Origin: Actinomyces ruminis
GTDB lineage: Bacteria; Actinomycetota; Actinomycetes; Actinomycetales; Actinomycetaceae
Direction of reading: 5' to 3'
DNA length: 64,000 nucleotides
Assembly: GCF_002154335.2 (NCBI RefSeq)
Contig: NZ_MTPX02000042.1
Span: 1-64,000, forward strand
Shown here: piece after piece, positions 1-64,000 of the stretch
Position numbering within the stretch: position 1 is the first letter of the stretch
Layout of the letters: each line of letters opens with the position of its first letter
Made by a program: the position numbers and the translations under genes
The notes under the pieces: model-generated
Seen by the model: the letters and a program-made list of their open reading frames with translations, nothing else
Databases searched by the model: none
Told to the model about the DNA's origin: nothing

Positions 1-1
1 C

Positions 2-121
2 GACGACCTCATGGAGTACGGCTCCATGGCCGAGGTCCGCGCCCACGGGCGGGTCCGCATGGAGGGCAAGGACTACGTCATGGCCGACGGTGATGTGGTG
101 GAGTTCCGGTTTAATGTGTAG
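2..121 (+). CDS. ychF: Redox-regulated ATPase YchF, C-terminal end (partial)
   Basis: The window opens inside this gene; only the last 39 residues and a TAG stop are present. They read as the C-terminal TGS domain of the Obg-like GTPase/ATPase YchF, including the stretch [14 protein letters not shown] and the typical family ending F-R-F-N-V. YchF binds ribosomes and hydrolyses ATP. The family assignment rests on this short, well conserved tail. Confidence 0.85.
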
Positions 122-130
122 CGAGTCGGC

Positions 131-415
131 TCAGTTGTCATACACCTTGTTGCGGTGTCCGATGGAGAAGACCTCAATCGTGACGATGTCGTCGTGGATG
201 AGCGCGAGGATCCGGTAGGAGCCCACGCGGTAACGCCATTCGCCCGAGCGGTTCGCGGTCAGCCCCTTGCCGAAGGCGCAGGGGTCGGCACACCCATCGA
301 GGTTGTTCTTGATCCAGGTGGCGAGGATCCTGGCGTCAAACCGGTCCATCTTCTTCAGTTGTTTGCGGGCCCGCGTGGTCAACTCGACGCGGTACAGGCT
401 GATCTGCGCGGTCAT
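131..415 (-). CDS. RelE/ParE family toxin
   Basis: A 94-residue basic protein with the compact RelE/ParE layout: an N-terminal helix rich in Lys/Arg (TTRARKQLKKMDRFD), then G-E-W-R-Y-R-V-G-S-Y-R-I-L and a C-terminal beta strand ending G-H-R-N-K-V-Y. RelE toxins cleave mRNA in the ribosome A site. Its ATG overlaps the stop of the upstream antitoxin by 4 bp (ATGA), so the two are translationally coupled. Confidence 0.85.
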   Translation of the reverse strand: MTAQISLYRVELTTRARKQLKKMDRFDARILATWIKNNLDGCADPCAFGKGLTANRSGEWRYRVGSYRILALIHDDIVTIEVFSIGHRNKVYDN

Positions 416-627
416 GAGGCGAGTTCGGACAGGATCTCGTCGATGCTGAAGCGCTCGCCGGAATCCTGTGCGATCGCCTCGCGCAGCTCCTGTAGATCGT
501 AGGAGTCCTCGATCTTCTCCAGGATCGCGGTACGGGCGAAATCGGAGACGGTTACGCCCTCGAACTGGGCGAACTTGCGGACGAGTTCGGCATCCTGCTC
601 GTTCATGCGCACTGTCATGGTGCTCAC
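412..627 (-). CDS. RelB-like ribbon-helix-helix antitoxin
   Basis: A protein of about 70 residues beginning M-T-V-R-M-N-E-Q-D-A with the ribbon-helix-helix pattern (strand, two helices, V-T-V-S-D-F-A-R-T-A) followed by an acidic C-terminal tail that would wrap the toxin. The GTG at 627 is preferred because a GAGAGGGA ribosome site lies about 8 nt upstream; an ATG at 618 is the alternative. It precedes and overlaps the RelE toxin gene, and a perfect palindrome sits just upstream for probable autoregulation. Confidence 0.8.
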   Translation of the reverse strand: MSTMTVRMNEQDAELVRKFAQFEGVTVSDFARTAILEKIEDSYDLQELREAIAQDSGERFSIDEILSELAS

Positions 628-650
628 GGTCGGGTCCCTCTCGTGTTTCG

Positions 651-667
651 TGAATACATTGTATTCA
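651..667. promoter_or_regulatory. Probable antitoxin operator palindrome
   Basis: TGAATAC-ATT-GTATTCA is a perfect 7-bp inverted repeat with a 3-nt spacer, 24 nt upstream of the antitoxin start. Ribbon-helix-helix antitoxins usually repress their own promoter, so this is the likely operator. It is one of few AT-rich spots in the area. Confidence 0.55.
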
Positions 668-801
668 GGCTGTCGGGTGGCGGCAAGCTGCGACGCTGCA
701 GCGGGGTGCGGCCTCTGCTGCCGACGCCGGAGTTCTTGGGTCGCCCGTGTTGGGTGAGGTGGGCGGAGATTGAGGTAGATCTTCGATGAGCTGAGCCCGG
801 C

Positions 802-930
802 GATCGGGGCGAGGTCCTGATGGAGGACTTCATTAACGCCTTCGGCATCACGCAGCACAAGCTCGCCGTGTCGATCGGTGTGCCTCCGTGTCGGATCAGC
901 GAGATCGTGCACGGCAAGCGGGCGATTACC
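802..930 (+). pseudogene. HigA-type antitoxin remnant, cut by a repeat element
   Basis: The frame from about 802 reads G-E-V-L-M-E-D-F-I-N-A-F-G-I-T-Q-H-K-L-A and later P-P-C-R-I-S-E-I-V-H-G-K-R-A-I-T. This is the XRE helix-turn-helix of HigA addiction-module antitoxins (PGEVLxEDF...GITQxxLA...VPxxRIxEIVxGKRxIT). Homology stops at 930, exactly where a GGCTCTTC-ended repeat begins, so the C-terminal half is missing. No matching HigB toxin is recognisable upstream. A decayed toxin-antitoxin locus. Confidence 0.7.
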
Positions 931-1434
931 GGCTCTTCCGGTTCGAGGGTGTGTGGGCCTGGGGCTCGTGTGTTGATGGACGGTTCGTGCCTTCGCGTCA
1001 GGGTTCGTACGCTCTGGTCAGTGATTCGTACCTTCTTGTGACGGTTCGCACGGTGGGGATACGTACCGTCGTCGGAAGTGCCGAAGCGCTGGTGCCAAGT
1101 GACGAACCGTCATGCGAAGTGGCGAACCGCCATCCGGGGCGCTCGTGCGGGCACGCCAGGCCTGTGCCTGGGCGGTCATGTCCTGGCCCGGGGGCGTGTT
1201 GAGCGGGGCACCAAGATCATCGGTGTGCGTTGTCAATGGTTGCAGTCCCGGTCCGGCGCCCAGGCGGTCCCAACGGCCCCAGCGAATCGTCGCAAGCCGG
1301 TACCGCCCAACCGGTATTGACCTCGTCTGCCTGAGAGCGGCCCTGGTCCGGTGAGTACGTCCTCGTGAGCCCGAGAACGACCACCCGCACCGCAGCCCCG
1401 ACCCCAACCACCACACCCCCAAACCGGAAGAGCC
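931..1434. mobile_element. MITE-like element 1 (TIR GGCTCTTCCGGTT)
   Basis: The left end GGCTCTTCCGGTTCGAGGGT and the reverse complement of the right end, GGCTCTTCCGGTTTGGGGGT, are near-identical terminal inverted repeats. The 504 bp between them contain no credible gene. The 8 bp outside each end, CGATTACC and GCATTACC, agree at 6 of 8 positions, compatible with an old 8-bp target duplication. It lies between the higA remnant and a truncated hydrolase gene. Related ends occur at 10.4, 19.5, 21.4 and 47.6 kb. As I recall, GGCTCTTC-type ends with 8-bp duplications are typical of ISL3-family insertion sequences; no transposase is present. Confidence 0.6.
981..1132. repeat. Word array (GGTTCG / CGAACC), about 20-nt period
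   Basis: Inside MITE-like element 1, the word GGTTCGT or ATTCGTAC recurs about every 20 nt four times in one orientation. It is followed by three or four inverted copies (GACGAACCGTC, GGCGAACCGCC and relatives). The whole would fold as a long hairpin interrupted by internal loops. No open reading frame in it looks real. Confidence 0.6.
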
Positions 1435-1442
1435 GCATTACC

Positions 1443-1854
1443 CGGGTGCCGGGCCCGACCTTCCGGGCTATGGCGCAGGCGGCCGTGACCCGGAAGGCGC
1501 CCGTCACTACCTGTTCTTCCCCGTGGCGTTGTGGGGCAGGGCGGATGAGTTTCTGGGCCGTGTGGCGGCCCGCAAACGTCCCGACAGGTCCGCGCGGGTG
1601 CCCGGCCTGCTGCGCCAGCTCAGGGCAGTGCATGGCTGGGGGCGGCAGAGACCGCAGGAACTGTCCCGGATCGGCCACCCGGTCCTGGTGGTGAACGGCG
1701 ACAACGACCTCATGGTTCCCAGTTCCAACACCTTGGACCTGGGACGCGTCTGCCCGCCGCCAGGCTTGAGAAGCTCTACCCCGGTGCCGGGCACGGCGCC
1801 ATCTTCCAGGAGCCGGACCTCTTCGCCTCGCAGGTCCATGCCTTCCTGGACTGA
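1443..1854 (+). pseudogene. Alpha/beta hydrolase, C-terminal remnant
   Basis: Reads like the cap and C-terminal half of an alpha/beta hydrolase: an H-P-V-L-V-V-N-G-D-N-D-L-M-V-P strand with the acidic residue, then, after a one-base loss near 1748, L-Y-P-G-A-G-H-G-A-I-F-Q-E-P with the catalytic-type histidine. The N-terminal half with the nucleophile is missing, and the remnant starts directly after MITE-like element 1. It is probably non-functional. Confidence 0.6.
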
Positions 1855-1859
1855 CGGAA

Positions 1860-2311
1860 CTACGTTGTCCGGACAGCTTCGTTAATCGGGGCCTGCTCTC
1901 CCACGGGTTGGCGACCGTTACCTCCAGCGGCGCGAAGTCCTTGACATTGCGCGTGACGACAGTCAGGCCGTGGACCGCCGCGGTGGCTGCGATCAGTGCG
2001 TCGCGCTCCGGTCGCGGGAAGGGGGCGTGCAGGTGTGCGGCGCGGCGGACTGCGGCCAGGTCGACGGGGAGAATCCGGCCCGCAAACGCGTCGAGGAGCC
2101 GCTCGTCCAGCCATGACTGCAGCCGCTGCGCCTGGGCGTGATCCCGCCTGTGCATCCTGGCTATACCCAGTTCCACCTCAAGAATCGTAATCACCGAGAG
2201 GTGCAGATCCGACGGCCTTCGTGAAGTGACCCATGAGCGCACTTGGGGGTCGGCCCTGCGTGCGGGCTTGCGGAGCTCACTGACCACATTGGTGTCCAGT
2301 AGGTAGCTCAT
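1860..2311 (-). CDS. VapC-like PIN-domain toxin (C-terminus frameshifted)
   Basis: The first 138 residues are a complete PIN ribonuclease domain: D6 in L-L-D-T-N-V, E45 in I-L-E-V-E-L-G, D104 in E-R-D-A-L-I-A-A-T and the final N-V-K-D-F, ending at A-N-P-W. As written, the frame then runs on to 1217 through antisense sequence of the hydrolase remnant. A single missing base near 1899 would instead give a normal end at 1860. VapC toxins cleave tRNA or rRNA. The start overlaps the preceding antitoxin fragment by 4 bp. Confidence 0.75.
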
Positions 2312-2499
2312 AACTCGGGGACCTTCAGACCAATGGACGCCGGCTCGAACTCGACGTCGACGTCGTCATCCATGCTCAGCCTGTCGACTAGTGAGGCGCC
2401 TGTCTCCCCGAGTCGGTGGTAGTCGTCAATGGTCAGCAGGAAGTCAGCCGGATTGCCGCGCCCGCACAAGGGGGTGGCGCGCCCCGTTGCATCTGACAT
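2308..2499 (-). pseudogene. Phd/YefM-type antitoxin, N-terminally truncated
   Basis: The C-terminal 45 residues (A-D-F-L-L-T-I-D-D-Y-H-R-L, then S-L-V-D-R-L-S-M and an acidic tail) match the toxin-binding end of Phd/YefM antitoxins paired with VapC. The usual N-terminal DNA-binding part (E-A-K-x-x-F-S-x-V) is missing. The sequence upstream is the divergent merR gene, so a rearrangement replaced it. A start at the ATG at 2499 would give 63 residues, which might still neutralise VapC but is unlikely to regulate. Confidence 0.6.
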
Positions 2500-2523
2500 G
2501 GTGTGAGGATGTCTCATGGCTGC

Positions 2524-3357
2524 ATGGATCACGACGAACGGCTGCTGCGCATCGGACTGTTCTCCAGGCTGGCCGCGATCAGCGTGAGGATGCTGCGCTA
2601 CTACCAGGAACAGCACGTGCTGGAGCCCGCGGCTGTCGACCCGTTCACCGGGCATCGGTCCTACGCTCCCTCTCAGCTCACCGACGCGCACTGGATCACC
2701 CGACTGCGTGACGCGGACATGCCGGTCAGCGAGATCGCCGAGATCATGGCCAACCGTGGTGATCCGCAGCGTGTGCGCGCCATCATGTCCGCCCACGGCG
2801 ACCGCCTCGCCGCCGAGCAGGAACGCCTGGGGCGCGTGAGCGCCGCATTTGAACGGATCAACGCCTACCTCAAGGAGTCGACCATGGACATCAACGTCCG
2901 CCAGATGCACATGCCCGCCATGACGGTAGCGGCTCTGCGCCGCGTGCTGTCGTCCTACAACGACGAGGGCCAGCTGTGGCAGGAGGTCGTGCCGCTGATG
3001 GAGCGCAGCGGTCTGGTGCTGCCCGAGCACGACGAGGGACTGGGTGGAACCACCTACCTCGACCCGGAGTACCGGGACTCCGACGTCGACGTCGAGGTCT
3101 GGATCAGGGTCCCCACGCCCTTCACGCCGGTGGCGCCGCTGGAATGCCGTGAGGTGCCCGCGCGCGACGTCGTGGTTGCAACCCTCCACGGCAGCTACGA
3201 CGGCATGCCCGAGGCCACCGCGGCGATTGGCGGCTACATCGCCGCTCACAACCTGCGCACGGGACCCATGTTCAACATCTACCGGGTCGGCCCGGCGCAC
3301 AACCCGGACCCTTCCACCTGGGTGACGGACGCGTGCTTCCCGATCATTGAGGAGTGA
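2524..3357 (+). CDS. MerR family transcriptional regulator with effector domain
   Basis: A 277-residue protein. Residues 6-75 are a MerR winged helix (L-L-R-I-G-L-F-S-R-L-A-A-I-S-V-R-M-L-R-Y-Y), then a coiled linker. From about residue 125 there is a GyrI-like (BltR/AraC effector) domain with the family-type E-V-W-I-R-V-P and G-P-M-F-N-I-Y. Such proteins sense drugs or small molecules. ATG 2524 gives the standard MerR N-terminus; GTG 2503 and ATG 2509 are in-frame alternatives. It is divergent from the antitoxin fragment. Confidence 0.85.
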   Translation: MDHDERLLRIGLFSRLAAISVRMLRYYQEQHVLEPAAVDPFTGHRSYAPSQLTDAHWITRLRDADMPVSEIAEIMANRGDPQRVRAIMSAHGDRLAAEQERLGRVSAAFERINAYLKESTMDINVRQMHMPAMTVAALRRVLSSYNDEGQLWQEVVPLMERSGLVLPEHDEGLGGTTYLDPEYRDSDVDVEVWIRVPTPFTPVAPLECREVPARDVVVATLHGSYDGMPEATAAIGGYIAAHNLRTGPMFNIYRVGPAHNPDPSTWVTDACFPIIEE

Positions 3358-3466
3358 TCGCGCCTCAAAGCGCAACACCGGCGGTATTGACACCACCCGA
3401 CCGGCGAGGCTCGCACGGGCCCAGGGCAATATATGCGGTCAGGGGTCGCGCCCTAGAATCCCCGTC

Positions 3467-3901
3467 ATGGGAGAGCTGACCTACCTCACCGGCCGCGGCG
3501 CCGTCGCGCCCGACCAGATCGAGGGCATGTTCGTCGGTTGGCCGTCCCCTCCCTCCGCGGCGCAGCTGGTGGCGGTCATGGACGGCAGCTACCGGCGCGT
3601 CTGGGCGCTCGACGGCGACCGCGTCGTCGGCTACATAAACGCCATCAGCGACGGCGTGCTCAACGTCTTCATCCCCTGGCTCGAGGTCCACCCCGACTAT
3701 CAGGGCCGGGGGATCGGCGCGGAGCTGGTGCGCCGACTGCTCGCTCAGCTCGGCGACATGTACGCCGTCGACCTGTGCTGCGATCCGGAAATGCTGCCGT
3801 ACTACGAAAGGCTCGGCTTTGCCCGCCTGGCCGGCGCGGGTCTGCGCAACCCCGGTGCGCTCACGGGTGAGAACACGCCGCAGACGCTCTCGGATCTCTG
3901 A
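3467..3901 (+). CDS. GNAT family N-acetyltransferase
   Basis: A protein of 144 residues with the acetyl-CoA binding motif A at W-L-E-V-H-P-D-Y-Q-G-R-G-I-G-A-E-L-V (R/Q-x-x-G-x-G/A) and the following P-Y-Y-E-R-L-G-F segment typical of GNAT enzymes. The substrate cannot be read from the sequence. ATG 3467 begins M-G-E-L-T-Y. It is a single gene facing the convergent arfB. Confidence 0.85.
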   Translation: MGELTYLTGRGAVAPDQIEGMFVGWPSPPSAAQLVAVMDGSYRRVWALDGDRVVGYINAISDGVLNVFIPWLEVHPDYQGRGIGAELVRRLLAQLGDMYAVDLCCDPEMLPYYERLGFARLAGAGLRNPGALTGENTPQTLSDL

Positions 3902-3945
3902 GACCGCTCGGCCGTACCCCTGCCGCCCGGCAAGCGCCTGTGCCG

Positions 3946-4386
3946 CTACTCGGCGGGCGGTCGGCGCCGTAGGGTCTTGACCTCCGCCCGTCGTCGTTTG
4001 GCTGCCAGGCGACGACGCTGGGAGCCACGGGTGGGCTTGGTGGCCCGGCGCGCCACCGGCGATGCCAGCGCGCCCCGCAGCAACCCCGCCAGGCGCTCCC
4101 GCGCCGCCATCCGATTGCGGTACTGAGAACGGTGCTCGGCGGCGGTAACCGTGAGCACGGTCCCGGTCAGACGCTCATTCAGGTTCTGCAGGGCCCGCCG
4201 CCGCTGCCGCGCGTCGAGTGCCGTCGTCGTCGCCAGGTCCAGGCTCAGTTGTACGCAGGAGTCGGCGGTGTTGACGCCCTGGCCGCCGGGTCCGGAAGCA
4301 TGCGTGAACTGTTCGCTCAGCTCCGCCGCCGGCACCGTCAGCCCCCGCGGACAGCCCGGGCCGGGCGGGATCGACAGGTCCTTCAT
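3946..4386 (-). CDS. arfB: Peptidyl-tRNA hydrolase ArfB (RF-1 domain)
   Basis: A 146-residue protein with one RF-1-like domain. The catalytic GGQ motif lies in H-A-S-G-P-G-G-Q-G-V-N-T, and a long Arg/Lys-rich tail (residues about 115-146) would insert in the ribosome mRNA channel. ArfB releases peptides from stalled ribosomes without a stop codon. The start at 4386 gives M-K-D-L-S-I-P-P, as usual for the family. It is divergent from the next gene, with 33 bp between the starts. Confidence 0.88.
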   Translation of the reverse strand: MKDLSIPPGPGCPRGLTVPAAELSEQFTHASGPGGQGVNTADSCVQLSLDLATTTALDARQRRRALQNLNERLTGTVLTVTAAEHRSQYRNRMAARERLAGLLRGALASPVARRATKPTRGSQRRRLAAKRRRAEVKTLRRRPPAE

Positions 4387-4419
4387 ACGACCAGTGTGCG
4401 CCGGGCATACCCTGGCCGC

Positions 4420-5435
4420 ATGTCGCCGGCTCCGCAGACCCCGCTCGTGTTCACCGCCGCCGGGCGGCACGCACTGGGCCTGGTGGCCCGCGAGGCCCGC
4501 GCCGACGGCGTCCGTGAGATCCTCGCGCCCCGCGTGCGCTGCACCGCCATGGCCGTCCCCTTCGAACTCGAGGGCCTGCACGTCACCGACGTCGACTGTG
4601 GCCCGGCCGGCCTGCTCGAACCCGGTGCGCTCGCCGCCGCGCTCGCGGCCTGCAACCGTCCGCCGCTGATCCTGCACGCCGAGCCTTCGGCAACCGGGCC
4701 GACGGTGAACTCCGCGCCGCTCTGGCCGCCGCCCGCCGCACCGGGGCGCGCGTCGTCGCCGACGTCACCCACACTGCGCTGTCGCGTGCCGGGGAGCTGC
4801 TTAACGACGCCAGCCCCGCAGACCGCCCCGACGCCGACTACCTAGTCGCCAGCCTGCGCAAGCTGCTGCCTATTCCACTCGGCGGCGTGGTCTGCGGGCT
4901 GGCCCGCTCGCCCGAGCTCTCCCAGGACCCCGTGAACGCGGATCTGGCCGCCGTCGCCGAGATCGCCGAACGCCGCCCCGAGGCGCCCGCGCTCAAGGAC
5001 GCCGTCGAGGACCTACTCGACGTCGCCTGGGCCCCCGCACCCATGCCCGGCGCGATCCGCACTCGACTTGCCGCGCCGGAACTCGACGTCGAACTCTCCC
5101 GCCGCCGTGCGTGCCTGGCGCACCTGCACGACGCCGTCGCCGACCTGTACGTCATCAACCCCGGTGCCGCCTATCCGCCGGTGATAGCCCACCCCCGGGC
5201 CGCCGCCATTCGCGCGGCGCTGGCCCGCGCCGGGTACGCCCTGCCCCTGCACTGGACCGGCGCCACCGACGGCCTCGTGGCCCTGCCCGACGATCCGCGG
5301 GCGATAGGCATCGTGCGCCGCGCGGCGGAAGCATCGGCGTTGCGTGAGGCGCTTGCGGAAGGCGAGGCGAGTGGGCCTGCTGAGCCCTTCGACTTTGATG
5401 CCTTCATTGCCTCCAAAACCTCAAAGACGGCATGA
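4420..5435 (+). CDS. PLP-dependent aminotransferase-fold protein (frameshifted)
   Basis: About 338 residues when repaired. Fold-type I PLP enzyme signatures are present: A-D-V-T-H-T-A (aspartate that contacts the cofactor ring) and A-S-L-R-K-L-L-P-I-P, whose lysine would hold PLP, as in DegT/DnrJ-like sugar aminotransferases. One base is missing near 4682 (after GCCGAG), splitting the frame; the second part continues to 5435. Substrate unknown. No sugar-biosynthesis neighbours are visible. Confidence 0.65.
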
Positions 5436-5476
5436 GCGTCTATCGGCTGACCCCGGCCGCGCGCTGAGCGCGACCG

Positions 5477-5997
5477 CTACACCCGCAGAACGCCGCGCCA
5501 GCCGCGCGCACCGTAATAGGACTCGGCGCCGTTGTGGTAGACGAAGACTCGGCCGAAGCGGCGGTCGCCGAACAGCGCCCCGCCGAGGGCGCGCACCTCC
5601 GGCGGCGTCGCCAGCCAGGTGGAGGTCTTCAGGTCGAACTCCCCGAGGCTCTGCAGATGGTGGTACTCGGCCTCGCCCATCAGTTCCACGCCGAAGGCGC
5701 AGCCTCGCCCGCGGCGCTGCCCCGCGGCGGATTCTTCTTGCGGGAGCGCAGCGCCTCCTCATCCAGGCACAGGCTGCGCCGGCCCGCGGGGGACTCGGCC
5801 GCGCAGTCGTAGAAGACGAAAGCGTCCGCCTGCCCGTCGTAGCCGACGACGTCGGGCTCCCCGCCCGTGTCCTCCATGCGCCTGAGCGCGGCCAGCGCCT
5901 CGGGGCGGGCGGCCAGGCGCGCGGCGACCTCATCCCAGGAGATGCCCTCGTGCCGCTGCGGGTGCGCCTCGAACCGTTCCCTGAGCACGTCGATCAT
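5477..5997 (-). CDS. DUF4256 domain protein (frameshifted)
   Basis: Both halves match the DUF4256 family: H-E-G-I-S-W-D-E-V, M-E-D-T-G-G-E-P-D-V-V-G, Y-D-C-A-A-E-S-P-A-G-R-R-S-L-C in the first, and G-E-F-D-L-K-T-S-T-W, G-A-L-F-G-D-R-R-F-G-R-V-F-V-Y-H-N-G in the second. One base is missing near 5694. The start ATG at 5997 has AGGGGG 5 nt upstream. The family function is unknown; the protein is cytoplasmic and about 173 residues long when repaired. Confidence 0.8.
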
Positions 5998-6156
5998 GTC
6001 ATCCCCCTGCTTGCGCTGTGCCAATGGCGGGACACATTGTCGCTTACGCGTACGTGCCAAGGTGAAGCCGCAGGGGGACCACTTCCTGGCCTGTCACACG
6101 GCGGCAACACGGCCGCTCTCTAGGATCGCCCCGAAGCAAGCACACCAGGAGGAAGC

Positions 6157-7127
6157 ATGATCAGGGTAGCGATCAACGGATACGGCAACCTCGGACGCGG
6201 CGCCGAGCAGGCCATCACCAAGAACGAGGACATGGAGCTCGTCGTCGTCTTCACCCGCCGCGATCCGGCGTCCGTGACCACCCAGGGCGCCCCCGTCGCC
6301 CACGTGGACGACATGCCCGCCTGGGCCGACAAGATCGACGTCTGCCTGAACTGCGGCGGCTCGGCCACCGACCTAATCGAGCAGACCCCGGCGGCCGCCG
6401 CCCTGTTCAACACAGTCGACTCCTTCGACACCCACGCCCGCATCCCCGAGCACTTCGCCGCCGTCGACGCTGCCGCCAAGGCATCCGGCACGTCGCCCTG
6501 ATCTCCACCGGCTGGGACCCGGGCCTGTTCTCCATGCTGCGGGTCCTGGGCGAGGCCGTCCTGCCCGACGGCGCCACCACCACCTTCTGGGGGCCCGGCG
6601 TCTCCCAGGGGCACTCCGACGCCCTGCGCCGCATCGACGGCGTCGCCGATGCCAAGCAGTACACCCGCCCGGTGGAGGCGACCGTCGCCGCGGTCAAGGC
6701 CGGTGACGACGTCGAGCTGACCACCCGCTCCATGCACACGCGCGACTGCTACGTGGTGGCCGAGGAGGGTGCCGACCTGGCCCGCATCGAGCGGGAGATC
6801 AAGGAGATGCCCAACTACTTCGCCGACTACGACACCACCGTCACCTTCATCACCGCCGAGGAAATGGCCGCCGAGCACGCCGGCATCCCGCACGGCGGCA
6901 CCGTCATCCGCCGCGGGCACACCTCCGACGGGGTGGCCGAGACCGTGAACTTCGAGCTGCAGCTCGACTCCAACCCGGAGTTCACCGGCTCCGTGGTGGC
7001 CGCCATGGGGCGGGCGGTGGCGAAGCTGGCCGCCCGCGGCGAGTCCGGCGCCCGCACCGTCTTCGACGTGACGCTGGCCGACCTGTCCGCCAGGACCCCC
7101 GAGGACCTGCGTGCCCACTACCTGTGA
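6157..7127 (+). CDS. ddh: meso-Diaminopimelate dehydrogenase (frameshifted)
   Basis: NADPH-dependent enzyme converting tetrahydrodipicolinate plus ammonia to meso-diaminopimelate in one step, for lysine and cell-wall synthesis. The N-terminal Rossmann motif is V-A-I-N-G-Y-G-N-L-G-R-G-A. F-N-T-V-D-S-F-D-T-H, S-T-G-W-D-P-G-L-F-S and F-W-G-P-G-V-S-Q-G-H-S-D-A are hallmark Ddh motifs. One base is missing near 6492, where GGC-CAC is expected to encode G-H before V-A-L-I-S. An AGGAGGAAGC ribosome site precedes ATG 6157. A strong hairpin follows the stop. Confidence 0.88.
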
Positions 7128-7137
7128 TGGAGGCAGG

Positions 7138-7180
7138 CTCGCCCGGCGCCCTCTTCGCTAAGGCGGCGGCGCCGGGCGAG
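7138..7180 (+). terminator. Hairpin terminator after ddh
   Basis: CTCGCCCGGCGCC (7138-7150) pairs perfectly with GGCGCCGGGCGAG (7168-7180), a 13-bp stem right after the ddh stop. There is no clear T tract, as is common in high-GC actinobacteria. Confidence 0.65.
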
Positions 7181-7201
7181 TTACGCCAATAGGCTGGCTT
7201 T

Positions 7202-7891
7202 GTGGTAGGCGAGCAATTGCATGAGGATCCCGCCCTCGGTGACGTCACCATCTGGGGTGATCCGGCGCCGCGTGTCTTCCTATGCGTTCACGGGGCGGGC
7301 GGTTCGCGGCGCGACGCCGAGGGATTCGCTTTGCGTGCCGCGCAGGCCGGCTGGCAGACCGTCGCCTGCGACCTGCCCGAGGGACTACTGCCCTGGGACT
7401 GCGTGCCCTACCTGCGTGACCTGGCGGCGCGGATGCGGCGGCGATGGCCTGTGCTGGGGCTGCGCGCCACCAGTATCGGGGCGTGGCTATCCCTGATCGC
7501 ACTGGGAAATGAGCGCCTGGAGTTGGCCCTGCTGCAATCCCCAGCGCTGGACATGCTCGGATTGATCGAGCAGATGCTGCACCAGGCGGGCGTAACGCGC
7601 GCCGAGCTGGCCCGGCGGGGTGAGATTCCCACCAATGCGGGAGCACTCTCCTGGCGCTATCTCACCTACGCCGAGGCCAACCGCGTGACCGTCTGGGGTA
7701 CGCCGACAGCGGTCCTCATAGGAGAGCGGGATGAACTGCTTCCGAACCAGTCCGTGGAGAGCTTCTGCCGCCGCTTCGGCGCCGAGCTGACCGTGATCGA
7801 GGGCGGTGGGCACTGGCTGCACGCGCCACGGGAACTGGCAGCCGTGGCGCGGTGGGAAACGGAGGCTCTGGCGATCGCCCGCCGAGTCTGA
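7202..7891 (+). CDS. Alpha/beta hydrolase
   Basis: A 229-residue protein with an oxyanion strand V-F-L-C-V-H-G-A-G-G-S, a nucleophile elbow A-T-S-I-G-A-W (serine at the usual place), an acid strand T-A-V-L-I-G-E-R-D-E-L-L and a C-terminal catalytic histidine in G-G-G-H-W-L-H. Substrate unknown. The start GTG 7202 lacks a clear ribosome site and may be mis-set by a few codons. It is a stand-alone gene between two hairpins. Confidence 0.75.
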   Translation: MVGEQLHEDPALGDVTIWGDPAPRVFLCVHGAGGSRRDAEGFALRAAQAGWQTVACDLPEGLLPWDCVPYLRDLAARMRRRWPVLGLRATSIGAWLSLIALGNERLELALLQSPALDMLGLIEQMLHQAGVTRAELARRGEIPTNAGALSWRYLTYAEANRVTVWGTPTAVLIGERDELLPNQSVESFCRRFGAELTVIEGGGHWLHAPRELAAVARWETEALAIARRV

Positions 7892-7957
7892 ATCCTGTTA
7901 CTCCACCGTGCCGTGGCTGCCATGCCGTCTCCGGCGGGCGCGACATAGGGTAAACGC

Positions 7958-8911
7958 ATGAGCAACCCAGTGTCTCCTGAACCCCAGTCCGGCGTTCCCG
8001 CCGACTCCGTTCCGCCTTCATCCGCCCAGCACGGCGCTCCGCAGCAGAGCGCTTCCGAGCCTCAGCAGCAGGCATACGGTGTTCCACAGGCGCCGCAGGT
8101 TCCACCGGTTCCCCAGCAGGCATACGGCGCCCCGCAGCAGCAGGCCGTCCCGGCCGCTGCCCAGCCCGGCTTCCAGCAGCAGGCTCAGGCGCAGTTCCAG
8201 AACCTCCTGGCCAAGCCGAGCCCGCACTTCCCGACCAATGTGCGCAATATTCTCGGCGGTTTGTCTGCAGCCTCCGTGCTGGTGACGCTTCTGGCACTGT
8301 TCACGCCATTCGCCTCCATCTCCTTGTGGGGTTACTCCGACTCGGTGTCCCTGGCAGGGAGTCAGGATGGGGCCTTCTTCTGGATCCTGCTGGTGGGCAC
8401 CATCGCTGCCACGGTCCTGGTCTTCCTCCAGGAGAAGGTCGCCAAGGGGGTCATGTGGGTCATTCCGGGCGTCGCCATCGTCGGCACCCTGCTGAGCCTC
8501 GCTGAGCTGTTCGGAAACAACGAGGCCTTCGACTACGGTGCTTCCCGCGGCTTCGGCTACTTCATGGTCCTGATCGACCTGATCCTCTTCGTCGCGATCG
8601 CCATCTACTCGATCATGTCCCTGATCAAGAAGGACGCTGCTGGGCCGGTTCCGGCTTACCCCGCCTACGGCGCCCCGCAGCAGCCCGGTTATGGTCAGCC
8701 GCAGGCACCGCAGCCGCAGGCGTATCAGGCGCCGCAGCCGCAGGCTCCACAGGCATTCCAGCCCCAGCAGCCGGACTACGGTCAGCCGCAGGCACCGCAA
8801 CCGCAGGCGTACCAGGCGCCGCAGACCCCGCAGCCGCAGGTACCGCAGGCATTCGAGCCCCAGCGGCAGACCGATCCGCAGCAACCGGCAGACGGCCAGC
8901 CGCAGGCCTGA
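7958..8911 (+). CDS. Four-helix membrane protein with Pro/Gln-rich arms
   Basis: A 317-residue protein. Residues 1-80 are a disordered P/Q/A-rich arm. Four predicted membrane helices lie at about 100-120, 140-158, 165-184 and 199-223. Residues 230-317 are a second Pro/Gln-rich arm built from repeats of the type G-Q-P-Q-A-P-Q-P-Q-A-Y. Such arms are common in actinobacterial envelope proteins; I cannot assign a function. A 13-bp hairpin follows. Confidence 0.7.
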   Translation: MSNPVSPEPQSGVPADSVPPSSAQHGAPQQSASEPQQQAYGVPQAPQVPPVPQQAYGAPQQQAVPAAAQPGFQQQAQAQFQNLLAKPSPHFPTNVRNILGGLSAASVLVTLLALFTPFASISLWGYSDSVSLAGSQDGAFFWILLVGTIAATVLVFLQEKVAKGVMWVIPGVAIVGTLLSLAELFGNNEAFDYGASRGFGYFMVLIDLILFVAIAIYSIMSLIKKDAAGPVPAYPAYGAPQQPGYGQPQAPQPQAYQAPQPQAPQAFQPQQPDYGQPQAPQPQAYQAPQTPQPQVPQAFEPQRQTDPQQPADGQPQA

Positions 8912-8950
8912 GCTTCTAAACGCCGCACTCGCTGCTCGACACAGTCCGAA

Positions 8951-8983
8951 CGCGCTCCTCGCCACAAACCGGCGAGGAGCGCG
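8951..8983 (+). terminator. Hairpin terminator
   Basis: CGCGCTCCTCGCC (8951-8963) and GGCGAGGAGCGCG (8971-8983) form a perfect 13-bp stem with a 7-nt loop, 39 bp after the membrane-protein stop. Confidence 0.65.
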
Positions 8984-9167
8984 TCGTCGTCGGGGCAGAC
9001 TGACTCCAAGGTTTCACCGCGGCCGCCGATTCCGTGATGCGCGGACGGCCGCCGGCACCATTATCATTTAGCGTCGAATCGATGCGAATCGCCGGCGCCT
9101 TGGTCTACCTGCCTGATGGCCGAGCACCCGGGCCAGAGCCTTCGGCTCTCGCCAGGAGAGGAGGAAC

Positions 9168-10043
9168 GTGCACGACGCCTGGAATCCCTGGCACGGCTGC
9201 CGTCGCGTCTCCGAGGGTTGTGACCACTGCTTCATGATGTTCCGGGACGCCTCCTGGGGCGTGGACGGCGAGGTTATTCGCCGCGTCGGCCCCGCCGGCT
9301 TCCGCTACCCGCTCGCCGTGGACCGCACCGGCGCCTACAAGGTCCGTGCCGGGGAGATGCTGCGTGTATGTATGACCAGCGACTTCTTCCTGCGCCAGGC
9401 CGACCCCTGGCGTGAGGAGGCCTGGGACATCATTCGCGCCCGGCCGGATGTGAAGTTCTTCCTGCTGACCAAACGCCCCCACCGCGTCGCCCGCTGCCTG
9501 CCCGAGGACTGGGGTGATGGCTGGGACAACGTCATGCTCTCGGTGTCCGTCGAGAACCAGCGCCGTACCGATCAGCGCCTGCCCGTGCTGCTCGACCTGC
9601 CCTTCGTTCACAAGGGTGCCATGGCCGCGCCCCTGATCGGTCCCATCGAGTTGTCCCGCTACCTCGCCGACGGACAGATCGAGCAGCTGATCGTGGGCGG
9701 GGAGAACTACGGCGGTGCTCGGCCACTCGACGTCGACTGGGTTCGCTCCCTGCGGGCACAGTGTCAGCAGGCGGACGTGTCCATGACCTTCATCGAGACC
9801 GGCTCCACGCTGATCAAGGACGGACGCACCTATTCGATGGGTTCCAAGCGCAACCAGTCCGTGCAGGCGCACCGTTCCGGCCTGTCCTACGCCGCGCGTA
9901 GCCGCCGCCCCTGGCAGCTGCGCGCCCCGCTCGGCTGGGAGATCCCCGCCGCCGAGCTGCACGTCCCCAGGTTCGACGGCAACTGCTTGGAGTGCGGTTC
10001 CCGTCCCATCTGCAACGGCCTGTATCGGGGACGCTGTGCCTGA
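9168..10043 (+). CDS. DUF5131 (Gp37/Gp68-like) three-Cys protein
   Basis: 291 residues starting at GTG 9168 behind a strong AGGAGAGGAGG ribosome site. The N-terminus W-N-P-W-H-G-C-R-R-V-S-E-G-C-D-H-C carries the three clustered cysteines (11, 18, 21) of this phage- and defence-associated family. More cysteines sit near the end (C-L-E-C...C-N-G...R-C). Family members often pair with a three-Cys-motif partner TcmP; no TcmP gene is seen here. The biochemical role is unresolved. Confidence 0.75.
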   Translation: MHDAWNPWHGCRRVSEGCDHCFMMFRDASWGVDGEVIRRVGPAGFRYPLAVDRTGAYKVRAGEMLRVCMTSDFFLRQADPWREEAWDIIRARPDVKFFLLTKRPHRVARCLPEDWGDGWDNVMLSVSVENQRRTDQRLPVLLDLPFVHKGAMAAPLIGPIELSRYLADGQIEQLIVGGENYGGARPLDVDWVRSLRAQCQQADVSMTFIETGSTLIKDGRTYSMGSKRNQSVQAHRSGLSYAARSRRPWQLRAPLGWEIPAAELHVPRFDGNCLECGSRPICNGLYRGRCA

Positions 10044-10149
10044 CTCGGTTCCCATGGGTCAGCTGACCTCGGTGCGAGTAGACGGGTTTCAATGAGGGTC
10101 TGTATGCCGCCGTACGCCCCGGCAGGCGTGCTCGGGGAAGGGGCGTGTC

Positions 10150-10427
10150 ATGATGACGCTTCCCTGGTCCGCAGGCCGCTGGCTGAACCCGCCCGCCGCC
10201 GTCGAGGACAGGGGTGGGGACCTGCTGGTCACCGCTGTGGAGGAATTCGACGCGTGGCGGCGCGTCAGCTACGGGTTCATCGCCGACACCGCTCACGCCT
10301 TGCTGGCCCCCTTGGAGCAGAACACTGCGGTCGAGGTGGACATGGTCGCGGCCTTCACCGCGGACTTCGATCAGCCCGCCATCATGGTGCGCATCGACGC
10401 CGAGAACTGGAGCAAGGCGGGTATAGG
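10150..10427 (+). pseudogene. DUF1349-family remnant, cut by MITE-like element 2
   Basis: The first 93 residues (W-L-N-P-P-A-A-V, D-A-W-R-R-V-S-Y-G-F-I-A-D, Q-P-A-I-M-V-R-I-D-A-E-N-W-S-K-A-G-I) match the N-terminal half of DUF1349 proteins. These are about 190-residue concanavalin-like folds. At 10428 a GGCTCTTCGCGTTTG repeat end begins and the frame continues only as repeat translation to 10539. The gene is therefore truncated by the element. The missing half is not recognisable on the far side. Confidence 0.7.
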
Positions 10428-10942
10428 GGCTCTTCGCGTTTGCGGGTGTGGTGCGGGTGCTGGTGTCGGTGGTTGGCGTTGGCCGGTGTGCTCGCTGGGT
10501 GGTGTTGTTCGGGCTCCTGTGGTGGTTTTGCACACTTGAGCGGTGAGTCCTGAGGGGGAATCCGCGTGATTGCGCGGATTTTACCTGCGACCCTGGTGTC
10601 ATGACAGTGCTCCAGTGTGCAGCGCGGGGCCCGTTGCACACTGGAGCGATGCCACAGGAATCGGGCCCAGCAGCAATTTCCGCGTATTTCCAAGGGAAAC
10701 CGGGACTTGGGTGGGCTTGCCCGAACGGCCCTTGTGTGCAAACCCCCGGCGCCGGCCCGGCGCCGCAGGACAACGCGAAGCTCCGGAACGCGCACGGCAC
10801 CGCCGAACCCGACCCCCAATCACAACCAGCCCCGGCCGTCCGACGGCGCCTCATCGGTCCGAAAACCTCCTCCCGCGCCCGACCACGACTCCCACACCAC
10901 ACCCACGAGCCGAAACCATCACACCTGCAAACCTGAGGAGCC
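10428..10942. mobile_element. MITE-like element 2
   Basis: The left end GGCTCTTCGCGTTTGCGGGT and the reverse complement of the right end, GGCTCCTCAGGTTTGCAGGT, are related terminal inverted repeats enclosing 515 bp without a gene. The interior holds a perfect 13-bp hairpin, GCTCCAGTGTGCA / TGCACACTGGAGC, around 10610-10650, and further TGCACAC words. The flanking 8-mers GGTATAGG and ATCAAAGG match at only 4 positions, so no target duplication can be claimed. It interrupts the DUF1349 gene. Confidence 0.55.
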
Positions 10943-11280
10943 ATCAAAGGGGTACTCGCTCCAGTGGCTATGGCAGTAGCTCGAGATAGCGCTTGCGCTC
11001 CGGCATCGAGTGGATTATGATTTCATGCCCGTTGAGGAAGATCAACGCGGCGGTTCCACTAGTCTGGTTGCCGCGTCAAAGCCAAGGCGTAGTTCTCTAT
11101 GGGCCAATCGTCGTCGTCCAAAGGTTCGATCCACAGTGCCCAACTCGCGGCGTGGACGGCATGGTCGGGGTGATGCCGTGTTTGCTTGCGGAAGGGTGGG
11201 CCTTCATGCCGCAGAGGCCGTAATGGCCTGTCGGATGAACTCGGATCTGTTGATTCTGGCTCGGGTGGCCTGTGTGTCGG
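10943..11280. other. Gene-free stretch with a possible decayed minus-strand tail
   Basis: No credible complete gene. On the minus strand, 10978-11082 reads a Met-less tail ending F-L-N-G-H-E-I-I-I-H-S-M-P-E-R-K-R-Y-L-E-L-L-P, which looks like real but orphaned protein sequence. I do not recognise its family. The remainder shows no motif I can name. Confidence 0.3.
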
Positions 11281-11320
11281 GGGTGGTTGACTGGGTATCG
11301 GGTGGGCGTTAAAGTCCGGT

Positions 11321-11450
11321 TGTTCGAGCGGGCCGGAGATGGTCGGTTATCGGACCGGCAGGTTCGGGGTTCGAATCCCCGTCGGCACTTCGTCGGTAGC
11401 TCAAGGATAGAGCGGCCGGCTCCGGTCATCGCGCCACGCCCGTTCGGACG
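11321..11450 (+). ncRNA. Y-RNA-like RNA A with permuted tRNA-like domain (YrlA type)
   Basis: The ends form a continuous 13-bp helix (11321-11333 with 11438-11450, three G-U pairs). Inside is the box CGGTTATCG (11344-11352), then a 6-bp stem GACCGG/CCGGTC (11353-11358 with 11422-11427). That stem encloses a canonical T arm CGGGGTTCGAATCCCCG (11365-11381) followed by a D arm GCTC-AAGGATA-GAGC (11399-11413). T arm before D arm is the reverse of tRNA order. It fits bacterial YrlA Y RNAs, which carry a tRNA-like module and a Ro60-binding stem. The Ro60 gene lies 700 bp downstream. Confidence 0.65.
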
Positions 11451-11614
11451 CCTGTCTCTATTCACGCCTGTCCTTGCGCGCACGCGCCCGGGGCTTATGG
11501 CGCGTGACGGCTTGTGAGCGCGCTACCCAGGTGCGCGTAAGGCGTTTTTCTGCATGCTCAGTGGCGGACCCGTGTGCTAGTTCACCGTGGGCTGCGTGGC
11601 GGTTGGCGCAGGCG

Positions 11615-11725
11615 GCGTCAGGAACACGAGTTTGCGTCAGGAACACGAGCTTTGGAGGTTTACACGTGCTTGGCGCATGCAAAGCTCTAGAACTCGTGTC
11701 TTTGAGAGCAACTCGTGTGCGAGAT
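11615..11725. repeat. Word array (CACGAG / CTCGTG), 19-nt period
   Basis: Two direct copies of GCGTCAGGAACACGAG start at 11615 and 11634. Two copies in the opposite orientation, AACTCGTGTnnnnGAG, start at 11691 and 11710. Both pairs are spaced exactly 19 nt. Between the halves lies a smaller palindromic region around GCATGC. It sits between Y-RNA-like candidates A and B and contains no gene. Confidence 0.6.
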
Positions 11726-11858
11726 GCGGGTCGAAGTCGGGGGCTCTGCGGTGGTCCGCGCTGTCCTGCAGTAGTGTGTCACCTCACAAGATCTGTAATG
11801 GAGGTGGGTTGAGCTCCGGTTGTGTAGGGGTCTACACTCCTGCGGGTCGGCCGTGGTC

Positions 11859-11985
11859 GACATACGCGAACGGCGTGCCGGCGGGCCGGAAGGTCTTCGG
11901 TTATCGGAATTAGTTGGTTCGACCCCAGCCCTCCTCGGAGGATCCGGAGGCCGAACACATGCCCCGCATCGCCGTTCACGTAGTC
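11859..11985 (+). ncRNA. Y-RNA-like RNA B
   Basis: 5' GACATACGCGAACGGCG (11859-11875) pairs with 3' CGCCGTTCACGTAGTC (11970-11985), giving a basal helix with one bulge. The 5' interior repeats the box of candidate A: GCGGGCCGGAAGGTCTTC followed by CGGTTATCG. A T-loop-like GGTTCGACCCC follows. Overall length (127 nt) matches candidate A. The box resembles the Ro-binding strand of animal Y RNAs (CCGAAGGU...GUUAUC), as far as I can recall it. Confidence 0.5.
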
Positions 11986-12015
11986 ATAAGGCGGGCGCGC
12001 TCCTGCGCCCGCCCG

Positions 12016-12109
12016 GGGTGGCGGCGGGCCGAAGCCGGTCGGTTATCGCTCTCGAACAGCGCGGTTGACACCGCTTGTCCGGCGGGCAAGAACACGTCCG
12101 CCGCCACCC
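12016..12109 (+). ncRNA. Y-RNA-like RNA C
   Basis: GGGTGGCGGCGG (12016-12027) pairs perfectly with CCGCCGCCACCC (12098-12109). The interior again has GCGGGCCGAAG then CGGTTATCG. Two small hairpins follow: GCGGT-TGAC-ACCGC, and CTTGTCC-GGC-GGGCAAG with one G-U pair. Shorter than A and B. It ends 45 bp before the Ro60 start codon, so it could alternatively be the structured 5' leader of that mRNA. Confidence 0.45.
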
Positions 12110-12154
12110 AGGTGCACATCCGTCGCCGGAAACAGGAAAGGAAGGGAAGAAGAA

Positions 12155-13776
12155 ATGGACATCTTGAAAGGCATCAGCATCAGGCGCACGCCGCAGAGCC
12201 GCCCGGCCACCACCGGCCAGGTACGCAACTCCGCCGGCGGCTACGCCTTCGCGCTCGACGACGCCGCCCGTTTGCGCCGCTTCCTGATCCTGGGTGTGGA
12301 CGGCGGCACCTACTACACCGATGCGCAAACGCTGGCACTCGAGAACACCGAGGTCCTGCGCCGGCTGGCCGCAGACGACCCGCAGGGCCTGGTGACCACG
12401 ATCACCGAGGTCTCCCTATCCGGTGCTGCTCCTAAGCAGAACCCGGCCCTGTTCGCCCTGGCCTATGCGACCTCTGTGCCCGAGGCCCGCGACGCCGCAC
12501 TGGCCGCGTTGCCCAAGGTGGCCCGCACCGGAACGCACCTGTTCACCTTCGCGACCTACGTGGAGCAGTTCCGCGGCTGGGGGCGTGGCCTGCGCCGCGC
12601 CGTCGGCTCCTGGTACACCGCCCGCGACGCCGATGCTCTGGCCTACCAGGCGGTCAAGTATCGCCAGCGCGACGGCTGGACGCACCGCGACCTGCTGCGC
12701 CTGGCGCACCCGAAGGTCGACGATCCCGCACTGCGCGCCACCCTCGACTGGATCGCCCACGGCACCGTAGGCGAGGAGACCCCCACCCTCATAGAGGGCT
12801 TCGTCAAGGCCCGGGAGGCGGACGCCACCCGGACCGACGCCGCCGCCACCTGGGCGCGGATCGTGTGCGACTACCACCTGACCTGGGAGATGCTGCCGGA
12901 TGCGGCACTGACCCGGCCCGAGGTCTGGGAGGCGCTGCTCGACGTCGGCGTGCCGCTGACTGCGCTCATGCGGCAGCTGCCGCGTCTGACCCGGCTGGGT
13001 CTGCTGCCCGCCATGGGTGGTCGCACCGATGAGATCGCGGGGCAGCTGACCGACGCCGCCCGCCTGCGCGCCGCCCGCGTGCACCCGGTGAGCCTGTTGG
13101 TCGCCCAGCGCACCTATGCCTCCGGGTTCTCCCGTCGCGGCAAGGCCTCCTGGACGTCGACGACGAAGGTCGCCGACGCCCTGGACGCCGCCTTCTACGC
13201 GCCTTCGGCGCCGTCGAGCCCGCAGGCAAGCGCACCATGCTCGCCGTGGACGTCTCCGGCTCCATGGGCATGCCCATCTCCGGCATGGCCCTGACCGCCC
13301 GCGAGGCGGCGGCCGCCCTGGCGCTGGTGCAGTTGGCCACCGAGCCGGGCTCCGCCGCCTTCGCCTTCACCAGTGCTCGTCCGGGATACTGGCAGCCGGC
13401 TGCCATGGCGCCGCTGGACATCAGCCCCCGGCGTCGTCTGGACGACGCGCTGAAGGCGGTGGACGCGATGCCCTTCGGCGGCACGGACTGCGCACTGCCC
13501 ATGCTGTATGCGACCGAGCACGACCTGGAAGTGGACACCTTCGTCATCTACACCGACAACGAGACCTGGGCCGGTGACATCCACCCGTTCCAGGCGCTGC
13601 GCCGCTACCGCGAGCACAGCGGCATCTCCGCCCGCCTCGTCGTGGAGGGAATGACCTCCACGGGCTTCACCATCGCCGACCCGGACGACGCGGGCATGCT
13701 CGACGTCGTCGGCTTCGACACCGCGGTGCCGAGCCTGGTCACGGAGTTCTCGCGGGGGCTCTCAAATGGGCTCTGA
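12155..13776 (+). CDS. rsr: Ro60/Rsr RNA-binding protein, TROVE plus vWA domain (frameshifted)
   Basis: About 540 residues. A HEAT-like TROVE ring occupies residues 1-345. It is followed by a von Willebrand A domain with the MIDAS motif D-V-S-G-S-M-G and later F-G-G-T-D-C and I-Y-T-D-N-E-T-W. Ro60 binds misfolded RNAs and Y RNAs and in bacteria tunes RNA decay under stress. One base is missing near 13198 (expected A-A-F-G-A-V-E), joining the two frames. ATG 12155 follows a purine-rich AGGAAAGGAAGGG site. Three Y-RNA-like candidates lie upstream. The gene ends at a strong hairpin. Confidence 0.88.
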
Positions 13777-13797
13777 CCCGCTGCGCACAGTGCGCAA

Positions 13798-13837
13798 CCG
13801 GAGGGCGGCCGTCCCGGACGGGGACGGCGCCCTCCGG
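13798..13837 (+). terminator. Hairpin terminator after Ro60 gene
   Basis: CCGGAGGGCG (13798-13807) pairs with CGCCCTCCGG (13828-13837). The interior CCGTCCC/GGGGACGG extends the stem. It lies 22 bp after the stop. Confidence 0.6.
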
Positions 13838-13851
13838 TGCGCTCAACGGGC

Positions 13852-14061
13852 GTGTCCGACCCGCTGGCGGCCAGGGCCGCCGAGTTGCATGCCCAGGCCC
13901 TCGAGGCCGATGCCCTGGCCGCTCGCTACCGGGCCGAGCGCGACGAACTCATCGATCGGCTCCGTGCGGCCGAGCCGAAGCGTTGGTCCTACACTGCGCT
14001 CGCCCAGGCGCTCGGCTGCAGTCGGGAACTGATCGCTCAGATCGTGCGTCGACGGCGCTGA
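13852..14061 (+). CDS. Small helix-turn-helix protein
   Basis: 69 residues from GTG 13852 (a GTG at 13837 is also in frame). An Ala/Glu-rich amphipathic helix, probably coiled coil, covers residues 5-45. A helix-turn-helix follows, Y-T-A-L-A-Q-A-L-G-C-S-R-E-L-I-A-Q-I-V, with a basic end. No ribosome site is obvious. It may regulate its neighbours, but nothing in the sequence shows a target. Hypothetical, with plausible coding character. Confidence 0.55.
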   Translation: MSDPLAARAAELHAQALEADALAARYRAERDELIDRLRAAEPKRWSYTALAQALGCSRELIAQIVRRRR

Positions 14062-14157
14062 GTAGTTGGGGTGGCCATGCGGGGCGCCCAGGCGTGGAAC
14101 CCTGCGCACCGTTATGTCGGCTCGCAACGTGTCGGACCCCGCCCGTATGGTGAAGGC

Positions 14158-17100
14158 ATGGCCCGAGAGATCACGCCCGAGGACTGGCCGGCACGGGTGA
14201 CCGATGCCGAGATCGCGGCTGTGGTCGGCCAGGCTGCGTTCGGTCGCGGACGCCGCTACGCGGAGCAGGGACGGGTGGCCAACCTCTCCGTATCGGGCAA
14301 CGGTGAGATTCTTGCCGCCGCGGTGCGCGGCACGCCGGGGCGTATCTATCAGACCATGGTTTATGCCCGCCTCTCCGGCGAGCGGGTGAAATGGTCGGGC
14401 ACTTGCTCCTGCCCGGTAGGCGGGAACTGCAAGCACACGGCCGCCCTGGTGCTGACCGCCCGCCGCCTGGCGACTGCCCCCTCCGCGCCGCCAGGCGACG
14501 CCGACTGGGAGCGCCGCCTGACCCAACTGCTGCGCACCCGGCCGACCGCGCGCCGGGCCGTCGCCATCGAGGTGGTCGATACTGAGGCCGCTGGCCACGG
14601 TGCCGCCTCCCGTCGCGCCGGTCGCTTCGGATCCAGCATCACCCAGCCGGGCCGCCTGCACCTGCGCCCACTGATTGCCGGCAAACGCGGCTGGGTCAAG
14701 CAGGGCATTTCCTGGCGTGGCCTCACGAATGGTGACTTGACCGGTGAAGTGGCACCGGATGTGCTGGCCGCCCTCACCGAGCTGGCGGTCATGGACCCTA
14801 CGGCGACCTCTACTACACCAACTCCGTCATCGATCTGGGCGCACTGCCGGCCCGCGTTTGGGGCGCGCTGCGGCGCGCGGTCGCCGCCGGGGTGACGCTG
14901 ACAACGGCCCAACACAGCGGCAACCCGGTACGCATTCTGCCTGGCCTGCGCGCCGGCGTCGGAGTCACCCGCCAGCCGGACGGTACCGCCCTGATCGCAC
15001 CGGCATTGGACCTCGACGGCGTCGCGGGGCTCAAGCCAGGCGAAGGACAGCACGCCGAGGCCCGGGCGCTGGGCAACCCCACGCACGCCTATGCGCTCAT
15101 GGGTGCCGACGGCGCCCTCAACCTCATGCCCTTGGAGCCGCCCCCGGGCGAGGTGCTGGGCCGACTGCTGACGCGCAATGAGCAGCTCACCATTCCCGCC
15201 GCGGACGTGGGCCGCTTCGAACGCGACCACCTGGGGCGGCTCGCCGCAGCCGTGCCCATCATCGAGCTCGATCCCGCCCTGCATGTGCCCGACGTCGGTG
15301 CGCCGGTTGCGGTGCTGCACGTGAGTCACGCCGCTCGGCATCACGCCGAGACCTCCTGGTCAATCCGCTACGTGACCGCATCCGGAGTCAGCTGCGGCGA
15401 GGTCGCCGTCGGCAGTCTTACGGAACTCCTTGCCGACCCCGGGCCTGCGGAATGGCAGTGGCCTGCCAGCACCTCCGCCACGGCGGGAGCGAGCGCCGAC
15501 GGCGAATCCCGCACCACGTCGCTCACGGAGTCCGGACCTGGTCGGGATCATGGCCAGGTCCCGGCAATCCGCGATGCCGCGAGCGAGTATGCCCTCGCCC
15601 GCCGCATCATCGATGCCTGCGCGCCACTGGCCCCCACCCACGGGCCGCTGTGGCGGCCGGGTCACTTCACCGGCATGGACACCGCCCGGCTGATCACCCA
15701 GGCCGTGCCCGCACTGGAGGCGATCGACGGCGTCGTCGTCGAGGTGAGCGGGCAGGTGCCCGACTATCGGGAGGCCGAGGAGGCCCCACTGATCACCACC
15801 GACGTCGCCGAGGACGAAGAGAATCCGGACTGGTTCTCCCTGCGGGTGCGCGTGAAAGTGGGGGAGGAGGCAGTGCCGCTGGAGCGGCTGATGACGGCGG
15901 TCGCCACCGGTGCGGACGAGGTGCTGCTCGACTCAGGCAAGTGGATCAACCTGGCCAACCGCCCCGAGATCGTGCGCCTGGCCCGGCTCATGGAGGAGGG
16001 CCGCGACCTGCGCGACCCGCAGGCCCACAGCGCCGGCGACCTTTCGGTCACGCCCTTCCAGGCGGGCCTGTACGCCGAGCTGGAGCAGCTGGGCGTTATC
16101 GGCCAGGAGGCCCGGCGTTGGCGCGAAGGCGTCGGGCGGCTCCTGGCCGTAATGACCGCGGCCGACGGCGCCGAGGGGAACAGCACTTCTGGCGGTGCGG
16201 GCGAGCCGCACGCCGCCGACGTCGTAGACGCGCCGGTGCCAGCGGGACTGCAAGCCGAACTGCGGCCCTACCAACTGGACGGCTACCGCTGGCTCGCTCT
16301 GTTGCAGTCCACCGGGCTCGGCGGCATCCTCGCCGATGACATGGGCCTGGGCAAGACCCTCCAGGTGCTCGCCGTCGTCCAGCGCCTGGTGGAGCAGCGG
16401 GCGGCAGAGGGTGCCACACAACCGGGCGGATCGGCGTCGGACGGCCGCGCACCGGCCGACCCGGTGCTGGTAGTCGCCCCCACCAGCGTCGTCGGCGCCT
16501 GGGCGGAGCAGGCCGCCCGCTTCTGCCCCGAGCTGCGCGTGCGCACCATCACCCGCACCCGCACCAAGCGGGAGGAAGACCTGGAGGCGATTCGCTCCGC
16601 CGCCGATCTGGTGGTCACCAGCTACACCATCGCCCGGATCGAGGAGGAGGACTTCGCCGCCGTGGACTGGGCATGGGCGGTGCTGGATGAGGCTCAGTTC
16701 GTGAAGAACCACAACGCGGTCACCTACAAGGCCGTGCGGCGCCTGCGTACGCCGTCGACGGTGGCGATCACCGGCACGCCGCTGGAGAACTCGCTGATGG
16801 ACCTGTGGAGCCTGGCGTCAATCACTGCCCCCGGGCTGTTGCCCGGCCCCGACCGCTTCGCCGAGCTGTACCGACGGCCAATCGACCGCGGAGACGACGC
16901 CGCTCTGGCGGCGCTGCGTGCCCGCATCCGTCCCTTCATGCTGCGCCGCACCAAGGAGGCCGTTGCCGCCGAGCTGCCCGCCAAGAACGAGCAGATCCTG
17001 GCGGTGGAATTGGCGCCCGCACACCGACGCGCCTACGACCGCCGGCTTGCGCGTGAACGGCAGAAGGTGCTGGGACTGCTTCAGGAGGACACCTCCCAGT

Positions 17101-17778
17101 CGCGTTTTACAGCTCTGAAATCACTGACGATCCTGCGGCAGATGGCGCTCGACCCGGCGCTGGTCGAGGGGCCCGACGCCCAGAACTCTGAGACCAGCCG
17201 GCGGAGCGGGCACACGGCCAAGGTCGAGGTGCTGCTGGAGACGCTGCAGTCGGTGCTCGCCGAGGGGCATCGGGCCCTGGTGTTCAGCCAGTTCACTCGG
17301 TACCTGAGTGGGGTGCGCGAGGCGCTCGAGGCCGCCGGCATGAGTACCGCCTACCTGGATGGCACCACCACCAATCGGCAGGAGGTCATCGACGCTTCCG
17401 GGGTGGGGGCGCCGACGTCTTCCTCATCTCGCTGAAGGCCGGTGGCTTCGGGCTGACGCTGACGGAGGCCGACTACGTGTTCCTGCTGGATCCATGGTGG
17501 AACCCGCAGGCCGAGGAGCAGGCGGTGGACCGCACCCACCGTATCGGCCAGGACCGGCCCGTCATGGTCTACCGGTTGGTGTCTGCCGGGACCATTGAGG
17601 AGAAGGTCATGGAGCTTAAGGAGAAGAAGGCCGAACTGTTCGACCGTGTGGTTGAGGCTCCGCCGATGCCGCGACAGACGGTGCGGCCAGTGAGTCAGCA
17701 GCGCACGCCGGGGCGACGCCGGCCAGCCGCACCCGCCTGACCGCCCAGGAGATCCGCGATCTGCTTGATGCGAGCTGA
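14158..17778 (+). CDS. SWIM zinc-finger / SNF2 helicase (three frameshifts)
   Basis: About 1207 residues when repaired. An N-terminal SWIM finger ([11 protein letters not shown] at about 82-92) is followed by a long middle region. The SNF2 motor has Walker [13 protein letters not shown] (motif II), T-G-T-P-L-E-N (III) and, after a break, [11 protein letters not shown] and H-R-I-G-Q-D-R-P-V (V-VI). Bases are missing near 14798, 17396 and 17712, each restoring the family sequence. The last repair gives an ending [13 protein letters not shown] at 17778. Such proteins are ATP-driven DNA translocases of unclear bacterial role. Confidence 0.85.
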
Positions 17779-17789
17779 TCAAGGTCCGG

Positions 17790-19342
17790 CTAGGAGGTGG
17801 GCTGGTAGGCGACGACTTTGCCGGACTGATATGTGACAAGGAGTAGGTCGTCGGACAAGATATAGGTTGCGAAATCATCGAACGAGCCGAGGGGAATCAG
17901 CTCTGATGAGCGCCCGGTGAGCATGTCCACCAGCATCAGGTAGCGCTTGTCTCCATCCTGTACGCTCAAGCCTTCGACCTGGCCGTAGCCAGAGTAGAAC
18001 AGCGCCTGCACGGGGAAGGTTCCCGTGCACTCGCCACCAGGTTCTGCATGGGTCAGGGCATTGGCCTCGCCGAGTGCGACGTCATTACCGTTGACGGTGA
18101 TTGATTCGCAGTCCGAGTCTGTCTGCGAGACCGTATAGGTGGCGGGAGCCCAAGAGAGGTCGAGGTCTTCCAGCCACAGCCGAGCCTGCTCCCGAGTGAA
18201 AGGCGTTGGCGACCAAGGATACTCGGAGAAGTCGTACCGGTGGTCGGATTCGAATGAATCACTGGGGGTGCCGTCGAGCTCGTACAGGTGAAAAGTGGTG
18301 GCTCCGTTGAACCATCGCCCTCGTATGTCAACCAGCCGTCGTTCAGTTTATATGGGAGTGCGTACTTCTCGCCGTCAAGTCGGTTCATGTTCCCGGTCTT
18401 CAAATCGACCACGAAGAAGTCCTCATACTCAATCGAACTGACGATTGAATAGTCGTCGGCGAGGGAATACCACATTTCCACGGCGGCGTCGGTGGGAAAT
18501 TCTGTCTCCCACAGCTTCTGGGAGGGGCTCGACCAGAACTGACAGGTGGTGTCAACACAGGCGACCGCGCCGTTTGACATGATCGTCACGCTGGCGTCGG
18601 CGTCCCAGGGTGCGTCGCTGCGCGCTTGGGAATCAATGTCTATGAACGTGTTCTCGATGATGATTTGGCGGTCCCAGAGCGCCGGCCAGACGACGGTGTC
18701 GGTAACGTCCTGCGTGGTCTCCCACAGTTGCTCGGGGTCATCCCCGGAGATGTCGTACACGGTGATGGTTGCGGTGCTGGATGTACTGGCTACACGCACC
18801 AGCCGATCCTCAAGGGAGGCTGTGGACAACGTTTTGCCGTAGGAATTGGTCGGCGCTTCCAAGGACCAGGCCTCTTCAAAGCCATCCACCCAGGCGCGCG
18901 ACCAAGGACCATCGGTGCCGCGGCTCCGGATGAACAGGGTGACGCCTCCAATGGTCAGCACGAGTGCGACCACCAACGCGGACACGAGCGCCACTCGCTT
19001 CCGCTTCGACCGCGTCGGCGGGGCCTGTGGGGGTGTAACGACGTACCCGTAGGCTCCCGCCGGCTGCTGCGGGGGCGGGTATGGGGGGTAACTCTGTGCG
19101 GCCGGATACTGCGCCGGCGGGGCCTGTGGAGGTGTGACGACGTACCCGTAAGCTCCCGCCGGCTGCTGCGGGGGCGGGTACTGGGGAGAGCCCTGCGCGG
19201 CCGGATACTGCGCCGGAGGTGGGTACTGCGGTTGCTGCTGCCAGGCTCCGGGCTGGTGTTGTGGCTGTTGGAAGCCGCCGGCTTGAGCCCGCGGGGGAGG
19301 CGTGTTGTTCCGGTTGGGCTGGGGTTGGCCGGGCTGGGTCAT
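17790..19342 (-). CDS. Membrane-anchored protein with Pro-rich N-terminus (frameshifted)
   Basis: The N-terminal ~115 residues are Pro/Gln/Tyr-rich with two copies of Q-P-A-G-A-Y-G-Y-V-V-T-P-P-Q-A-P-P. One membrane helix (V-A-L-V-S-A-L-V-V-A-L-V-L-T-I) follows R-S-K-R-K-R. The large outer domain has paired-tryptophan strands such as W-D-R-Q-I-I-I-E-N-T-F, beta-propeller-like. A base is missing near 18310; the true end is ...V-V-A-Y-Q-P-T-S at 17790. It is a tandem paralogue of the gene at 19820. Function unknown. Confidence 0.7.
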
Positions 19343-19468
19343 GTTGCTGATAATGTCACAAATAGGCCAACTGCTGGTACTATTTGGCGCCGCTCCTGTG
19401 CGGTTGGCTCGATGCTTGACCGCAGACTCATCCTGAGACAACGACGTCGCGGCGTGGGTCTGATGACG

Positions 19469-19816
19469 GGCTGTTCGTGTTTGTCGGTGTGGTGGTTCGG
19501 TCCCGGCGGCCGCTGTGCGGTGGTCGCCTGCGGGAGTGGGAGGTCGTGCTCGGGCCGACGAGGACGTCGTCGAGCCGGCGGCGCCATGTAGGGCTGAAGG
19601 GGCCGCTGTGCCGGGCTAGTCGGGCTGGCGTGTGGTGGGGCGGACGGTTCGCACGAACCGTCGACCCGAACAAGCGAGCCGTCGCGCTTGATCCACCGTG
19701 AGCCACCCTGCAGCCCTGCCTGACCCGCCACTCATCACGCCTCCGAGACGCGCACGCCAACCAGCCGCCCGGCGAACCGAACCGTCAGCCCACCGCACCC
19801 TCAAACCGGACGAGCC
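19469..19816. mobile_element. MITE-like element 3 with 8-bp target duplication
   Basis: The left end GGCTGTTCGTGTTTGTCGGT and the reverse complement of the right end, GGCTCGTCCGGTTTGAGGGT, bound 348 bp. The flanking 8-mers TGATGACG and TGATTACG match at 7 of 8 positions, the best target duplication in the window. The interior has GACGGTTCGCACGAACCGTC, the same word as the array in element 1. It separates the two tandem paralogues. The right copy of the duplicated target overlaps the TAA stop of the downstream paralogue. Confidence 0.65.
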
Positions 19817-19819
19817 TGA

Positions 19820-21307
19820 TTACGATGTGGTTGGCCGGTAGGCGAGGATTTCGCCGGATTCTACTTCGACAATGAGCATGTCTCCGAGAGGTGTATAACC
19901 TGCGAATTCTTCGCTCGTGCCAAGTGGAATCGGTTCTGAAGCGCGTCCGGTGACCATATCCACCAGCACCAGGAATTGTTCGTCCCCGTCCGTCTCGTTG
20001 AAGCTCTGTACCTGTCCCTGCCCGGAGTGATACAACGCCTGAAGGGCACTGGTGGATGTGCACTCTCCCTCGCGCTCCGCCCTGACCAGGGAGTTAGGCT
20101 CGCCGAGCACGACGTCGTTGCTGTTGATGGTGATCGACTCGCATTCGGGGTCTGCTTCTGAGATGGTGTAGGTCGATGGCGCCCAGGAGGTGTCGAAGTT
20201 CTCCAGCCAAAGGCGGGCTTGTTCTCGTGTGAAAGCCGTAGGTGACCATGGGTAGGTGGAGAACGGCGTGTCAGGGTCGAACTTGAATGATTCGCTCAAG
20301 GTGCCATCAGCCTCATACAAGTCGATGGTTGCGTCGGTATGTAAACCGCCACTGGTGTGAACCAGCCAGCCGTCGGCGAGTGGTTGCTGAATGGTGTACG
20401 TGTCCGCGTCCAGCTGGTTTGTGGCGCCGGTGTTCAAGTCGACCACGAAGTAGTCGTAATCGGATGAGCTGGCGAGTACATGCCCGTCCACGATTGCGTA
20501 TGACAGCACCGTCATCGGGCTATCCGTAGCGAAGTCGGTCTCCCACAGCATTTCGGAGGGACTCGACCAGCAGCGGCAAATGGTTTCGACACAGACGATG
20601 GCACCCGCTGACGTGATGCTTACCCTGGCCTCCGCGTCCCAGGGGGCGGTGATGCGTTCTTGGGAGTCAACGTCTATCAGCGTGTTCTCGACGATGATCT
20701 GACGGTCCCAGACTCTTGTCCTGTCAACGGCTTCGGTAACCTCTTGCCGGGTCTCCCACAGTTGCCTGGGACTATCTCCGGAGATGTCGAAAACGGTGAC
20801 GGTAGCAGTCGTGGACGTGCTGGTAATCCTCACCAGACGGTTGTCGTGGACGCGCGTCGACATCTCCTGTCCACGGAAGTCAGCGGGAGCCTCCAGGGAC
20901 CAGGCCTCCTCGAAGCCATTCACCCAGGCCTGCGACCAGAGGCTGTTCTCAGGGACGTCGTCGGTGCCGCGTCCCCGTAAGACGAGGACGATGGAGCCCG
21001 TGATGGCCAGCACGAGGACGACCGCCAGCGCGGATATGAGCGCCACTTGTCTCCGTCTCGGCCGTTTCGCAGCCGGGGGTGGTGCGGCAATGTACCCGTA
21101 GGGTGTCGGCTGCTGCGCGTTCGGATATGCGGGGAAACCAGACGGGCTCTGCTGTGGGGGCGGATACTGCCCGGCAGTCAGGTTCCGCGGCTGCTGCTGC
21201 CAGACGCCCGGTTGGGCCGTCGGCTGCTGGTAGCCGCCAGGTTGCGGCACCAGCCCGTAGGACGACTTGCCGTGTGGGCCGGGCTGGAACTGATTCGGGG
21301 AACTCAC
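19820..21307 (-). CDS. Membrane-anchored protein with Pro-rich N-terminus
   Basis: An intact 495-residue paralogue of the 17.8-19.3 kb gene. A Pro/Gln/Tyr-rich cytosolic arm (1-80) and a basic patch R-R-R-Q precede a membrane helix at about 87-108. The exposed domain has the same landmarks: W-V-N-G-F-E-E-A-W-S-L-E-A-P, L-W-E-T, C-E-S-I-T-I-N-S-N-D-V-V-L-G-E. The conserved cysteines suggest an exported fold. The architecture is seen in actinobacterial envelope proteins; the role is unknown. Confidence 0.72.
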   Translation of the reverse strand: MSSPNQFQPGPHGKSSYGLVPQPGGYQQPTAQPGVWQQQPRNLTAGQYPPPQQSPSGFPAYPNAQQPTPYGYIAAPPPAAKRPRRRQVALISALAVVLVLAITGSIVLVLRGRGTDDVPENSLWSQAWVNGFEEAWSLEAPADFRGQEMSTRVHDNRLVRITSTSTTATVTVFDISGDSPRQLWETRQEVTEAVDRTRVWDRQIIVENTLIDVDSQERITAPWDAEARVSITSAGAIVCVETICRCWSSPSEMLWETDFATDSPMTVLSYAIVDGHVLASSSDYDYFVVDLNTGATNQLDADTYTIQQPLADGWLVHTSGGLHTDATIDLYEADGTLSESFKFDPDTPFSTYPWSPTAFTREQARLWLENFDTSWAPSTYTISEADPECESITINSNDVVLGEPNSLVRAEREGECTSTSALQALYHSGQGQVQSFNETDGDEQFLVLVDMVTGRASEPIPLGTSEEFAGYTPLGDMLIVEVESGEILAYRPTTS

Positions 21308-21360
21308 GCAGTCATAATGTCACGAACAAGTCAACCGCCGGCGGCTCCGGCCGGATTCAT

Positions 21361-22019
21361 GGCTCTTCGTGTTTGGGGATGGGGTGGGCTGAGGTGTCTG
21401 CTGAGCCGGTTGGGCGTTAACAACGCTACTTAACGTTCTGCTGTATACCTCAGAGCCCTTCAGCAGACCGTTAACAGGCGTTGTTAACCCCGAAGTGGCG
21501 TTGTAGATGGCGAAGTGGCGTAGCGGATGGCCCCGTTTCCGGGCGCGGGGGTGCTGGCGGCCGACTCGGGCACGGCGAACCGGCACGGCATTGTCAGTCT
21601 CCGGTACGGCATGGTCAGCGGGGATGTGCGCGACTTCCAACGGGCCTGTCCGGTTTGTGGGTGTGGCGGGTGGAGAGTGTTGCCGGCCTGGTGGGCTGGG
21701 TGCTGGTGTGGGTGGTGTGCGCCCGGGCTCCCTGCCGTGGGACGGAATGTCCGAATTCGGCACGAACGCCGTTCGTGGTCGCCTGCCACCTGCCGGAATC
21801 CGCATGATTCCAACGTTTTACCTGGGGCTGCGGGCGACGTCGGAGTCGTTTATGCCGATCCCGGACACTTTGGGCCGCCGCGCGGGGTCCGGCACTAACG
21901 GCAGGCCGTGTGGGTGGGCAGGCCTCCACCCCGCGCACCCGAGGTCGCGCCGGATTCCAACACCACACCCCCGGAGCCGGAAGAGCAAGCAGCCAACGCA
22001 TCGGCAAATGCGAAGAGCC
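21361..22019. mobile_element. Composite MITE-like region 4
   Basis: A left-type end GGCTCTTCGTGTTTGGGGAT lies at 21361. A second left-type end, GGCCTGTCCGGTTTGTGGGT, lies at 21643. Right-type ends lie near 21961-21986 (CACACCCCCGGAGCCGGAAG...) and 22003-22019 (GCAAATGCGAAGAGCC). This looks like one element inserted beside or inside another. The interior has the GTTAAC hairpin repeat, CGGCATTGTCAG words near 21580-21620 and a small palindrome ACGAACGCCGTTCGT near 21750. No gene is seen. Confidence 0.5.
21416..21533. repeat. GTTAACAACGC hairpin repeat, copy 1
   Basis: GTTAACAACGC (21416-21426) pairs with GCGTTGTTAAC (21478-21488); an inner TTAACG/CGTTAA and CTGCTG/CAGCAG extend this into an imperfect stem of about 28 bp. 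Two direct CGAAGTGGCGT copies 20 nt apart follow. The first 73 bp differ at only two positions from the copy at 47808. Confidence 0.75.
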
Positions 22020-22367
22020 CGTCTTGTCACGGTCCGTGCGGACACAAATACGGTGGCCGGTTCAGGCTTTTCCGGGGACGCTTTCAGGTGCTGTTCAAAT
22101 TGTGGGTGTCCGTGGACGTCTTCGTGCTTTGACGGATTTATGCGACTATTCCCAGCGTGCTTCCCGATGTTTTTAAAGCAGCTCTTGGTGGCGTCGGTTA
22201 TAAAGAAAAGCTTGAGGGATGCTGGCAAATGTCGAGATTGTTTCGGAAAGCTGGGAAGATAGCCATGGTAAATTGCGAATGGACCCTTATCTCTCTGTGT
22301 TCGTGGTAGCAAACACAGCGCAGTGATATTCCTATGTCAATCGTTGTCAACCGAGAGGAGACCCGAC
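22020..22367 (+). promoter_or_regulatory. AT-richer leader/promoter region of gadBC
   Basis: No credible gene. Base composition drops markedly in GC from about 22130 to 22350 compared with surrounding DNA, as for a regulated promoter. The run-in to gadB ends with a GAGAGGAG ribosome site 5 nt before ATG 22368. I see no clear operator palindrome. Confidence 0.35.
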
Positions 22368-23774
22368 ATGTCACGGCCAGCATCAAACGGTTCCACCGCC
22401 CCGGATCCGGGCAGCAGCGAGCTCAACCCGCTGTTCGCCCGTCCCGGCGAGGCCTATGACCTGCCGAAGTTCCGCTTCCCCTCCGGGGAGGCCCTGCCCG
22501 AGACCGCCTACCAGGTGGTGCACGACGAGGCGATGCTGGACGGCAACGCCCGCCTCAACCTCGCCACCTTCGTCAGCACCTGGATGGACGAGCACGCCGA
22601 CCGCCTCTACCTGGAGGCGGCCGACAAGAACATGATCGACAAGGACGAGTACCCGCGCACCGCGGAGATCGAGACCCGCTGCTGGACGATGCTCGCGGAC
22701 CTGTGGCACGCCCCGGATCCGCGCCACACCATCGGCACCTCCACCATCGGCTCCTCCGAGGCCTGCATGCTCGGCGGCCTGGCGCTCAAGCGCCGATGGC
22801 AGAAGGCCCGCCGCGCCGCCGGCAGGCCCACCGATCGGCCCAACCTGATCATGTCCAGCGCCGTGCAGGTGTGCTGGGAGAAGTTCTGCAACTACTTCGA
22901 CGTCGAGCCCCGGTATGTGCCCATCAGCGAGGACCACAAGGTCCTGGACGGTCACGGCCTGGAGGACTACGTCGACGAGAACACCATCGGCGTGGTGGCG
23001 ATCATGGGGGTCACCTACACCGGCATGTACGAGCCGGTCGCCAAGATCGCCCAGGCCCTGGACGCCATTGAACAGCGCACCGGGCTGAACATCCCGATCC
23101 ACGTCGACGGCGCCTCCGGGGGGATGATCGCGCCCTTCATCCAGCCGGAGCTGGAGTGGGACTTCCGCGTCGACCGAGTCGCCTCCATCTCCACCTCCGG
23201 GCACAAGTACGGATTGGTCTACCCCGGCATCGGCTGGGTGGTGTGGCGCGAGCAAGCCGCCCTGCCCGAGGAGCTGATCTTCGAGGTGTCCTACCTGGGC
23301 GGGCAGATGCCAACCCTGGCGCTCAACTTCTCCAGGCCCGGCGCCCAGGTGCTGTTGCAGTACTACATGTTCCTGCGGCTCGGCTTCGACGGTTACCGCC
23401 GGGTACAGGCCAACAGCCGCGACGTGGCTCGCTACCTGGCCGACCAGATCGCTGCCATGGGTCCCTTCGACCTGTGGAACGACGGCTCGGACATTCCCGT
23501 GTTCGCCTGGCGGCTGCGCGCCGACCACGCCGACAAGTGGAACCTGTACGACCTGTCCGACCGGCTGCGCATGAAGGGCTGGCTGGTCCCCGCCTATCCG
23601 ATGCCGGATGACCTCACCGACGTCACCGTGCAGCGGATCGTCGTCCGCAACGGGCTCAGCCACGACCTGGCCGACGCCTTCCTGGAGGACATGCGTGCCG
23701 AGGTCGCCTACCTCGACCGGCTCGATGGGCCGCTGCCCCACGAGTCGGACCGCCCTACCGCCTTCCACCACTGA
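22368..23774 (+). CDS. gadB: Glutamate decarboxylase
   Basis: A 468-residue PLP enzyme that decarboxylates glutamate to GABA and consumes a proton. G-T-S-T-I-G-S-S-E-A-C-M-L-G is the phosphate-binding signature. I-H-V-D-G-A-S-G-G and S-T-S-G-H-K-Y-G supply the Asp and the PLP lysine. The length and the unaltered frame fit functional GadB. The stop lies 9 bp from the antiporter gene, forming a gadB-gadC acid-resistance operon. Confidence 0.93.
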   Translation: MSRPASNGSTAPDPGSSELNPLFARPGEAYDLPKFRFPSGEALPETAYQVVHDEAMLDGNARLNLATFVSTWMDEHADRLYLEAADKNMIDKDEYPRTAEIETRCWTMLADLWHAPDPRHTIGTSTIGSSEACMLGGLALKRRWQKARRAAGRPTDRPNLIMSSAVQVCWEKFCNYFDVEPRYVPISEDHKVLDGHGLEDYVDENTIGVVAIMGVTYTGMYEPVAKIAQALDAIEQRTGLNIPIHVDGASGGMIAPFIQPELEWDFRVDRVASISTSGHKYGLVYPGIGWVVWREQAALPEELIFEVSYLGGQMPTLALNFSRPGAQVLLQYYMFLRLGFDGYRRVQANSRDVARYLADQIAAMGPFDLWNDGSDIPVFAWRLRADHADKWNLYDLSDRLRMKGWLVPAYPMPDDLTDVTVQRIVVRNGLSHDLADAFLEDMRAEVAYLDRLDGPLPHESDRPTAFHH

Positions 23775-23783
23775 GGGGTCGAA

Positions 23784-25476
23784 ATGTCACTCAAAACCTC
23801 CGACAACGTGATCGGAAACCCAACCGGCCCCGACGACGGGGCTTCCGGCAGCGCCGGAACGACGGCTGGTGCGCCCGCCGTCCCGTCCGGCCACGCGCCC
23901 GCCGGGACCCTCGGGGACCTGCCCGCCCGCGGTGCCGTCTCCTCCGAGGACGACTCGGCCCGCCCCTCCGCCGGCATGAGTGTGTTCAACCTCGCCATGC
24001 TCACGGTGGTGGCCGTGGCCTCCCTGCGCTCGCTGCCCGCCATGGCCGGCTACGGCCTGTCCTCGGTGGTGCTCTACATCATCCCGGCGGTGCTGTTCAT
24101 GGTGCCCACGGCGCTGGTAGCGGCCGAACTCGCCACCGGCTGGAAGGGCGGCGTATTCATCTGGGTGCGCGAGGCCTTCGGGGAGCGCTGGGGCTTCGTG
24201 GCCATCTGGCTGCAGTGGGTGCAGAACGTGGTGTGGTACCCCACCCAGATCGCCTTCATCGCTGTGAGCCTGTCCTACGTGGTGGGCGGCGGCACGCTGG
24301 CGAACAACGGCGTGTACGTGGCCGGCGTCATCATCATCCTGTACTGGGTCTCCACCCTCATCACCCTGGCCGGCGGCAACCTGTTCGCCAAGGTGGGCTC
24401 GTGGAGCGGCATCATCGGCACGCTCTTTCCGGCGGCGCTGCTGATCGTCTTCGGGGCCGCCTGGCTGATCTCCGGCACGCCCTCCCAGACGGAGCTGACG
24501 ACGTCGGCGGTCCTGCCGCCCTGGACCGGCCTGGCCTCCATCGTGCTGATCGTGTCCAATGTGCTCGCCTACGCGGGCATGGAGGTCAACGCGGTGCACG
24601 CCAACGACCTGTCCGACCCCGGCCGTGGTTACCCGCGCACGGTGCTGATTTCCGCCGTCATGATCCTGGCGATCTTCATCCTGCCCACGCTGGCGATCGC
24701 CGTCGCGGTTCCCAAGGCTAGTCTCGGAGTGGTGGACGGCATCAACCTGGCCTTCCAGACCTTCTTCGACCACTGGCACCTGGCCTGGGGCACCCCGATC
24801 ATCTCGCTGCTGATCGCCCTGGGCGCCTTCGCCTCCGTGGTCACCTGGATCGCCGGCCCCTCCAAGGGCCTGCTCGCCGCCGCCCGCACTGGCCTGCTGC
24901 CGCCGGCCCTGCAAAAGCGCAACAGCGCCGGCGTGCAGCGCTCGATCCTGGTGCTGCAGGGGGTGATCGTGACCATCCTGGCGCTGCTGTTCGTGGTGAT
25001 CCCCAACGGCAACACCGCCTTCGTCACGCTGATCGACATGGCCGCCGCGCTCTACCTGATCATGTACATGATGCTGTTCGCCGCCGCCATCCGCCTGCGC
25101 GCCACCCGCCCGCAGGTGCAGCGCACCTACCGCACCCCGGCGATGGGGCTGGTGGCCGGCGTCGGCTTCCTGGCCTGCGCGGTGGCCTTCGTGCTGTCCT
25201 TCGTGCGCCCGTCCGGGTTCACGGGGCTGAGCACCGTCGGCTACGCCTGGTGGTCGGCTGGTGATCGTGGTGCTGGGCGTGCCGCCGCTGATCTTCTACG
25301 CGCTACGGCGGCCCGGCTGGCAGCTGGAGCCCGACCACGCCGTCGGCGACGCCATCCTGGTCAACCCGCCGCATCCGCACACCAACGAGGCTGCGAGCGG
25401 GCCACACACTCCCCGCCATGGGGTGCGGGCGGCCTCCCAGCGTCCCGGAACGCACCCGCTAGGGCGCGTGTCATAG
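23784..25476 (+). CDS. gadC: Glutamate:GABA antiporter GadC (frameshifted near the C-terminus)
   Basis: An APC-superfamily transporter of about 563 residues with a hydrophilic N-terminal ~60 residues and about twelve membrane helices. N-L-A-M-L-T-V-V-A-V-A-S-L-R-S-L-P matches the first helix of GadC-type transporters. It exchanges external glutamate for GABA made by GadB. Near 25255 the frame changes by one extra (or two missing) bases; the continuation L-V-I-V-V-L-G-V-P-P-L-I-F-Y-A-L-R-R-P-G-W is the expected last helix. It is translated directly behind gadB. Confidence 0.85.
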
Positions 25477-25526
25477 CGGGGCCGTGACAAGCGGCTTGGG
25501 CGGGCCGGCCGGGTTACCGGACCAGT

Positions 25527-25571
25527 CCGTGGGTCCCAGCGTCGTCGTGCAGGCGGCGCCGGGACCCACGG
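25527..25571 (+). terminator. Hairpin terminator after gadC
   Basis: CCGTGGGTCCC (25527-25537) and GGGACCCACGG (25561-25571) form a perfect 11-bp stem with a 23-nt loop, 50 bp after the repaired gadC end. Confidence 0.5.
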
Positions 25572-25587
25572 GTGCATGATGGCTCCC

Positions 25588-25674
25588 ATGCGTGTCACCG
25601 GCATCGACCACCTCGTCCTCACCGTCGCCTCGGTCCCCGCGGCGCCCATCGCCACAGAGGGAGGGCGGGCATGA
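25588..25674 (+). pseudogene. VOC/glyoxalase-family N-terminal remnant
   Basis: The 28-residue frame M-R-V-T-G-I-D-H-L-V-L-T-V-A-S-V reproduces the first strand of vicinal-oxygen-chelate proteins (I-D-H-L-V-L-T-V). It loses homology after V-P and stops at a TGA overlapping the next ATG. Only the beginning of the gene survives. It now serves at most as a leader peptide for the GNAT gene. Confidence 0.55.
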
Positions 25675-26261
25675 GTGCCGTGCCGTCGGGCGTTATCATC
25701 CGCCCCGCTCGTCCCGAAGATGCCCCGCGGGTGGCCCGTCTGCTGGCCCTGCGCGGAATCAGCGTGGAGGAGGCGCTGGAACAGGCGCCGCGCATGATCG
25801 CCGCCCTACCGGTACTGCTGCTGGCCTCCCTCCCGGCCGACGACGTCGAACTCGCCGGGCTCGATGGCGGGGCTTCGCAGCCGCCCAAACTCGATGCGAT
25901 TGACCCGCCGGTTGGGGACGACGACACGGCGGCCCCGATCGCGCTGTCCGGCGCCTTCCTGCTGCCCGGCGACCTGGAGGAGGGACGCCCGGAGCGGTGG
26001 ATGGTCTCCGGTCTGATCGTCGACCCCGGCGCCCGCAGCCGCGGGATTGGCCGCGCCCTGCTGGCCGCGGTCGGCGTCGCCGTGCAGGAGATCGAGCCGG
26101 GGGAGGACCTGTTCAGTGTTGTCGAGACGGCCAACCACGCCTCCGTGGCTGCGCACCTGGCCGCCGGCTTCAAGGAGGCCGCCCATGTGGACGGCTACGC
26201 GGGCCTTGTCTTCGACGGCGACGCCCTGCTCATGCGCCTGCCGGGCGCAGCGGATCACTGA
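25671..26261 (+). CDS. GNAT family acetyltransferase
   Basis: A protein of 196 residues. The motif A region V-S-G-L-I-V-D-P-G-A-R-S-R-G-I-G-R-A-L-L binds acetyl-CoA, and a later N-H-A-S-V-A-A-H-L-A-A-G-F segment matches motif B. An acidic insertion occupies residues 60-95. Start ATG 25671 overlaps the stop of the VOC remnant by ATGA. Substrate unknown. Confidence 0.75.
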   Translation: MSAVPSGVIIRPARPEDAPRVARLLALRGISVEEALEQAPRMIAALPVLLLASLPADDVELAGLDGGASQPPKLDAIDPPVGDDDTAAPIALSGAFLLPGDLEEGRPERWMVSGLIVDPGARSRGIGRALLAAVGVAVQEIEPGEDLFSVVETANHASVAAHLAAGFKEAAHVDGYAGLVFDGDALLMRLPGAADH

Positions 26262-26310
26262 CTTCGGAGCGGGCCGAATGGGGAACCAGGAGGGCCGGAA
26301 GGTGCGCGGC

Positions 26311-26940
26311 TCAGTCCACCAGGGGAAGCAAGTCCCGCAGGCTGGCTACTACGAGCGCTCCCGGGGCGTCGTCCGGCAGGGTCACCGACGTGCCCGGGCG
26401 CACTAGCAACGCCGCGGGCATCCCCGCCTCCCGCGCAGCCACGACGTCGATCGGCCGGTCCCCGACGCACAGCACCTCCGCCGGGTCGAGTAGGTGACGC
26501 TGCGCCAGCAGCAGGTTCATGTCCGGGCTGGGTTTGCGGGCCACCCCGTCCGGGGCGCAGACGATGTCATCCATCTGCAAATGCAGGCCCTGCAGTAGGG
26601 CGGTGGCGGAGTCGCGGTCCCGGTGCGTGGCCAGCAGATTCAGCCCGCCCAATTCGCTCACCCGCGCCATCACTTCCCGCGCCCCATCCATGACCGGAGC
26701 CGGCTGCGTGCGCCACCGTTCCTTCAGATCGTCGTACGCCTCCTCCAGACCACGGGGTTCGAGGCGTTGCTCTTCGCTGAGCGTGGCGATCGCGTGGGCG
26801 ATGGAGTGACGGGTCAGTTCGGTCACGTGATGCAAGTGGGCGGGGTCGGCGTCGCCGAAGGCCGCCTCGCACAGCACCCGGTCGACCTCCGGGTAGGTGT
26901 CCACCAGGGTGCCGCCCATGTCCCAGATAATGTGACGCAT
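26311..26940 (-). CDS. HAD family hydrolase
   Basis: 209 residues. Motif I is I-I-W-D-M-G-G-T-L-V, where the usual second Asp of D-x-D-G-T is Gly, as in some phosphatase-like HADs. Motif II is T-H-R-D, motif III R-K-P-S-P-D and motif IV V-G-D-R-P-I-D. The loss of the acid/base Asp may mean slow or altered chemistry. Start ATG 26940 is chosen because motif I begins at residue 5. Confidence 0.78.
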   Translation of the reverse strand: MRHIIWDMGGTLVDTYPEVDRVLCEAAFGDADPAHLHHVTELTRHSIAHAIATLSEEQRLEPRGLEEAYDDLKERWRTQPAPVMDGAREVMARVSELGGLNLLATHRDRDSATALLQGLHLQMDDIVCAPDGVARKPSPDMNLLLAQRHLLDPAEVLCVGDRPIDVVAAREAGMPAALLVRPGTSVTLPDDAPGALVVASLRDLLPLVD

Positions 26941-27025
26941 GCAGTCATTGTCCCCGCAAACCGCCCCCGGCGCGGCGGATTCGCTCTCCCCATCCGGGCA
27001 TGCCGACCATCCCGTCCCCTGGGCC

Positions 27026-27745
27026 ATGCAAATCGCCGTCCACTACGACAAGGTCCACCCACCCCGCCGCATTGACGTTGCGGAGGCCAGTGCCCGCGCT
27101 GTTGTGGCTCTGCTCGCCGCCCCCGAGTCCGCCCCGGGCGGCCCCTGGCACGCTGCCGTGGAGTACTGGCGCGACGGACGCATCCGCAAGCTGGTGCGCC
27201 GCGCTCGCGGCCGGCGCTGGGAGGAGATCCAGGAGCTGCCGGGCGTCACCGTCGCCCAGGACGGGCCGGAGGGCTGGGGCAGGGCCGAGGCGCGCGCGAT
27301 CGTGCCCGGGCCGGTCCGTCCGCTGCCGCCCGCGCTGGCCAAGACCCAGGTGGAGGGCACCCACTTTCCACACGGGGACGAGCTGCCCCCGCCGCCGGCC
27401 GCGATCACCGCCGCCATCGCCAGAGATCCCGAAGCCGCCCGCGGGGTGGTGCTCACCGCCGACTCCGCCTCGCAACAGGCCCTGGTAACGGTGGAGGTCA
27501 CCCCGTTGGAGGAGATGACCAGCGGGAAGCTGTGCGCACAGGTCGCCCATGCGGCCCAACTCGCCTGGGAGAGCCCGCAACTGCCAGCCGAACTGCGCCA
27601 GCGTTGGGCCGCGCAGGGGTACCGGGTCCGCGTTGTCTTTCCGCCGGAGGCGTCTTGGCGGGAGCGGTCACGGCCGGTGTCGGTGGTGGACGCGGGCTTC
27701 ACCGAACTGGACGGGCCAACGGAGACCACGCGCGCATTCTGGTGA
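27026..27745 (+). CDS. Peptidyl-tRNA hydrolase PTH2-like protein
   Basis: 239 residues. The C-terminal third carries the PTH2 signature E-M-T-S-G-K-L-C-A-Q-V-A-H-A-A-Q-L-A. This fold removes peptides from dropped-off peptidyl-tRNA in archaea and eukaryotes and occurs in some actinobacteria. The N-terminal ~150 residues are a variable actinobacterial extension. ATG 27026 begins M-Q-I-A-V-H-Y. It is divergent from the HAD gene, 85 bp apart. Confidence 0.7.
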   Translation: MQIAVHYDKVHPPRRIDVAEASARAVVALLAAPESAPGGPWHAAVEYWRDGRIRKLVRRARGRRWEEIQELPGVTVAQDGPEGWGRAEARAIVPGPVRPLPPALAKTQVEGTHFPHGDELPPPPAAITAAIARDPEAARGVVLTADSASQQALVTVEVTPLEEMTSGKLCAQVAHAAQLAWESPQLPAELRQRWAAQGYRVRVVFPPEASWRERSRPVSVVDAGFTELDGPTETTRAFW

Positions 27746-27795
27746 AGGGCTGGCGGCGCCCTTGCTGCCGGGAAAACGGCGAGGGAGCCGGGTCC

Positions 27796-28401
27796 TCAGA
27801 CGGCTTCGGCGGCGGGCTCGGGCGCGCCGCGGAACACCCACAGGCGCATCAGCACGTACAGGTAGATCCCCTCGCAGCAGGCCGAGATCAGTCGCGCCAG
27901 CTCCGCGTTCACGCCCACCAGGTGCAGCAGGCTGGACAGGCCCAGAATGAAGATCACGTACTGGGAGACCAGCCCGACGGCGTAGCGCGACCCCTGCGAG
28001 ACCAGCGACCCGTGCGCCTGGAAGTTCAGCCAGCGGTTGAGCAGCAGCGAGTACACGCCCGCGATCGCGTATCCCACGGTGACGGCCAGCGGGTAGAACC
28101 AGTGCAGGCGCTCATAGAACATTGTCAGGAAGCCGATGTCGATCAGGAAGCCGGAGCCATTGATGAGCGCATAGCCGACGAAAGTCACCGGCACACGGCG
28201 CCGAACGAATCCCGGAAGCAGCCGGTGGATGCGGTCGATGAGGTGCAGAAACACCCGCGGGGCGCGGCGCGCCGGATCCTGCAGGCGGGCATCGAAACGA
28301 CGCCGGGCGGCGGCCGTGGCCTTCACGGCATCCGACGTCCGGCCCGCGGGAGAAACTGGACGCTGCCCCCGCGCATTGCCGGACGTCGTAATGCTCGTCA
28401 T
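27796..28401 (-). CDS. GtrA family membrane protein
   Basis: 201 residues with a basic N-terminal ~75 residues and four membrane helices (V-G-Y-A-L-I-N-G-S-G-F-L-I-D-I-G-F at the first). N-R-W-L-N-F and V-S-Q-Y-V-I-F follow the GtrA pattern. GtrA proteins help move undecaprenyl-linked sugars across the membrane. ATG 28401 has GGAAGGAAG upstream; longer upstream starts are possible. No glycosyltransferase lies next to it. Confidence 0.78.
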   Translation of the reverse strand: MTSITTSGNARGQRPVSPAGRTSDAVKATAAARRRFDARLQDPARRAPRVFLHLIDRIHRLLPGFVRRRVPVTFVGYALINGSGFLIDIGFLTMFYERLHWFYPLAVTVGYAIAGVYSLLLNRWLNFQAHGSLVSQGSRYAVGLVSQYVIFILGLSSLLHLVGVNAELARLISACCEGIYLYVLMRLWVFRGAPEPAAEAV

Positions 28402-28520
28402 GATCTTCCTTCCGGGCGCCGACTCCGCTGCGCCTACGGAACCGAGTTTTGTGCGTCTGCGGGTTCCTCGCAACTCCGTGCGGATGAAGTCTGGATTCCG
28501 AAAGTATGAGAACAACCGGC

Positions 28521-28545
28521 TGCTCCTCCTACTGCAGGAGGAGCA
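28521..28545 (-). terminator. Short perfect hairpin between two minus-strand genes
   Basis: TGCTCCTCC and GGAGGAGCA form a 9-bp stem with a 7-nt loop. It lies about 80 bp beyond the stop of the HAD gene at 28624 and upstream of gtrA, so it is a likely terminator for the former. No T tract is present. Confidence 0.4.
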
Positions 28546-28623
28546 CCGCCGCGGGTTCGGTGAGATTCACGTACCTGCGCCCGCAGAGGCGGCGGAGCGC
28601 CCGAACGACCTGCTGGAGGCGGC

Positions 28624-29295
28624 TTAGGCTGCAGCGCCGCCGAGGGCGGCGACGATCTCCTGGCGCAGCAGGACGCCACCGGCGTCCGCCGGGTGATGCA
28701 CCGTACGGATGCCGAGCGCCGCCGCCGCGGACACATTGGCGGCGCTGTCGTCCACAAACAGCGCCTCTTGCGGGGCGACGCCCACCAGGTCCAGCACCAT
28801 GTGGAAATACTCGGGGCTGGGCTTGGCCACGCCGAGCATGCACGAGTAGGCGTCCACGTCGCACAGACCGTCGTACCCGAGCGTCGAGCGCATCCAGGCA
28901 CGACGCTCGTGCTGCTGGTTGGTCGCCAACGCGGTGGTGTAGCCGGCAGCCTTGAGGTCGCGCACCGTCTGCCAGGCGAGCGGGTCCGGTGTGGCCTGCC
29001 ACCACAGATCGAGCAACTCGTCCGCGCTCGCGCCGAGTCGCAACTCGTCTATCAGCCGGTCGATCAGGGTGCGCAGATCCTCGCCGCCCCTCAGAGCGGG
29101 TCCCTCTTCGGCGAGCAGGCGGCGGCAGAAGAGCTCCCCGCCGCCGTCGGTCAGCGCCTGCTCCCAGGGTGTGCCGATCAGCTGCAGCACGCCGTCGGCG
29201 TCGAGCAGCACGGCGCGCACCGGGCTGGTGCCGAGAGCGGGGATCGCGGGTGGGGCGGGCGAGGAGACCTGCGTCATGGAGAGATCGTGGCCCAT
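28624..29295 (-). CDS. HAD family hydrolase (beta-phosphoglucomutase-like)
   Basis: 223 residues. V-L-L-D-A-D-G-V-L-Q is the complete D-x-D nucleophile motif, A-T-N-Q-Q-H is motif II, V-A-K-P-S-P-E-Y-F supplies the lysine and F-V-D-D-S-A-A-N-V the metal-binding acids. A helical cap lies between residues 40 and 105. The substrate is not predictable. Starts at 29295 or 29277 are both possible; neither has a good ribosome site. Confidence 0.8.
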   Translation of the reverse strand: MGHDLSMTQVSSPAPPAIPALGTSPVRAVLLDADGVLQLIGTPWEQALTDGGGELFCRRLLAEEGPALRGGEDLRTLIDRLIDELRLGASADELLDLWWQATPDPLAWQTVRDLKAAGYTTALATNQQHERRAWMRSTLGYDGLCDVDAYSCMLGVAKPSPEYFHMVLDLVGVAPQEALFVDDSAANVSAAAALGIRTVHHPADAGGVLLRQEIVAALGGAAA

Positions 29296-29377
29296 GAGCG
29301 CCCGTTTTGCCAGGAGCCGCCCGGGCGAGCTGACGGTGTGCCGTGCCGGAACGGGACGAGATCATGGCGCTGGGTGG

Positions 29378-29408
29378 TTGACGTCACGCATTTCTTCGAC
29401 TAAGAAAT
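29378..29408 (+). promoter_or_regulatory. Probable promoter/operator of the alpha-galactosidase operon
   Basis: TTGACG, 17 nt, then TAAGAA could be -35/-10 elements. They overlap a perfect 7-bp inverted repeat ATTTCTT-CGACT-AAGAAAT (29390-29408). Placement about 100 bp before the operon fits a sugar-responsive repressor site. No dedicated regulator gene is adjacent. Confidence 0.45.
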
Positions 29409-29506
29409 AATCGCTATGCGTTCGTTCGGCCGCGCCGCAGCGGCCAGCCCGCGGGCACCCGTCCGCAATCCCAGCCGCAGATCCCACACAAGTCGAAGGA
29501 GACCCC

Positions 29507-31689
29507 GTGTCCCACTCTCGTACCGTCCACCTGCGCCGCGGCGGCACCTCGCTGGTCCTGGACCTGATGCCCGACCGGCACCCGGTCGTACGTCACTGGG
29601 GTGAGGATCTGGGCGAGTTCGATGGTGTAGCCCTGGCCGACGTCGCCGTCGCCCAGAACACGGCCACCGGCTCCAACCAGACCTGGACCACTCCCGACCT
29701 GCCCGTGCTGCCGCTGCCGCACCTGGCTGGTCGGCCCGTCCCGCCGTGCTGCTGCACCGCGCCGACGGCTCGGCCTTCTCCGTCCACCCCGAGACCGTCG
29801 CGCACACCGTCGAGACGATCGACACCCCCGGCGGGCAGGCCGACCAGGTCACCTCCACCGCCACCGACCCGGTCCACGGCATTGTCCTGACCACCGTGCT
29901 GCGCCTGGAGCCGACCGGCCTGGTGCGGCTACGCGCCGAGGTCACCGACGCCGCCGGCTCCGACGCCGCACCGCTGGAGGTCGATGAACTCACCCCGCTG
30001 CTGCCCGTGCCCGCCGACGCCACGGAGCTGCTCGACTTCACCGGCCACCACGCCTTCGAACGGCAGCCGGTCCGCACCCCCTTCACCCCCGGCACCCGCC
30101 TGCGGGAGTCCTGGGAGGGGCGTACAGGCCACGACGCCGCCACCTGGCTGGCCGCCGGCACCCCCCGCTTCGGCTGGCGCCGCGGCCGCGTTCACGCCGT
30201 ACACCTCGCCTGGTCCGGCAACACCCGCGCCCTGGCCTCCCATCCCGCTCAGGGCTACCGGCTATTGGGTGCGGGGGAGCTGCTCCAGCCCGGCGAGGTC
30301 GTGCTCGGCCCCAGCCAGAGCTACACCAGCCCATGGGTCGTCGGCTCCTGGGGCGAGGGCCTGGACGCGCTCGCCGCGCGGGCACACGCCCACGTGCGCG
30401 CCCTGCCCTCCTACCCCTCGCGCCCGCGCCCGGTGCTGCTCAACACCTGGGAGGCCGTCTACTTCAACCACGACCTGGACACGCTCAAGGCCCTGGCGAA
30501 TGAGGCGGCCGCCATCGGCATCGAGCGCTTTGTCGTCGACGACGGCTGGTTCGGGTCGCGCCGTGACGACACCTCGGGCCTGGGCGACTGGCAGGTCTCC
30601 CCGGAGGTCTGGCCCACCGGGATGGAGCCCCTGGCCGATCACGTGCACGGCCTGGGCATGGAACTGGGATTGTGGTTCGAGCCGGAGATGATCAACCGCG
30701 ACTCCGAGCTGGCCCGCACCCACCCGGACTGGATCCTGTCCGACGGGGCCGGCGGCGCCGTGGAGCACCGCCACCAGCGGGTGCTGGACCTGACCGCCCC
30801 GGGTGCTTGGGACTACCTGTTCGGCGCCCTCAGTGGCCTGGTGGAGCGCCTGGACCTGGCCTACATCAAGTGGGACCACAACTCAACGGTGCTCGCCGCC
30901 GGGCACATGGCCCCCAACGCGGCACTCGGCACCCGCTACGGCGCCCCGGCGATCCGCGAGCAGACCCTCGCCCTGTACCGGCTGCTGGACGCCCTCCACG
31001 AGCGCTTCCCGAAGCTGGAGATCGAGTCCTGCTGCGGCGGCGGCGGACGCATCGACTTGGGGATCATCGAGCACACCCAGCGCGTGTGGACCTCCGACTG
31101 CAACGACGCCCACGACCGTGCCAACATCAACCGCGGCACCATGCTGCTGCTGCCGCCCGAGCTGATCGGCACCCACGTCGGCTCCGGGCGCGACCACACC
31201 ACGCTGCGCAGCCTGGACATCTCCTTCCGCGCGGCCACCGCCCTGTGGGGACACATGGGCGTGGAATGGGACCTGCTGAGCGCCACCGACGCCGATAAGC
31301 AGGGCCTGGCGGAACTGATTGGTCTGCACAAGCAGCTGCGCCCGCTGCTGCACGCCGGCACCGTCGTCCACGCCGACGTCGACGAGGACGACGCCGTACG
31401 CATCCAGGGCGTCGTCGCCCCAGACCACTCCGACGCCCTGTTCGGATTGACCAGCCTGGGGCAGGCACTCGCCTGGCCCGGCGCCCCCCGGCCCCTGCCC
31501 GGCCTGGACCCGCAGCGCACCTACCGGGTGCAGCTGGCAACGCCCCTGTACGAGGGCCACATCTACGAGGCCGCCTGGACCCGCCCCGAGGGGGTGGTCC
31601 TGCCCGGCTCGTACCTGGTGAACACCGGCCTGTCATTGCCCGTCATTCACCCCGACCACATGCTGCTCGTGCGCGTCACCGCCGTCTGA
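29507..31689 (+). CDS. Alpha-galactosidase, GH36 (frameshifted)
   Basis: About 727 residues when repaired. Cytoplasmic glycoside hydrolase releasing galactose from raffinose or melibiose. GH36 landmarks: F-V-V-D-D-G-W-F-G-S-R-R, L-G-L-W-F-E-P-E-M-I-N, the nucleophile region Y-I-K-W-D-H-N and the acid/base region E-S-C-C-G-G-G-G-R-I-D...S-D-C-N-D. One base is missing near 29725 (expected H-L-G-W-S). First gene of a likely operon with two permeases and a binding protein. Confidence 0.88.
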
Positions 31690-31807
31690 GCCGCCCGGCG
31701 CGCCCCCGGCGGCGCACCGCCCGACTTGCCCGCGTCGTCGCATCGGAGCGATCTACTACCAACCCGTATCTCCCGATCCAAATCCCGCCAGGAATGGAGT
31801 ATCGCCC

Positions 31808-32716
31808 ATGTCCACAACAGCCGCTGCGACAGAGCCGTCGCTGCGCAGGAAACCGAAGGATGATCGCCTGCTGGGCATCGCCTTCATCATTCCCGCCGGC
31901 ATCGGTCTGATCGCCTTCTACATCTGGCCCCTCATTCGGGGCGTCTGGTTGTCCTTCACCGAGTACAACCTGCTGACCCCGGAGCAGTTCACCGGCCTGG
32001 CCAACTACAAGCGCATGATCGGCGACTCCATCTTCTGGAACGCCGTGAAGGTGACCTTGGAGTACGTCGTGATCAACATCGGTCTCCAGACGATCCTCGC
32101 CCTGATCATCGCCGTGCTCATGCAGCGCCTGACCCAGTCCACGCTGGTGCGCTCGATCGTGCTGACCCCCTACCTGGTCTCCAATGTCGTCGTCGCCATG
32201 CTGTGGCTGTGGATCCTGGACAACACCCTGGGCATCTCCAACGAGATCATCTCGGCGCTGACCGGGGAGAGCGTCAACTTCTTCTCCTCGACCCTGGCCA
32301 TCCCCACGATTGCCGTGATCAATGTGTGGCGGCACGTGGGCTACACCGCCCTGCTCATCTTCGCCGGTCTGCAGTCCATTCCGAACACGGTCTACGAGGC
32401 CGGCAAGATGGACGGCGCCAGCGAGTGGACCATGTTCTGGAAGATCACGGTGCCGCTGCTGCGCCCCATTCTGGCGCTGGTGCTGATTATGACGATGATC
32501 GGCTCCTTCCAAGTCTTCGACACCGTCTCGGTGACCACCCAGGGCGGGCCGGTCAACGCCAGCCGCGTGCTGCAGTACTACATCTACGACATGGCCTTCG
32601 GCCGCTTCCAGTTCGGCTACGCCTCCGCCATGGCGGTGGGGCTACTCATCGTCCTGGCCGCAATCACCATCCTCCAATACCGCATGACCCGTGCGGGCGA
32701 GACGGACCTGGACTGA
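31808..32716 (+). CDS. Sugar ABC transporter permease (MalF type)
   Basis: 302 residues with six membrane helices. The cytoplasmic EAA loop reads Y-E-A-G-K-M-D-G-A-S-E-W-T-M-F-W-K-I-T-V-P and contacts the ATPase. It follows the alpha-galactosidase and precedes a MalG-type partner by 16 bp, so it probably imports alpha-galactosides. No ATPase gene is in the cluster; a shared MsiK-like ATPase elsewhere is typical for actinobacteria. Confidence 0.88.
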   Translation: MSTTAAATEPSLRRKPKDDRLLGIAFIIPAGIGLIAFYIWPLIRGVWLSFTEYNLLTPEQFTGLANYKRMIGDSIFWNAVKVTLEYVVINIGLQTILALIIAVLMQRLTQSTLVRSIVLTPYLVSNVVVAMLWLWILDNTLGISNEIISALTGESVNFFSSTLAIPTIAVINVWRHVGYTALLIFAGLQSIPNTVYEAGKMDGASEWTMFWKITVPLLRPILALVLIMTMIGSFQVFDTVSVTTQGGPVNASRVLQYYIYDMAFGRFQFGYASAMAVGLLIVLAAITILQYRMTRAGETDLD

Positions 32717-32732
32717 GAGGAGACGAGCAGAC

Positions 32733-33674
32733 ATGAGCGCTTTGACTACTACCGCTCCCGACACGAGCCCCGCCGTCGAGGGCCGCCGCACCCGCAAGAA
32801 CGGCGTCTCCGTCGGGCGGGTGATCGCCTGGATCTTCATGGCCCTGGTAATGATCATCACGATCCTGCCCTTCTACTGGGTGCTGCGCACCGCCCTGTCC
32901 TCCAACGCGGGGATCACCTCCGATCCCACCTCGATCCTGCCGGTCGACTTCAACCTGCGCGGCTTCGCCCGCGTATTCGGCATGCAGTCCACCGAGGAGG
33001 CCCTGGCCGACGGCGGCTCCGGCGCCTCCATGAACTTCTGGATCTACCTGCGCAACTCGGTGATCGTGGCCACGCTGGTCACCGCCGGCCAGGTGTTCTT
33101 CTCCGCCATGGCCGCCTACTCCTTCGCCCGCCTGCGTTGGCGCGGCCGGGACGCCGTGTTCACCCTGTTCCTGGCGGCCCTGATGGTGCCTTCGATCTTC
33201 ACGCTGCTGCCCAACTTCGTGCTGGTCAAGCAGATCGGGCTGATCGACAACCTGCTGGGTGTTGCCCTGCCGACCATGTTCATGACGCCCTTCGCGGTGT
33301 TCTTCCTGCGGCAGTTCTTCATGAACATCCCCCGGGAGCTGGAGGAGGCCGCCCTGCTCGACGGCGCCTCCAAGATCCGGGTGTTCTTCCAGCTGATCCT
33401 GCCGATGGCCAGCGCGCCCATCAGCACATTGGCGATCATCACCTATATCACCGCCTGGAACGACTACTTCTGGCCCCTGCTGGTGTCCTACACGGACTCC
33501 TCGCGCGTGCTGACCGTGGCCGTCGCCGTGTTCCGGTCCCAGGCACCCACGTCCGGCACGGACTGGTCCGGCCTCATGGCCGCCACGCTCGTGGCCGCCC
33601 TGCCCATGCTGCTGCTGTTCATGGCGGCGGCCAAGCGCATTGTCAACTCCATCGGCTTCACCGGAATCAAGTGA
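32733..33674 (+). CDS. Sugar ABC transporter permease (MalG type)
   Basis: 313 residues with six membrane helices and a large loop after the first. The EAA loop reads L-E-E-A-A-L-L-D-G-A-S-K-I-R-V-F-F. C-terminal helices end at S-I-G-F-T-G-I-K, the typical MalG ending. Start ATG 32733 lies behind GAGAGGAGA. It is 8 bp from the binding-protein gene. Confidence 0.88.
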   Translation: MSALTTTAPDTSPAVEGRRTRKNGVSVGRVIAWIFMALVMIITILPFYWVLRTALSSNAGITSDPTSILPVDFNLRGFARVFGMQSTEEALADGGSGASMNFWIYLRNSVIVATLVTAGQVFFSAMAAYSFARLRWRGRDAVFTLFLAALMVPSIFTLLPNFVLVKQIGLIDNLLGVALPTMFMTPFAVFFLRQFFMNIPRELEEAALLDGASKIRVFFQLILPMASAPISTLAIITYITAWNDYFWPLLVSYTDSSRVLTVAVAVFRSQAPTSGTDWSGLMAATLVAALPMLLLFMAAAKRIVNSIGFTGIK

Positions 33675-33682
33675 GGAACGAG

Positions 33683-35059
33683 ATGAACCACAAGCTCATG
33701 CTCACCCGCCGGGGCCTGCTCACCGGTGCCCTCGCCGGCGCCACGGCGACGACGCTGGCGGCCTGCTCAGGCGGCGAGAATCAGTCCAAGTCCAACACGA
33801 TCGACTACTGGCTGTGGGACGCCAGCCAAGAGCCCGCCTACCAGGAGTGCGCCAAGCGGTTCAAGGAGAAGACGGGCATCACCGTCAACATCACCCAGAT
33901 CGGCTGGAACGACTACTGGACCAAGCTGACGGCCGGATTCATCGCCGGCACCGGCCCGGACGTATTCGTCGACCACATTGCCAAGTTCGCCCAGTTCGTC
34001 GACCTGGACGTGCTCGTGCCGCTGGACGAGCAGCCCGCCTGGAGCGGCGTCGACGAGTCCGCCTTCCAGGAGGGCCTGCTGGACCTGTGGAAGGGCGAGG
34101 ACGGACGCCAATACGGCTGCCCCAAGGACTGGGACACCGAGGCCATCTTCTACAACAAGGACATGCTCGCCGACGCCGGTATCTCCGAGGAGGAGATCCA
34201 GAACTGCGATTGGAACCTTGAGGACGGCGGCAGCTTCGAGCGGATCCTGGCCCGGCTCACCATCGACCAAAACAATGTGCGCGGCGACCAGGAGGGCTTC
34301 GACCCCAAGCATGTGAAGGTCTATGGCCTGGGGATCCAGGACTCCGGGTCCAACGACGGTCAGACTCAGTGGAGCCCCTTCACCGCCACGGTGGGCAACT
34401 GGCACTACACGGACAAGGAGACCTGGGGCACCCACTACCGCTACGACGAGGAGGACTTCCAGCGCACGCTGGACTGGTACTTCGGGCTGGTGGACAAGGG
34501 ATACATGAACCCCAACGGGGCCTTCTCCGATGCCACGAGCACGGACATTCAACTCGGCTCGGGCTCGATCGCGCTGGCCATCCACGGAGCCTGGATGTTC
34601 AACACCTTCGCGGGCCTGGACATCAACGTGGGCATCGCGCCTACCCCGATCGGACCCAACGGCAACCGGGCCTCCCTGTTCAACGGTCTGGGCGACTCGA
34701 TCGTCAAGGACTCCGACAAGATCGATCTGGCCGCACAGTGGGTCGCCTTCCTGGGCACGGCCGAGGCGCAGGACATCGTCGCCTCCTACGGCATCGTGTT
34801 CCCGGCGATCTCCTCTTCCACGGACAAGGCCATCGAGGTGTTCGAGGAGACCGGCCTGTCAACCGACCCGTTCACCGTGCACCTGGAGGAGGGCGGGCAG
34901 ACCTTCTTCTTCCCGTTGACCTACTTCGGTGCCGATGTCAACGCGATCATCACACCGGCGGTGGACGCGGTATGGGTGGACCGGGTGCCGGCGTCGACGC
35001 TCACCGGCTACAACGACCAGGTCAATCTGCTGTTCGAAACCTCCGCTCACAGTGAGTGA
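33683..35059 (+). CDS. Sugar-binding lipoprotein of the ABC importer
   Basis: 458 residues. The signal T-R-R-G-L-L-T-G-A-L-A-G-A has a twin-arginine look and ends in a lipobox L-A-A-C, so Cys28 would be lipidated and anchor the protein outside the cell. The rest is an extracellular family-1 solute-binding protein (K-E-K-T-G-I-T-V-N-I-T near 60-70; W-D-T-E-A-I-F-Y-N-K). Context implies alpha-galactoside uptake. Confidence 0.88.
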   Translation: MNHKLMLTRRGLLTGALAGATATTLAACSGGENQSKSNTIDYWLWDASQEPAYQECAKRFKEKTGITVNITQIGWNDYWTKLTAGFIAGTGPDVFVDHIAKFAQFVDLDVLVPLDEQPAWSGVDESAFQEGLLDLWKGEDGRQYGCPKDWDTEAIFYNKDMLADAGISEEEIQNCDWNLEDGGSFERILARLTIDQNNVRGDQEGFDPKHVKVYGLGIQDSGSNDGQTQWSPFTATVGNWHYTDKETWGTHYRYDEEDFQRTLDWYFGLVDKGYMNPNGAFSDATSTDIQLGSGSIALAIHGAWMFNTFAGLDINVGIAPTPIGPNGNRASLFNGLGDSIVKDSDKIDLAAQWVAFLGTAEAQDIVASYGIVFPAISSSTDKAIEVFEETGLSTDPFTVHLEEGGQTFFFPLTYFGADVNAIITPAVDAVWVDRVPASTLTGYNDQVNLLFETSAHSE

Positions 35060-35214
35060 ACGCCCATGACCGTATTCGTGGCGATATTCGCCGCCAGGAG
35101 ATGGCAAAGTCGGGTAGTGTGAACCCGACACCAGCCATCGCGCTGGTTCGCATCGGCGTACAGGTGCAGTCCCGCACCGCGGGCGCCGAACCCGGTTTTC
35201 TCTAAGGAGTACAC

Positions 35215-35481
35215 ATGGCCCAGGTCACCGCCACTATCGCCTCCAAGGTCGGCCTCCACGCCCGCCCCGCCGCGACCTTCGTCAAGGCCGTCGCCGAGAA
35301 GGGTGTTCCCGTCACCATCGCCAAGGAGGGCGGCGCCCCCGTCGACGCCTCCTCCATCCTGGGCGTCATGACGCTCGGTGCCGGCTTCGGCGACGTCGTC
35401 ACCCTCGCCTCCGACGCCGACGGTGCCGACGGTGCTCTGGAGGAGCTCAAGGCCCTGCTCGAGACCGACCTCGACGCCTGA
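35215..35481 (+). CDS. ptsH: Phosphocarrier protein HPr
   Basis: 88 residues. His15 in V-G-L-H-A-R-P-A accepts phosphate from enzyme I, and Ser46 in D-A-S-S-I-L-G is the regulatory site position. Preceded by AAGGAG and followed by a strong terminator, so it is a single-gene unit. No enzyme I or II genes are in the window. Confidence 0.93.
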   Translation: MAQVTATIASKVGLHARPAATFVKAVAEKGVPVTIAKEGGAPVDASSILGVMTLGAGFGDVVTLASDADGADGALEELKALLETDLDA

Positions 35482-35499
35482 CGCGCTAACCGCGCAAGA

Positions 35500-35554
35500 C
35501 GCGCCACCTGCGATTCCGCCTCCCTGAGGCGGAATCGCAGGTGGCGCGTTCTTT
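35500..35554 (+). terminator. Strong rho-independent terminator after ptsH
   Basis: A perfect 21-bp stem (35500-35520 with 35528-35548) with a 7-nt loop TCCCTGA, followed by TTCTTT. The most convincing terminator of the window. Confidence 0.9.
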
Positions 35555-35706
35555 GCAGCGGGACGGCATCGCGGCGATGGTCCTCGGGACACGTAAGATT
35601 CCGGGGCTTCGCTTGTTTCTGAATCCTTCAGCCTCCGGTCGGGGCTACCGGCGCGAGTGTGGTGCTTTAGGTCGGTGTGTCGTGGCGCGGTCGTCGGCGG
35701 ACTGCC

Positions 35707-35790
35707 CTGTTTAGACCGCCGACCTCCATTTGGACCGCCGCAGTGTGTAACTGGGGCGGTCCAAACAGACTTATGGGGTCCAAACCGACG
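35707..35790. repeat. Word array (TTTGGACC / GGTCCAAA), 19-nt period, copy 1
   Basis: TTTAGACC and TTTGGACC start at 35710 and 35729, and inverted GGTCCAAA start at 35758 and 35777; both spacings are exactly 19 nt. The outer arms CTGTTTAGACCGCC and GGCGGTCCAAACAG pair with one mismatch. It shares its word and spacer text (CAGACTTATG, GTGTGTAAC) with the larger array at 43.1 kb. Confidence 0.65.
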
Positions 35791-35836
35791 TGGGCAGTAA
35801 ACCCACGGCTAGAACGGCATGGTGGCTGGGGTGGCG

Positions 35837-35947
35837 TTGCACGACCTTGGGCGGTACTGCACGACCTTGGTGCGCCTTCCACGACCCCGGGGTGGTCGTG
35901 CAACAGGCACCAAGGTCGTGGAACGTGGCCCGGGGTCGTGCAAAACG
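35837..35947. repeat. Word array (CACGACC / GGTCGTG), 20-nt period
   Basis: ACGACC words start at 35841, 35861 and 35881, followed by inverted GGTCGTG at 35894, 35914 and 35934. All spacings are exactly 20 nt. Outer copies carry TTGG/CCAA or CCGG extensions. The 35.6-36.3 kb interval contains no gene I can support besides this array and its neighbour. Confidence 0.65.
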
Positions 35948-36309
35948 TGGAGCGGGTCAGTGGTTCGGGGGGCGCCACGCTCTCGGATACGGCCCACAGC
36001 GCGAGCCGGTCACGTGGGTGGGGCTACGGGCACCAAGACAGTCCAGTCTCCAGTGAGGCGGCGGGGCCGATCCAATTCATCCCGGATCCGCATACCGCAC
36101 AACACGGCCTGTAAGTGCGAGGCATGCTGAATCATGCTCCACCCCTGAATGATCCCTACTTTCCCGCCCACCACGTCAACGAAAAGCCCTGATCCTACAT
36201 ACGCAGTGGCGCCGATAATCCGCCATATCGATCTACCTCGGCGCCTATTCGGTAGGCCTGCCGGAGTGAGGTGAGATAGGACGGTGGGCTGAGCCGGTAG
36301 GGTGCGCCT

Positions 36310-36887
36310 ATGACGATCATTGCGGCGGCGGACGCTCCGCCCTGGGAAACCCCGGCCCGGCAGGCTGGGCCTGGTATGTGGATGAGGACTGCTGGGCTGC
36401 GGGCGGCTGGGAGAACTCCACCAATAATCGTGGCGAGCTCACCGCTGTGCTGGAGTTGCTGCGGGCGACGGCGCAGGCGGGGCTGGCCGATGAGGAACTG
36501 CTCATCCAGGCCGACTCCCAGTACGTCATCAACTCCCTGACCAAGTGGATCCACGGCTGGAAGCGACGCGGCTGGCGCAAGGGCGACGGCAAGCCGGTGG
36601 TCAACGATGACCTCATGAAGCAGCTGGATGCGGCCATGCGCGGGCGCAAGGTGCGCTTCGAATGGGTACGCGGGCACGTCGGCCACCCCCTCAACGAGGC
36701 CGCCGACCAGCGCGCCCGCGCCGCCGCCACCGCCTACCAGCGGGGCGGCAGCGTGCCGACGGGCCCCGGCTGGACCCGGCCCGGTGGAAGCACGCCCCTG
36801 GGCCGGGACGCGTCGGTGCCCGGCTCCGTGGAGACGGGCACCGAATCACGGCGACAGGTGTCGGCCGGGGCCGACACGCTCTTCTAA
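36310..36887 (+). CDS. rnhA: Ribonuclease HI (frameshifted)
   Basis: About 192 residues when repaired. Cleaves RNA in RNA-DNA hybrids. Acidic active-site residues are in A-A-A-D-G-S (once repaired), N-N-R-G-E-L-T-A-V, I-Q-A-D-S-Q-Y-V-I and N-E-A-A-D-Q-R-A, with histidine in R-G-H-V-G-H-P. One base is missing near 36336. The C-terminal ~50 residues (G/P/T-rich) extend beyond the usual 155-residue enzyme. Convergent with ackA, 28 bp apart. Confidence 0.87.
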
Positions 36888-36915
36888 CGCTCCTGCCGCC
36901 GTTGCTGCGCGGAGC

Positions 36916-38099
<1,184 letters not shown>

Positions 38100-38196
38100 A
38101 ATGAGCCTTTCGTAAGGTTGGATGCTGACGAATCGGGTAACGGGATGGTATCCGGCCGCAGCCGGCAGTGCCCCGGCCGGGGCGCCGGGGCACTGC

Positions 38197-40250
38197 TCAG
38201 GCCTGTGCCTGGACGGCGGTGATGGCCACGGTGTTGACGATGTCCTCCACCAGGGCGCCGCGGGACAGGTCATTAACCGGCTTGTTCAGGCCCTGCAGCA
38301 CCGGGCCGATGGCGACGGCACCGGACGAGCGCTGCACCGCCTTGTAGCCGATGTTGCCGCTGGACAGGTCGGGGAAGATGAACACATTGGCGCGGCCCGC
38401 CACCTCCGAGCCGGGAGCCTTCTTGGCGGCCACGGTCGGGTCAATGGCGGCGTCGTACTGGATGGGGCCTTCGACGGCCAGCTCGGGCGCCTTCTCCCGC
38501 ACGATCTCGGTGGCCTCGCGCACCTTGTCCACGTCGGCGCCCTTACCGGAGGTGCCGGTGGAGAAGGACAGCATGGCCACGCGGGGCTCCACCCCGAACT
38601 GGCGGGCGGTCTGCGCGGAGGAGATCGCGATGTCGGCCAGCTGCTCGGCGGTCGGGTCCGGGTTGACGGCGCAGTCGCCGTACACCAGCACCCGGTCCTC
38701 CAGCAGCATCAGGAACACCGAGGACACGATGGAAGTGCCCGGCTTGGTCTTGATGATCTGGAAGGATGGCACGATCGTGTGGGCGGTGGTGTGGGCGGCG
38801 CCCGAGACCATGCCGTCGGCGTCGCCCATGTGCACCATCATGGTGCCGAAGTAGGACACGTCCTGGACCTGCTCCCGCGCTTGCTCCAGGGTGACGCCCT
38901 TCTTGGCGCGCAGCCGGGCGAACTCCTCGGCGTACTTCTCCAGTAGCTCAGGGTCGGTGGGGGACACGACCCGGGCGGCGGAGATATCCAGGCCCAGTTC
39001 GGCGGCGCGGGCCCGCACCGTGGCCTCATCTCCCAGCAGGATCAGGTCGGCGATGCCGCGGCGGGCGATGACGTCGGCGGCGCGCAGGATGCGATCGTCG
39101 TCGGGCTCGGGCAACACGATCGTCTTGCGGTCGCCCCGGGAGCGCTCGATCAGCTCGGCTTGGAACATGATGGGGGTGACGACCTCGCTGGGCTCCACCT
39201 CCAGGGCGGCCAGCAGGCCGTCGACGTCGGCCTCCTGCTCGAAGGTGGTCACGGCGACGTCGAGCTTGCGGGAGGAGGCCTGGCCCAGGCCGCCCTGCAG
39301 AGGGCCGGCGACGGAGGCGGCCGCGAAGGTGTCAAGCGGGGAGGTCATTACCGGTAGCGGCAGCCGTAGACCCTTGATCAGACGCAGCGCGTGCGGTGCC
39401 ACCTCGAAGCCGCCGTTGAGCACCAGGCCGGACAGGTTCGGGAAGCCGGCGGAGGCCTGGGCGGCCGCCAGGGAGATCAGGGCCGCGGAGCGGTCGGCGG
39501 GGACAATCACCACCTGCCCCTCGTTCAGGCGCTCCAGCACGTGGGAGACATCCATGGCGGCGATCAGTACGCCCTCTGCCTCGCGGTCGAGCAGGGCCTC
39601 GTCGCCGCAGATGAGGGTGCCGTCGATCGCGTCCATCACCTCGCGCACGGACGGGGCGCTCAGCAGCGGCACCTCGGGCAGGGTCGTGGTGGTTACGCCC
39701 TCCAGGCCGGCTAGGGCAGCGGCAACCGCAGCGCGTGTGTCTGCCGGGCACTTGTTGGCCACGACGGCGACGGTGCGGGCATGGTTGTCGGCGATCTCCG
39801 CCATGGAGACCTCCACACTGCCACGCACATCCTCGGGGTCGCCCTGCCCGGAGACCACCAGCAGCACGGGTACGCCGATATTGGCGGCGACGCGGGCGTT
39901 GAGGGCCAGCTCGGGGTTGCCGACCACGTCGGAGAAGTCCGAGCCGTCGATGATGACGACGTCGTGGTCGCGGGCCACCGCCCGGTAGGCGTCCACGATG
40001 CGGGAGAGAGATTCGTCGGGGTCGGCGTGGAACTCATCCCAGGTCACGCCGATGCACCGCGCGGCCGGCGTGGTGGAGCCGCAGCGGCGTAGCAGCAGTT
40101 CGAGGAAGGGCTCGTCCTCGCGGGAGGCGACGAAGGGGCGGAAGACGCGACTTTCGCCACCACTTTGGTCAGGGAGGCGACCAGGCCGAGGGCTACGGTT
40201 GACTTGCCGGTGCTGGCATTGGGGGAGGCGATGTAAATGCTGCGCGCCAC
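38197..40250 (-). CDS. pta: Phosphate acetyltransferase (frameshifted)
   Basis: About 684 residues when repaired. Converts acetyl-CoA to acetyl phosphate. The long form has an N-terminal BioD-like P-loop domain (N-A-S-T-G-K-S-T-V-A-L-G), a DRTGG-type middle domain and a C-terminal catalytic domain (L-P-E-P-D-D-D-R-I-L-R; G-L-N-K-P-V-N-D-L-S-R-G). One base is missing near 40146 (expected V-G-V-F-R-P-F). GTG 40250 is the probable start, after AGAAGGA. Confidence 0.9.
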
Positions 40251-40556
40251 GGTTTAGGTGTCCTTCTTCTGCGTCTCGACGTCGAGTGGGGTGCGCCGCG
40301 GGCGGCCGTAGCGCATCGGACCTAAGTCTGCCCCAATTGGCGCTATCTTGGGGGCCGCAGAGTCGGCCTACGCACGTTTATGTCCGACTTTTTGGTCACG
40401 TGCCGGGCGGGAGCAGTGGGACGGGCGCGGGCGGGAGGAGAGAGTCTCGGCTTACCATCCGCGGTCCTCGTTCCTCGGCCCGCTCCCGCCAGCCCCGGCC
40501 GCGCCTTCGACCCCTCCTCCCTCCCGCTTCGTGGCGGTCAATCGACTCCCGGCTGT
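40251..40556. other. Intergenic region upstream of pta
   Basis: About 300 bp between the pta start and the stop of the next minus-strand gene. It should hold the pta promoter. I see no clear -35/-10 pair, palindrome or coding sequence; its open frames are antisense-like GC-rich noise. Confidence 0.3.
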
Positions 40557-41554
40557 TCAGAGCTTGGCGGCCGCCTCAAGCAGGTTGGTGGCCGAGAGCT
40601 GCAGCCCTTCGACGTTGCCGTACTCGGCGTCCTCGTGCTCGATGTTGACGTTCATGTCCGGGTTGATTGAGGCGATGGTGCGCAGGAACTCGGCCCAGTA
40701 GTCGGTGTCGTGCCCCAGGCCGAGGGCGACGAACCGCCAGGCGGGGTCCTGCGGCCAGGCGGTGCACCAGTATCCGTAGGCGACCGGCGTCTTGTTCTCC
40801 GCCTCGGCGGGGACGTGCCCGAAGTCGGTGTCGAGCACGCCGCGGTAGGCGGCGCCGGGGAAGATCTTGGTGTCCTTGGCGTGCACGTGGCCGACGAGGC
40901 TACCCAGGCGCTTGGTGGCCGCGATCGGGTCCATCTGTTGCCAGAACAGGTGGGAGGGGTCCATGTTCACCTTCAGGTTCGTGGCCCCGGTCGCCTCCAC
41001 GAGTCGCTCGAAGGCGGGGATGTTGAACACGAGGTTGCGCGGGTGCAGCTCCAAGCAGACCTGCACGTCATGGTCCCGCGCCAGGGCGTCGATCTCCTTG
41101 AAGAAGGGCACCACCACGCTCCACTGGTAGTCGAGGATCTCCATGTCGATCCCGTTCCACGGGTTGACCACCCAGGTGGGGTACTTCGCCGTCGGGTCGG
41201 TGCCGGGAGTGCCGGACATGGTGACGATCTCGCCGACGCCTAGCAGGCCCGCCAGCTTGATGGCGTTGCGGATGTCCTCGGCGTGCTTGATGCCCTCGGC
41301 GGCAGCGGTGAGGTGGGGTTCCCGGAGGTGTTCAGGCCCGACAGGCGCATGCCGCGCTCGGCGAAGATGCCCAGGTAGTCCTCCCGAGCCGCCTGGGAGG
41401 CGAGCAGCGCGTCAACGGGGCAGTGTGGGGAGGGGATGAAGCCGCCGACGTTGACCTCGGCGCCGGTCAGGCCGGCCTCCTTGAGGACGTCGAGGGCGGC
41501 TTCCAGGGGTCGGTCGGACAGGCAGGCGGTGTAGGCGCCGTAGTTGAGTGCCAT
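40557..41554 (-). CDS. Sugar phosphate isomerase/epimerase, TIM barrel (frameshifted)
   Basis: About 332 residues when repaired. An AP-endonuclease-2-like TIM barrel with metal ligands in C-L-E-L-H-P, N-M-D-P-S-H, H-V-H-A-K-D and N-I-E-H-E-D, as in IolE/IolI-type enzymes. One base is missing near 41316. ATG 41554 follows AAGGAGA. It is second in an operon with the dehydrogenase at 41632, so it probably isomerises or dehydrates the keto-inositol or keto-sugar that enzyme makes. Confidence 0.82.
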
Positions 41555-41631
41555 AAGAGTCTCTCCTTGTAGTTCCTTGGATATGCGATGTCGTGGTGGG
41601 TGGTGATCCGGGGCGGGTGGACGGCCCCGGA

Positions 41632-42832
41632 TCACTTGTTGAAGGGGGTGATGTCGACGGCGGCACCACCGTTGGCCGCGGAGCTGGCCACGGCGTCGGC
41701 GATGAGCATTTCGCGGTAGCCGTCGGCGAAGGTCGCGCACGGCGGCAGCGCGCCCTCGGTGACGCCGGCGACTGCTGCAGGAAGGCGTAGGCCTGGTAGG
41801 TGAACTGCTCAATCTGGGTCAGGCCCACACCGCCGAAGGCCATGGAAGAGCCGCGCGCGAAGTAGGGGAAGGTCGGGTTGACCAGCACCTGCCGGGCGCC
41901 GCCCAGGCCGGCGGGGGAGGCGACGTCGTCGAGCTTGATCTCTCCGCAGCGGGCCAGGTCCCAAGAGGCCCGTCCCTTGGTTCCCAGCACGTCCAGCATC
42001 ATGGCGTTGGGCATGTTCCAGGCCACCCGGGAGCAGGAGAAGGTGCCTACGGCGCCGCTGGCGAAGTGCCCGGTGAAGGTGGCGACGTCGTCGTTGGTCA
42101 CGTCCGCCATTTCCACCGCGGAGGTGTCCAGGGCAGTGCCGCGGGTGACGTGCCCCTTGGCGACGGGGCGCTGCTTGATGGAGGTCATCATGGCGCCGCC
42201 GGAGACGGACACCAGCGGTCCGCAGATGAGCTCGGCGGTGTCGATGAGGTGGCTGCCGACGTCACCCAGGGCACCGGAGCCCATGGGGCCGGAGTAGCGC
42301 CAGGCCATCGGGGTGTTGGGGTCGACGCCGTAGTCGCACCAGTAGCGGCCCTCGAAGTGGTTGATCTCGCCCAGGTGGCCCTCGTGCACCAGCTTGGCGA
42401 TCTCGGCGATGGCCGCGTTGCGGCGGTAGGTGAAGCCGACGGCGGTGACAGTGTCGGTGGCCTGCTCGGCCTCCGCCATGGCCTTGGCGGATTCCAGGGT
42501 GTCGGCCAGCGGCTTCTCGCACAGTACGTGCTTGCCGGCGCGAATGAGTGCCTCGGCGATCTCGCGGTGCAGGGCGTTGCCGACCACGATGGAGACGATG
42601 TCGATGTTGGGGTCGTCGGCGATGTCGCGCCAGTCGGTGACGGCCTTCTCGTAGCCGTAGCGCTCGGCGGCGTCCTGGGCGAAGGTTCGTACGCGTCGGC
42701 AATGGCGGCCAGGCGGATCTTGGGCAGCCCCAGGTCGTAGACGGTGCCGACCTGGCGCCAGGCGTTGGCGTGCGTGGTGCCGGCCATGCCGGCCCCGATG
42801 ACGGCGACCGATAGGGAGGTGCTGGTGTTCAT
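41632..42832 (-). CDS. Gfo/Idh/MocA family dehydrogenase (two frameshifts)
   Basis: About 400 residues when repaired. The Rossmann motif is V-A-V-I-G-A-G-M-A-G, and the active-site region is C-E-K-P-L-A with F-T-Y-R-R-N. D-V-G-S-H-L-I-D-T-A-E carries the catalytic His/Asp region. Bases are missing near 42684 and 41772. It probably oxidises an inositol isomer or related sugar with NAD. First gene behind a LacI-type operator at 42928 and divergent from a lacI gene. Confidence 0.83.
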
Positions 42833-42927
42833 AGTTGGTGTCCTCGTTGACGGTGGATGTGATGGCGTGTGCGTGAGCGACGGCGAATACCGACTGCGGG
42901 CAGCGGCAAGAAACGCGGCAACACGCT

Positions 42928-42945
42928 AATTCACGCGCGTGAATT
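42928..42945. promoter_or_regulatory. LacI-type operator, site 1
   Basis: AATTCACGCGCGTGAATT is a perfect 18-bp palindrome with the central CG typical of LacI-family operators. It lies 96 bp upstream of the dehydrogenase start and in the gap to the divergent lacI gene. Its 16-bp core recurs at 61391. Confidence 0.75.
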
Positions 42946-43094
42946 GGCGTCACCAGTATGTTCTGCCAGAGCGGGCAGAGTCAAGGGGCTGTGTCGGCGA
43001 ACTTTGACTTAGTCAGGACAATCGTTCGCGGATCAGCGCCTGTTGGGCCTTCGCCGCAGTCGTACCGGATGCTGGCATCGGTTCCGGTCATCCC

Positions 43095-43254
43095 GCGTCG
43101 GTTTGGACCCCTTGCGTCGATTTGGACCCCTTGCGTCGGTTTGGACCCCTTGCGTCGGTTTGGACCGCTTGCGCGACACACAACAGCGGTCCAAACAGGG
43201 GATAGCGGTCCAAATGGACTTACGCGGTCCAAATGGACTTACGCGGTCCAAACC
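43095..43254. repeat. Word array (TTTGGACC x4 / GGTCCAAA x4), exact 19-nt period
   Basis: TTTGGACC starts at 43102, 43121, 43140 and 43159. Inverted GGTCCAAA starts at 43188, 43207, 43226 and 43245. Every spacing is exactly 19 nt. Spacers are CCCTTGCGTCGG-like on the left and ATGGACTTACGC-like on the right. The structure would fold as a ladder of 8-bp stems separated by internal loops. It lies between an operator and the lacI gene. Confidence 0.8.
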
Positions 43255-43374
43255 GGGGACGCCCGCCCTTCCGGCTTCGGCAAGGCTCATAGAATGCGCG
43301 AATCACACCGTCCGCCCGGATCGGTGAGAGGAGCTCGGGCAGCCGTCTGTATGCAGCGTTGGAGGAGGAAGTGC

Positions 43375-44425
43375 ATGCCTCGAGGTAACGGCTCGCGCGT
43401 CACCATCACCATGGTTGCGGCGCGCTGTGGCCGGTCGGTGTCCACCGTGTCCGCGGCGCTGAACGGCGCTCCGGGTGTGGCCACCGCCACCCGGGAGGAG
43501 ATCCTGCGGATCGCCGGCGACATGGGCTACGAGGCCGATCCCCGTGCGCGCCTGCTGCGGCGCAGCCACTCGGATTAATCGGCGCGAGCTTCACCGTTGG
43601 GCAGGCATTCCAGGGCTGATCATTGACGGCCTGTACCGGGCCTGCGCCGAGCTCGACCATTCTCTAGTGCTCGCCGCCGTCACCGCGCACCGCGGCGGTG
43701 CTGAGGGGATGCGAGCCCTGCTCGCCGACCACTGCGAGGGACTGGTCTTGGTGGACCCGGCCATCTCCGAGGCCGAACTCTCCCGCGCCGAGAAGCGGGT
43801 GCGGACTGTCGTAGTGTGTCGGACTACCGCCGCGGAGGGCGTCGATGAGGTGCGCTCGCGCGACGACGTCGGTATCACTGTCCTGGTCGACCATTTGGTT
43901 GCCACCGGTCGGCGCCGCATTGTCTACCTCGACGGTGGTGGGGAGTCCGCCTCGGCCGCGCGTGTGGCCGCCTATCGCACCGCCATGACGGCACACGGCC
44001 TGGGCGAGTTGGTGCGCGTGATTCCCGGCGGGGCCGACGAGGACGCCGGTGCCCGCGGTGCGGGCGTGCTGGTGGAGGAGCCGGAGCCGCCCCAGGCTCT
44101 GGTGTGCTTCAACGATCACGCCGCCGTCGGGGCACTCATGGAGCTGCGACGACGTGGCGTCCGGGTGCCGCAGGACGTGGCCGTATGCGGCTACGACGGC
44201 ATCCCCGTCACCGCCTCGGCCGCCTTCTCCCTGACCACGGTGCGCCAGGACGCGGCACTGATCGCTGAGGTGGCGGTGCGCACCCTGCTGGCGCGAGTGC
44301 ACCGGGGCTCGGACAGAGAGGCGGCGCCGAAGCTGCCCGACGACGTCGTGCGGGAGGCGCGTCCTCAGGGTGGCTGGGCTTATCTAGTCACGCCCGCACT
44401 GGTCGTGCGCGGCTCCACGGCTTGA
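43375..44425 (+). CDS. LacI family transcriptional regulator (two frameshifts)
   Basis: About 350 residues when repaired. The N-terminal helix-turn-helix reads I-T-M-V-A-A-R-C-G-R-S-V-S-T-V-S-A-A-L-N-G, followed by the hinge and a periplasmic-binding-protein-like sensor (G-R-R-R-I-V-Y-L-D-G; A-L-V-C-F-N-D-H-A-A). Bases are missing near 43574 and 43616, only 40 nt apart. ATG 43375 has GGAGGAGGAA upstream. Divergent from the dehydrogenase-isomerase operon, which it is the obvious candidate to control. Confidence 0.82.
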
Positions 44426-44459
44426 CCCGGCCGTCCGCCATGGGACGACCGGGTCAAGC
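44420..44459. terminator. Bidirectional hairpin terminator
   Basis: GCTTGACCCGG (44420-44430) and CCGGGTCAAGC (44449-44459) pair perfectly. The stem includes the lacI stop codon and lies between convergent genes (lacI and the dehydrogenase ending at 44495). Confidence 0.6.
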
Positions 44460-44494
44460 AGAGGGGAAGGGGCTGAAGCCGCCCCCGACGCGGT

Positions 44495-45484
44495 TCAGGC
44501 CAGGCGTACCGGCTGCCCGCTGTGGGCGGACTCGGTGGCGGCCTCGGCCAGGCGCAGGGCGGCGACGGCGTCGGCGATGCCGGTTGGGGGAGTGGTTCCC
44601 GCCTCGACCGCCTCGATGAAGGCCGACAGCTCCAGCCGGTAGGCGTCTGCGTAGCGCTCGAGGAAGAAGTCCAGGTAGGGCTCCTGGGCGTCGGTGACCT
44701 CGGCGTTGGACAGGCGCACCGTGTGGGCACGGACGTTCTCCGCCAGCAGGGCGCCGTCCCGGCCCGACGCCTCGAGGCGCTGGTCGTAGCCGGAGGCGCA
44801 GTGGCGGTTGTTGATGATCGTCGCCACCGCGCCGCTGGCCGCCTTGAGAGTGACCACGGCGGCGTCGAAGTCGCCGGTCTCGGCGATGGCCGGATCCAGG
44901 TGCTGGCCCACGGCGTGGACCTCTACGATGTCGCCCAGGAAGAAGCGGGCGGTGTCGAAGTCGTGGATGGTCATGTCCCGGAAGATGCCGCCGGAGACCT
45001 TGATGTACTCCGCCGGCGGGGCGGCCGGGTCGCGGGAGATGATGGTCAGCTGCTCCAGGGCGCCGATCTTGCCGTCCTGAACCGCGGCATGCACGGTGGC
45101 GAAGGAGGGGTCGAAGCGGCGGTTGAAGCCGAACATCACGGGGGTAGTGACGGCGTCCAGTTCGGCGCTGGCCGCCTCCACATCCTTCATGTCCAGGGCA
45201 ATGGGCTTCTCGCACAGGACCGCCTTGTCGGCCTTCGCGGCCGCCAGCAGGTGGGGGATGTGCAGGGGCGTGGGGGAGCCGACGACGACGGCGTCGACCT
45301 CCGGGTCGGCGAAGACCTCCTCGGCGTCCTTGCAGGAGCGGGCCCCGTACTGGGAGGCCAGCTTCTGCGCGGCGTCACCGAAGGGATCGCACACGAGCGC
45401 GAGGTTGGCCTGTGGGTGGGCGGCTACGGTGCGGGCGTGGACGTGGCCGATGCGGCCGGCACCGATGATGGCGATGTTGAGCAT
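44495..45484 (-). CDS. iolG: Inositol 2-dehydrogenase-like (Gfo/Idh/MocA)
   Basis: Intact, 329 residues. I-A-I-I-G-A-G-R-I-G-H-V-H-A is the NAD-binding motif, L-C-E-K-P-I-A-L-D holds the catalytic lysine and F-R-D-M-T-I-H-D-F-D-T-A-R the His/Asp pair. The layout matches actinobacterial IolG and IdhA. It starts 15 bp after the transaldolase-like gene, as the second gene of a unit behind an inositol-type operator at 46671. One of four such dehydrogenases in the island. Confidence 0.87.
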   Translation of the reverse strand: MLNIAIIGAGRIGHVHARTVAAHPQANLALVCDPFGDAAQKLASQYGARSCKDAEEVFADPEVDAVVVGSPTPLHIPHLLAAAKADKAVLCEKPIALDMKDVEAASAELDAVTTPVMFGFNRRFDPSFATVHAAVQDGKIGALEQLTIISRDPAAPPAEYIKVSGGIFRDMTIHDFDTARFFLGDIVEVHAVGQHLDPAIAETGDFDAAVVTLKAASGAVATIINNRHCASGYDQRLEASGRDGALLAENVRAHTVRLSNAEVTDAQEPYLDFFLERYADAYRLELSAFIEAVEAGTTPPTGIADAVAALRLAEAATESAHSGQPVRLA

Positions 45485-45499
45485 CTCAGAGGTTCCTCA

Positions 45500-46575
45500 T
45501 CACGGCTGGGGCATGATGACGTCGCGTACCAGGCGTCCAGGTCGGCGTCGGCCTGGAGGAAGCCACGCAGTGTGCGGCGGGTGGCGCCGTAGGACTCGAA
45601 CTCCTCCGGGGTCATGCCATCGGGTTCGTAGGCGCGGACGAACTCGGGGATCGACAGCAGCGTCTCCATGATCTCCGGGGCGACGGGGACGTCGATTCGG
45701 GGCTCGACCTTGTAGCCGGAGTCGTTAATGAGCTTCTGCCACTTGAAGGGCGGGGAAACCACCAGGTCGCCGCCGACCAACTCGGACCAGTGCATGACGT
45801 TGCGGAAGGCGGCGGACAGAACGCGGGCGCGCAGGCCACGAGCCTGGAACTCCTGGTAGGCGCGCTTGAGGGCGGCCACGCCGCCCCACTCCAGGTGGCC
45901 CGGGTCGATGAACAGGTTGTCCCGCTTGGCGACGATCTTGAGCCAGTCGTCCAGGCGACCGCCCATGAGTGTGACGACCGGGCCCATGGCGGAGGTGTCC
46001 TTGCCCTCGGCCTCACGCCGCTTGAGGCCACGCTCGATCGCCTCGCCGGCGGTGACGGCCTGGGGTACGGAGAAGGACACGGTCACGTTGACGGACACGC
46101 CGCGGTAAGTGGCGTCTTCGATCGCCTCAATGCCGGTGGCCGTGGCGGGGATCTTGACGATGATGTTCTTGGCGAGCTTGGAGAACTCCTCCGCCTGATC
46201 GGCCAGCGCCTTGGCGGAACGGGCCAGGCGCGGGTCGGTCTGCATCGACAGACGGCCGTTGCGACCCTTGTGCTCCTCGAAGATCGGCTCCAGTAGCTTG
46301 GCAGCGTCGACGCTCAGCTCCCGCACCACCTGCCAGCCGATCTCGGACTCGCTGGCCTCGGGCATCTCCTCGGCGAGCTCGGCGATGCGCGGGAGCCAAC
46401 GCTCCTTCTTCTGGTTGATGCAGGTGTAGGCGATCGTTGGATTGCAGGTGGCGCCCACGCCACCGAAGGAAATGGACTGGCTCAACTCGTCGGGGTCGGC
46501 CGAGTCATTCCACAGGGCGGTTGGGGTGGTGCGGGCGGCCTCGAGAAGGGGGCCGGGGGTGTATTCGATGCTCAT
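45500..46575 (-). CDS. Transaldolase-family protein (frameshifted at the C-terminus)
   Basis: About 359 residues when repaired. A TIM barrel of the transaldolase class with the Schiff-base lysine in N-I-I-V-K-I-P-A-T and N-P-T-I-A-Y near the start, then F-I-D-P-G-H-L-E-W. One base is missing near 45530, giving the ending R-D-V-I-M-P-Q-P. An inositol-type operator lies 96 bp upstream and iolG follows, so it may cleave an inositol-derived ketose phosphate. It could instead be an ordinary pentose-phosphate transaldolase. Confidence 0.78.
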
Positions 46576-46670
46576 CGGCGTGCTCCTGGGTTATGTGCGA
46601 GGACCACCGGCGTCTTCGACAGCGTGGCCCGTTGGCCCAATTCAAACCCGGAGCGCCGCCACTGTCAAGA

Positions 46671-46686
46671 GTTTGTACTGACAAAT
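46671..46686. promoter_or_regulatory. Inositol-regulon operator, site 1
   Basis: GTTTGTACTGACAAAT is a variant (14 of 16) of the 16-bp palindrome ATTTGTCCTGACAAAT. It lies 96 bp upstream of the transaldolase-iolG unit and directly behind the GntR gene that probably binds it. Confidence 0.65.
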
Positions 46687-46705
46687 TTGAGGCGGTCGGG
46701 TGGGG

Positions 46706-47452
46706 TCAGCCGGTGAATAGGGAGGTCTCGAAGGAGTAGCGCGAGGCGCGGTAGATGTGGTCGCCGTACTCGATTACCCGGCCAGTGGCGTCATAGGTGG
46801 TGCGTTTGGCGGTTAACAGTGCGGCGCGGCGGCGCTCGTCCAGGGCCGCGGCCTCCTTGGCGGTGGCGTTGCGGGCGCCGATGACCTGCTTGGCGGTCGC
46901 GGGCACGATTCCGCGCCCGCGCAGCAGGTCGTACAGTCCCGCATGTTCCAACTCCTCACGGGTCGGCGCGATGGCCGCTGGCAGCAGGTTGTCCATCAAG
47001 GCGATCGGCTCGCCGTCCGCGCTGCGCAGGCGACGCAGGTGGGTCACCTCGGTACCGGGGTCGATCTCCAGGCGCTCGGCCTCCTCCTCGTCGGCGGGGT
47101 GCGTGGTGTACTCCAGGAGCTCGGTGGAGACCTTGTGCCCGGCGGCGGTTAGATCCGACAGCAGGCTGGATAGCTCCATGGGGCGACGCACATGCGGAGA
47201 GGCGACCACCGTGCCGGCGCCGCGGCGACGGGAGACCAGGCCGCGATCTGCCAGGGACTGCAGGGCCTGGCGCGCGGTGGGGCGGGAGACCTGCAGGCGC
47301 TTGGCCATCGAGACCTCGTCCTCAATGCGGGTTCCCGGTGCCAGCTGGCCCTCGAGAATGAGTGCACCGAGGGCCTCCGCTATCTGGGCGTATAGCGGAA
47401 GCTCGCTGGAGCGATCAATGGTGATCTCTGGCTGGAAGGGCGTATCCGACAT
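46706..47452 (-). CDS. GntR family regulator with UTRA domain (IolR-like)
   Basis: 248 residues. Winged helix at residues 15-85: Q-I-A-E-A-L-G-A-L-I, then V-S-R-P-T-A-R-Q-A-L-Q-S-L-A-D-R-G. The C-terminal ligand-binding UTRA domain has L-E-I-D-P-G-T-E-V-T-H-L-R-R-L-R and ends Y-R-A-S-R-Y-S-F-E-T-S-L. Lying between the transaldolase unit and iolC, and with five identical-type palindromes around, it is the best candidate repressor of inositol use. The ligand is not known. Confidence 0.85.
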   Translation of the reverse strand: MSDTPFQPEITIDRSSELPLYAQIAEALGALILEGQLAPGTRIEDEVSMAKRLQVSRPTARQALQSLADRGLVSRRRGAGTVVASPHVRRPMELSSLLSDLTAAGHKVSTELLEYTTHPADEEEAERLEIDPGTEVTHLRRLRSADGEPIALMDNLLPAAIAPTREELEHAGLYDLLRGRGIVPATAKQVIGARNATAKEAAALDERRRAALLTAKRTTYDATGRVIEYGDHIYRASRYSFETSLFTG

Positions 47453-47606
47453 GCAAGCTCTCTGAAAGAGGCGAACGTTAGACACATGGTACGGCGCAAA
47501 TGGCGCGGCGGGGGTACTAATCGGATTCCGATTGTGGTGCGCCGGTTTCGCTGGAAGCGCGTGGGGCCCTGTATCCCACTGGGGTGGTGCTGGTCTACTT
47601 GCTGGG

Positions 47607-47786
47607 GTTGGCGGGGTCTCGAGGGTGTGGGCTGTGGTGACGGTGGTTGGTCAGAGGCGCCCGCCGATCGCGACCTCATCTGCGCGAGAACGACTTCGTC
47701 GGCCCGAACGTGTCCCCTTGTTCTCGAATGTGGCAACCGGTATCGCGGCCTGGCCTGAACCGCCGCACCCTCAAGCCGGAAGAGCC
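47607..47786. mobile_element. MITE-like remnant 5
   Basis: The right end CCGCACCCTCAAGCCGGAAGAGCC (see 47763-47786) is typical of the family. The left end GGGGTCTCGAGGGTGTGG near 47611 is degenerate. In between, GCGAGAACGAC and TTGTTCTCGAA form a small inverted pair. The rest of 47453-48096 holds the GTTAAC hairpin repeat, an operator and promoter DNA, but no gene. Confidence 0.4.
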
Positions 47787-47807
47787 CGTTGACTGTGCCG
47801 GTTAGGG

Positions 47808-47925
47808 GTTAACAACGCTACTTAACGTTCTGCTGTATACCTCAGAGCCCTTCAGTAGACCGTTAACCGGCGTTGTTAACCGCGAAGTGGCGTAGTAGAC
47901 CGCGAAGCGGCGCAGTGGATGGCCT
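47808..47925. repeat. GTTAACAACGC hairpin repeat, copy 2
   Basis: GTTAACAACGC at 47808 and GCGTTGTTAAC ending at 47880 enclose the same 73-bp hairpin as at 21416, with two base differences. The following CGAAGTGGCG-type direct repeats are also shared but more diverged. Both copies sit next to MITE-like ends. Confidence 0.75.
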
Positions 47926-47980
47926 CACCGCTGGTGGTGGCGCGGGTCCTGTGGTTCGTCGGTGCGGTCGAGCCGGGCAG

Positions 47981-47996
47981 ATTTGTTCTGACAAAT
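47981..47996. promoter_or_regulatory. Inositol-regulon operator, site 2
   Basis: ATTTGTTCTGACAAAT, one mismatch from the palindrome consensus, about 100 bp upstream of iolC. It should control the iolC-to-iolA operon. Its right half contains CTGACA, which could serve as a -35 hexamer, so binding would block transcription. Confidence 0.75.
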
Positions 47997-48096
47997 CCCT
48001 TGACGGGGTGGCGGTCGCTGGGCCAGACTTCTGGCAGCGGGCCCTCGCGGGCGCCCCGATGCGCCCCGCCCCGATGATGTGGAAAGGGAGACCATC

Positions 48097-49086
48097 ATGA
48101 CCGCTCCGTCGAGCACGCCGCCGCTCGATGTACTGACAATCGGACGCTGTGGAATCGACATCTACCCGCTCCAGGTCGGTGTCGGTCTGGAGGACGTGGA
48201 GAGTTTCGGCAAGTTCTTAGGCGGAAGCCCCACCAACGTCGCCGTGGCCGCGGCGCGCTACCGGCACCGCTCCGCGGTGATCACCGGGGTGGGTGACGAC
48301 CCCTTCGGGCGCTTCGTGTGCTCGGAGATGCGGCGCCTCGGCGTCTACGACGACTACGTGGTCACCAAGCCGGACTTCAACACCCCGGTCACCTTCTGCG
48401 AGATCTTCCCGCCGGACAACTTCCCCCTGTACTTCTACCGCGAGCCCTCCGCCCCCGACCTGGAGTTGACCGACAACGACATCCCCGGCGATGCCGTCCG
48501 CGACGCCGCCATCTTCTGGATCTCCGCCACCGGGCTGAGCAAGGAGCCTTCGCGCTCCGCCCACCACGCCGCCCTGGACCTGCGCGAGCGCAAACAGCAC
48601 ACCATCATCGACCTCGACTACCGCGCCATGTTCTGGAAGGACGAGGCCACCGCTCACCGCGAGGTCTCCGCTGTCCTGTCCAAGGTCACCGTGGCCATCG
48701 GCAACCGAGAGGAGTGCCGCGTCGCCGTCGGGGAGACCGAGCCCGACAAGGCCGCGGACGCCCTGCTGGAGGCCGGCGTTGAACTGGCTATCGTCAAGCA
48801 GGGCCTGGAGGGCACCCTCGCCAAGACCCGCGATGAGCGCGTGGAGATCCCCGTGACCCCGGTGGTCACCAAGAACGGCCTGGGCGCGGGTGACGCCTTC
48901 GGCGGCGCCGTCTGCCACGGGCTGCTGTCCGGCTGGTCGCTGGAGAAGACGATCTTCGCAGCCTCCACGGCCGGCGCGATTGTCTCCTCCCGCTTGGAGT
49001 GCTCGACGGCGATGCCCACCGAGCCGGAGCTGCTCACCCTGATGCGCACTCACCGCGAGCTCGTACCCACCCTGCAAGACCTGTGA
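48097..49086 (+). CDS. iolC: 5-Dehydro-2-deoxygluconokinase
   Basis: An intact, 329-residue PfkB-type kinase phosphorylating 2-deoxy-5-keto-gluconate. G-G-S-P-T-N-V-A-V-A-A-A-R and the catalytic N-G-L-G-A-G-D-A-F-G-G-A are present, with F-Y-R-E-P-S-A-P-D typical of IolC. ATG 48097 follows AAAGGGAG. First gene of the main inositol operon; the next gene starts 13 bp downstream. Confidence 0.92.
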   Translation: MTAPSSTPPLDVLTIGRCGIDIYPLQVGVGLEDVESFGKFLGGSPTNVAVAAARYRHRSAVITGVGDDPFGRFVCSEMRRLGVYDDYVVTKPDFNTPVTFCEIFPPDNFPLYFYREPSAPDLELTDNDIPGDAVRDAAIFWISATGLSKEPSRSAHHAALDLRERKQHTIIDLDYRAMFWKDEATAHREVSAVLSKVTVAIGNREECRVAVGETEPDKAADALLEAGVELAIVKQGLEGTLAKTRDERVEIPVTPVVTKNGLGAGDAFGGAVCHGLLSGWSLEKTIFAASTAGAIVSSRLECSTAMPTEPELLTLMRTHRELVPTLQDL

Positions 49087-49099
49087 GGAGGAGCAGCAC

Positions 49100-49978
49100 A
49101 TGTCTGACACGCCCTTGACCGACCGGATCGTCGAGATCCGTGCCCACGCCCCCGAGCGCATCGCCCGGGTCCTGGCCGAGCGTCCCCGCGGCACACTGCC
49201 CGACGGCGACGGCAAGCTCATGATCATCGCCTGCGACCACCCCGCCCGCGGGGCGCTCGCGGCCGGTGACGACCCCATGGCCATGGCCTCCCGGGAGCAG
49301 GTGCTCGCCCGCTGCGTCACGGCCCTGTCGCGGCCCGGGGTGAACGGCTTCCTCGGCACCGCCGACCTTATCGAGGACCTGGCGCTGCTGGGCGCCCTGG
49401 ACGGCAAGCTCGTCTACGGCTCCATGAACCGCGGCGGCCTGGCCGGTGCCGCCTTCGAGATGGACGACCGCTTCACCGGCTACGACGCCGGCGGGGTGGT
49501 CGATGCGGGCCTGGACGGCGGCAAGATGCTGCTGCGCATCAACTACTCCGACTCGGCCACCGCCGACACCATCGCCGCCTGCGCCGCCGCCGTCGACGCC
49601 CTGGCTGAGCGAGGAGTCATGGCCATGGTCGAGCCGTTCATTTCCCGCTGGGAGTCCGGGCGCGTGGTCAACGACCTCAGCCCCGACGCCGTCATGACCT
49701 CCATGGCCATCGCCTCCGGCCTGGGTCGCACTTCCGCCTACACCTGGCTCAAGCTGCCGGCGGTGGCGGACATGGAGCGGGTTATGGAGGCCTCCACGCT
49801 CCCCGCCCTCATCCTGGGCGGGGCCGTCTCCGCGGACGCCGACGCCGCCCGGGAGTCCTGGGCCAGAGCCCTCGCCCTGCCCACCGTCAAGGGGCTGGTC
49901 ATCGGCCGCTCCCTCCTATTCCCCCCAGACGACGACGTCGCCGCCGCCGTCGACAACACCGTAGGACTGCTCTCATGA
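49100..49978 (+). CDS. Cgl0159-family (beta/alpha)8 aldolase-like protein
   Basis: Intact, 292 residues. A class-I-aldolase-like barrel with M-I-I-A-C-D-H-P-A-R-G near the start and a candidate Schiff-base lysine in Y-T-W-L-K-L-P-A-V. The family is named from the Corynebacterium inositol cluster. Its place right after iolC suggests that it cleaves the phosphorylated product to malonate semialdehyde and dihydroxyacetone phosphate, the IolJ step, but that is inferred. It overlaps iolB by ATGA. Confidence 0.85.
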   Translation: MSDTPLTDRIVEIRAHAPERIARVLAERPRGTLPDGDGKLMIIACDHPARGALAAGDDPMAMASREQVLARCVTALSRPGVNGFLGTADLIEDLALLGALDGKLVYGSMNRGGLAGAAFEMDDRFTGYDAGGVVDAGLDGGKMLLRINYSDSATADTIAACAAAVDALAERGVMAMVEPFISRWESGRVVNDLSPDAVMTSMAIASGLGRTSAYTWLKLPAVADMERVMEASTLPALILGGAVSADADAARESWARALALPTVKGLVIGRSLLFPPDDDVAAAVDNTVGLLS

Positions 49979-50862
49979 ACACCACCGCCCCAGACGCATC
50001 CGACATCTACGTGCCCGCGGGCTCCAGCGGACACGGCACCCTCACCGTCGACGTCGATCCCGCCCGCGCCGGCTGGACCTACTCCGGCCTGCGCGTGTGC
50101 GTGCTCGCGCCCGAGCGCTCCACCATCCTGGAGACCGGTGAGTCCGAACTGCTGGTGCTGCCGCTGGAAGGGGCCGCCACCGTGCTGGTGGACGGGCAGT
50201 CCTACGAGCTCGCCGGCCGTACGGGCGTGTTCGAGGAGATCACCGACTACCTGTACGTGCCCCGCGGCAAGACCTTCACCATCACCTCCCACGGGCGGGG
50301 GCGCTTCGCCCTGCCGGCGGCCGTGGCCTCCCGCGACCTGCCGGTCGCCTACTATGGCCGCGACCAGGTGCGCACCGATTTGCGCGGCGCGGGGGACTGC
50401 TCCCGGCAGGTGAACAACTACGCCCTGAACAACGGCGTGACCACCTCGCACCTGCTGTGCTGCGAGGTGCTGACCCCCGGCGGCAACTGGTCCTCCTACC
50501 CGGCCCACAAGCACGACGTCGCCTCCGTCGACGAGCGCGAGCTGGAGGAGATCTACTACTTCGAGATCCGCACCGCCCCCGACGGTAACGCCGGCTTCGG
50601 GCTGCACCGCACCTATGCCTCCAGCCCCGACCGCCCCATCGACCTGTGTACCGAGGTGCACCAGGGCGACGTCGCCCTGGTGCCCTACGGCTACCACGGC
50701 CCGTGCGTGGCCGCGCCCGGGTATGACATGTACTACCTCAACGTCATGGCCGGCCCGGCCGAGGACCTGGTGTGGCTAGCCCCCGACGACCCCGCCCACC
50801 ACTGGATTCGCGGTACCTGGGAGACCCAGGAGATCGACCCCCGGCTGCCCATGACCCACTGA
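49975..50862 (+). CDS. iolB: 5-Deoxy-glucuronate isomerase
   Basis: An intact, 295-residue double cupin. Metal/active-site motifs are P-A-H-K-H-D and E-E-I-Y-Y-F, with Q-G-D-V-A-L-V-P-Y-G-Y-H-G-P and Y-Y-L-N-V-M-A-G near the end, all typical of IolB. Converts 5-deoxy-glucuronate to 2-deoxy-5-keto-gluconate, the IolC substrate. Translationally coupled to the previous gene. Confidence 0.93.
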   Translation: MNTTAPDASDIYVPAGSSGHGTLTVDVDPARAGWTYSGLRVCVLAPERSTILETGESELLVLPLEGAATVLVDGQSYELAGRTGVFEEITDYLYVPRGKTFTITSHGRGRFALPAAVASRDLPVAYYGRDQVRTDLRGAGDCSRQVNNYALNNGVTTSHLLCCEVLTPGGNWSSYPAHKHDVASVDERELEEIYYFEIRTAPDGNAGFGLHRTYASSPDRPIDLCTEVHQGDVALVPYGYHGPCVAAPGYDMYYLNVMAGPAEDLVWLAPDDPAHHWIRGTWETQEIDPRLPMTH

Positions 50863-50922
50863 TTTCGATCACCCGAACAGAACTCGTCACCAATCGCCCA
50901 AACACAGAAGAGAAGAAGACAT

Positions 50923-52830
50923 ATGAGCAACGAAGCCTACGCGGGCACCATCCGCCTGACCGTCGCCCAGGCCACCATCCGCTTCCTGTCCAACCAGTAC
51001 TCCGAGCGCGACGGCGTCGAGCAGCGCCTGATCGCCGGCGCCTTCGGCATCTTCGGCCACGGCAACGTCGCCGGCATCGGCCAGGCGCTGCTGCAGAACG
51101 AGGTGGCGCCGCTGGAGGGCGAGGAGCCCATGCCCTACATCATGCCCCGCAACGAGCAGGGACAGGTACACGCGGCCGCCGCCTTCGCCAAGACCAAGAA
51201 CCGGCTGCAGACCTACATGTGCACCGCCTCCATCGGCCCGGGCTCGCTCAACATGGTCACCGGTGCCGCCCTGGCCACCACCAACCGCCTGCCCGTGCTG
51301 CTGTTCCCCTCCGACCAGTTCGCCACCCGCGTGCCCGACCCGGTGCTCCAGCAGCTCGAGGACCCCACCACGCTGGACATCACCGTCAATGACGCCTTCC
51401 GGCCCGTCTCCCGGTTCTTCGACCGCATCAACCGGCCCGAGCAGCTCATCCCCTCGCTGCTGGGCGCTATGCGCGTGCTCACGGACCCGGCCGACACCGG
51501 CGCCGTCACCATCGCCATGCCGCAGGACGTCCAGGCCGAGGCCCACGACTGGCCGATCGAGTTCTTCCGCAAGCGCGTGTGGCACGTACGCCGCCCCGTG
51601 CCCGAGCCCGCCGCCCTCGAGCGCGCCGTCGCCCTCATCCGCGACGCCAAACGCCCGCTGCTGATCGCCGGCGGCGGGGCCATCTACTCCGAGGCCTCCG
51701 AGCAGCTGCGCGCCTTCGCCACCGCAACCGGCATCCCGGTGGCCGACACCCAGGCCGGCAAGGGCGCCATCAACTTCGATCACCCCTGCGCCGTCGGCGG
51801 GGTCGGCTCCACCGGCGGCGACTCCGGCAACCACTTGGCGGACAAGGCCGATCTGATCATCGGTGTGGGAACGCGCTACTCCGACTTCACCACCGCCTCC
51901 AAGACCCAGTTCAAGAACCCCGACGTCAAGTTCGTCAACGTCAACGTGGCCGCCTTCGACGCCGCCAAGCAGAGCGCCGAGATGGTGGTGGCCGACGCCC
52001 GCGAGGCCCTGATCGCGCTTACCGAGGCCCTGGCCGACTACCACGTGGAGCCCGCCTACACCGAGGAGATCGCCCGCGAGCGCGAGGCCTGGTTCGCCGC
52101 CACCGACAAGTGCTACCACCTGGGGCACACCCCGCTGCCCGCCCAGACCGAGGTCTTCGGCGCCCTCAACGAGTTGCTCGGCGACGAGGACGTGGTCATC
52201 AACGCCGCCGGCTCCATGCCCGGCGACCTGCAGGCCCTCTGGCAGGCCCGCACCCCCACCCAGTACCACGTGGAGTACGCCTTCTCCTGCATGGGCTACG
52301 AGATCCCCGCCGCCCTGGGCGTCAAGCTCGCCCGGCCGGACAGCGAGGTCGTCTCCATCGTCGGGGACGGCACCTACCAGATGCTGCCCATGGAGCTGGC
52401 CACCGTGGCCCAGGAGGGCATCAAGGTCATCTACGTGCTGCTGCAGAACTACGGCTTCGCCTCCATCGGCTCCCTGTCCGAGTCCCACGGCTCCCAGCGC
52501 TTCGGCACCAAGTACCGCCGCCGCGGCCAGGGTGGGCACCTGCAGGACGAGGACAAGATCGCCGGCGTAGACATCGCCGCGAACGCCGAGTCCTGGGGGT
52601 TGAAGGTCTACCGCGTCAGCACAATCGCGGAGTTCAAGGAGGCCTACGCCCAGGCACACGCCGGGGACGAGGCCGCCATGATCCACATCGAAACCGACCT
52701 GTACGGCCCGAACCCGCCGGCCTCCTCCTGGTGGGACGTGGTGGTCTCCTCCGTCTCCAACCTGGAGTCCACCCAGAAGGCCTACAAACAGTACGTCGAG
52801 GACCGCAAGCCGCAGCGTCACTATCTGTGA
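50923..52830 (+). CDS. iolD: 3D-(3,5/4)-trihydroxycyclohexane-1,2-dione hydrolase
   Basis: An intact, 635-residue thiamine-diphosphate enzyme opening the inositol ring. R-L-T-V-A-Q-A-T-I-R-F-L starts the PYR domain, and G-D-G-T-Y-Q-M-L-P-M-E-L is the metal/TPP motif. R-G-Q-G-G-H-L and N-P-P-A-S-S-W-W-D-V are IolD-specific. ATG 50923 is preceded by AGAAGAAG. 60 bp behind iolB and 58 bp before iolA. Confidence 0.94.
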   Translation: MSNEAYAGTIRLTVAQATIRFLSNQYSERDGVEQRLIAGAFGIFGHGNVAGIGQALLQNEVAPLEGEEPMPYIMPRNEQGQVHAAAAFAKTKNRLQTYMCTASIGPGSLNMVTGAALATTNRLPVLLFPSDQFATRVPDPVLQQLEDPTTLDITVNDAFRPVSRFFDRINRPEQLIPSLLGAMRVLTDPADTGAVTIAMPQDVQAEAHDWPIEFFRKRVWHVRRPVPEPAALERAVALIRDAKRPLLIAGGGAIYSEASEQLRAFATATGIPVADTQAGKGAINFDHPCAVGGVGSTGGDSGNHLADKADLIIGVGTRYSDFTTASKTQFKNPDVKFVNVNVAAFDAAKQSAEMVVADAREALIALTEALADYHVEPAYTEEIAREREAWFAATDKCYHLGHTPLPAQTEVFGALNELLGDEDVVINAAGSMPGDLQALWQARTPTQYHVEYAFSCMGYEIPAALGVKLARPDSEVVSIVGDGTYQMLPMELATVAQEGIKVIYVLLQNYGFASIGSLSESHGSQRFGTKYRRRGQGGHLQDEDKIAGVDIAANAESWGLKVYRVSTIAEFKEAYAQAHAGDEAAMIHIETDLYGPNPPASSWWDVVVSSVSNLESTQKAYKQYVEDRKPQRHYL

Positions 52831-52888
52831 GCGCCCGACTGCCCAACGCCTGAAGAACACCTGAAACAAACACCCCAAGGAGTCAGCG

Positions 52889-54411
52889 ATGACACAGAGC
52901 ACGCCAGCGGCCTCGGGCCTGCGGACCATCAGCCACTGGATCGACGGCAAGCCCTACGAGGGCACCCCCATCGGCCGCTTCCCGGTGGAGAACCCGGGCA
53001 CCGGCGAGGTGGAGGCCGAGTTGCTGCAGGCCTCGGACGCGGACCTGGACTACGCCGTCGAGGTGGCGACCCGAGCACAGAAGGAGTGGGCCAAGTACTC
53101 CCTGGCCAAGCGCACGGCGATCATGTTCCGCATGCGCGACCTGGTGCTGGAGCACCAGGATGAGATGGCACGGATGATCGTGGCCGAGCACGGCAAGAAC
53201 TACTCCGACGCCATCGGCGAGATTCAGCGTGGCCGGGAGACCCTCGACTTCGCCACCGCGATCAACCTCGCATTGAAGGGTGAGTGCTCCTTCGACATCT
53301 CCACGGGCGTGGATATCCACACCCTGCGCCAGCCGGTCGGCGTGGTCGCGGGCATCGTGCCCTTCAATTTCCCGGCAATGGTGCCCATGTGGATGCACCC
53401 GATCGCCATCGCCACCGGCAATGCCTTCATCCTCAAGCCGGCGTCCATGACGCCGTCGGCGGCCCTGCTCACCGCCGAGCTGTACAAGGAGGCCGGCCTG
53501 CCCGACGGCGTGTTCAACGTCGTGGCCGGTAATCGGAAGATGGTCACCAAGGTGCTGGAGCACCCCGGCATCAACGCCATCTCCTTCGTGGGTTCCACCC
53601 CGGTGGCGCACATCGTGCAGGACACCGGCGTCACCCACGGCAAGCGGGTGCAGGCGCTCGGCGGTGCCAACAACCACGCCATCGTCATGCCCGACGCCGA
53701 CCTGGACTTCGCCGCCCAGCACATCTCGGCCGCCGCCTTCGGAGCCGCCGGCGAGCGCTGCATGGCGCTGCCCGTCGTCGTCGCCGTCGGCGGAATCGGC
53801 CCGGACCTGGCCCGGCGGGTCAAGGCGCACGCCGAGAGGATCAAGGTCGGCTACGGCATGGACGAGGGCGTGGAGATGGGACCGGTCATCGACGCCAAGT
53901 CCAAGGAGAAGATCGTCGGGCTGATCAACGAGGGCGAGTCCAAGGGTGCCGACGTGGTGCTGGACGGCCGTGGCCTGGTGATTCCCGGCCACGAGAACGG
54001 GCACTTCCTCGGCCCCACCATCGTGGACAACGTGCCGCTCGACTCCGAGCTGTACCGGGAAGAGGTCTTCGGTCCGGTTCTGGTGATCGTGCACGCCGAC
54101 ACCTACGAGGAGGCCATCGAAATCGTCAATGCCTCGCCCTACGGCAACGGCTCCGCCATCTTCACCAACGACGGTGGTGTCGCCCGTCGCTTCCAGCTGG
54201 ACGTGGAGGCCGGCATGGTCGGCATCAACGTGCCGATCCCCACCCGGTGGCCTACTACTCCTTCGGCGGGTGGAAGGAGTCTCTGCTCGGGGACACCCAT
54301 ATCCACGGCCCCGAGGGCGTGAAGTTCTACACCCGGGCCAAGGCGGTCACCTCCCGCTGGCCCAGTGAGAAGACCTACGCCGCCACCATGTCCTTCCAGC
54401 GCGAGGAGTAG
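52889..54411 (+). CDS. iolA: Malonate-semialdehyde dehydrogenase (acylating), frameshifted
   Basis: About 507 residues when repaired. CoA-dependent aldehyde dehydrogenase making acetyl-CoA from malonate semialdehyde. [14 protein letters not shown] opens the cofactor region, F-V-G-S-T-P-V-A is present, and the catalytic Cys is in G-E-R-C-M-A-L-P. One base is missing near 54241; the continuation [15 protein letters not shown] is the expected end and stops at 54411. Last gene of the iolC operon, followed by a hairpin. Confidence 0.92.
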
Positions 54412-54440
54412 CCCACGCTCGTGGGGCGCGGTCCGCACGT

Positions 54441-54478
54441 GCGTGCCCCCGCGGCATCCCGTGGCTGCGGGGGCACGC
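54441..54478 (+). terminator. Hairpin terminator after iolA
   Basis: GCGTGCCCCCGC (54441-54452) pairs with GCGGGGGCACGC (54467-54478), 12 bp, 29 bp behind the stop. No T tract. Confidence 0.6.
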
Positions 54479-54532
54479 CGTGTGCTTGTCGAGACCAGGC
54501 GAGCGCGCGGTGCGGACCTCACAACAACTGAA

Positions 54533-54548
54533 ATTTGTCAGTACAAAT
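54533..54548. promoter_or_regulatory. Inositol-regulon operator, site 3
   Basis: ATTTGTCAGTACAAAT, one mismatch from a perfect palindrome, 114 bp upstream of the iolE-like gene. This is the same site type as at 46671, 47981, 57732 and 62622. It probably controls the iolE-iolG-iolH unit. Confidence 0.72.
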
Positions 54549-54662
54549 CCCTGGTGTTTTGCGTGCTCGACCACTAGACTCAAAACCGTCCGAAACGATT
54601 CGGACGTTTGGGTCGGGCCCTGCGCCGACTCAGGCAATCCATCAGAACTCTCAGGAGCGACA

Positions 54663-55603
54663 ATGACGTCAACCGCCTCGAAGGCTGTCAACACCAACGA
54701 CCCGAAGTACTCCAAGCTCACCATCGGCGTCTGCCCCGACCAGTGGGGCGTCTGGTTCCCCGACGACCCCAAGCAGATGCCGCCCCGCCAGGCCTGGCAG
54801 GAGATGGCCGAGGCGGGCTTCGAGGTCATCGAGACCGGCCCCTGGGGATACTTCCCCACCGACCCCAAGGAACTGCAGACGTGGTGCGACGAGTTCGGCA
54901 TGCGCGTCGTCGCCGGCACCGGCTGGGGCATCCTGCACAAGGCCGAGGCCTGGCCCGAGACAATCAAGCACTTCCGCGAGATCGCCGAGACCCACGCCGC
55001 CGTCGGCGCCGAGTACATGGTCCACCTGCCCCCGCTGTACCGCGACGACAAGACCTGGGAATGGACCGACGACCGCGTCCTGTCCGACGACGCCTGGAAG
55101 CTCTACGTCGAGCACGCCAATGCCCTGGGCAGATGCTGCTGGACGAGTACGGCCTCAAGATGGTGCTGCACCCGCACGGCGACTCCCACATCGAGACCCC
55201 CGAGGAGATCGCCCGCATCTTCGACGCCACCGACCCCACCTACGTCAACCTGTGCCTGGACTCCGGGCACGTCGTGTACGGCGGCGGTGATCCGGTCGAG
55301 CTGTGCAAGCAGTACCCCGAGCGCATCACCTACGTGCACATCAAGGCCTTCGACGAGGACATCACCCGCGAGGCCCACGAGAAGGACTGGCCCTTCGGCG
55401 AGGCCGTCACCAAGGGCGCCTCGGTCTGCCCACCCGCCGGCCTGCCCGAGATGCACGCCTTCGTCGATGCGCTCGCCGAGCTGGACAAGCCGATCTACTG
55501 CATCTGCGAGCAGGACTGCTACCCCTGCGAGCCGTCCTTCCCCAAGCCCAACGCCATCAACATGCGCAAGTACCTGGCCGAGTGCGGCCTGGGCCTGGCC
55601 TGA
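54663..55603 (+). CDS. iolE: Inosose dehydratase-like TIM barrel (IolE type), frameshifted
   Basis: About 313 residues when repaired. The N-terminus I-G-V-C-P-D-Q-W-G-V-W-F-P-D-D-P-K-Q is the IolE pattern. Metal ligands are in V-L-H-P-H-G-D, L-D-S-G-H-V and Y-V-H-I-K-A-F. It would dehydrate 2-keto-inositol to the dione used by IolD. One base is missing near 55131. First of three genes behind operator site 3. Confidence 0.85.
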
Positions 55604-55711
55604 GCGGGGCGCGCCGGCGGGTCGCGCCGTCGGCGAACCGCTGCCCCGCCCCCGAAGCGTCCTCCAATAACCCCAACACAGCTCCACAACGAATCCTCAA
55701 GGAAGAGAATC

Positions 55712-56722
55712 ATGACCGTACGCATTGGTCTCATCGGCGCCGGCGGCATGGGCCGCGCCCACCTCGCCCGCATCACCAACGAGCTGTCCGGCGGCAAGAT
55801 CGTCGCCGTGGCGGACATCAACCACGACGCCGCCGTCTCGGCCGCCGAGCCCTACGGCGCCAAGGCCTACGACACCTCCGACGAGCTGGTGGGCGACCCC
55901 GAGGTCGACGCCGTCGTCATCGCCACCTTCGGCAAGGTCCACGCCCCCGACGTCATCAAGTGCATCGAGGCCGGCAAATACGTCCTGTGCGAGAAGCCCC
56001 TGGCCACCACCGCCGAGGACTGCATCAAGATCATGGAGGCCGAGCAGAAGGCCGGCAAGAAGCTGGTCACCGTCGGCTTCATGCGCCGCTTCGACGCCGC
56101 CTACAACGAGATGAAGGCCGTGCTGGAGGCGGGCGAGAACGGCCAGGCCCTCCTGGTGCACAACCGCCACCGCAACCCCTCGGTGCCCGAGTCCTACACC
56201 TCGCGCATGGCCATCGACGACACCGCCATCCACGAGATCGACACCATGCGCTGGTTGCTGGGGGAGGAGATCGTCAAGGTGCGCGTCGAGCGCCCGAAGT
56301 CCACCACCCACCGCTTCGAGCACCTGATCGACCCGGTCGTGGTGGTCATGTACACCGAGTCCGGCGTGCGCATCGACGACGAGGTCAACGTCAACCTGCA
56401 GTGGGCCTACTCCATCGAGTGCGAGCTCGTGCTCGAGACCGCGGCGGTGCGCCTCGGCGACCAGGAGAAGATCCACATCCGCGACGCCCACGGCAACCGC
56501 AACGCCATGTGCCAGTCGCACATCGACCGCTTCCAGGGCGCCTTCAACCGCGAGTTCCAGGAGTGGATCAACGCCGTCGCCCGCGACGAGCACACCGGCT
56601 CGACCTCCTGGGACGGCTACGCCGCCACCTCCGTCGTCGACGCCGCCGTCGCCTCCCTGGAGGACGAGACCTCCCCGCTGGTCGACGTCACGCTCATCGA
56701 CAAGCCGGACTTCTACGCCTGA
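55712..56722 (+). CDS. iolG: Inositol 2-dehydrogenase
   Basis: Intact, 336 residues. I-G-L-I-G-A-G-G-M-G-R-A-H is the NAD site, L-C-E-K-P-L-A-T-T the lysine motif and D-T-A-I-H-E-I-D-T-M-R the catalytic His/Asp. M-R-R-F-D-A-A-Y matches IolG and scyllo-inositol dehydrogenases. AAGGAAGAGAATC precedes the ATG. Catalyses the first oxidation of inositol and lies between the iolE-like and iolH-like genes. Confidence 0.9.
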   Translation: MTVRIGLIGAGGMGRAHLARITNELSGGKIVAVADINHDAAVSAAEPYGAKAYDTSDELVGDPEVDAVVIATFGKVHAPDVIKCIEAGKYVLCEKPLATTAEDCIKIMEAEQKAGKKLVTVGFMRRFDAAYNEMKAVLEAGENGQALLVHNRHRNPSVPESYTSRMAIDDTAIHEIDTMRWLLGEEIVKVRVERPKSTTHRFEHLIDPVVVVMYTESGVRIDDEVNVNLQWAYSIECELVLETAAVRLGDQEKIHIRDAHGNRNAMCQSHIDRFQGAFNREFQEWINAVARDEHTGSTSWDGYAATSVVDAAVASLEDETSPLVDVTLIDKPDFYA

Positions 56723-56757
56723 CAGTAGGCGGGAAGGCGAACCGAAAGGAGAGACCC

Positions 56758-57630
56758 ATGGTCGACATCGCACTCGACCCGAACATGTACTACTTGAGCA
56801 TGTCCACCGCGGACACCCTGCACAAGGCTGCCGAGCTCGGGTTCAAGTACGTGGAGCTGTCACCCAACGACGAGTTCCACCTCTGGCACCACTACCCCAA
56901 GGCCGACCGCGCCTTCATCGCCGAGCTCAAGCAGGCGGAGAAGGACTCCGGCGTCAAAGTCCGCACGCTCAACCCTGTGTTCAACTGGTCCTCGCCCGAC
57001 GAGGCCGAGCGGCAGGCGCAGGTGCGCAACTGGCGGCGTCTGCTCGAGCTGGCCGACGCCCTGGACGTGCGTGACATCGTCTCGGAGTTCTCCGGCGACC
57101 GCAACCGTGCCAGCCGTTCGGAGCAGCAATGGTACAAGTCCATCGAGGAGCTGATCCCGCACTTCGAGAAGTACGGCATCCGCCTGAACATGGAGGCGCA
57201 CCCCTACGACTTCGTCGAGCTGCACGACCGGGCCCTGGAACTCGTGCGTTCCGTGGACAAGGACTGGCTCGGGTACGAGTACTGCTGCCCGCACACCTTC
57301 CACCTGTCCGACGGCGCGGGCGACGCCGACCGCATGATCCGCACCGCCGCGGCGGCGGGCAAGCTCCGGGAGGTGCACGTCTCCGACGGCTTCAACCACC
57401 GGATCAATGACGGCAACCGGTACATCATCAACCCGCCGGGCGCCGACGTCACCGTCCACCAGCACAACGCCATCGGCAACGGCGAGGTTCCCTGGGACCA
57501 GGTGTTCTCGGCACTGCGCGAGGTCGGCTTTGACGGCGTGGTGTCCGTGTGCATCTTCGGCTGGCACGAGTGGGCCGACGAGTACAACAAGGCCGCGCTG
57601 GAGCGCCTGACCCAGGAGCTCGGCGCCTAA
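56758..57630 (+). CDS. IolH-like sugar phosphate isomerase/epimerase
   Basis: Intact, 290 residues. The start A-L-D-P-N-M-Y-Y-L-S-M and L-G-F-K-Y-V-E-L-S-P-N-D-E-F resembles IolH proteins. Metal ligands are plausible in N-M-E-A-H-P, the H-L-S-D-G region and V-H-V-S-D-G-F-N-H. AAAGGAGAG precedes ATG 56758. The exact reaction of IolH is not settled. A 16-bp hairpin terminates the unit. Confidence 0.82.
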   Translation: MVDIALDPNMYYLSMSTADTLHKAAELGFKYVELSPNDEFHLWHHYPKADRAFIAELKQAEKDSGVKVRTLNPVFNWSSPDEAERQAQVRNWRRLLELADALDVRDIVSEFSGDRNRASRSEQQWYKSIEELIPHFEKYGIRLNMEAHPYDFVELHDRALELVRSVDKDWLGYEYCCPHTFHLSDGAGDADRMIRTAAAAGKLREVHVSDGFNHRINDGNRYIINPPGADVTVHQHNAIGNGEVPWDQVFSALREVGFDGVVSVCIFGWHEWADEYNKAALERLTQELGA

Positions 57631-57635
57631 TCCCC

Positions 57636-57672
57636 GGGCCGGTCGCTCCGCACGCCGCGGAGCGACCGGCCC
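57636..57672 (+). terminator. Hairpin terminator after the iolH-like gene
   Basis: A perfect 16-bp stem (57636-57651 with 57657-57672, GGGCCGGTCGCTCCGC and its complement) with a 5-nt loop begins 5 bp after the stop codon. Confidence 0.75.
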
Positions 57673-57731
57673 CGTAAGTCAATGCAGTCGCTACAGACAA
57701 TCTCAAAGGGTGGGGCGAAGCGCTTGCGGAA

Positions 57732-57747
57732 ATTTGTCCTGACAAAT
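57732..57747. promoter_or_regulatory. Inositol-regulon operator, site 4
   Basis: ATTTGTCCTGACAAAT, a perfect ATTTGTC/GACAAAT inverted repeat with a 2-nt centre, 54 bp before the transporter start. Its CTGACA overlaps a possible -35; TAGCGT 18 nt on could be a weak -10. Confidence 0.8.
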
Positions 57748-57801
57748 AGTCGCTATTCGTGTTAGCGTTGCCCCATCGTACGAACCGACAAAGGAGTCAA
57801 T

Positions 57802-59255
57802 GTGTCGCATAGTCCAACTGCCACCGCACCGGCTGGTGGCACCAAGCTGCCCCCGCTCACGCCCGGTCCCTACCGGGCCCGTCTGACTGTCGTTGCCCTG
57901 ATCGCCACACTGGGCGGTTTGCTCTTCGGCTACGACACCAGCGTCATCAATGGCGCCCAAAGCTTCATGGTCCGGCCCGACCAGTTGAACCTCACCGACT
58001 TCGGCCTCGGCATCGCCGTCAGCTCGCTGCTGTTCGCCAGCGCTGTCGGCGCCCTGACCGGCGGACGGATCTCTGACAGGATTGGTCGTAAGACGGCGAT
58101 CACCTTCATGGCCTCCATGTTCATCGTGGGCGTGGTGATCGTCGTCACCGCCGTCAACCTGCCCATGCTGGCGTTCGGCCGCGTCATCCTGGGGCTGGCT
58201 GTCGGCTCGGCCTCGGTGGTGGTGCCGGTCTACCTGGCCGAGCTCGCACCCTACGAGATCCGTGGCTCGTTGGCCGGCCGCAACGAGATGATGATCGTGA
58301 CCGGCCAGCTCCTGGCCATCATCATGAACGCCATCATCGGCAATGTCTGGGGCAGTGAGTACCGTGGGTGTGGCGCGCCATGTTCGCGCTGGCGGCCGTC
58401 CCGGCCATTCTCCTGCTGCTGGGGGTGACCCGCCTGCCCGAGTCCCCCCGCTGGCTGGCCGACAAGGGACGCGAGGAGGAGGCTCTCAAGATTCTGGACA
58501 ACCTGAGGCCCGAGGGGCGGGCCAAGCCCGAACTCGCGGAGATCCAGGCCGCCAGCAGGGAGGAGGCCAGCCGGGTCAACATGAGCGTCGGGGAGATCTT
58601 CTCCAACAAGAACCTGGTGCGTATCGTCCTCATCGGATGCGGAATCGGCTTCTTCCAGCAGACCACGGGCATCAACTCCATCCTCTACTACGGGGAGAGG
58701 GTGCTGGAGGAGTCCGGGTTCAGCACGGGTGCGGCGCTTATCGCCAATATCGCCCCGGCCACCATCTCGGTGATCGCCGCGATCATCGCCCTACAGATGA
58801 TGGACCGCTTCTCCCGCCGCAAGACCTTCCTGTGGGGCTACGCGCTGGTGGCGATCACGCACGTGCTCATCGCCACTGCGGCCAGCGTTCTGCCGGAAGG
58901 CGGCGCCAGGCCCTTCATACTGCTGGCTCTCATCGTGTTCTTCGTCGGTTCGATGCAGCTGTGCCTCAATGTGGCCACCTGGGTGACGCTCTCGGAGATC
59001 TTCCCGCTGAAGATGCGCGCCTTCGGCATGGGGCTGTCGGTCTTCGTGCTGTGGATGACCAACTCCTTCTTGAGCCTGGGCTTCGCCAGCGTCATTTCGG
59101 CCATCGGGCTGTCCAGGTCCTTCTTGGTCTTCGCCGTCCTCAATGTCATCGCCTTCATCTTCTTCTTCGCCTTCGTGCCCGAGACCAAGGGCCGCACGCT
59201 GGAGCAGTTGGAGGCCGACGTCATGAGCGGTGCTATCTTCAAGCGCGGCAAGTAG
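57802..59255 (+). CDS. iolT: MFS sugar porter, probable inositol transporter (frameshifted)
   Basis: About 484 residues when repaired, with twelve membrane helices. Sugar-porter signatures: G-Y-D-T-S-V-I-N-G, D-R-I-G-R-K-T, V-P-V-Y-L-A-E-L-A-P-Y-E-I-R-G, Q-Q-T-T-G-I-N-S-I-L-Y-Y and V-P-E-T-K-G-R-T-L-E. One base is missing near 58367. GTG 57802 has AAGGAG 5 nt upstream. An inositol-type operator in its promoter makes proton-coupled inositol uptake the likely role. Confidence 0.87.
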
Positions 59256-59289
59256 TCCGGCGTCGATGTGCCGAGACCGGCACCAGTGA

Positions 59290-59332
59290 CGCGTCCCAGT
59301 CGGCCCATGAAGTTCGGGTCGGCTGGGACGCG
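59290..59332. terminator. Bidirectional hairpin terminator
   Basis: CGCGTCCCAGTCGGCCC and GGGTCGGCTGGGACGCG pair with two mismatches between the convergent transporter and isomerase genes. Confidence 0.55.
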
Positions 59333-59350
59333 CTCGTTGTCGTGGACTAC

Positions 59351-60213
59351 TCAGGCGGTGAGGATTCGCATCTCGTTCAGCAGCGTCTGGGCCACCAGGT
59401 GGAAGTCCAGCTCGGCGGAGTGGTCGTGGAAGATCTCCGAGCAGTACCAGCCGTCGTAGCCGGTCGCCTTGACGGCGTCGACCCACTCCTGCAGCGGGAT
59501 GGAGCCGCCGCCGGTCCACACGTTGCGGGAGACATTCTGGTCGGGCACCTCGCCGGCCGGCACGGGCACGCCGTCGCACACGTGGACGGCGCTGATCAGA
59601 TCCTTGTCGAGCTTGGCGACCTCCTCCGGGGTCGAGCCGGTCACCCAGAAGTGCCAGAAGTCGACGACGATCTTCGCGTTGGGCCGGTTTATGCGCTCCA
59701 GAATGTCCAGGGCCTGGTTCACGTGGCACACCGGAGCCCAGCCGAGAGGCTCGAGGAACAGGTCCAGGCCGTGGTCGGCGGCGATGTCCGCCGCCAGCGC
59801 CACGTTCTTGGCGGTCTCCTCAATGACCTCCGCCTCGGGGCGGCCGAGCAGCCCGCGGAAGCGGGGGTCGTCGTCGGCTAGTCGGCCGGCACGGAAGTCC
59901 TGCACAACGGTGACGTCGACCGGGCCGGTGCACATCTGCATGGCCGGGGCTCCCACGACCTGGCCGACGTGGGCGAGCTTCTCCGCCTCGGCGCGGAAGG
60001 CCTCGGGCTCGGCCTCCTGCAGGGCGCCGATGCCGGAGACCTCAATGCCCTCCAGGTGTGGCAGCAGCGACTCGGGGGAGAAGCCCGCGTCCAGGTAGCG
60101 CCACAGCTTGGGACTCTGCAGCTCAATACCCTCGAAGCCGACGTCCTTGGCGACGGTGATGTCGTTGAGGCGGTGCCGTGGAAGGTGGAGGTGACATTCA
60201 TGGACAGTTTCAT
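59351..60213 (-). CDS. Sugar phosphate isomerase/epimerase, TIM barrel (frameshifted)
   Basis: About 287 residues when repaired. Metal-site motifs are F-L-E-P-L-G-W, V-V-D-F-W-H-F-W, H-V-C-D-G and C-S-E-I-F-H-D, like IolI/IolE barrels. One base is missing near 60177; the repaired start region reads N-D-I-T-V-A-K-D-V-G-F-E-G-I-E-L. ATG 60213 follows AAGGAGA. Second gene behind the dehydrogenase at 60297, probably an epimerase for an inositol isomer or keto-inositol. Confidence 0.82.
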
Positions 60214-60296
60214 GGTTGATCTCCTTCGATCGGGATGGTGGTGGGCCAACTCGGGGCCCGCCGGTTTGCGGGTGGATTGTCGGGACGTCGACGGCA

Positions 60297-61297
60297 TTAC
60301 AGACCCTCAGGGATGGCGACCGGCTGATGGGTGCGCAGGGACTGTGTGGCCGCCTCGGCGATCACCTGGGCGCGCAGGCCGTCATCGAGCGGGGCGGGCA
60401 TCGGGGCGGAGCGCTCCAGGGCATCGACGAAGGCGTCCAGGCTCTTGCGGTAGGTGCCGCGGATGCGCTCGAACCAGCCGGCATCGAGGCCGTTGGTGCG
60501 CAGCTCGCCGGGACCGTAGTGGTTGACGAAGCCGGTGCGGTGACGGGCGGCCTCGACCATGCGCACCGAGCCGTTGACCTCGATGCGCTCGTCGTAGCCG
60601 TAGCCGATGCGCCGTTGGGAGTCGATCTGCACCAGGGCGCCATTGACCAGCCGCAGCACGGCCACGGAGGTGTCGACGTCGCCGACCTCGGCCACGGCCG
60701 GGTCCACCAGGCGGCGCCGGCGACGTACACCTCTACCGGCTCCAGGCCGGTGATCCAACGCAGCAGGTCGAAGAAGTGCACGGTCTGATCACGCATCTGC
60801 CCGCCGGAGACCTCCAGATAGGCGATTGGCGGCAGCGAGGGGCCGCGGGTGGTCATGGAGACGAGCTCCACCTGGCCGACCTCACCGGACTGGACGGCGT
60901 CGTGTACGGCCGCATAGGCGGCGTCGTAGCGGCGGTTGAAGTCCATCATCACGGGGATGCCGGCCGCGCGGGCGGCGGCGGCCGCGTCGCGGGCCACCTC
61001 CAGGGACAGGTCGATGGGCTTCTCACAGAAGACCGCCTTGCCTGCAGCGGCGGCGCGCTTGAGCAGGTCGGCGTGAGTATTGGTGGAAGAGGCGATCAAG
61101 ACGGCATCAATGGCCGGGTCGGTGAAGACGGCGTCGATGTCATCGGTGGCGGCGGCATCGTAGCGGTCGGCGATTTCGGCGGCGCGGGAGGCATCAACGT
61201 CGAAGACGCGGGCGAAGTCGACGGCGGGCTGGGCGGCAAGATTCTCGGCGTGGACACGGCCGATGAAACCGGCGCCCAGGAGGGCGAAGGTTTGCAT
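60297..61297 (-). CDS. Gfo/Idh/MocA family dehydrogenase (frameshifted)
   Basis: About 333 residues when repaired. A-L-L-G-A-G-F-I-G-R-V-H-A is the NAD site, F-C-E-K-P-I-D-L-S the lysine motif and R-D-Q-T-V-H-F-F-D the catalytic His/Asp region. One base is missing near 60713. A LacI-type operator 94 bp upstream and a lacI gene just beyond suggest a separate inducer from the main iol operon, for example scyllo- or chiro-inositol. Confidence 0.84.
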
Positions 61298-61390
61298 GAG
61301 GATTCCTTTCGGGGCCGCCCGGACTCAGGCGGGTCGGGCAGCGCTGGTGTTGGAGGCCGGGCGGCGTTGCCGGGCGGCTGAATCCGCGCG

Positions 61391-61406
61391 ATTCACGCGC
61401 GTGAAT
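61391..61406. promoter_or_regulatory. LacI-type operator, site 2
   Basis: ATTCACGCGCGTGAAT, identical to the 16-bp core of the site at 42928. It lies between the dehydrogenase start (61297) and the lacI stop (61492), so it faces the dehydrogenase-isomerase operon. Confidence 0.75.
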
Positions 61407-61491
61407 TCACGGCTTCATCCTCTCGCGTTCCCGATGGGGCGTCAATACCTCAGCGCATTCCCTCTCGGTGGGGTGTGGCCGGGGTGTGCGG

Positions 61492-62508
61492 TCATCCGGT
61501 GGAGGAGGCGCGGATGACCAGGTGTCCCTCGGCCGGCATGTCCTGCGGGGCCGGCGGCCTGCCCGGCGTACGGGTCAGTGCGGAGGCTCGCTCGACGAGG
61601 AGCCGCACCGCCTCGTGAGCCATCTGTTGATCGGGCTGATCCAGGCTGGTCAGGGCGAACTCGGTGCGTCGGGCCAGGTAGGTGTTGTCGTAGGAGGCCA
61701 GTGGTATGTGTCCCCCGCCCTCGTGTCCTAGCTTGCGCAGCACGGCGACGGCGTCGATGGCGAGCATGTCATTGTGCGCGATCAGCCCCATCTGCGGCGC
61801 GGCGGTGCTCAGCAGCCTGCGAATGGCGGTACCGGCGTCGTCGGCGCTCGCCTCCTCCGTGGTCAGGGCGAGTCCGGCCTGGTGGGCGGCCCGGGCCAGG
61901 GACTTCTCGCGGATCACGCGGGAGGCGTCGTCTCCGATCTTGGGGGCGACGTATCCCAAGGAGTTGACACCCTGTGCGAGAAGGTGGGAGACGATCTGCT
62001 CTGCGGCATGAGTCTCGTCGATGTGCACGGAGTCGACGTGTCCGCCGGGGGAGCGCCGGCCGATCAGACAGGTGGGTGCCTCCTCGCCGAGGGCCACCAG
62101 TTGCGCATCCGTAAGCCAGGGGGAGACGAGGATGATTCCGAGTACACGCACCCCCAACAGAGAGTCGATAGCTCGTTGCAGGCGCTCCTGATCCTCGGCT
62201 CCGACGGTGACGAATACGGTCAGTCCCTGCTGGGCGGCGACGTCGTCGAGGGAGCGGGAGACCTGCTCGAAGAAGGCGTTTCTGAGGTTGGGCAGTACCA
62301 GGCCGATGGTGTTGGAGCGTTGGCGGGCGAGGGCGGAGGCTGCCGTATTGATCCGATAGCCGAGGGAGGCGGCCACCTCCAGGATGTGTGTACGTGTCTC
62401 CTCGGCGACCTTGGGAGAACCGCTTAGTGCCAGGGAGACGAGGCTGCGTGAGACTCCGGCAGCCGCGGCGACGTCTGACTGGGTGACGTCGTGACCGCTG
62501 ACAGACAT
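61492..62508 (-). CDS. LacI family transcriptional regulator
   Basis: Intact, 338 residues. The helix-turn-helix T-Q-S-D-V-A-A-A-A-G-V-S-R-S-L-V-S-L-A-L-S-G is followed by a hinge A-A-S-A-L-A-R-Q-R-S-N-T-I-G-L-V-L and a sugar-sensor domain. Transcribed in the same direction as the dehydrogenase-isomerase pair downstream, with an operator between them. Its ribosome site lies in a strong hairpin. Confidence 0.88.
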   Translation of the reverse strand: MSVSGHDVTQSDVAAAAGVSRSLVSLALSGSPKVAEETRTHILEVAASLGYRINTAASALARQRSNTIGLVLPNLRNAFFEQVSRSLDDVAAQQGLTVFVTVGAEDQERLQRAIDSLLGVRVLGIILVSPWLTDAQLVALGEEAPTCLIGRRSPGGHVDSVHIDETHAAEQIVSHLLAQGVNSLGYVAPKIGDDASRVIREKSLARAAHQAGLALTTEEASADDAGTAIRRLLSTAAPQMGLIAHNDMLAIDAVAVLRKLGHEGGGHIPLASYDNTYLARRTEFALTSLDQPDQQMAHEAVRLLVERASALTRTPGRPPAPQDMPAEGHLVIRASSTG

Positions 62509-62514
62509 GGCATT

Positions 62515-62546
62515 CCCTTCCGTCCGCGCTCGGGCGGACGGAAGGG
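62515..62546 (-). promoter_or_regulatory. Hairpin masking the lacI ribosome-binding site
   Basis: CCCTTCCGTCCGC (62515-62527) and GCGGACGGAAGGG (62534-62546) form a perfect 13-bp stem with a 6-nt loop. On the minus-strand mRNA the 3' arm contains GGAAGGG, which is also the Shine-Dalgarno 6-7 nt before ATG 62508. Translation may be limited by this structure; alternatively it is an autoregulatory operator. Confidence 0.55.
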
Positions 62547-62621
62547 ACTCTAGCCGATGTGGTGGATGCGACGTTGCTCCGGATAGCGGTGCCTGCCGCT
62601 CGGACTCTCAAACGCAGGGGC

Positions 62622-62637
62622 ATTTGTCCTGACAAAT
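62622..62637. promoter_or_regulatory. Inositol-regulon operator, site 5
   Basis: ATTTGTCCTGACAAAT, identical to site 4, 81 bp upstream of the alcohol dehydrogenase gene. CTGACA, 18 nt, TAGTCT could form the promoter it overlaps. Confidence 0.8.
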
Positions 62638-62717
62638 ATCGTATTGGCGTGGTAGTCTGCACCCAGGCCACGCGCCGGGGGCGCGATCGTCGCGTCCGCT
62701 TCGAGAGAGACACCCAC

Positions 62718-63871
62718 ATGACGAGCAACGAAGCAGTCCAGAACACCACCATCCCGGAAACCATGCGCGCCGCGGTGCTGCGCGACCCCGAGGTCGGCCT
62801 CGAGGTCGAAACCATCCGCACTCCCCACCCGAAGAGCGGGGAGGTCCTGATCAAGGTCGCCGCCTGCGGCCTGTGCCACTCCGACCTTCACGTGATCGGC
62901 GGCGCTATCGCTTCCCGCTTCCGGCCGTGCTCGGCCATGAGGTCACCGGCGCCATCGTCGAGGTCGGCCCCGGCAACGAGCACACCGGCCTGAAGGTGGG
63001 CCAGAACGTGGCCGGCGGCTTCCTCATGCCCTGCGGCCAGTGCGAGGCCTGCGCTGCCGGACACGACGAGCTGTGTGGTCCCTTCTTTGACCTCAACCGC
63101 CTGCAGGGCCTGCTCTACGACGGCACCACCCGCCTGGCCACCCTCGAGGGCGACCCCATCTACATGTACTCCATGGGTGGCCTGGCCGAATACGCGGTGA
63201 TCCCGGCCACCTCCGTCGCCCCCGTGCCCGACACCCTGGACCTCGTGCCCGGCGCCATCCTCGGCTGTGCCGCCATGACCGGCTACGGCGCCGTGCGCCG
63301 CGGCGCCGACCTGCGCTTCGGAGAGACCGTCGCCGTCGTCGCCACCGGCGGGGTAGGTACCAACATCGTCCAGGTCGCGCGCGCCTTCGGCGCCAGCCAG
63401 GTCATCGCCATCGACGTCTCCGACGACAAGCTCGCCCCCATGCCCGGCTACGGCGCCACCGCGGTGGTCAACTCCGTCACCCAGGACGCCCGCGAGGAGG
63501 TCCTGAAGCTCACCGGCGGCAAGGGTGTCGACGTCGCCTTCGAGGCGCTCGGCATCCCCGCCACCTGGAAGACCGCCCTGGACGTCCTCGCCGACGGCGG
63601 CCGCATGGTTCCGATCGGCCTGGGGGCCGGCGTGCAGACCGCGCAGGTGGAGATCAACCGCACCGTGCGCCGCTCGCAGAAGATCCTCGGCTCCTACGGC
63701 GCCCGCACCCGCCAGGACCTGCCGGCCGTGGTCGACCTGGCCGCCCGTGGGGTCATCAACTACAAGGACGTCGTCTCCCGCCGCTTCTCGCTCGAGGAGG
63801 CCGGCGTCGGCTACGCGGCCCTGCGCAATCGCCAGATCCAGGGTCGCGCCGTGGTGGACATGAGCCTGTGA
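62718..63871 (+). CDS. Zinc-dependent alcohol dehydrogenase (frameshifted)
   Basis: About 384 residues when repaired. The catalytic zinc site is C-G-L-C-H-S-D-L-H and L-G-H-E-V-T-G, the structural zinc site C-G-Q-C-E-A-C...C and the nucleotide motif V-A-T-G-G-V-G-T-N. One base is missing near 62912 (expected F-P-L-P-A-V-L-G-H-E). The perfect inositol-type operator upstream ties it to inositol growth. A substrate such as an inositol-derived semialdehyde is a guess. Confidence 0.85.
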
Positions 63872-63886
63872 GGCGGGTGTGCCTGA

Positions 63887-63993
63887 CGTACGGTTTTCCG
63901 CTTCACGTACGCGTTTTGGAGCTTTTCGATGTTCTAGCGCGGAGAAACCTCCAAACGGCGTACGTGAGAGACAAACTCGTACGTGAGAGGTCA
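63887..63993. repeat. Word array (CGTACG), 19-nt period
   Basis: CGTACG words start at 63887 and 63906 (forward context ACGTACGGTTTT, ACGTACGCGTTTT). Inverted-context copies start at 63959 and 63978 (CGTACGTGAGAG twice). Both spacings are 19 nt. GTTTTGGAG and CTCCAAAC pair in the middle. The window ends just beyond, so more copies could follow. Confidence 0.6.
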
Positions 63994-64000
63994 GCGCCGG

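Follow-up and report, generated by a model that had tools for sequence, protein, structure and literature searches.

YrlA (Rfam family RF02553), described from Deinococcus and Salmonella, adjoins the Ro60/Rsr gene and has a basal stem that closes its ends. A 2014 study (Chen, RNA) reportedly found, according to its abstract, at least one Y RNA with a tRNA-like domain per species, which implies that several Y RNAs per species were already known. The same is true of single operons: in Salmonella, two Y RNAs are described downstream of rsr, beside rtcBA, in the sigma-54-controlled operon rsr-yrlB-yrlA-rtcBA (PMC7790460, PMC9879122). In Deinococcus radiodurans, Ro60 is described as being tethered to PNPase by its Y RNA, a role that a review attributes to the tRNA-like part (PMC8394870, PMC4726728). 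Outside bacteria, stem-bulge RNAs (sbRNAs) are held to be homologous to vertebrate Y RNAs and are described as having a bulged C in the lower stem and a loop whose 5′ end reads UUAUC (PMC4450293, PMC4726728). The latter source holds that bacterial Y RNAs share no homology with the vertebrate clades (PMC4726728).

Here we describe three elements, designated A, B and C, that lie directly in front of a Ro60 gene in a 64,000-nucleotide stretch of the Actinomyces ruminis genome (contig NZ_MTPX02000042.1; hereafter the window). They are very probably the Y RNAs of the adjoining Ro60, with one docking module, different heads and, in most relatives, probably a single processed precursor. The locus resembles the Salmonella operon in having more than one candidate Y RNA with Ro60, but here there are three (up to four in relatives) instead of two, and they are placed upstream of Ro60 and not downstream of it. 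Neither rtcA nor rtcB was identified among the seven window ORFs that were scanned (two Ro60 pieces and five neighbours).

Elements upstream of the Ro60 gene

All three elements are located on the forward strand. Element A (11322..11449) combines a module common to the three, referred to below as the Ro module, with a tRNA-like head composed of a T-arm (11365-11381) and a D-arm (11397-11413). Element B (11875..11972) contains the Ro module, a T-arm only (11913-11929) and a short hairpin, while element C (12018..12107; outer stem 12013-12111) comprises the Ro module and has neither arm by the rules used. The 3′ end of element C lies 47 nt upstream of the Ro60 start codon. Elements A, B and C score 106.5, 69.4 and 80 bits with covariance models R3, R2 and R1, respectively, the window sequence itself being part of each model.

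The first-pass annotation had marked three segments upstream of the TROVE gene, and they are present at the places it gave. Its further claim that a basal helix closes the ends of every segment applies without reservation to A and C, in which 8 of 8 end-flank positions pair. In element B only 4 of 8 do so in the simple register, and the fold shows a longer outer stem, GAACGGCG/CGCCGUUC, within 11859-11986, set off by an internal loop. The box said to be shared by the segments (GGGCCG-N9/10-GGTTATC, at 11330, 11883 and 12026) matches the annotated form exactly in A and C and approximately in B, because the spacing in B is one base longer and B reads CCGGAA where the annotation had "CCGRAG". A loose regular expression applied to both strands of the 64 kb window detected no further copy of the box.

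Fold z-scores ranged from -2.1 to -3.9 across four folded stretches, the lowest value being that of element B. The named structure of class B was picked by hand; the single-strand minimum free energy (MFE) fold of element B and the RNAalifold structure of A2 choose other pairings, and the hand-picked structure fits better.

Two features are located in the linkers. Between elements B and C there is a GC hairpin of 9 bp without a T-run (11990..12013, forward strand), which may be a processing site, a terminator or neither; the scanner reported no terminator-like site there. A similar hairpin is present in the corresponding linker of locus L004, and the linker of L003 folds in another way. Between elements A and B (11615-11719), GCGTCAGGAACACGAG occurs twice, together with two inverted partial copies. 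A sub-threshold Rfam microRNA match overlapping these repeats was taken as chance.

Pairing and covariation in the Ro module

The Ro module consists of a basal helix, a G-C/Y internal loop, a CG:CG clamp, a second internal loop, an upper helix ending in GG:CC, and an unpaired UUAUC. RNAalifold recovered this module unaided in classes A and C (the classes are defined below), and in class B its consensus contained the basal helix and the T-stem and lacked the upper helix. When the 8-nt flanks were tested in 148 of the 176 elements, with the 3′ register set by the motif CAYG, independently of pairing, 74.7% of the positions paired, versus 51.4% with permuted partners (sd 1.2, maximum 55.9, 1000 permutations).

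Alignment with homologous loci, which the first-pass annotation had proposed as a check, revealed strongly covarying helices in all three classes. The alignments retained 35 of 58 class A candidates, 24 of 28 class B candidates and 25 of 37 class C candidates. Under the named structure 96.2% (A), 88.0% (B) and 95.4% (C) of the cells are paired, and 15 of 28, 17 of 25 (T-stem included) and 11 of 19 pairs, respectively, are changed on both sides. The covariation score was reached by 0 of 500 shuffles in each class. The figures for the basal helix are flattered, since the 3′ ends were chosen partly by pairing; the upper helix, which was not used for this choice, covaries as well.

At the start of the loop, UUAUC is found in 96 of 190 elements (0.3% in shuffles), and 66 others, 45 of them belonging to class A, have UUACC in the same place. 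The module resembles one that binds Ro60; Ro60 binding, processing and function of the elements are predicted.

Three types of head

On the basis of motif rules, the elements of the related loci and of the window were divided into three classes. Class A (n = 78, median 137.5 nt) has both a T-arm and a D-arm. Class B (n = 54, median 111.5 nt) has a T-arm with an almost invariant T-loop and a covarying stem, but no D-arm motif, and class C (n = 51, median 97 nt) has neither arm by the rules used. Seven further elements have the D-arm motif only. The three copies in the window thus form a graded series (T-arm and D-arm, T-arm only, none), which the first-pass annotation had missed.

The elbow of a tRNA needs GG in the D-loop. 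This dinucleotide is present in all 71 class A elements whose D-arm motif is exact (class A comprises 78). Element B has no D-loop, and a canonical elbow is therefore impossible in it.

The motif ACAA(C/G/T)T occurs at most 25 nt downstream of 14 of 67 non-last class A elements and 3 of 4 non-last elements with the D-arm only (e.g. in L024 and L043). It follows 0 of 25 non-last class B elements and has a background frequency of 0.4%. A processing signal after class A elements is a possible explanation.

Distribution and order of the elements

A search of contigs with the Ro60 protein yielded 78 loci, mostly from Actinobacteria, with a few from planctomycete, Eremiobacterota and proteobacterial bins. 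Over 84 loci, 176 copies of the box fall in the 89.5 kb just upstream of Ro60 and 7 in 1.63 Mb elsewhere, three of these seven being in a single locus, L082. With covariance model R2 (the training loci of R1-R3 overlap with those searched), 187 elements were identified in 80 loci at E ≤0.001, which makes 190 with the three of the window. All 190 are placed on the Ro60 strand, at most 1.1 kb upstream of Ro60. Among the 78 loci that have at least 900 nt of upstream sequence (which leaves out L025, L046 and L062) and do not include the near copies L019, L020 and L094, at least two elements are present in 64, at least three in 29, one in 12 and none in two (L077 and L082). Several copies per locus, which the first-pass annotation had expected to be uncommon, are the rule in these loci.

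In locus L082, from a deltaproteobacterial bin, a Ro60-like gene (3203-4243) lies among 18 tRNA matches (L082:2507-8438), and Ro-box-like sequences occur at 4953, 6552 and 6676; model R2 detected no element in this locus.

The order of the classes within the arrays is strongly biased. In the 65 arrays, an element of class A stands first in 51, not first in 14 and last in six. Pairs of unlike elements are distributed accordingly: AB 57 against BA 6, AC 42 against CA 7, and BC 16 against CB 6. With the seven D-arm-only elements treated as class C, the order statistic is 96 versus a null of 0 ± 13.6 and was reached by 0 of 5000 within-locus shuffles; this and the other counts and P values are not independent, because the loci are related and were collected by Ro60 similarity.

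The recurrence of the order A-B-C across many genera, unexpected from decay alone, speaks against the idea that only element A works as a Y RNA and that B and C are its decaying duplicates. The common module with progressively smaller heads would suit such an origin, and tandem duplication could have built the array. Within element C, a 4-bp stem (12047-12061) carries the loop CTCGAAC, one base away from a T-loop (CTCCAAC in L003), and this hairpin may be a T-arm relic or a product of chance. Yet the T-loop of class B is almost invariant and its stem covaries, as does the upper helix of class C, and we regard decay as quite improbable compared with the view that all three are Y RNAs.

Within the genus, TROVE was found in 9 of 49 genomes, the window's own included; model R1 detected elements in all nine and in none of the other 40 (Fisher 5e-10). 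A further R1 match (E 0.005) is situated at a contig end in G117, a genome without TROVE. At the level of the class, R3 matches were obtained in 58 of 296 genomes, one of them being the window's own. Thirty-four of these 58 were checked for TROVE and 32 have it. The two R3-positive genomes without TROVE are G220 and G108, the former having a Ro60-type vWA match near its elements. Among the 23 R3-positive genomes outside the TROVE-checked set and the window's own, G178, G219 and G324 have weak full-length matches and most have partial matches only (e.g. model positions 19-116 or 32-109); these partial matches may represent the T-arm and D-arm of neighbouring or tandem tRNAs. Chance or artefact as the source of the elements was rejected on the basis of the window-wide scan for the box, the pairing permutation and the co-occurrence within the genus.

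The T-arm and D-arm sequences of element A, with a weak tRNA match of 16.5 bits (gathering score 29), could point to tRNA relics or to a tRNA-sensing (T-box-like) leader unrelated to Ro60 binding. Against this stand the tracking of TROVE by the elements within the genus and the lack of a clear tRNA part in C. ARAGORN detected no tRNA (no cloverleaf) in the window, and no T-box was found at the Rfam gathering score in the window or in 20 loci; tRNA genes and a T-box were rejected on these grounds, and we consider an origin of this kind extremely improbable.

Arachnia propionica and Actinomyces dentalis, both oral commensals, also have elements next to Ro60. Ro60 proteins of commensals are described as linked to lupus autoimmunity (PMC6801612).

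Promoter-like sequences and the probable Ro60 leader

A sigma-70-like promoter, TTGACT-17-TAAAGT, precedes element A (11287..11315, forward strand; one found by the scanner, shuffle mean 0.2). Transcription starting 7 nt past it would begin at 11322, where the basal helix starts. A possible -10 hexamer for element B, TACACT (11833..11838, forward strand), was recognized by eye together with TTGAGC (11809-11814) and is not reported by the promoter scanner, which also found no promoter for element C.

In the related loci, a TANNNT hexamer ending within 30 nt upstream was found for 55 of 76 first elements, versus a control mean of 3.75. For later elements, the counts are 7 of 22 (control 1.25) in class A, 5 of 48 (8.75) in class B and 4 of 42 (5.25) in class C; these counts omit elements less than 260 nt from the locus start, and the control stretches can contain elements or promoters. 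Neighbouring elements are separated by a median of 14 nt, and 81 of 112 gaps do not exceed 25 nt. From the last element to the start codon, whose position in the relatives was inferred from the protein match, the median distance is 43.5 nt; it is 20-60 nt in 61 of the 78 loci that contain elements. Since hexamers mainly precede the first element, linkers are short and the last element is near the start codon, the array in most relatives is probably one precursor in the Ro60 leader, transcribed with Ro60. The probable location of the last element within this leader had been missed by the first-pass annotation.

This arrangement admits another role for the last element (C in the window): it could act mainly in cis, with Ro60 binding the module of its own mRNA and repressing translation, so that no free RNA is formed. 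The scarcity of promoter-like hexamers before later elements of classes B and C is consistent with such a role, as is the distance to the start codon, which provides about the space of a ribosome-binding site. On the other hand, the module and its 3′ strand are kept about as well in the last element as in those upstream, and every element has a basal helix of its own to close it, a feature expected of a free RNA. Release of a free Y RNA from the leader by cleavage would also account for the layout. As the main function, cis regulation seems rather unlikely to us, and a leader role of the last element is a live rival of, or addition to, its function as a free Y RNA.

Comparison with known RNAs

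In a covariance search of Rfam, likewise proposed in the first-pass annotation, nothing was found in the window at the gathering score, and none of the elements was recovered in 20 loci. At a lax threshold, element A was the only one to match YrlA, with 36.2 bits (gathering score 69). Element B, searched by itself, matched no family up to E 10. The best YrlA score in the loci tested, 51.4 bits (L078), is also below the gathering score. Because the elements fall under the Rfam cut-off where tested, they are probably unannotated in many actinobacteria.

The elements share with YrlA their position next to Ro60 and the basal stem that closes their ends, and class A also has the tRNA-like T- and D-arm. 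Unlike YrlA, their Ro module contains GGGCCG..GGUUAUC, which is absent from the printed Rfam consensus; moreover, B lacks part and C all of the tRNA head, and neither matched YrlA. Elements B and C are thus not YrlA in the strict sense, and what they have in common with it is the Ro60 side. The Y RNA interpretation offered by the first-pass annotation is supported by the YrlA match of A, the covarying module, the co-occurrence with TROVE and the position directly before Ro60.

The best match of element C among 4227 Rfam families was the nematode sbRNA family RF01656 (22.5 bits, E 0.0066). The same family matched in four of six other loci (L004 and L078 remained unmatched), in full register on the elements (three class A, one class C), with 24.8-30.6 bits and E 0.0094-0.31, below the cut-off of 38. 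Judged by coverage alone, four such placements would arise by chance with a probability of about 6e-6 under independence, an assumption that homologous elements violate. YrlA outscores RF01656 on those class A elements (34.3-36.0 bits). The vertebrate Y_RNA family (RF00019) was not listed among the lax Rfam matches for the window and the loci tested.

Like nematode sbRNAs and vertebrate Y RNAs, the elements have a basal helix, a C bulge in its 5′ strand, an upper stem and UUAUC at the loop start. They differ in that their C sits in a 2x1 loop (RNAalifold consensus), whereas the sbRNA/metazoan form is a pure bulge, in their bacterial origin, and in the tRNA-like heads of A and B. The likeness could reflect common descent or a shared constraint imposed by Ro60. 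It bears on the stated view that bacterial and vertebrate Y RNAs are not homologous (PMC4726728).

Proposed function of the array

We propose that each element would offer Ro60 one common docking module together with a head of its own. Element A should tie Ro60 to PNPase, because the D. radiodurans Y RNA does so via its tRNA-like part; it would act like YrlA/RYPER, tethering Ro60 to PNPase and gating entry. Elements B and C would dock on Ro60 with a different effector or none, and the outcome would be Ro60 particles of different specificity. Transcription in most relatives is predicted to start at the promoter before the first element, the elements being co-transcribed in the Ro60 leader and then cut out. 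In the window, A and perhaps B would be transcribed from their own promoters, with C located within the Ro60 leader. One docking module with three effectors is the likeliest reading. The presence of similar sets of elements in related bacteria, largely in the same order, suggests that Ro60 has several RNA partners and not a single one.

In the literature searched, with the main primary papers outside its scope, we found no A-B-C arrays, T-arm-only class, promoter pattern or sbRNA-like module. To our knowledge, the purpose of several Y RNAs per Ro60 in animals is an open question. The arrays provide a natural series for asking why Ro60 has several Y RNAs; as the docking module is constant and the heads are of three kinds, each RNA can be deleted or swapped. 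A broader reading, which we advance tentatively and find somewhat more doubtful than convincing, is that a fixed, ordered actinobacterial Ro60-RNA cassette, comprising a full, a half and a non-mimic of tRNA and made as one precursor with Ro60, sorts the ring into several particles and that its docking module is that of the animal Y RNA, down to UUAUC. If this were true, bacterial and animal Y RNAs would be one family, and UUAUC would originally have been tied to Ro60 and not to animal DNA replication.

The Ro60 gene and its surroundings

The Ro60/Rsr gene of the window (12155..13776, forward strand) has its TROVE domain in one frame (from 12155) and the vWA_Ro60 domain in another (149 and 208 bits with Pfam, respectively). 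The two pieces score 270 and 212 bits with the NCBIfam Rsr model, both under the cut-off of 900, and the TROVE-frame piece matches 2nvo and 1yvp. Comparison with the intact relatives L019 and L020 places the frame switch at about 13201; the other eight TROVE-bearing members of the genus have open Ro60 frames of 548-693 aa. The neighbouring SWIM/SNF2 gene shows three frame switches relative to L020 (at 14796, about 17400 and 17656). This clustering of switches in the Ro60 and SWIM/SNF2 genes suggests assembly errors, and sequencing or assembly indels would be the simplest cause. Completeness of the genome is rated at 82.6% and contamination at 4.1%.

Directly 3′ of Ro60, a small ORF (13840-14058) appears helix-turn-helix-like by eye. 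It gave no Pfam or NCBIfam match above the cut-off, and tblastn found it in 28 of 78 related loci, behind Ro60 among the matches listed. On the other side of the array, a DUF5131 gene (9168-10043) is followed by a DUF1349 ORF (10150-10425), and the likeness to L020 ends at 10425. Both ORFs were matched by tblastn in 2 of the 78 loci, L019 and L020, where the flank is at most 5 kb.
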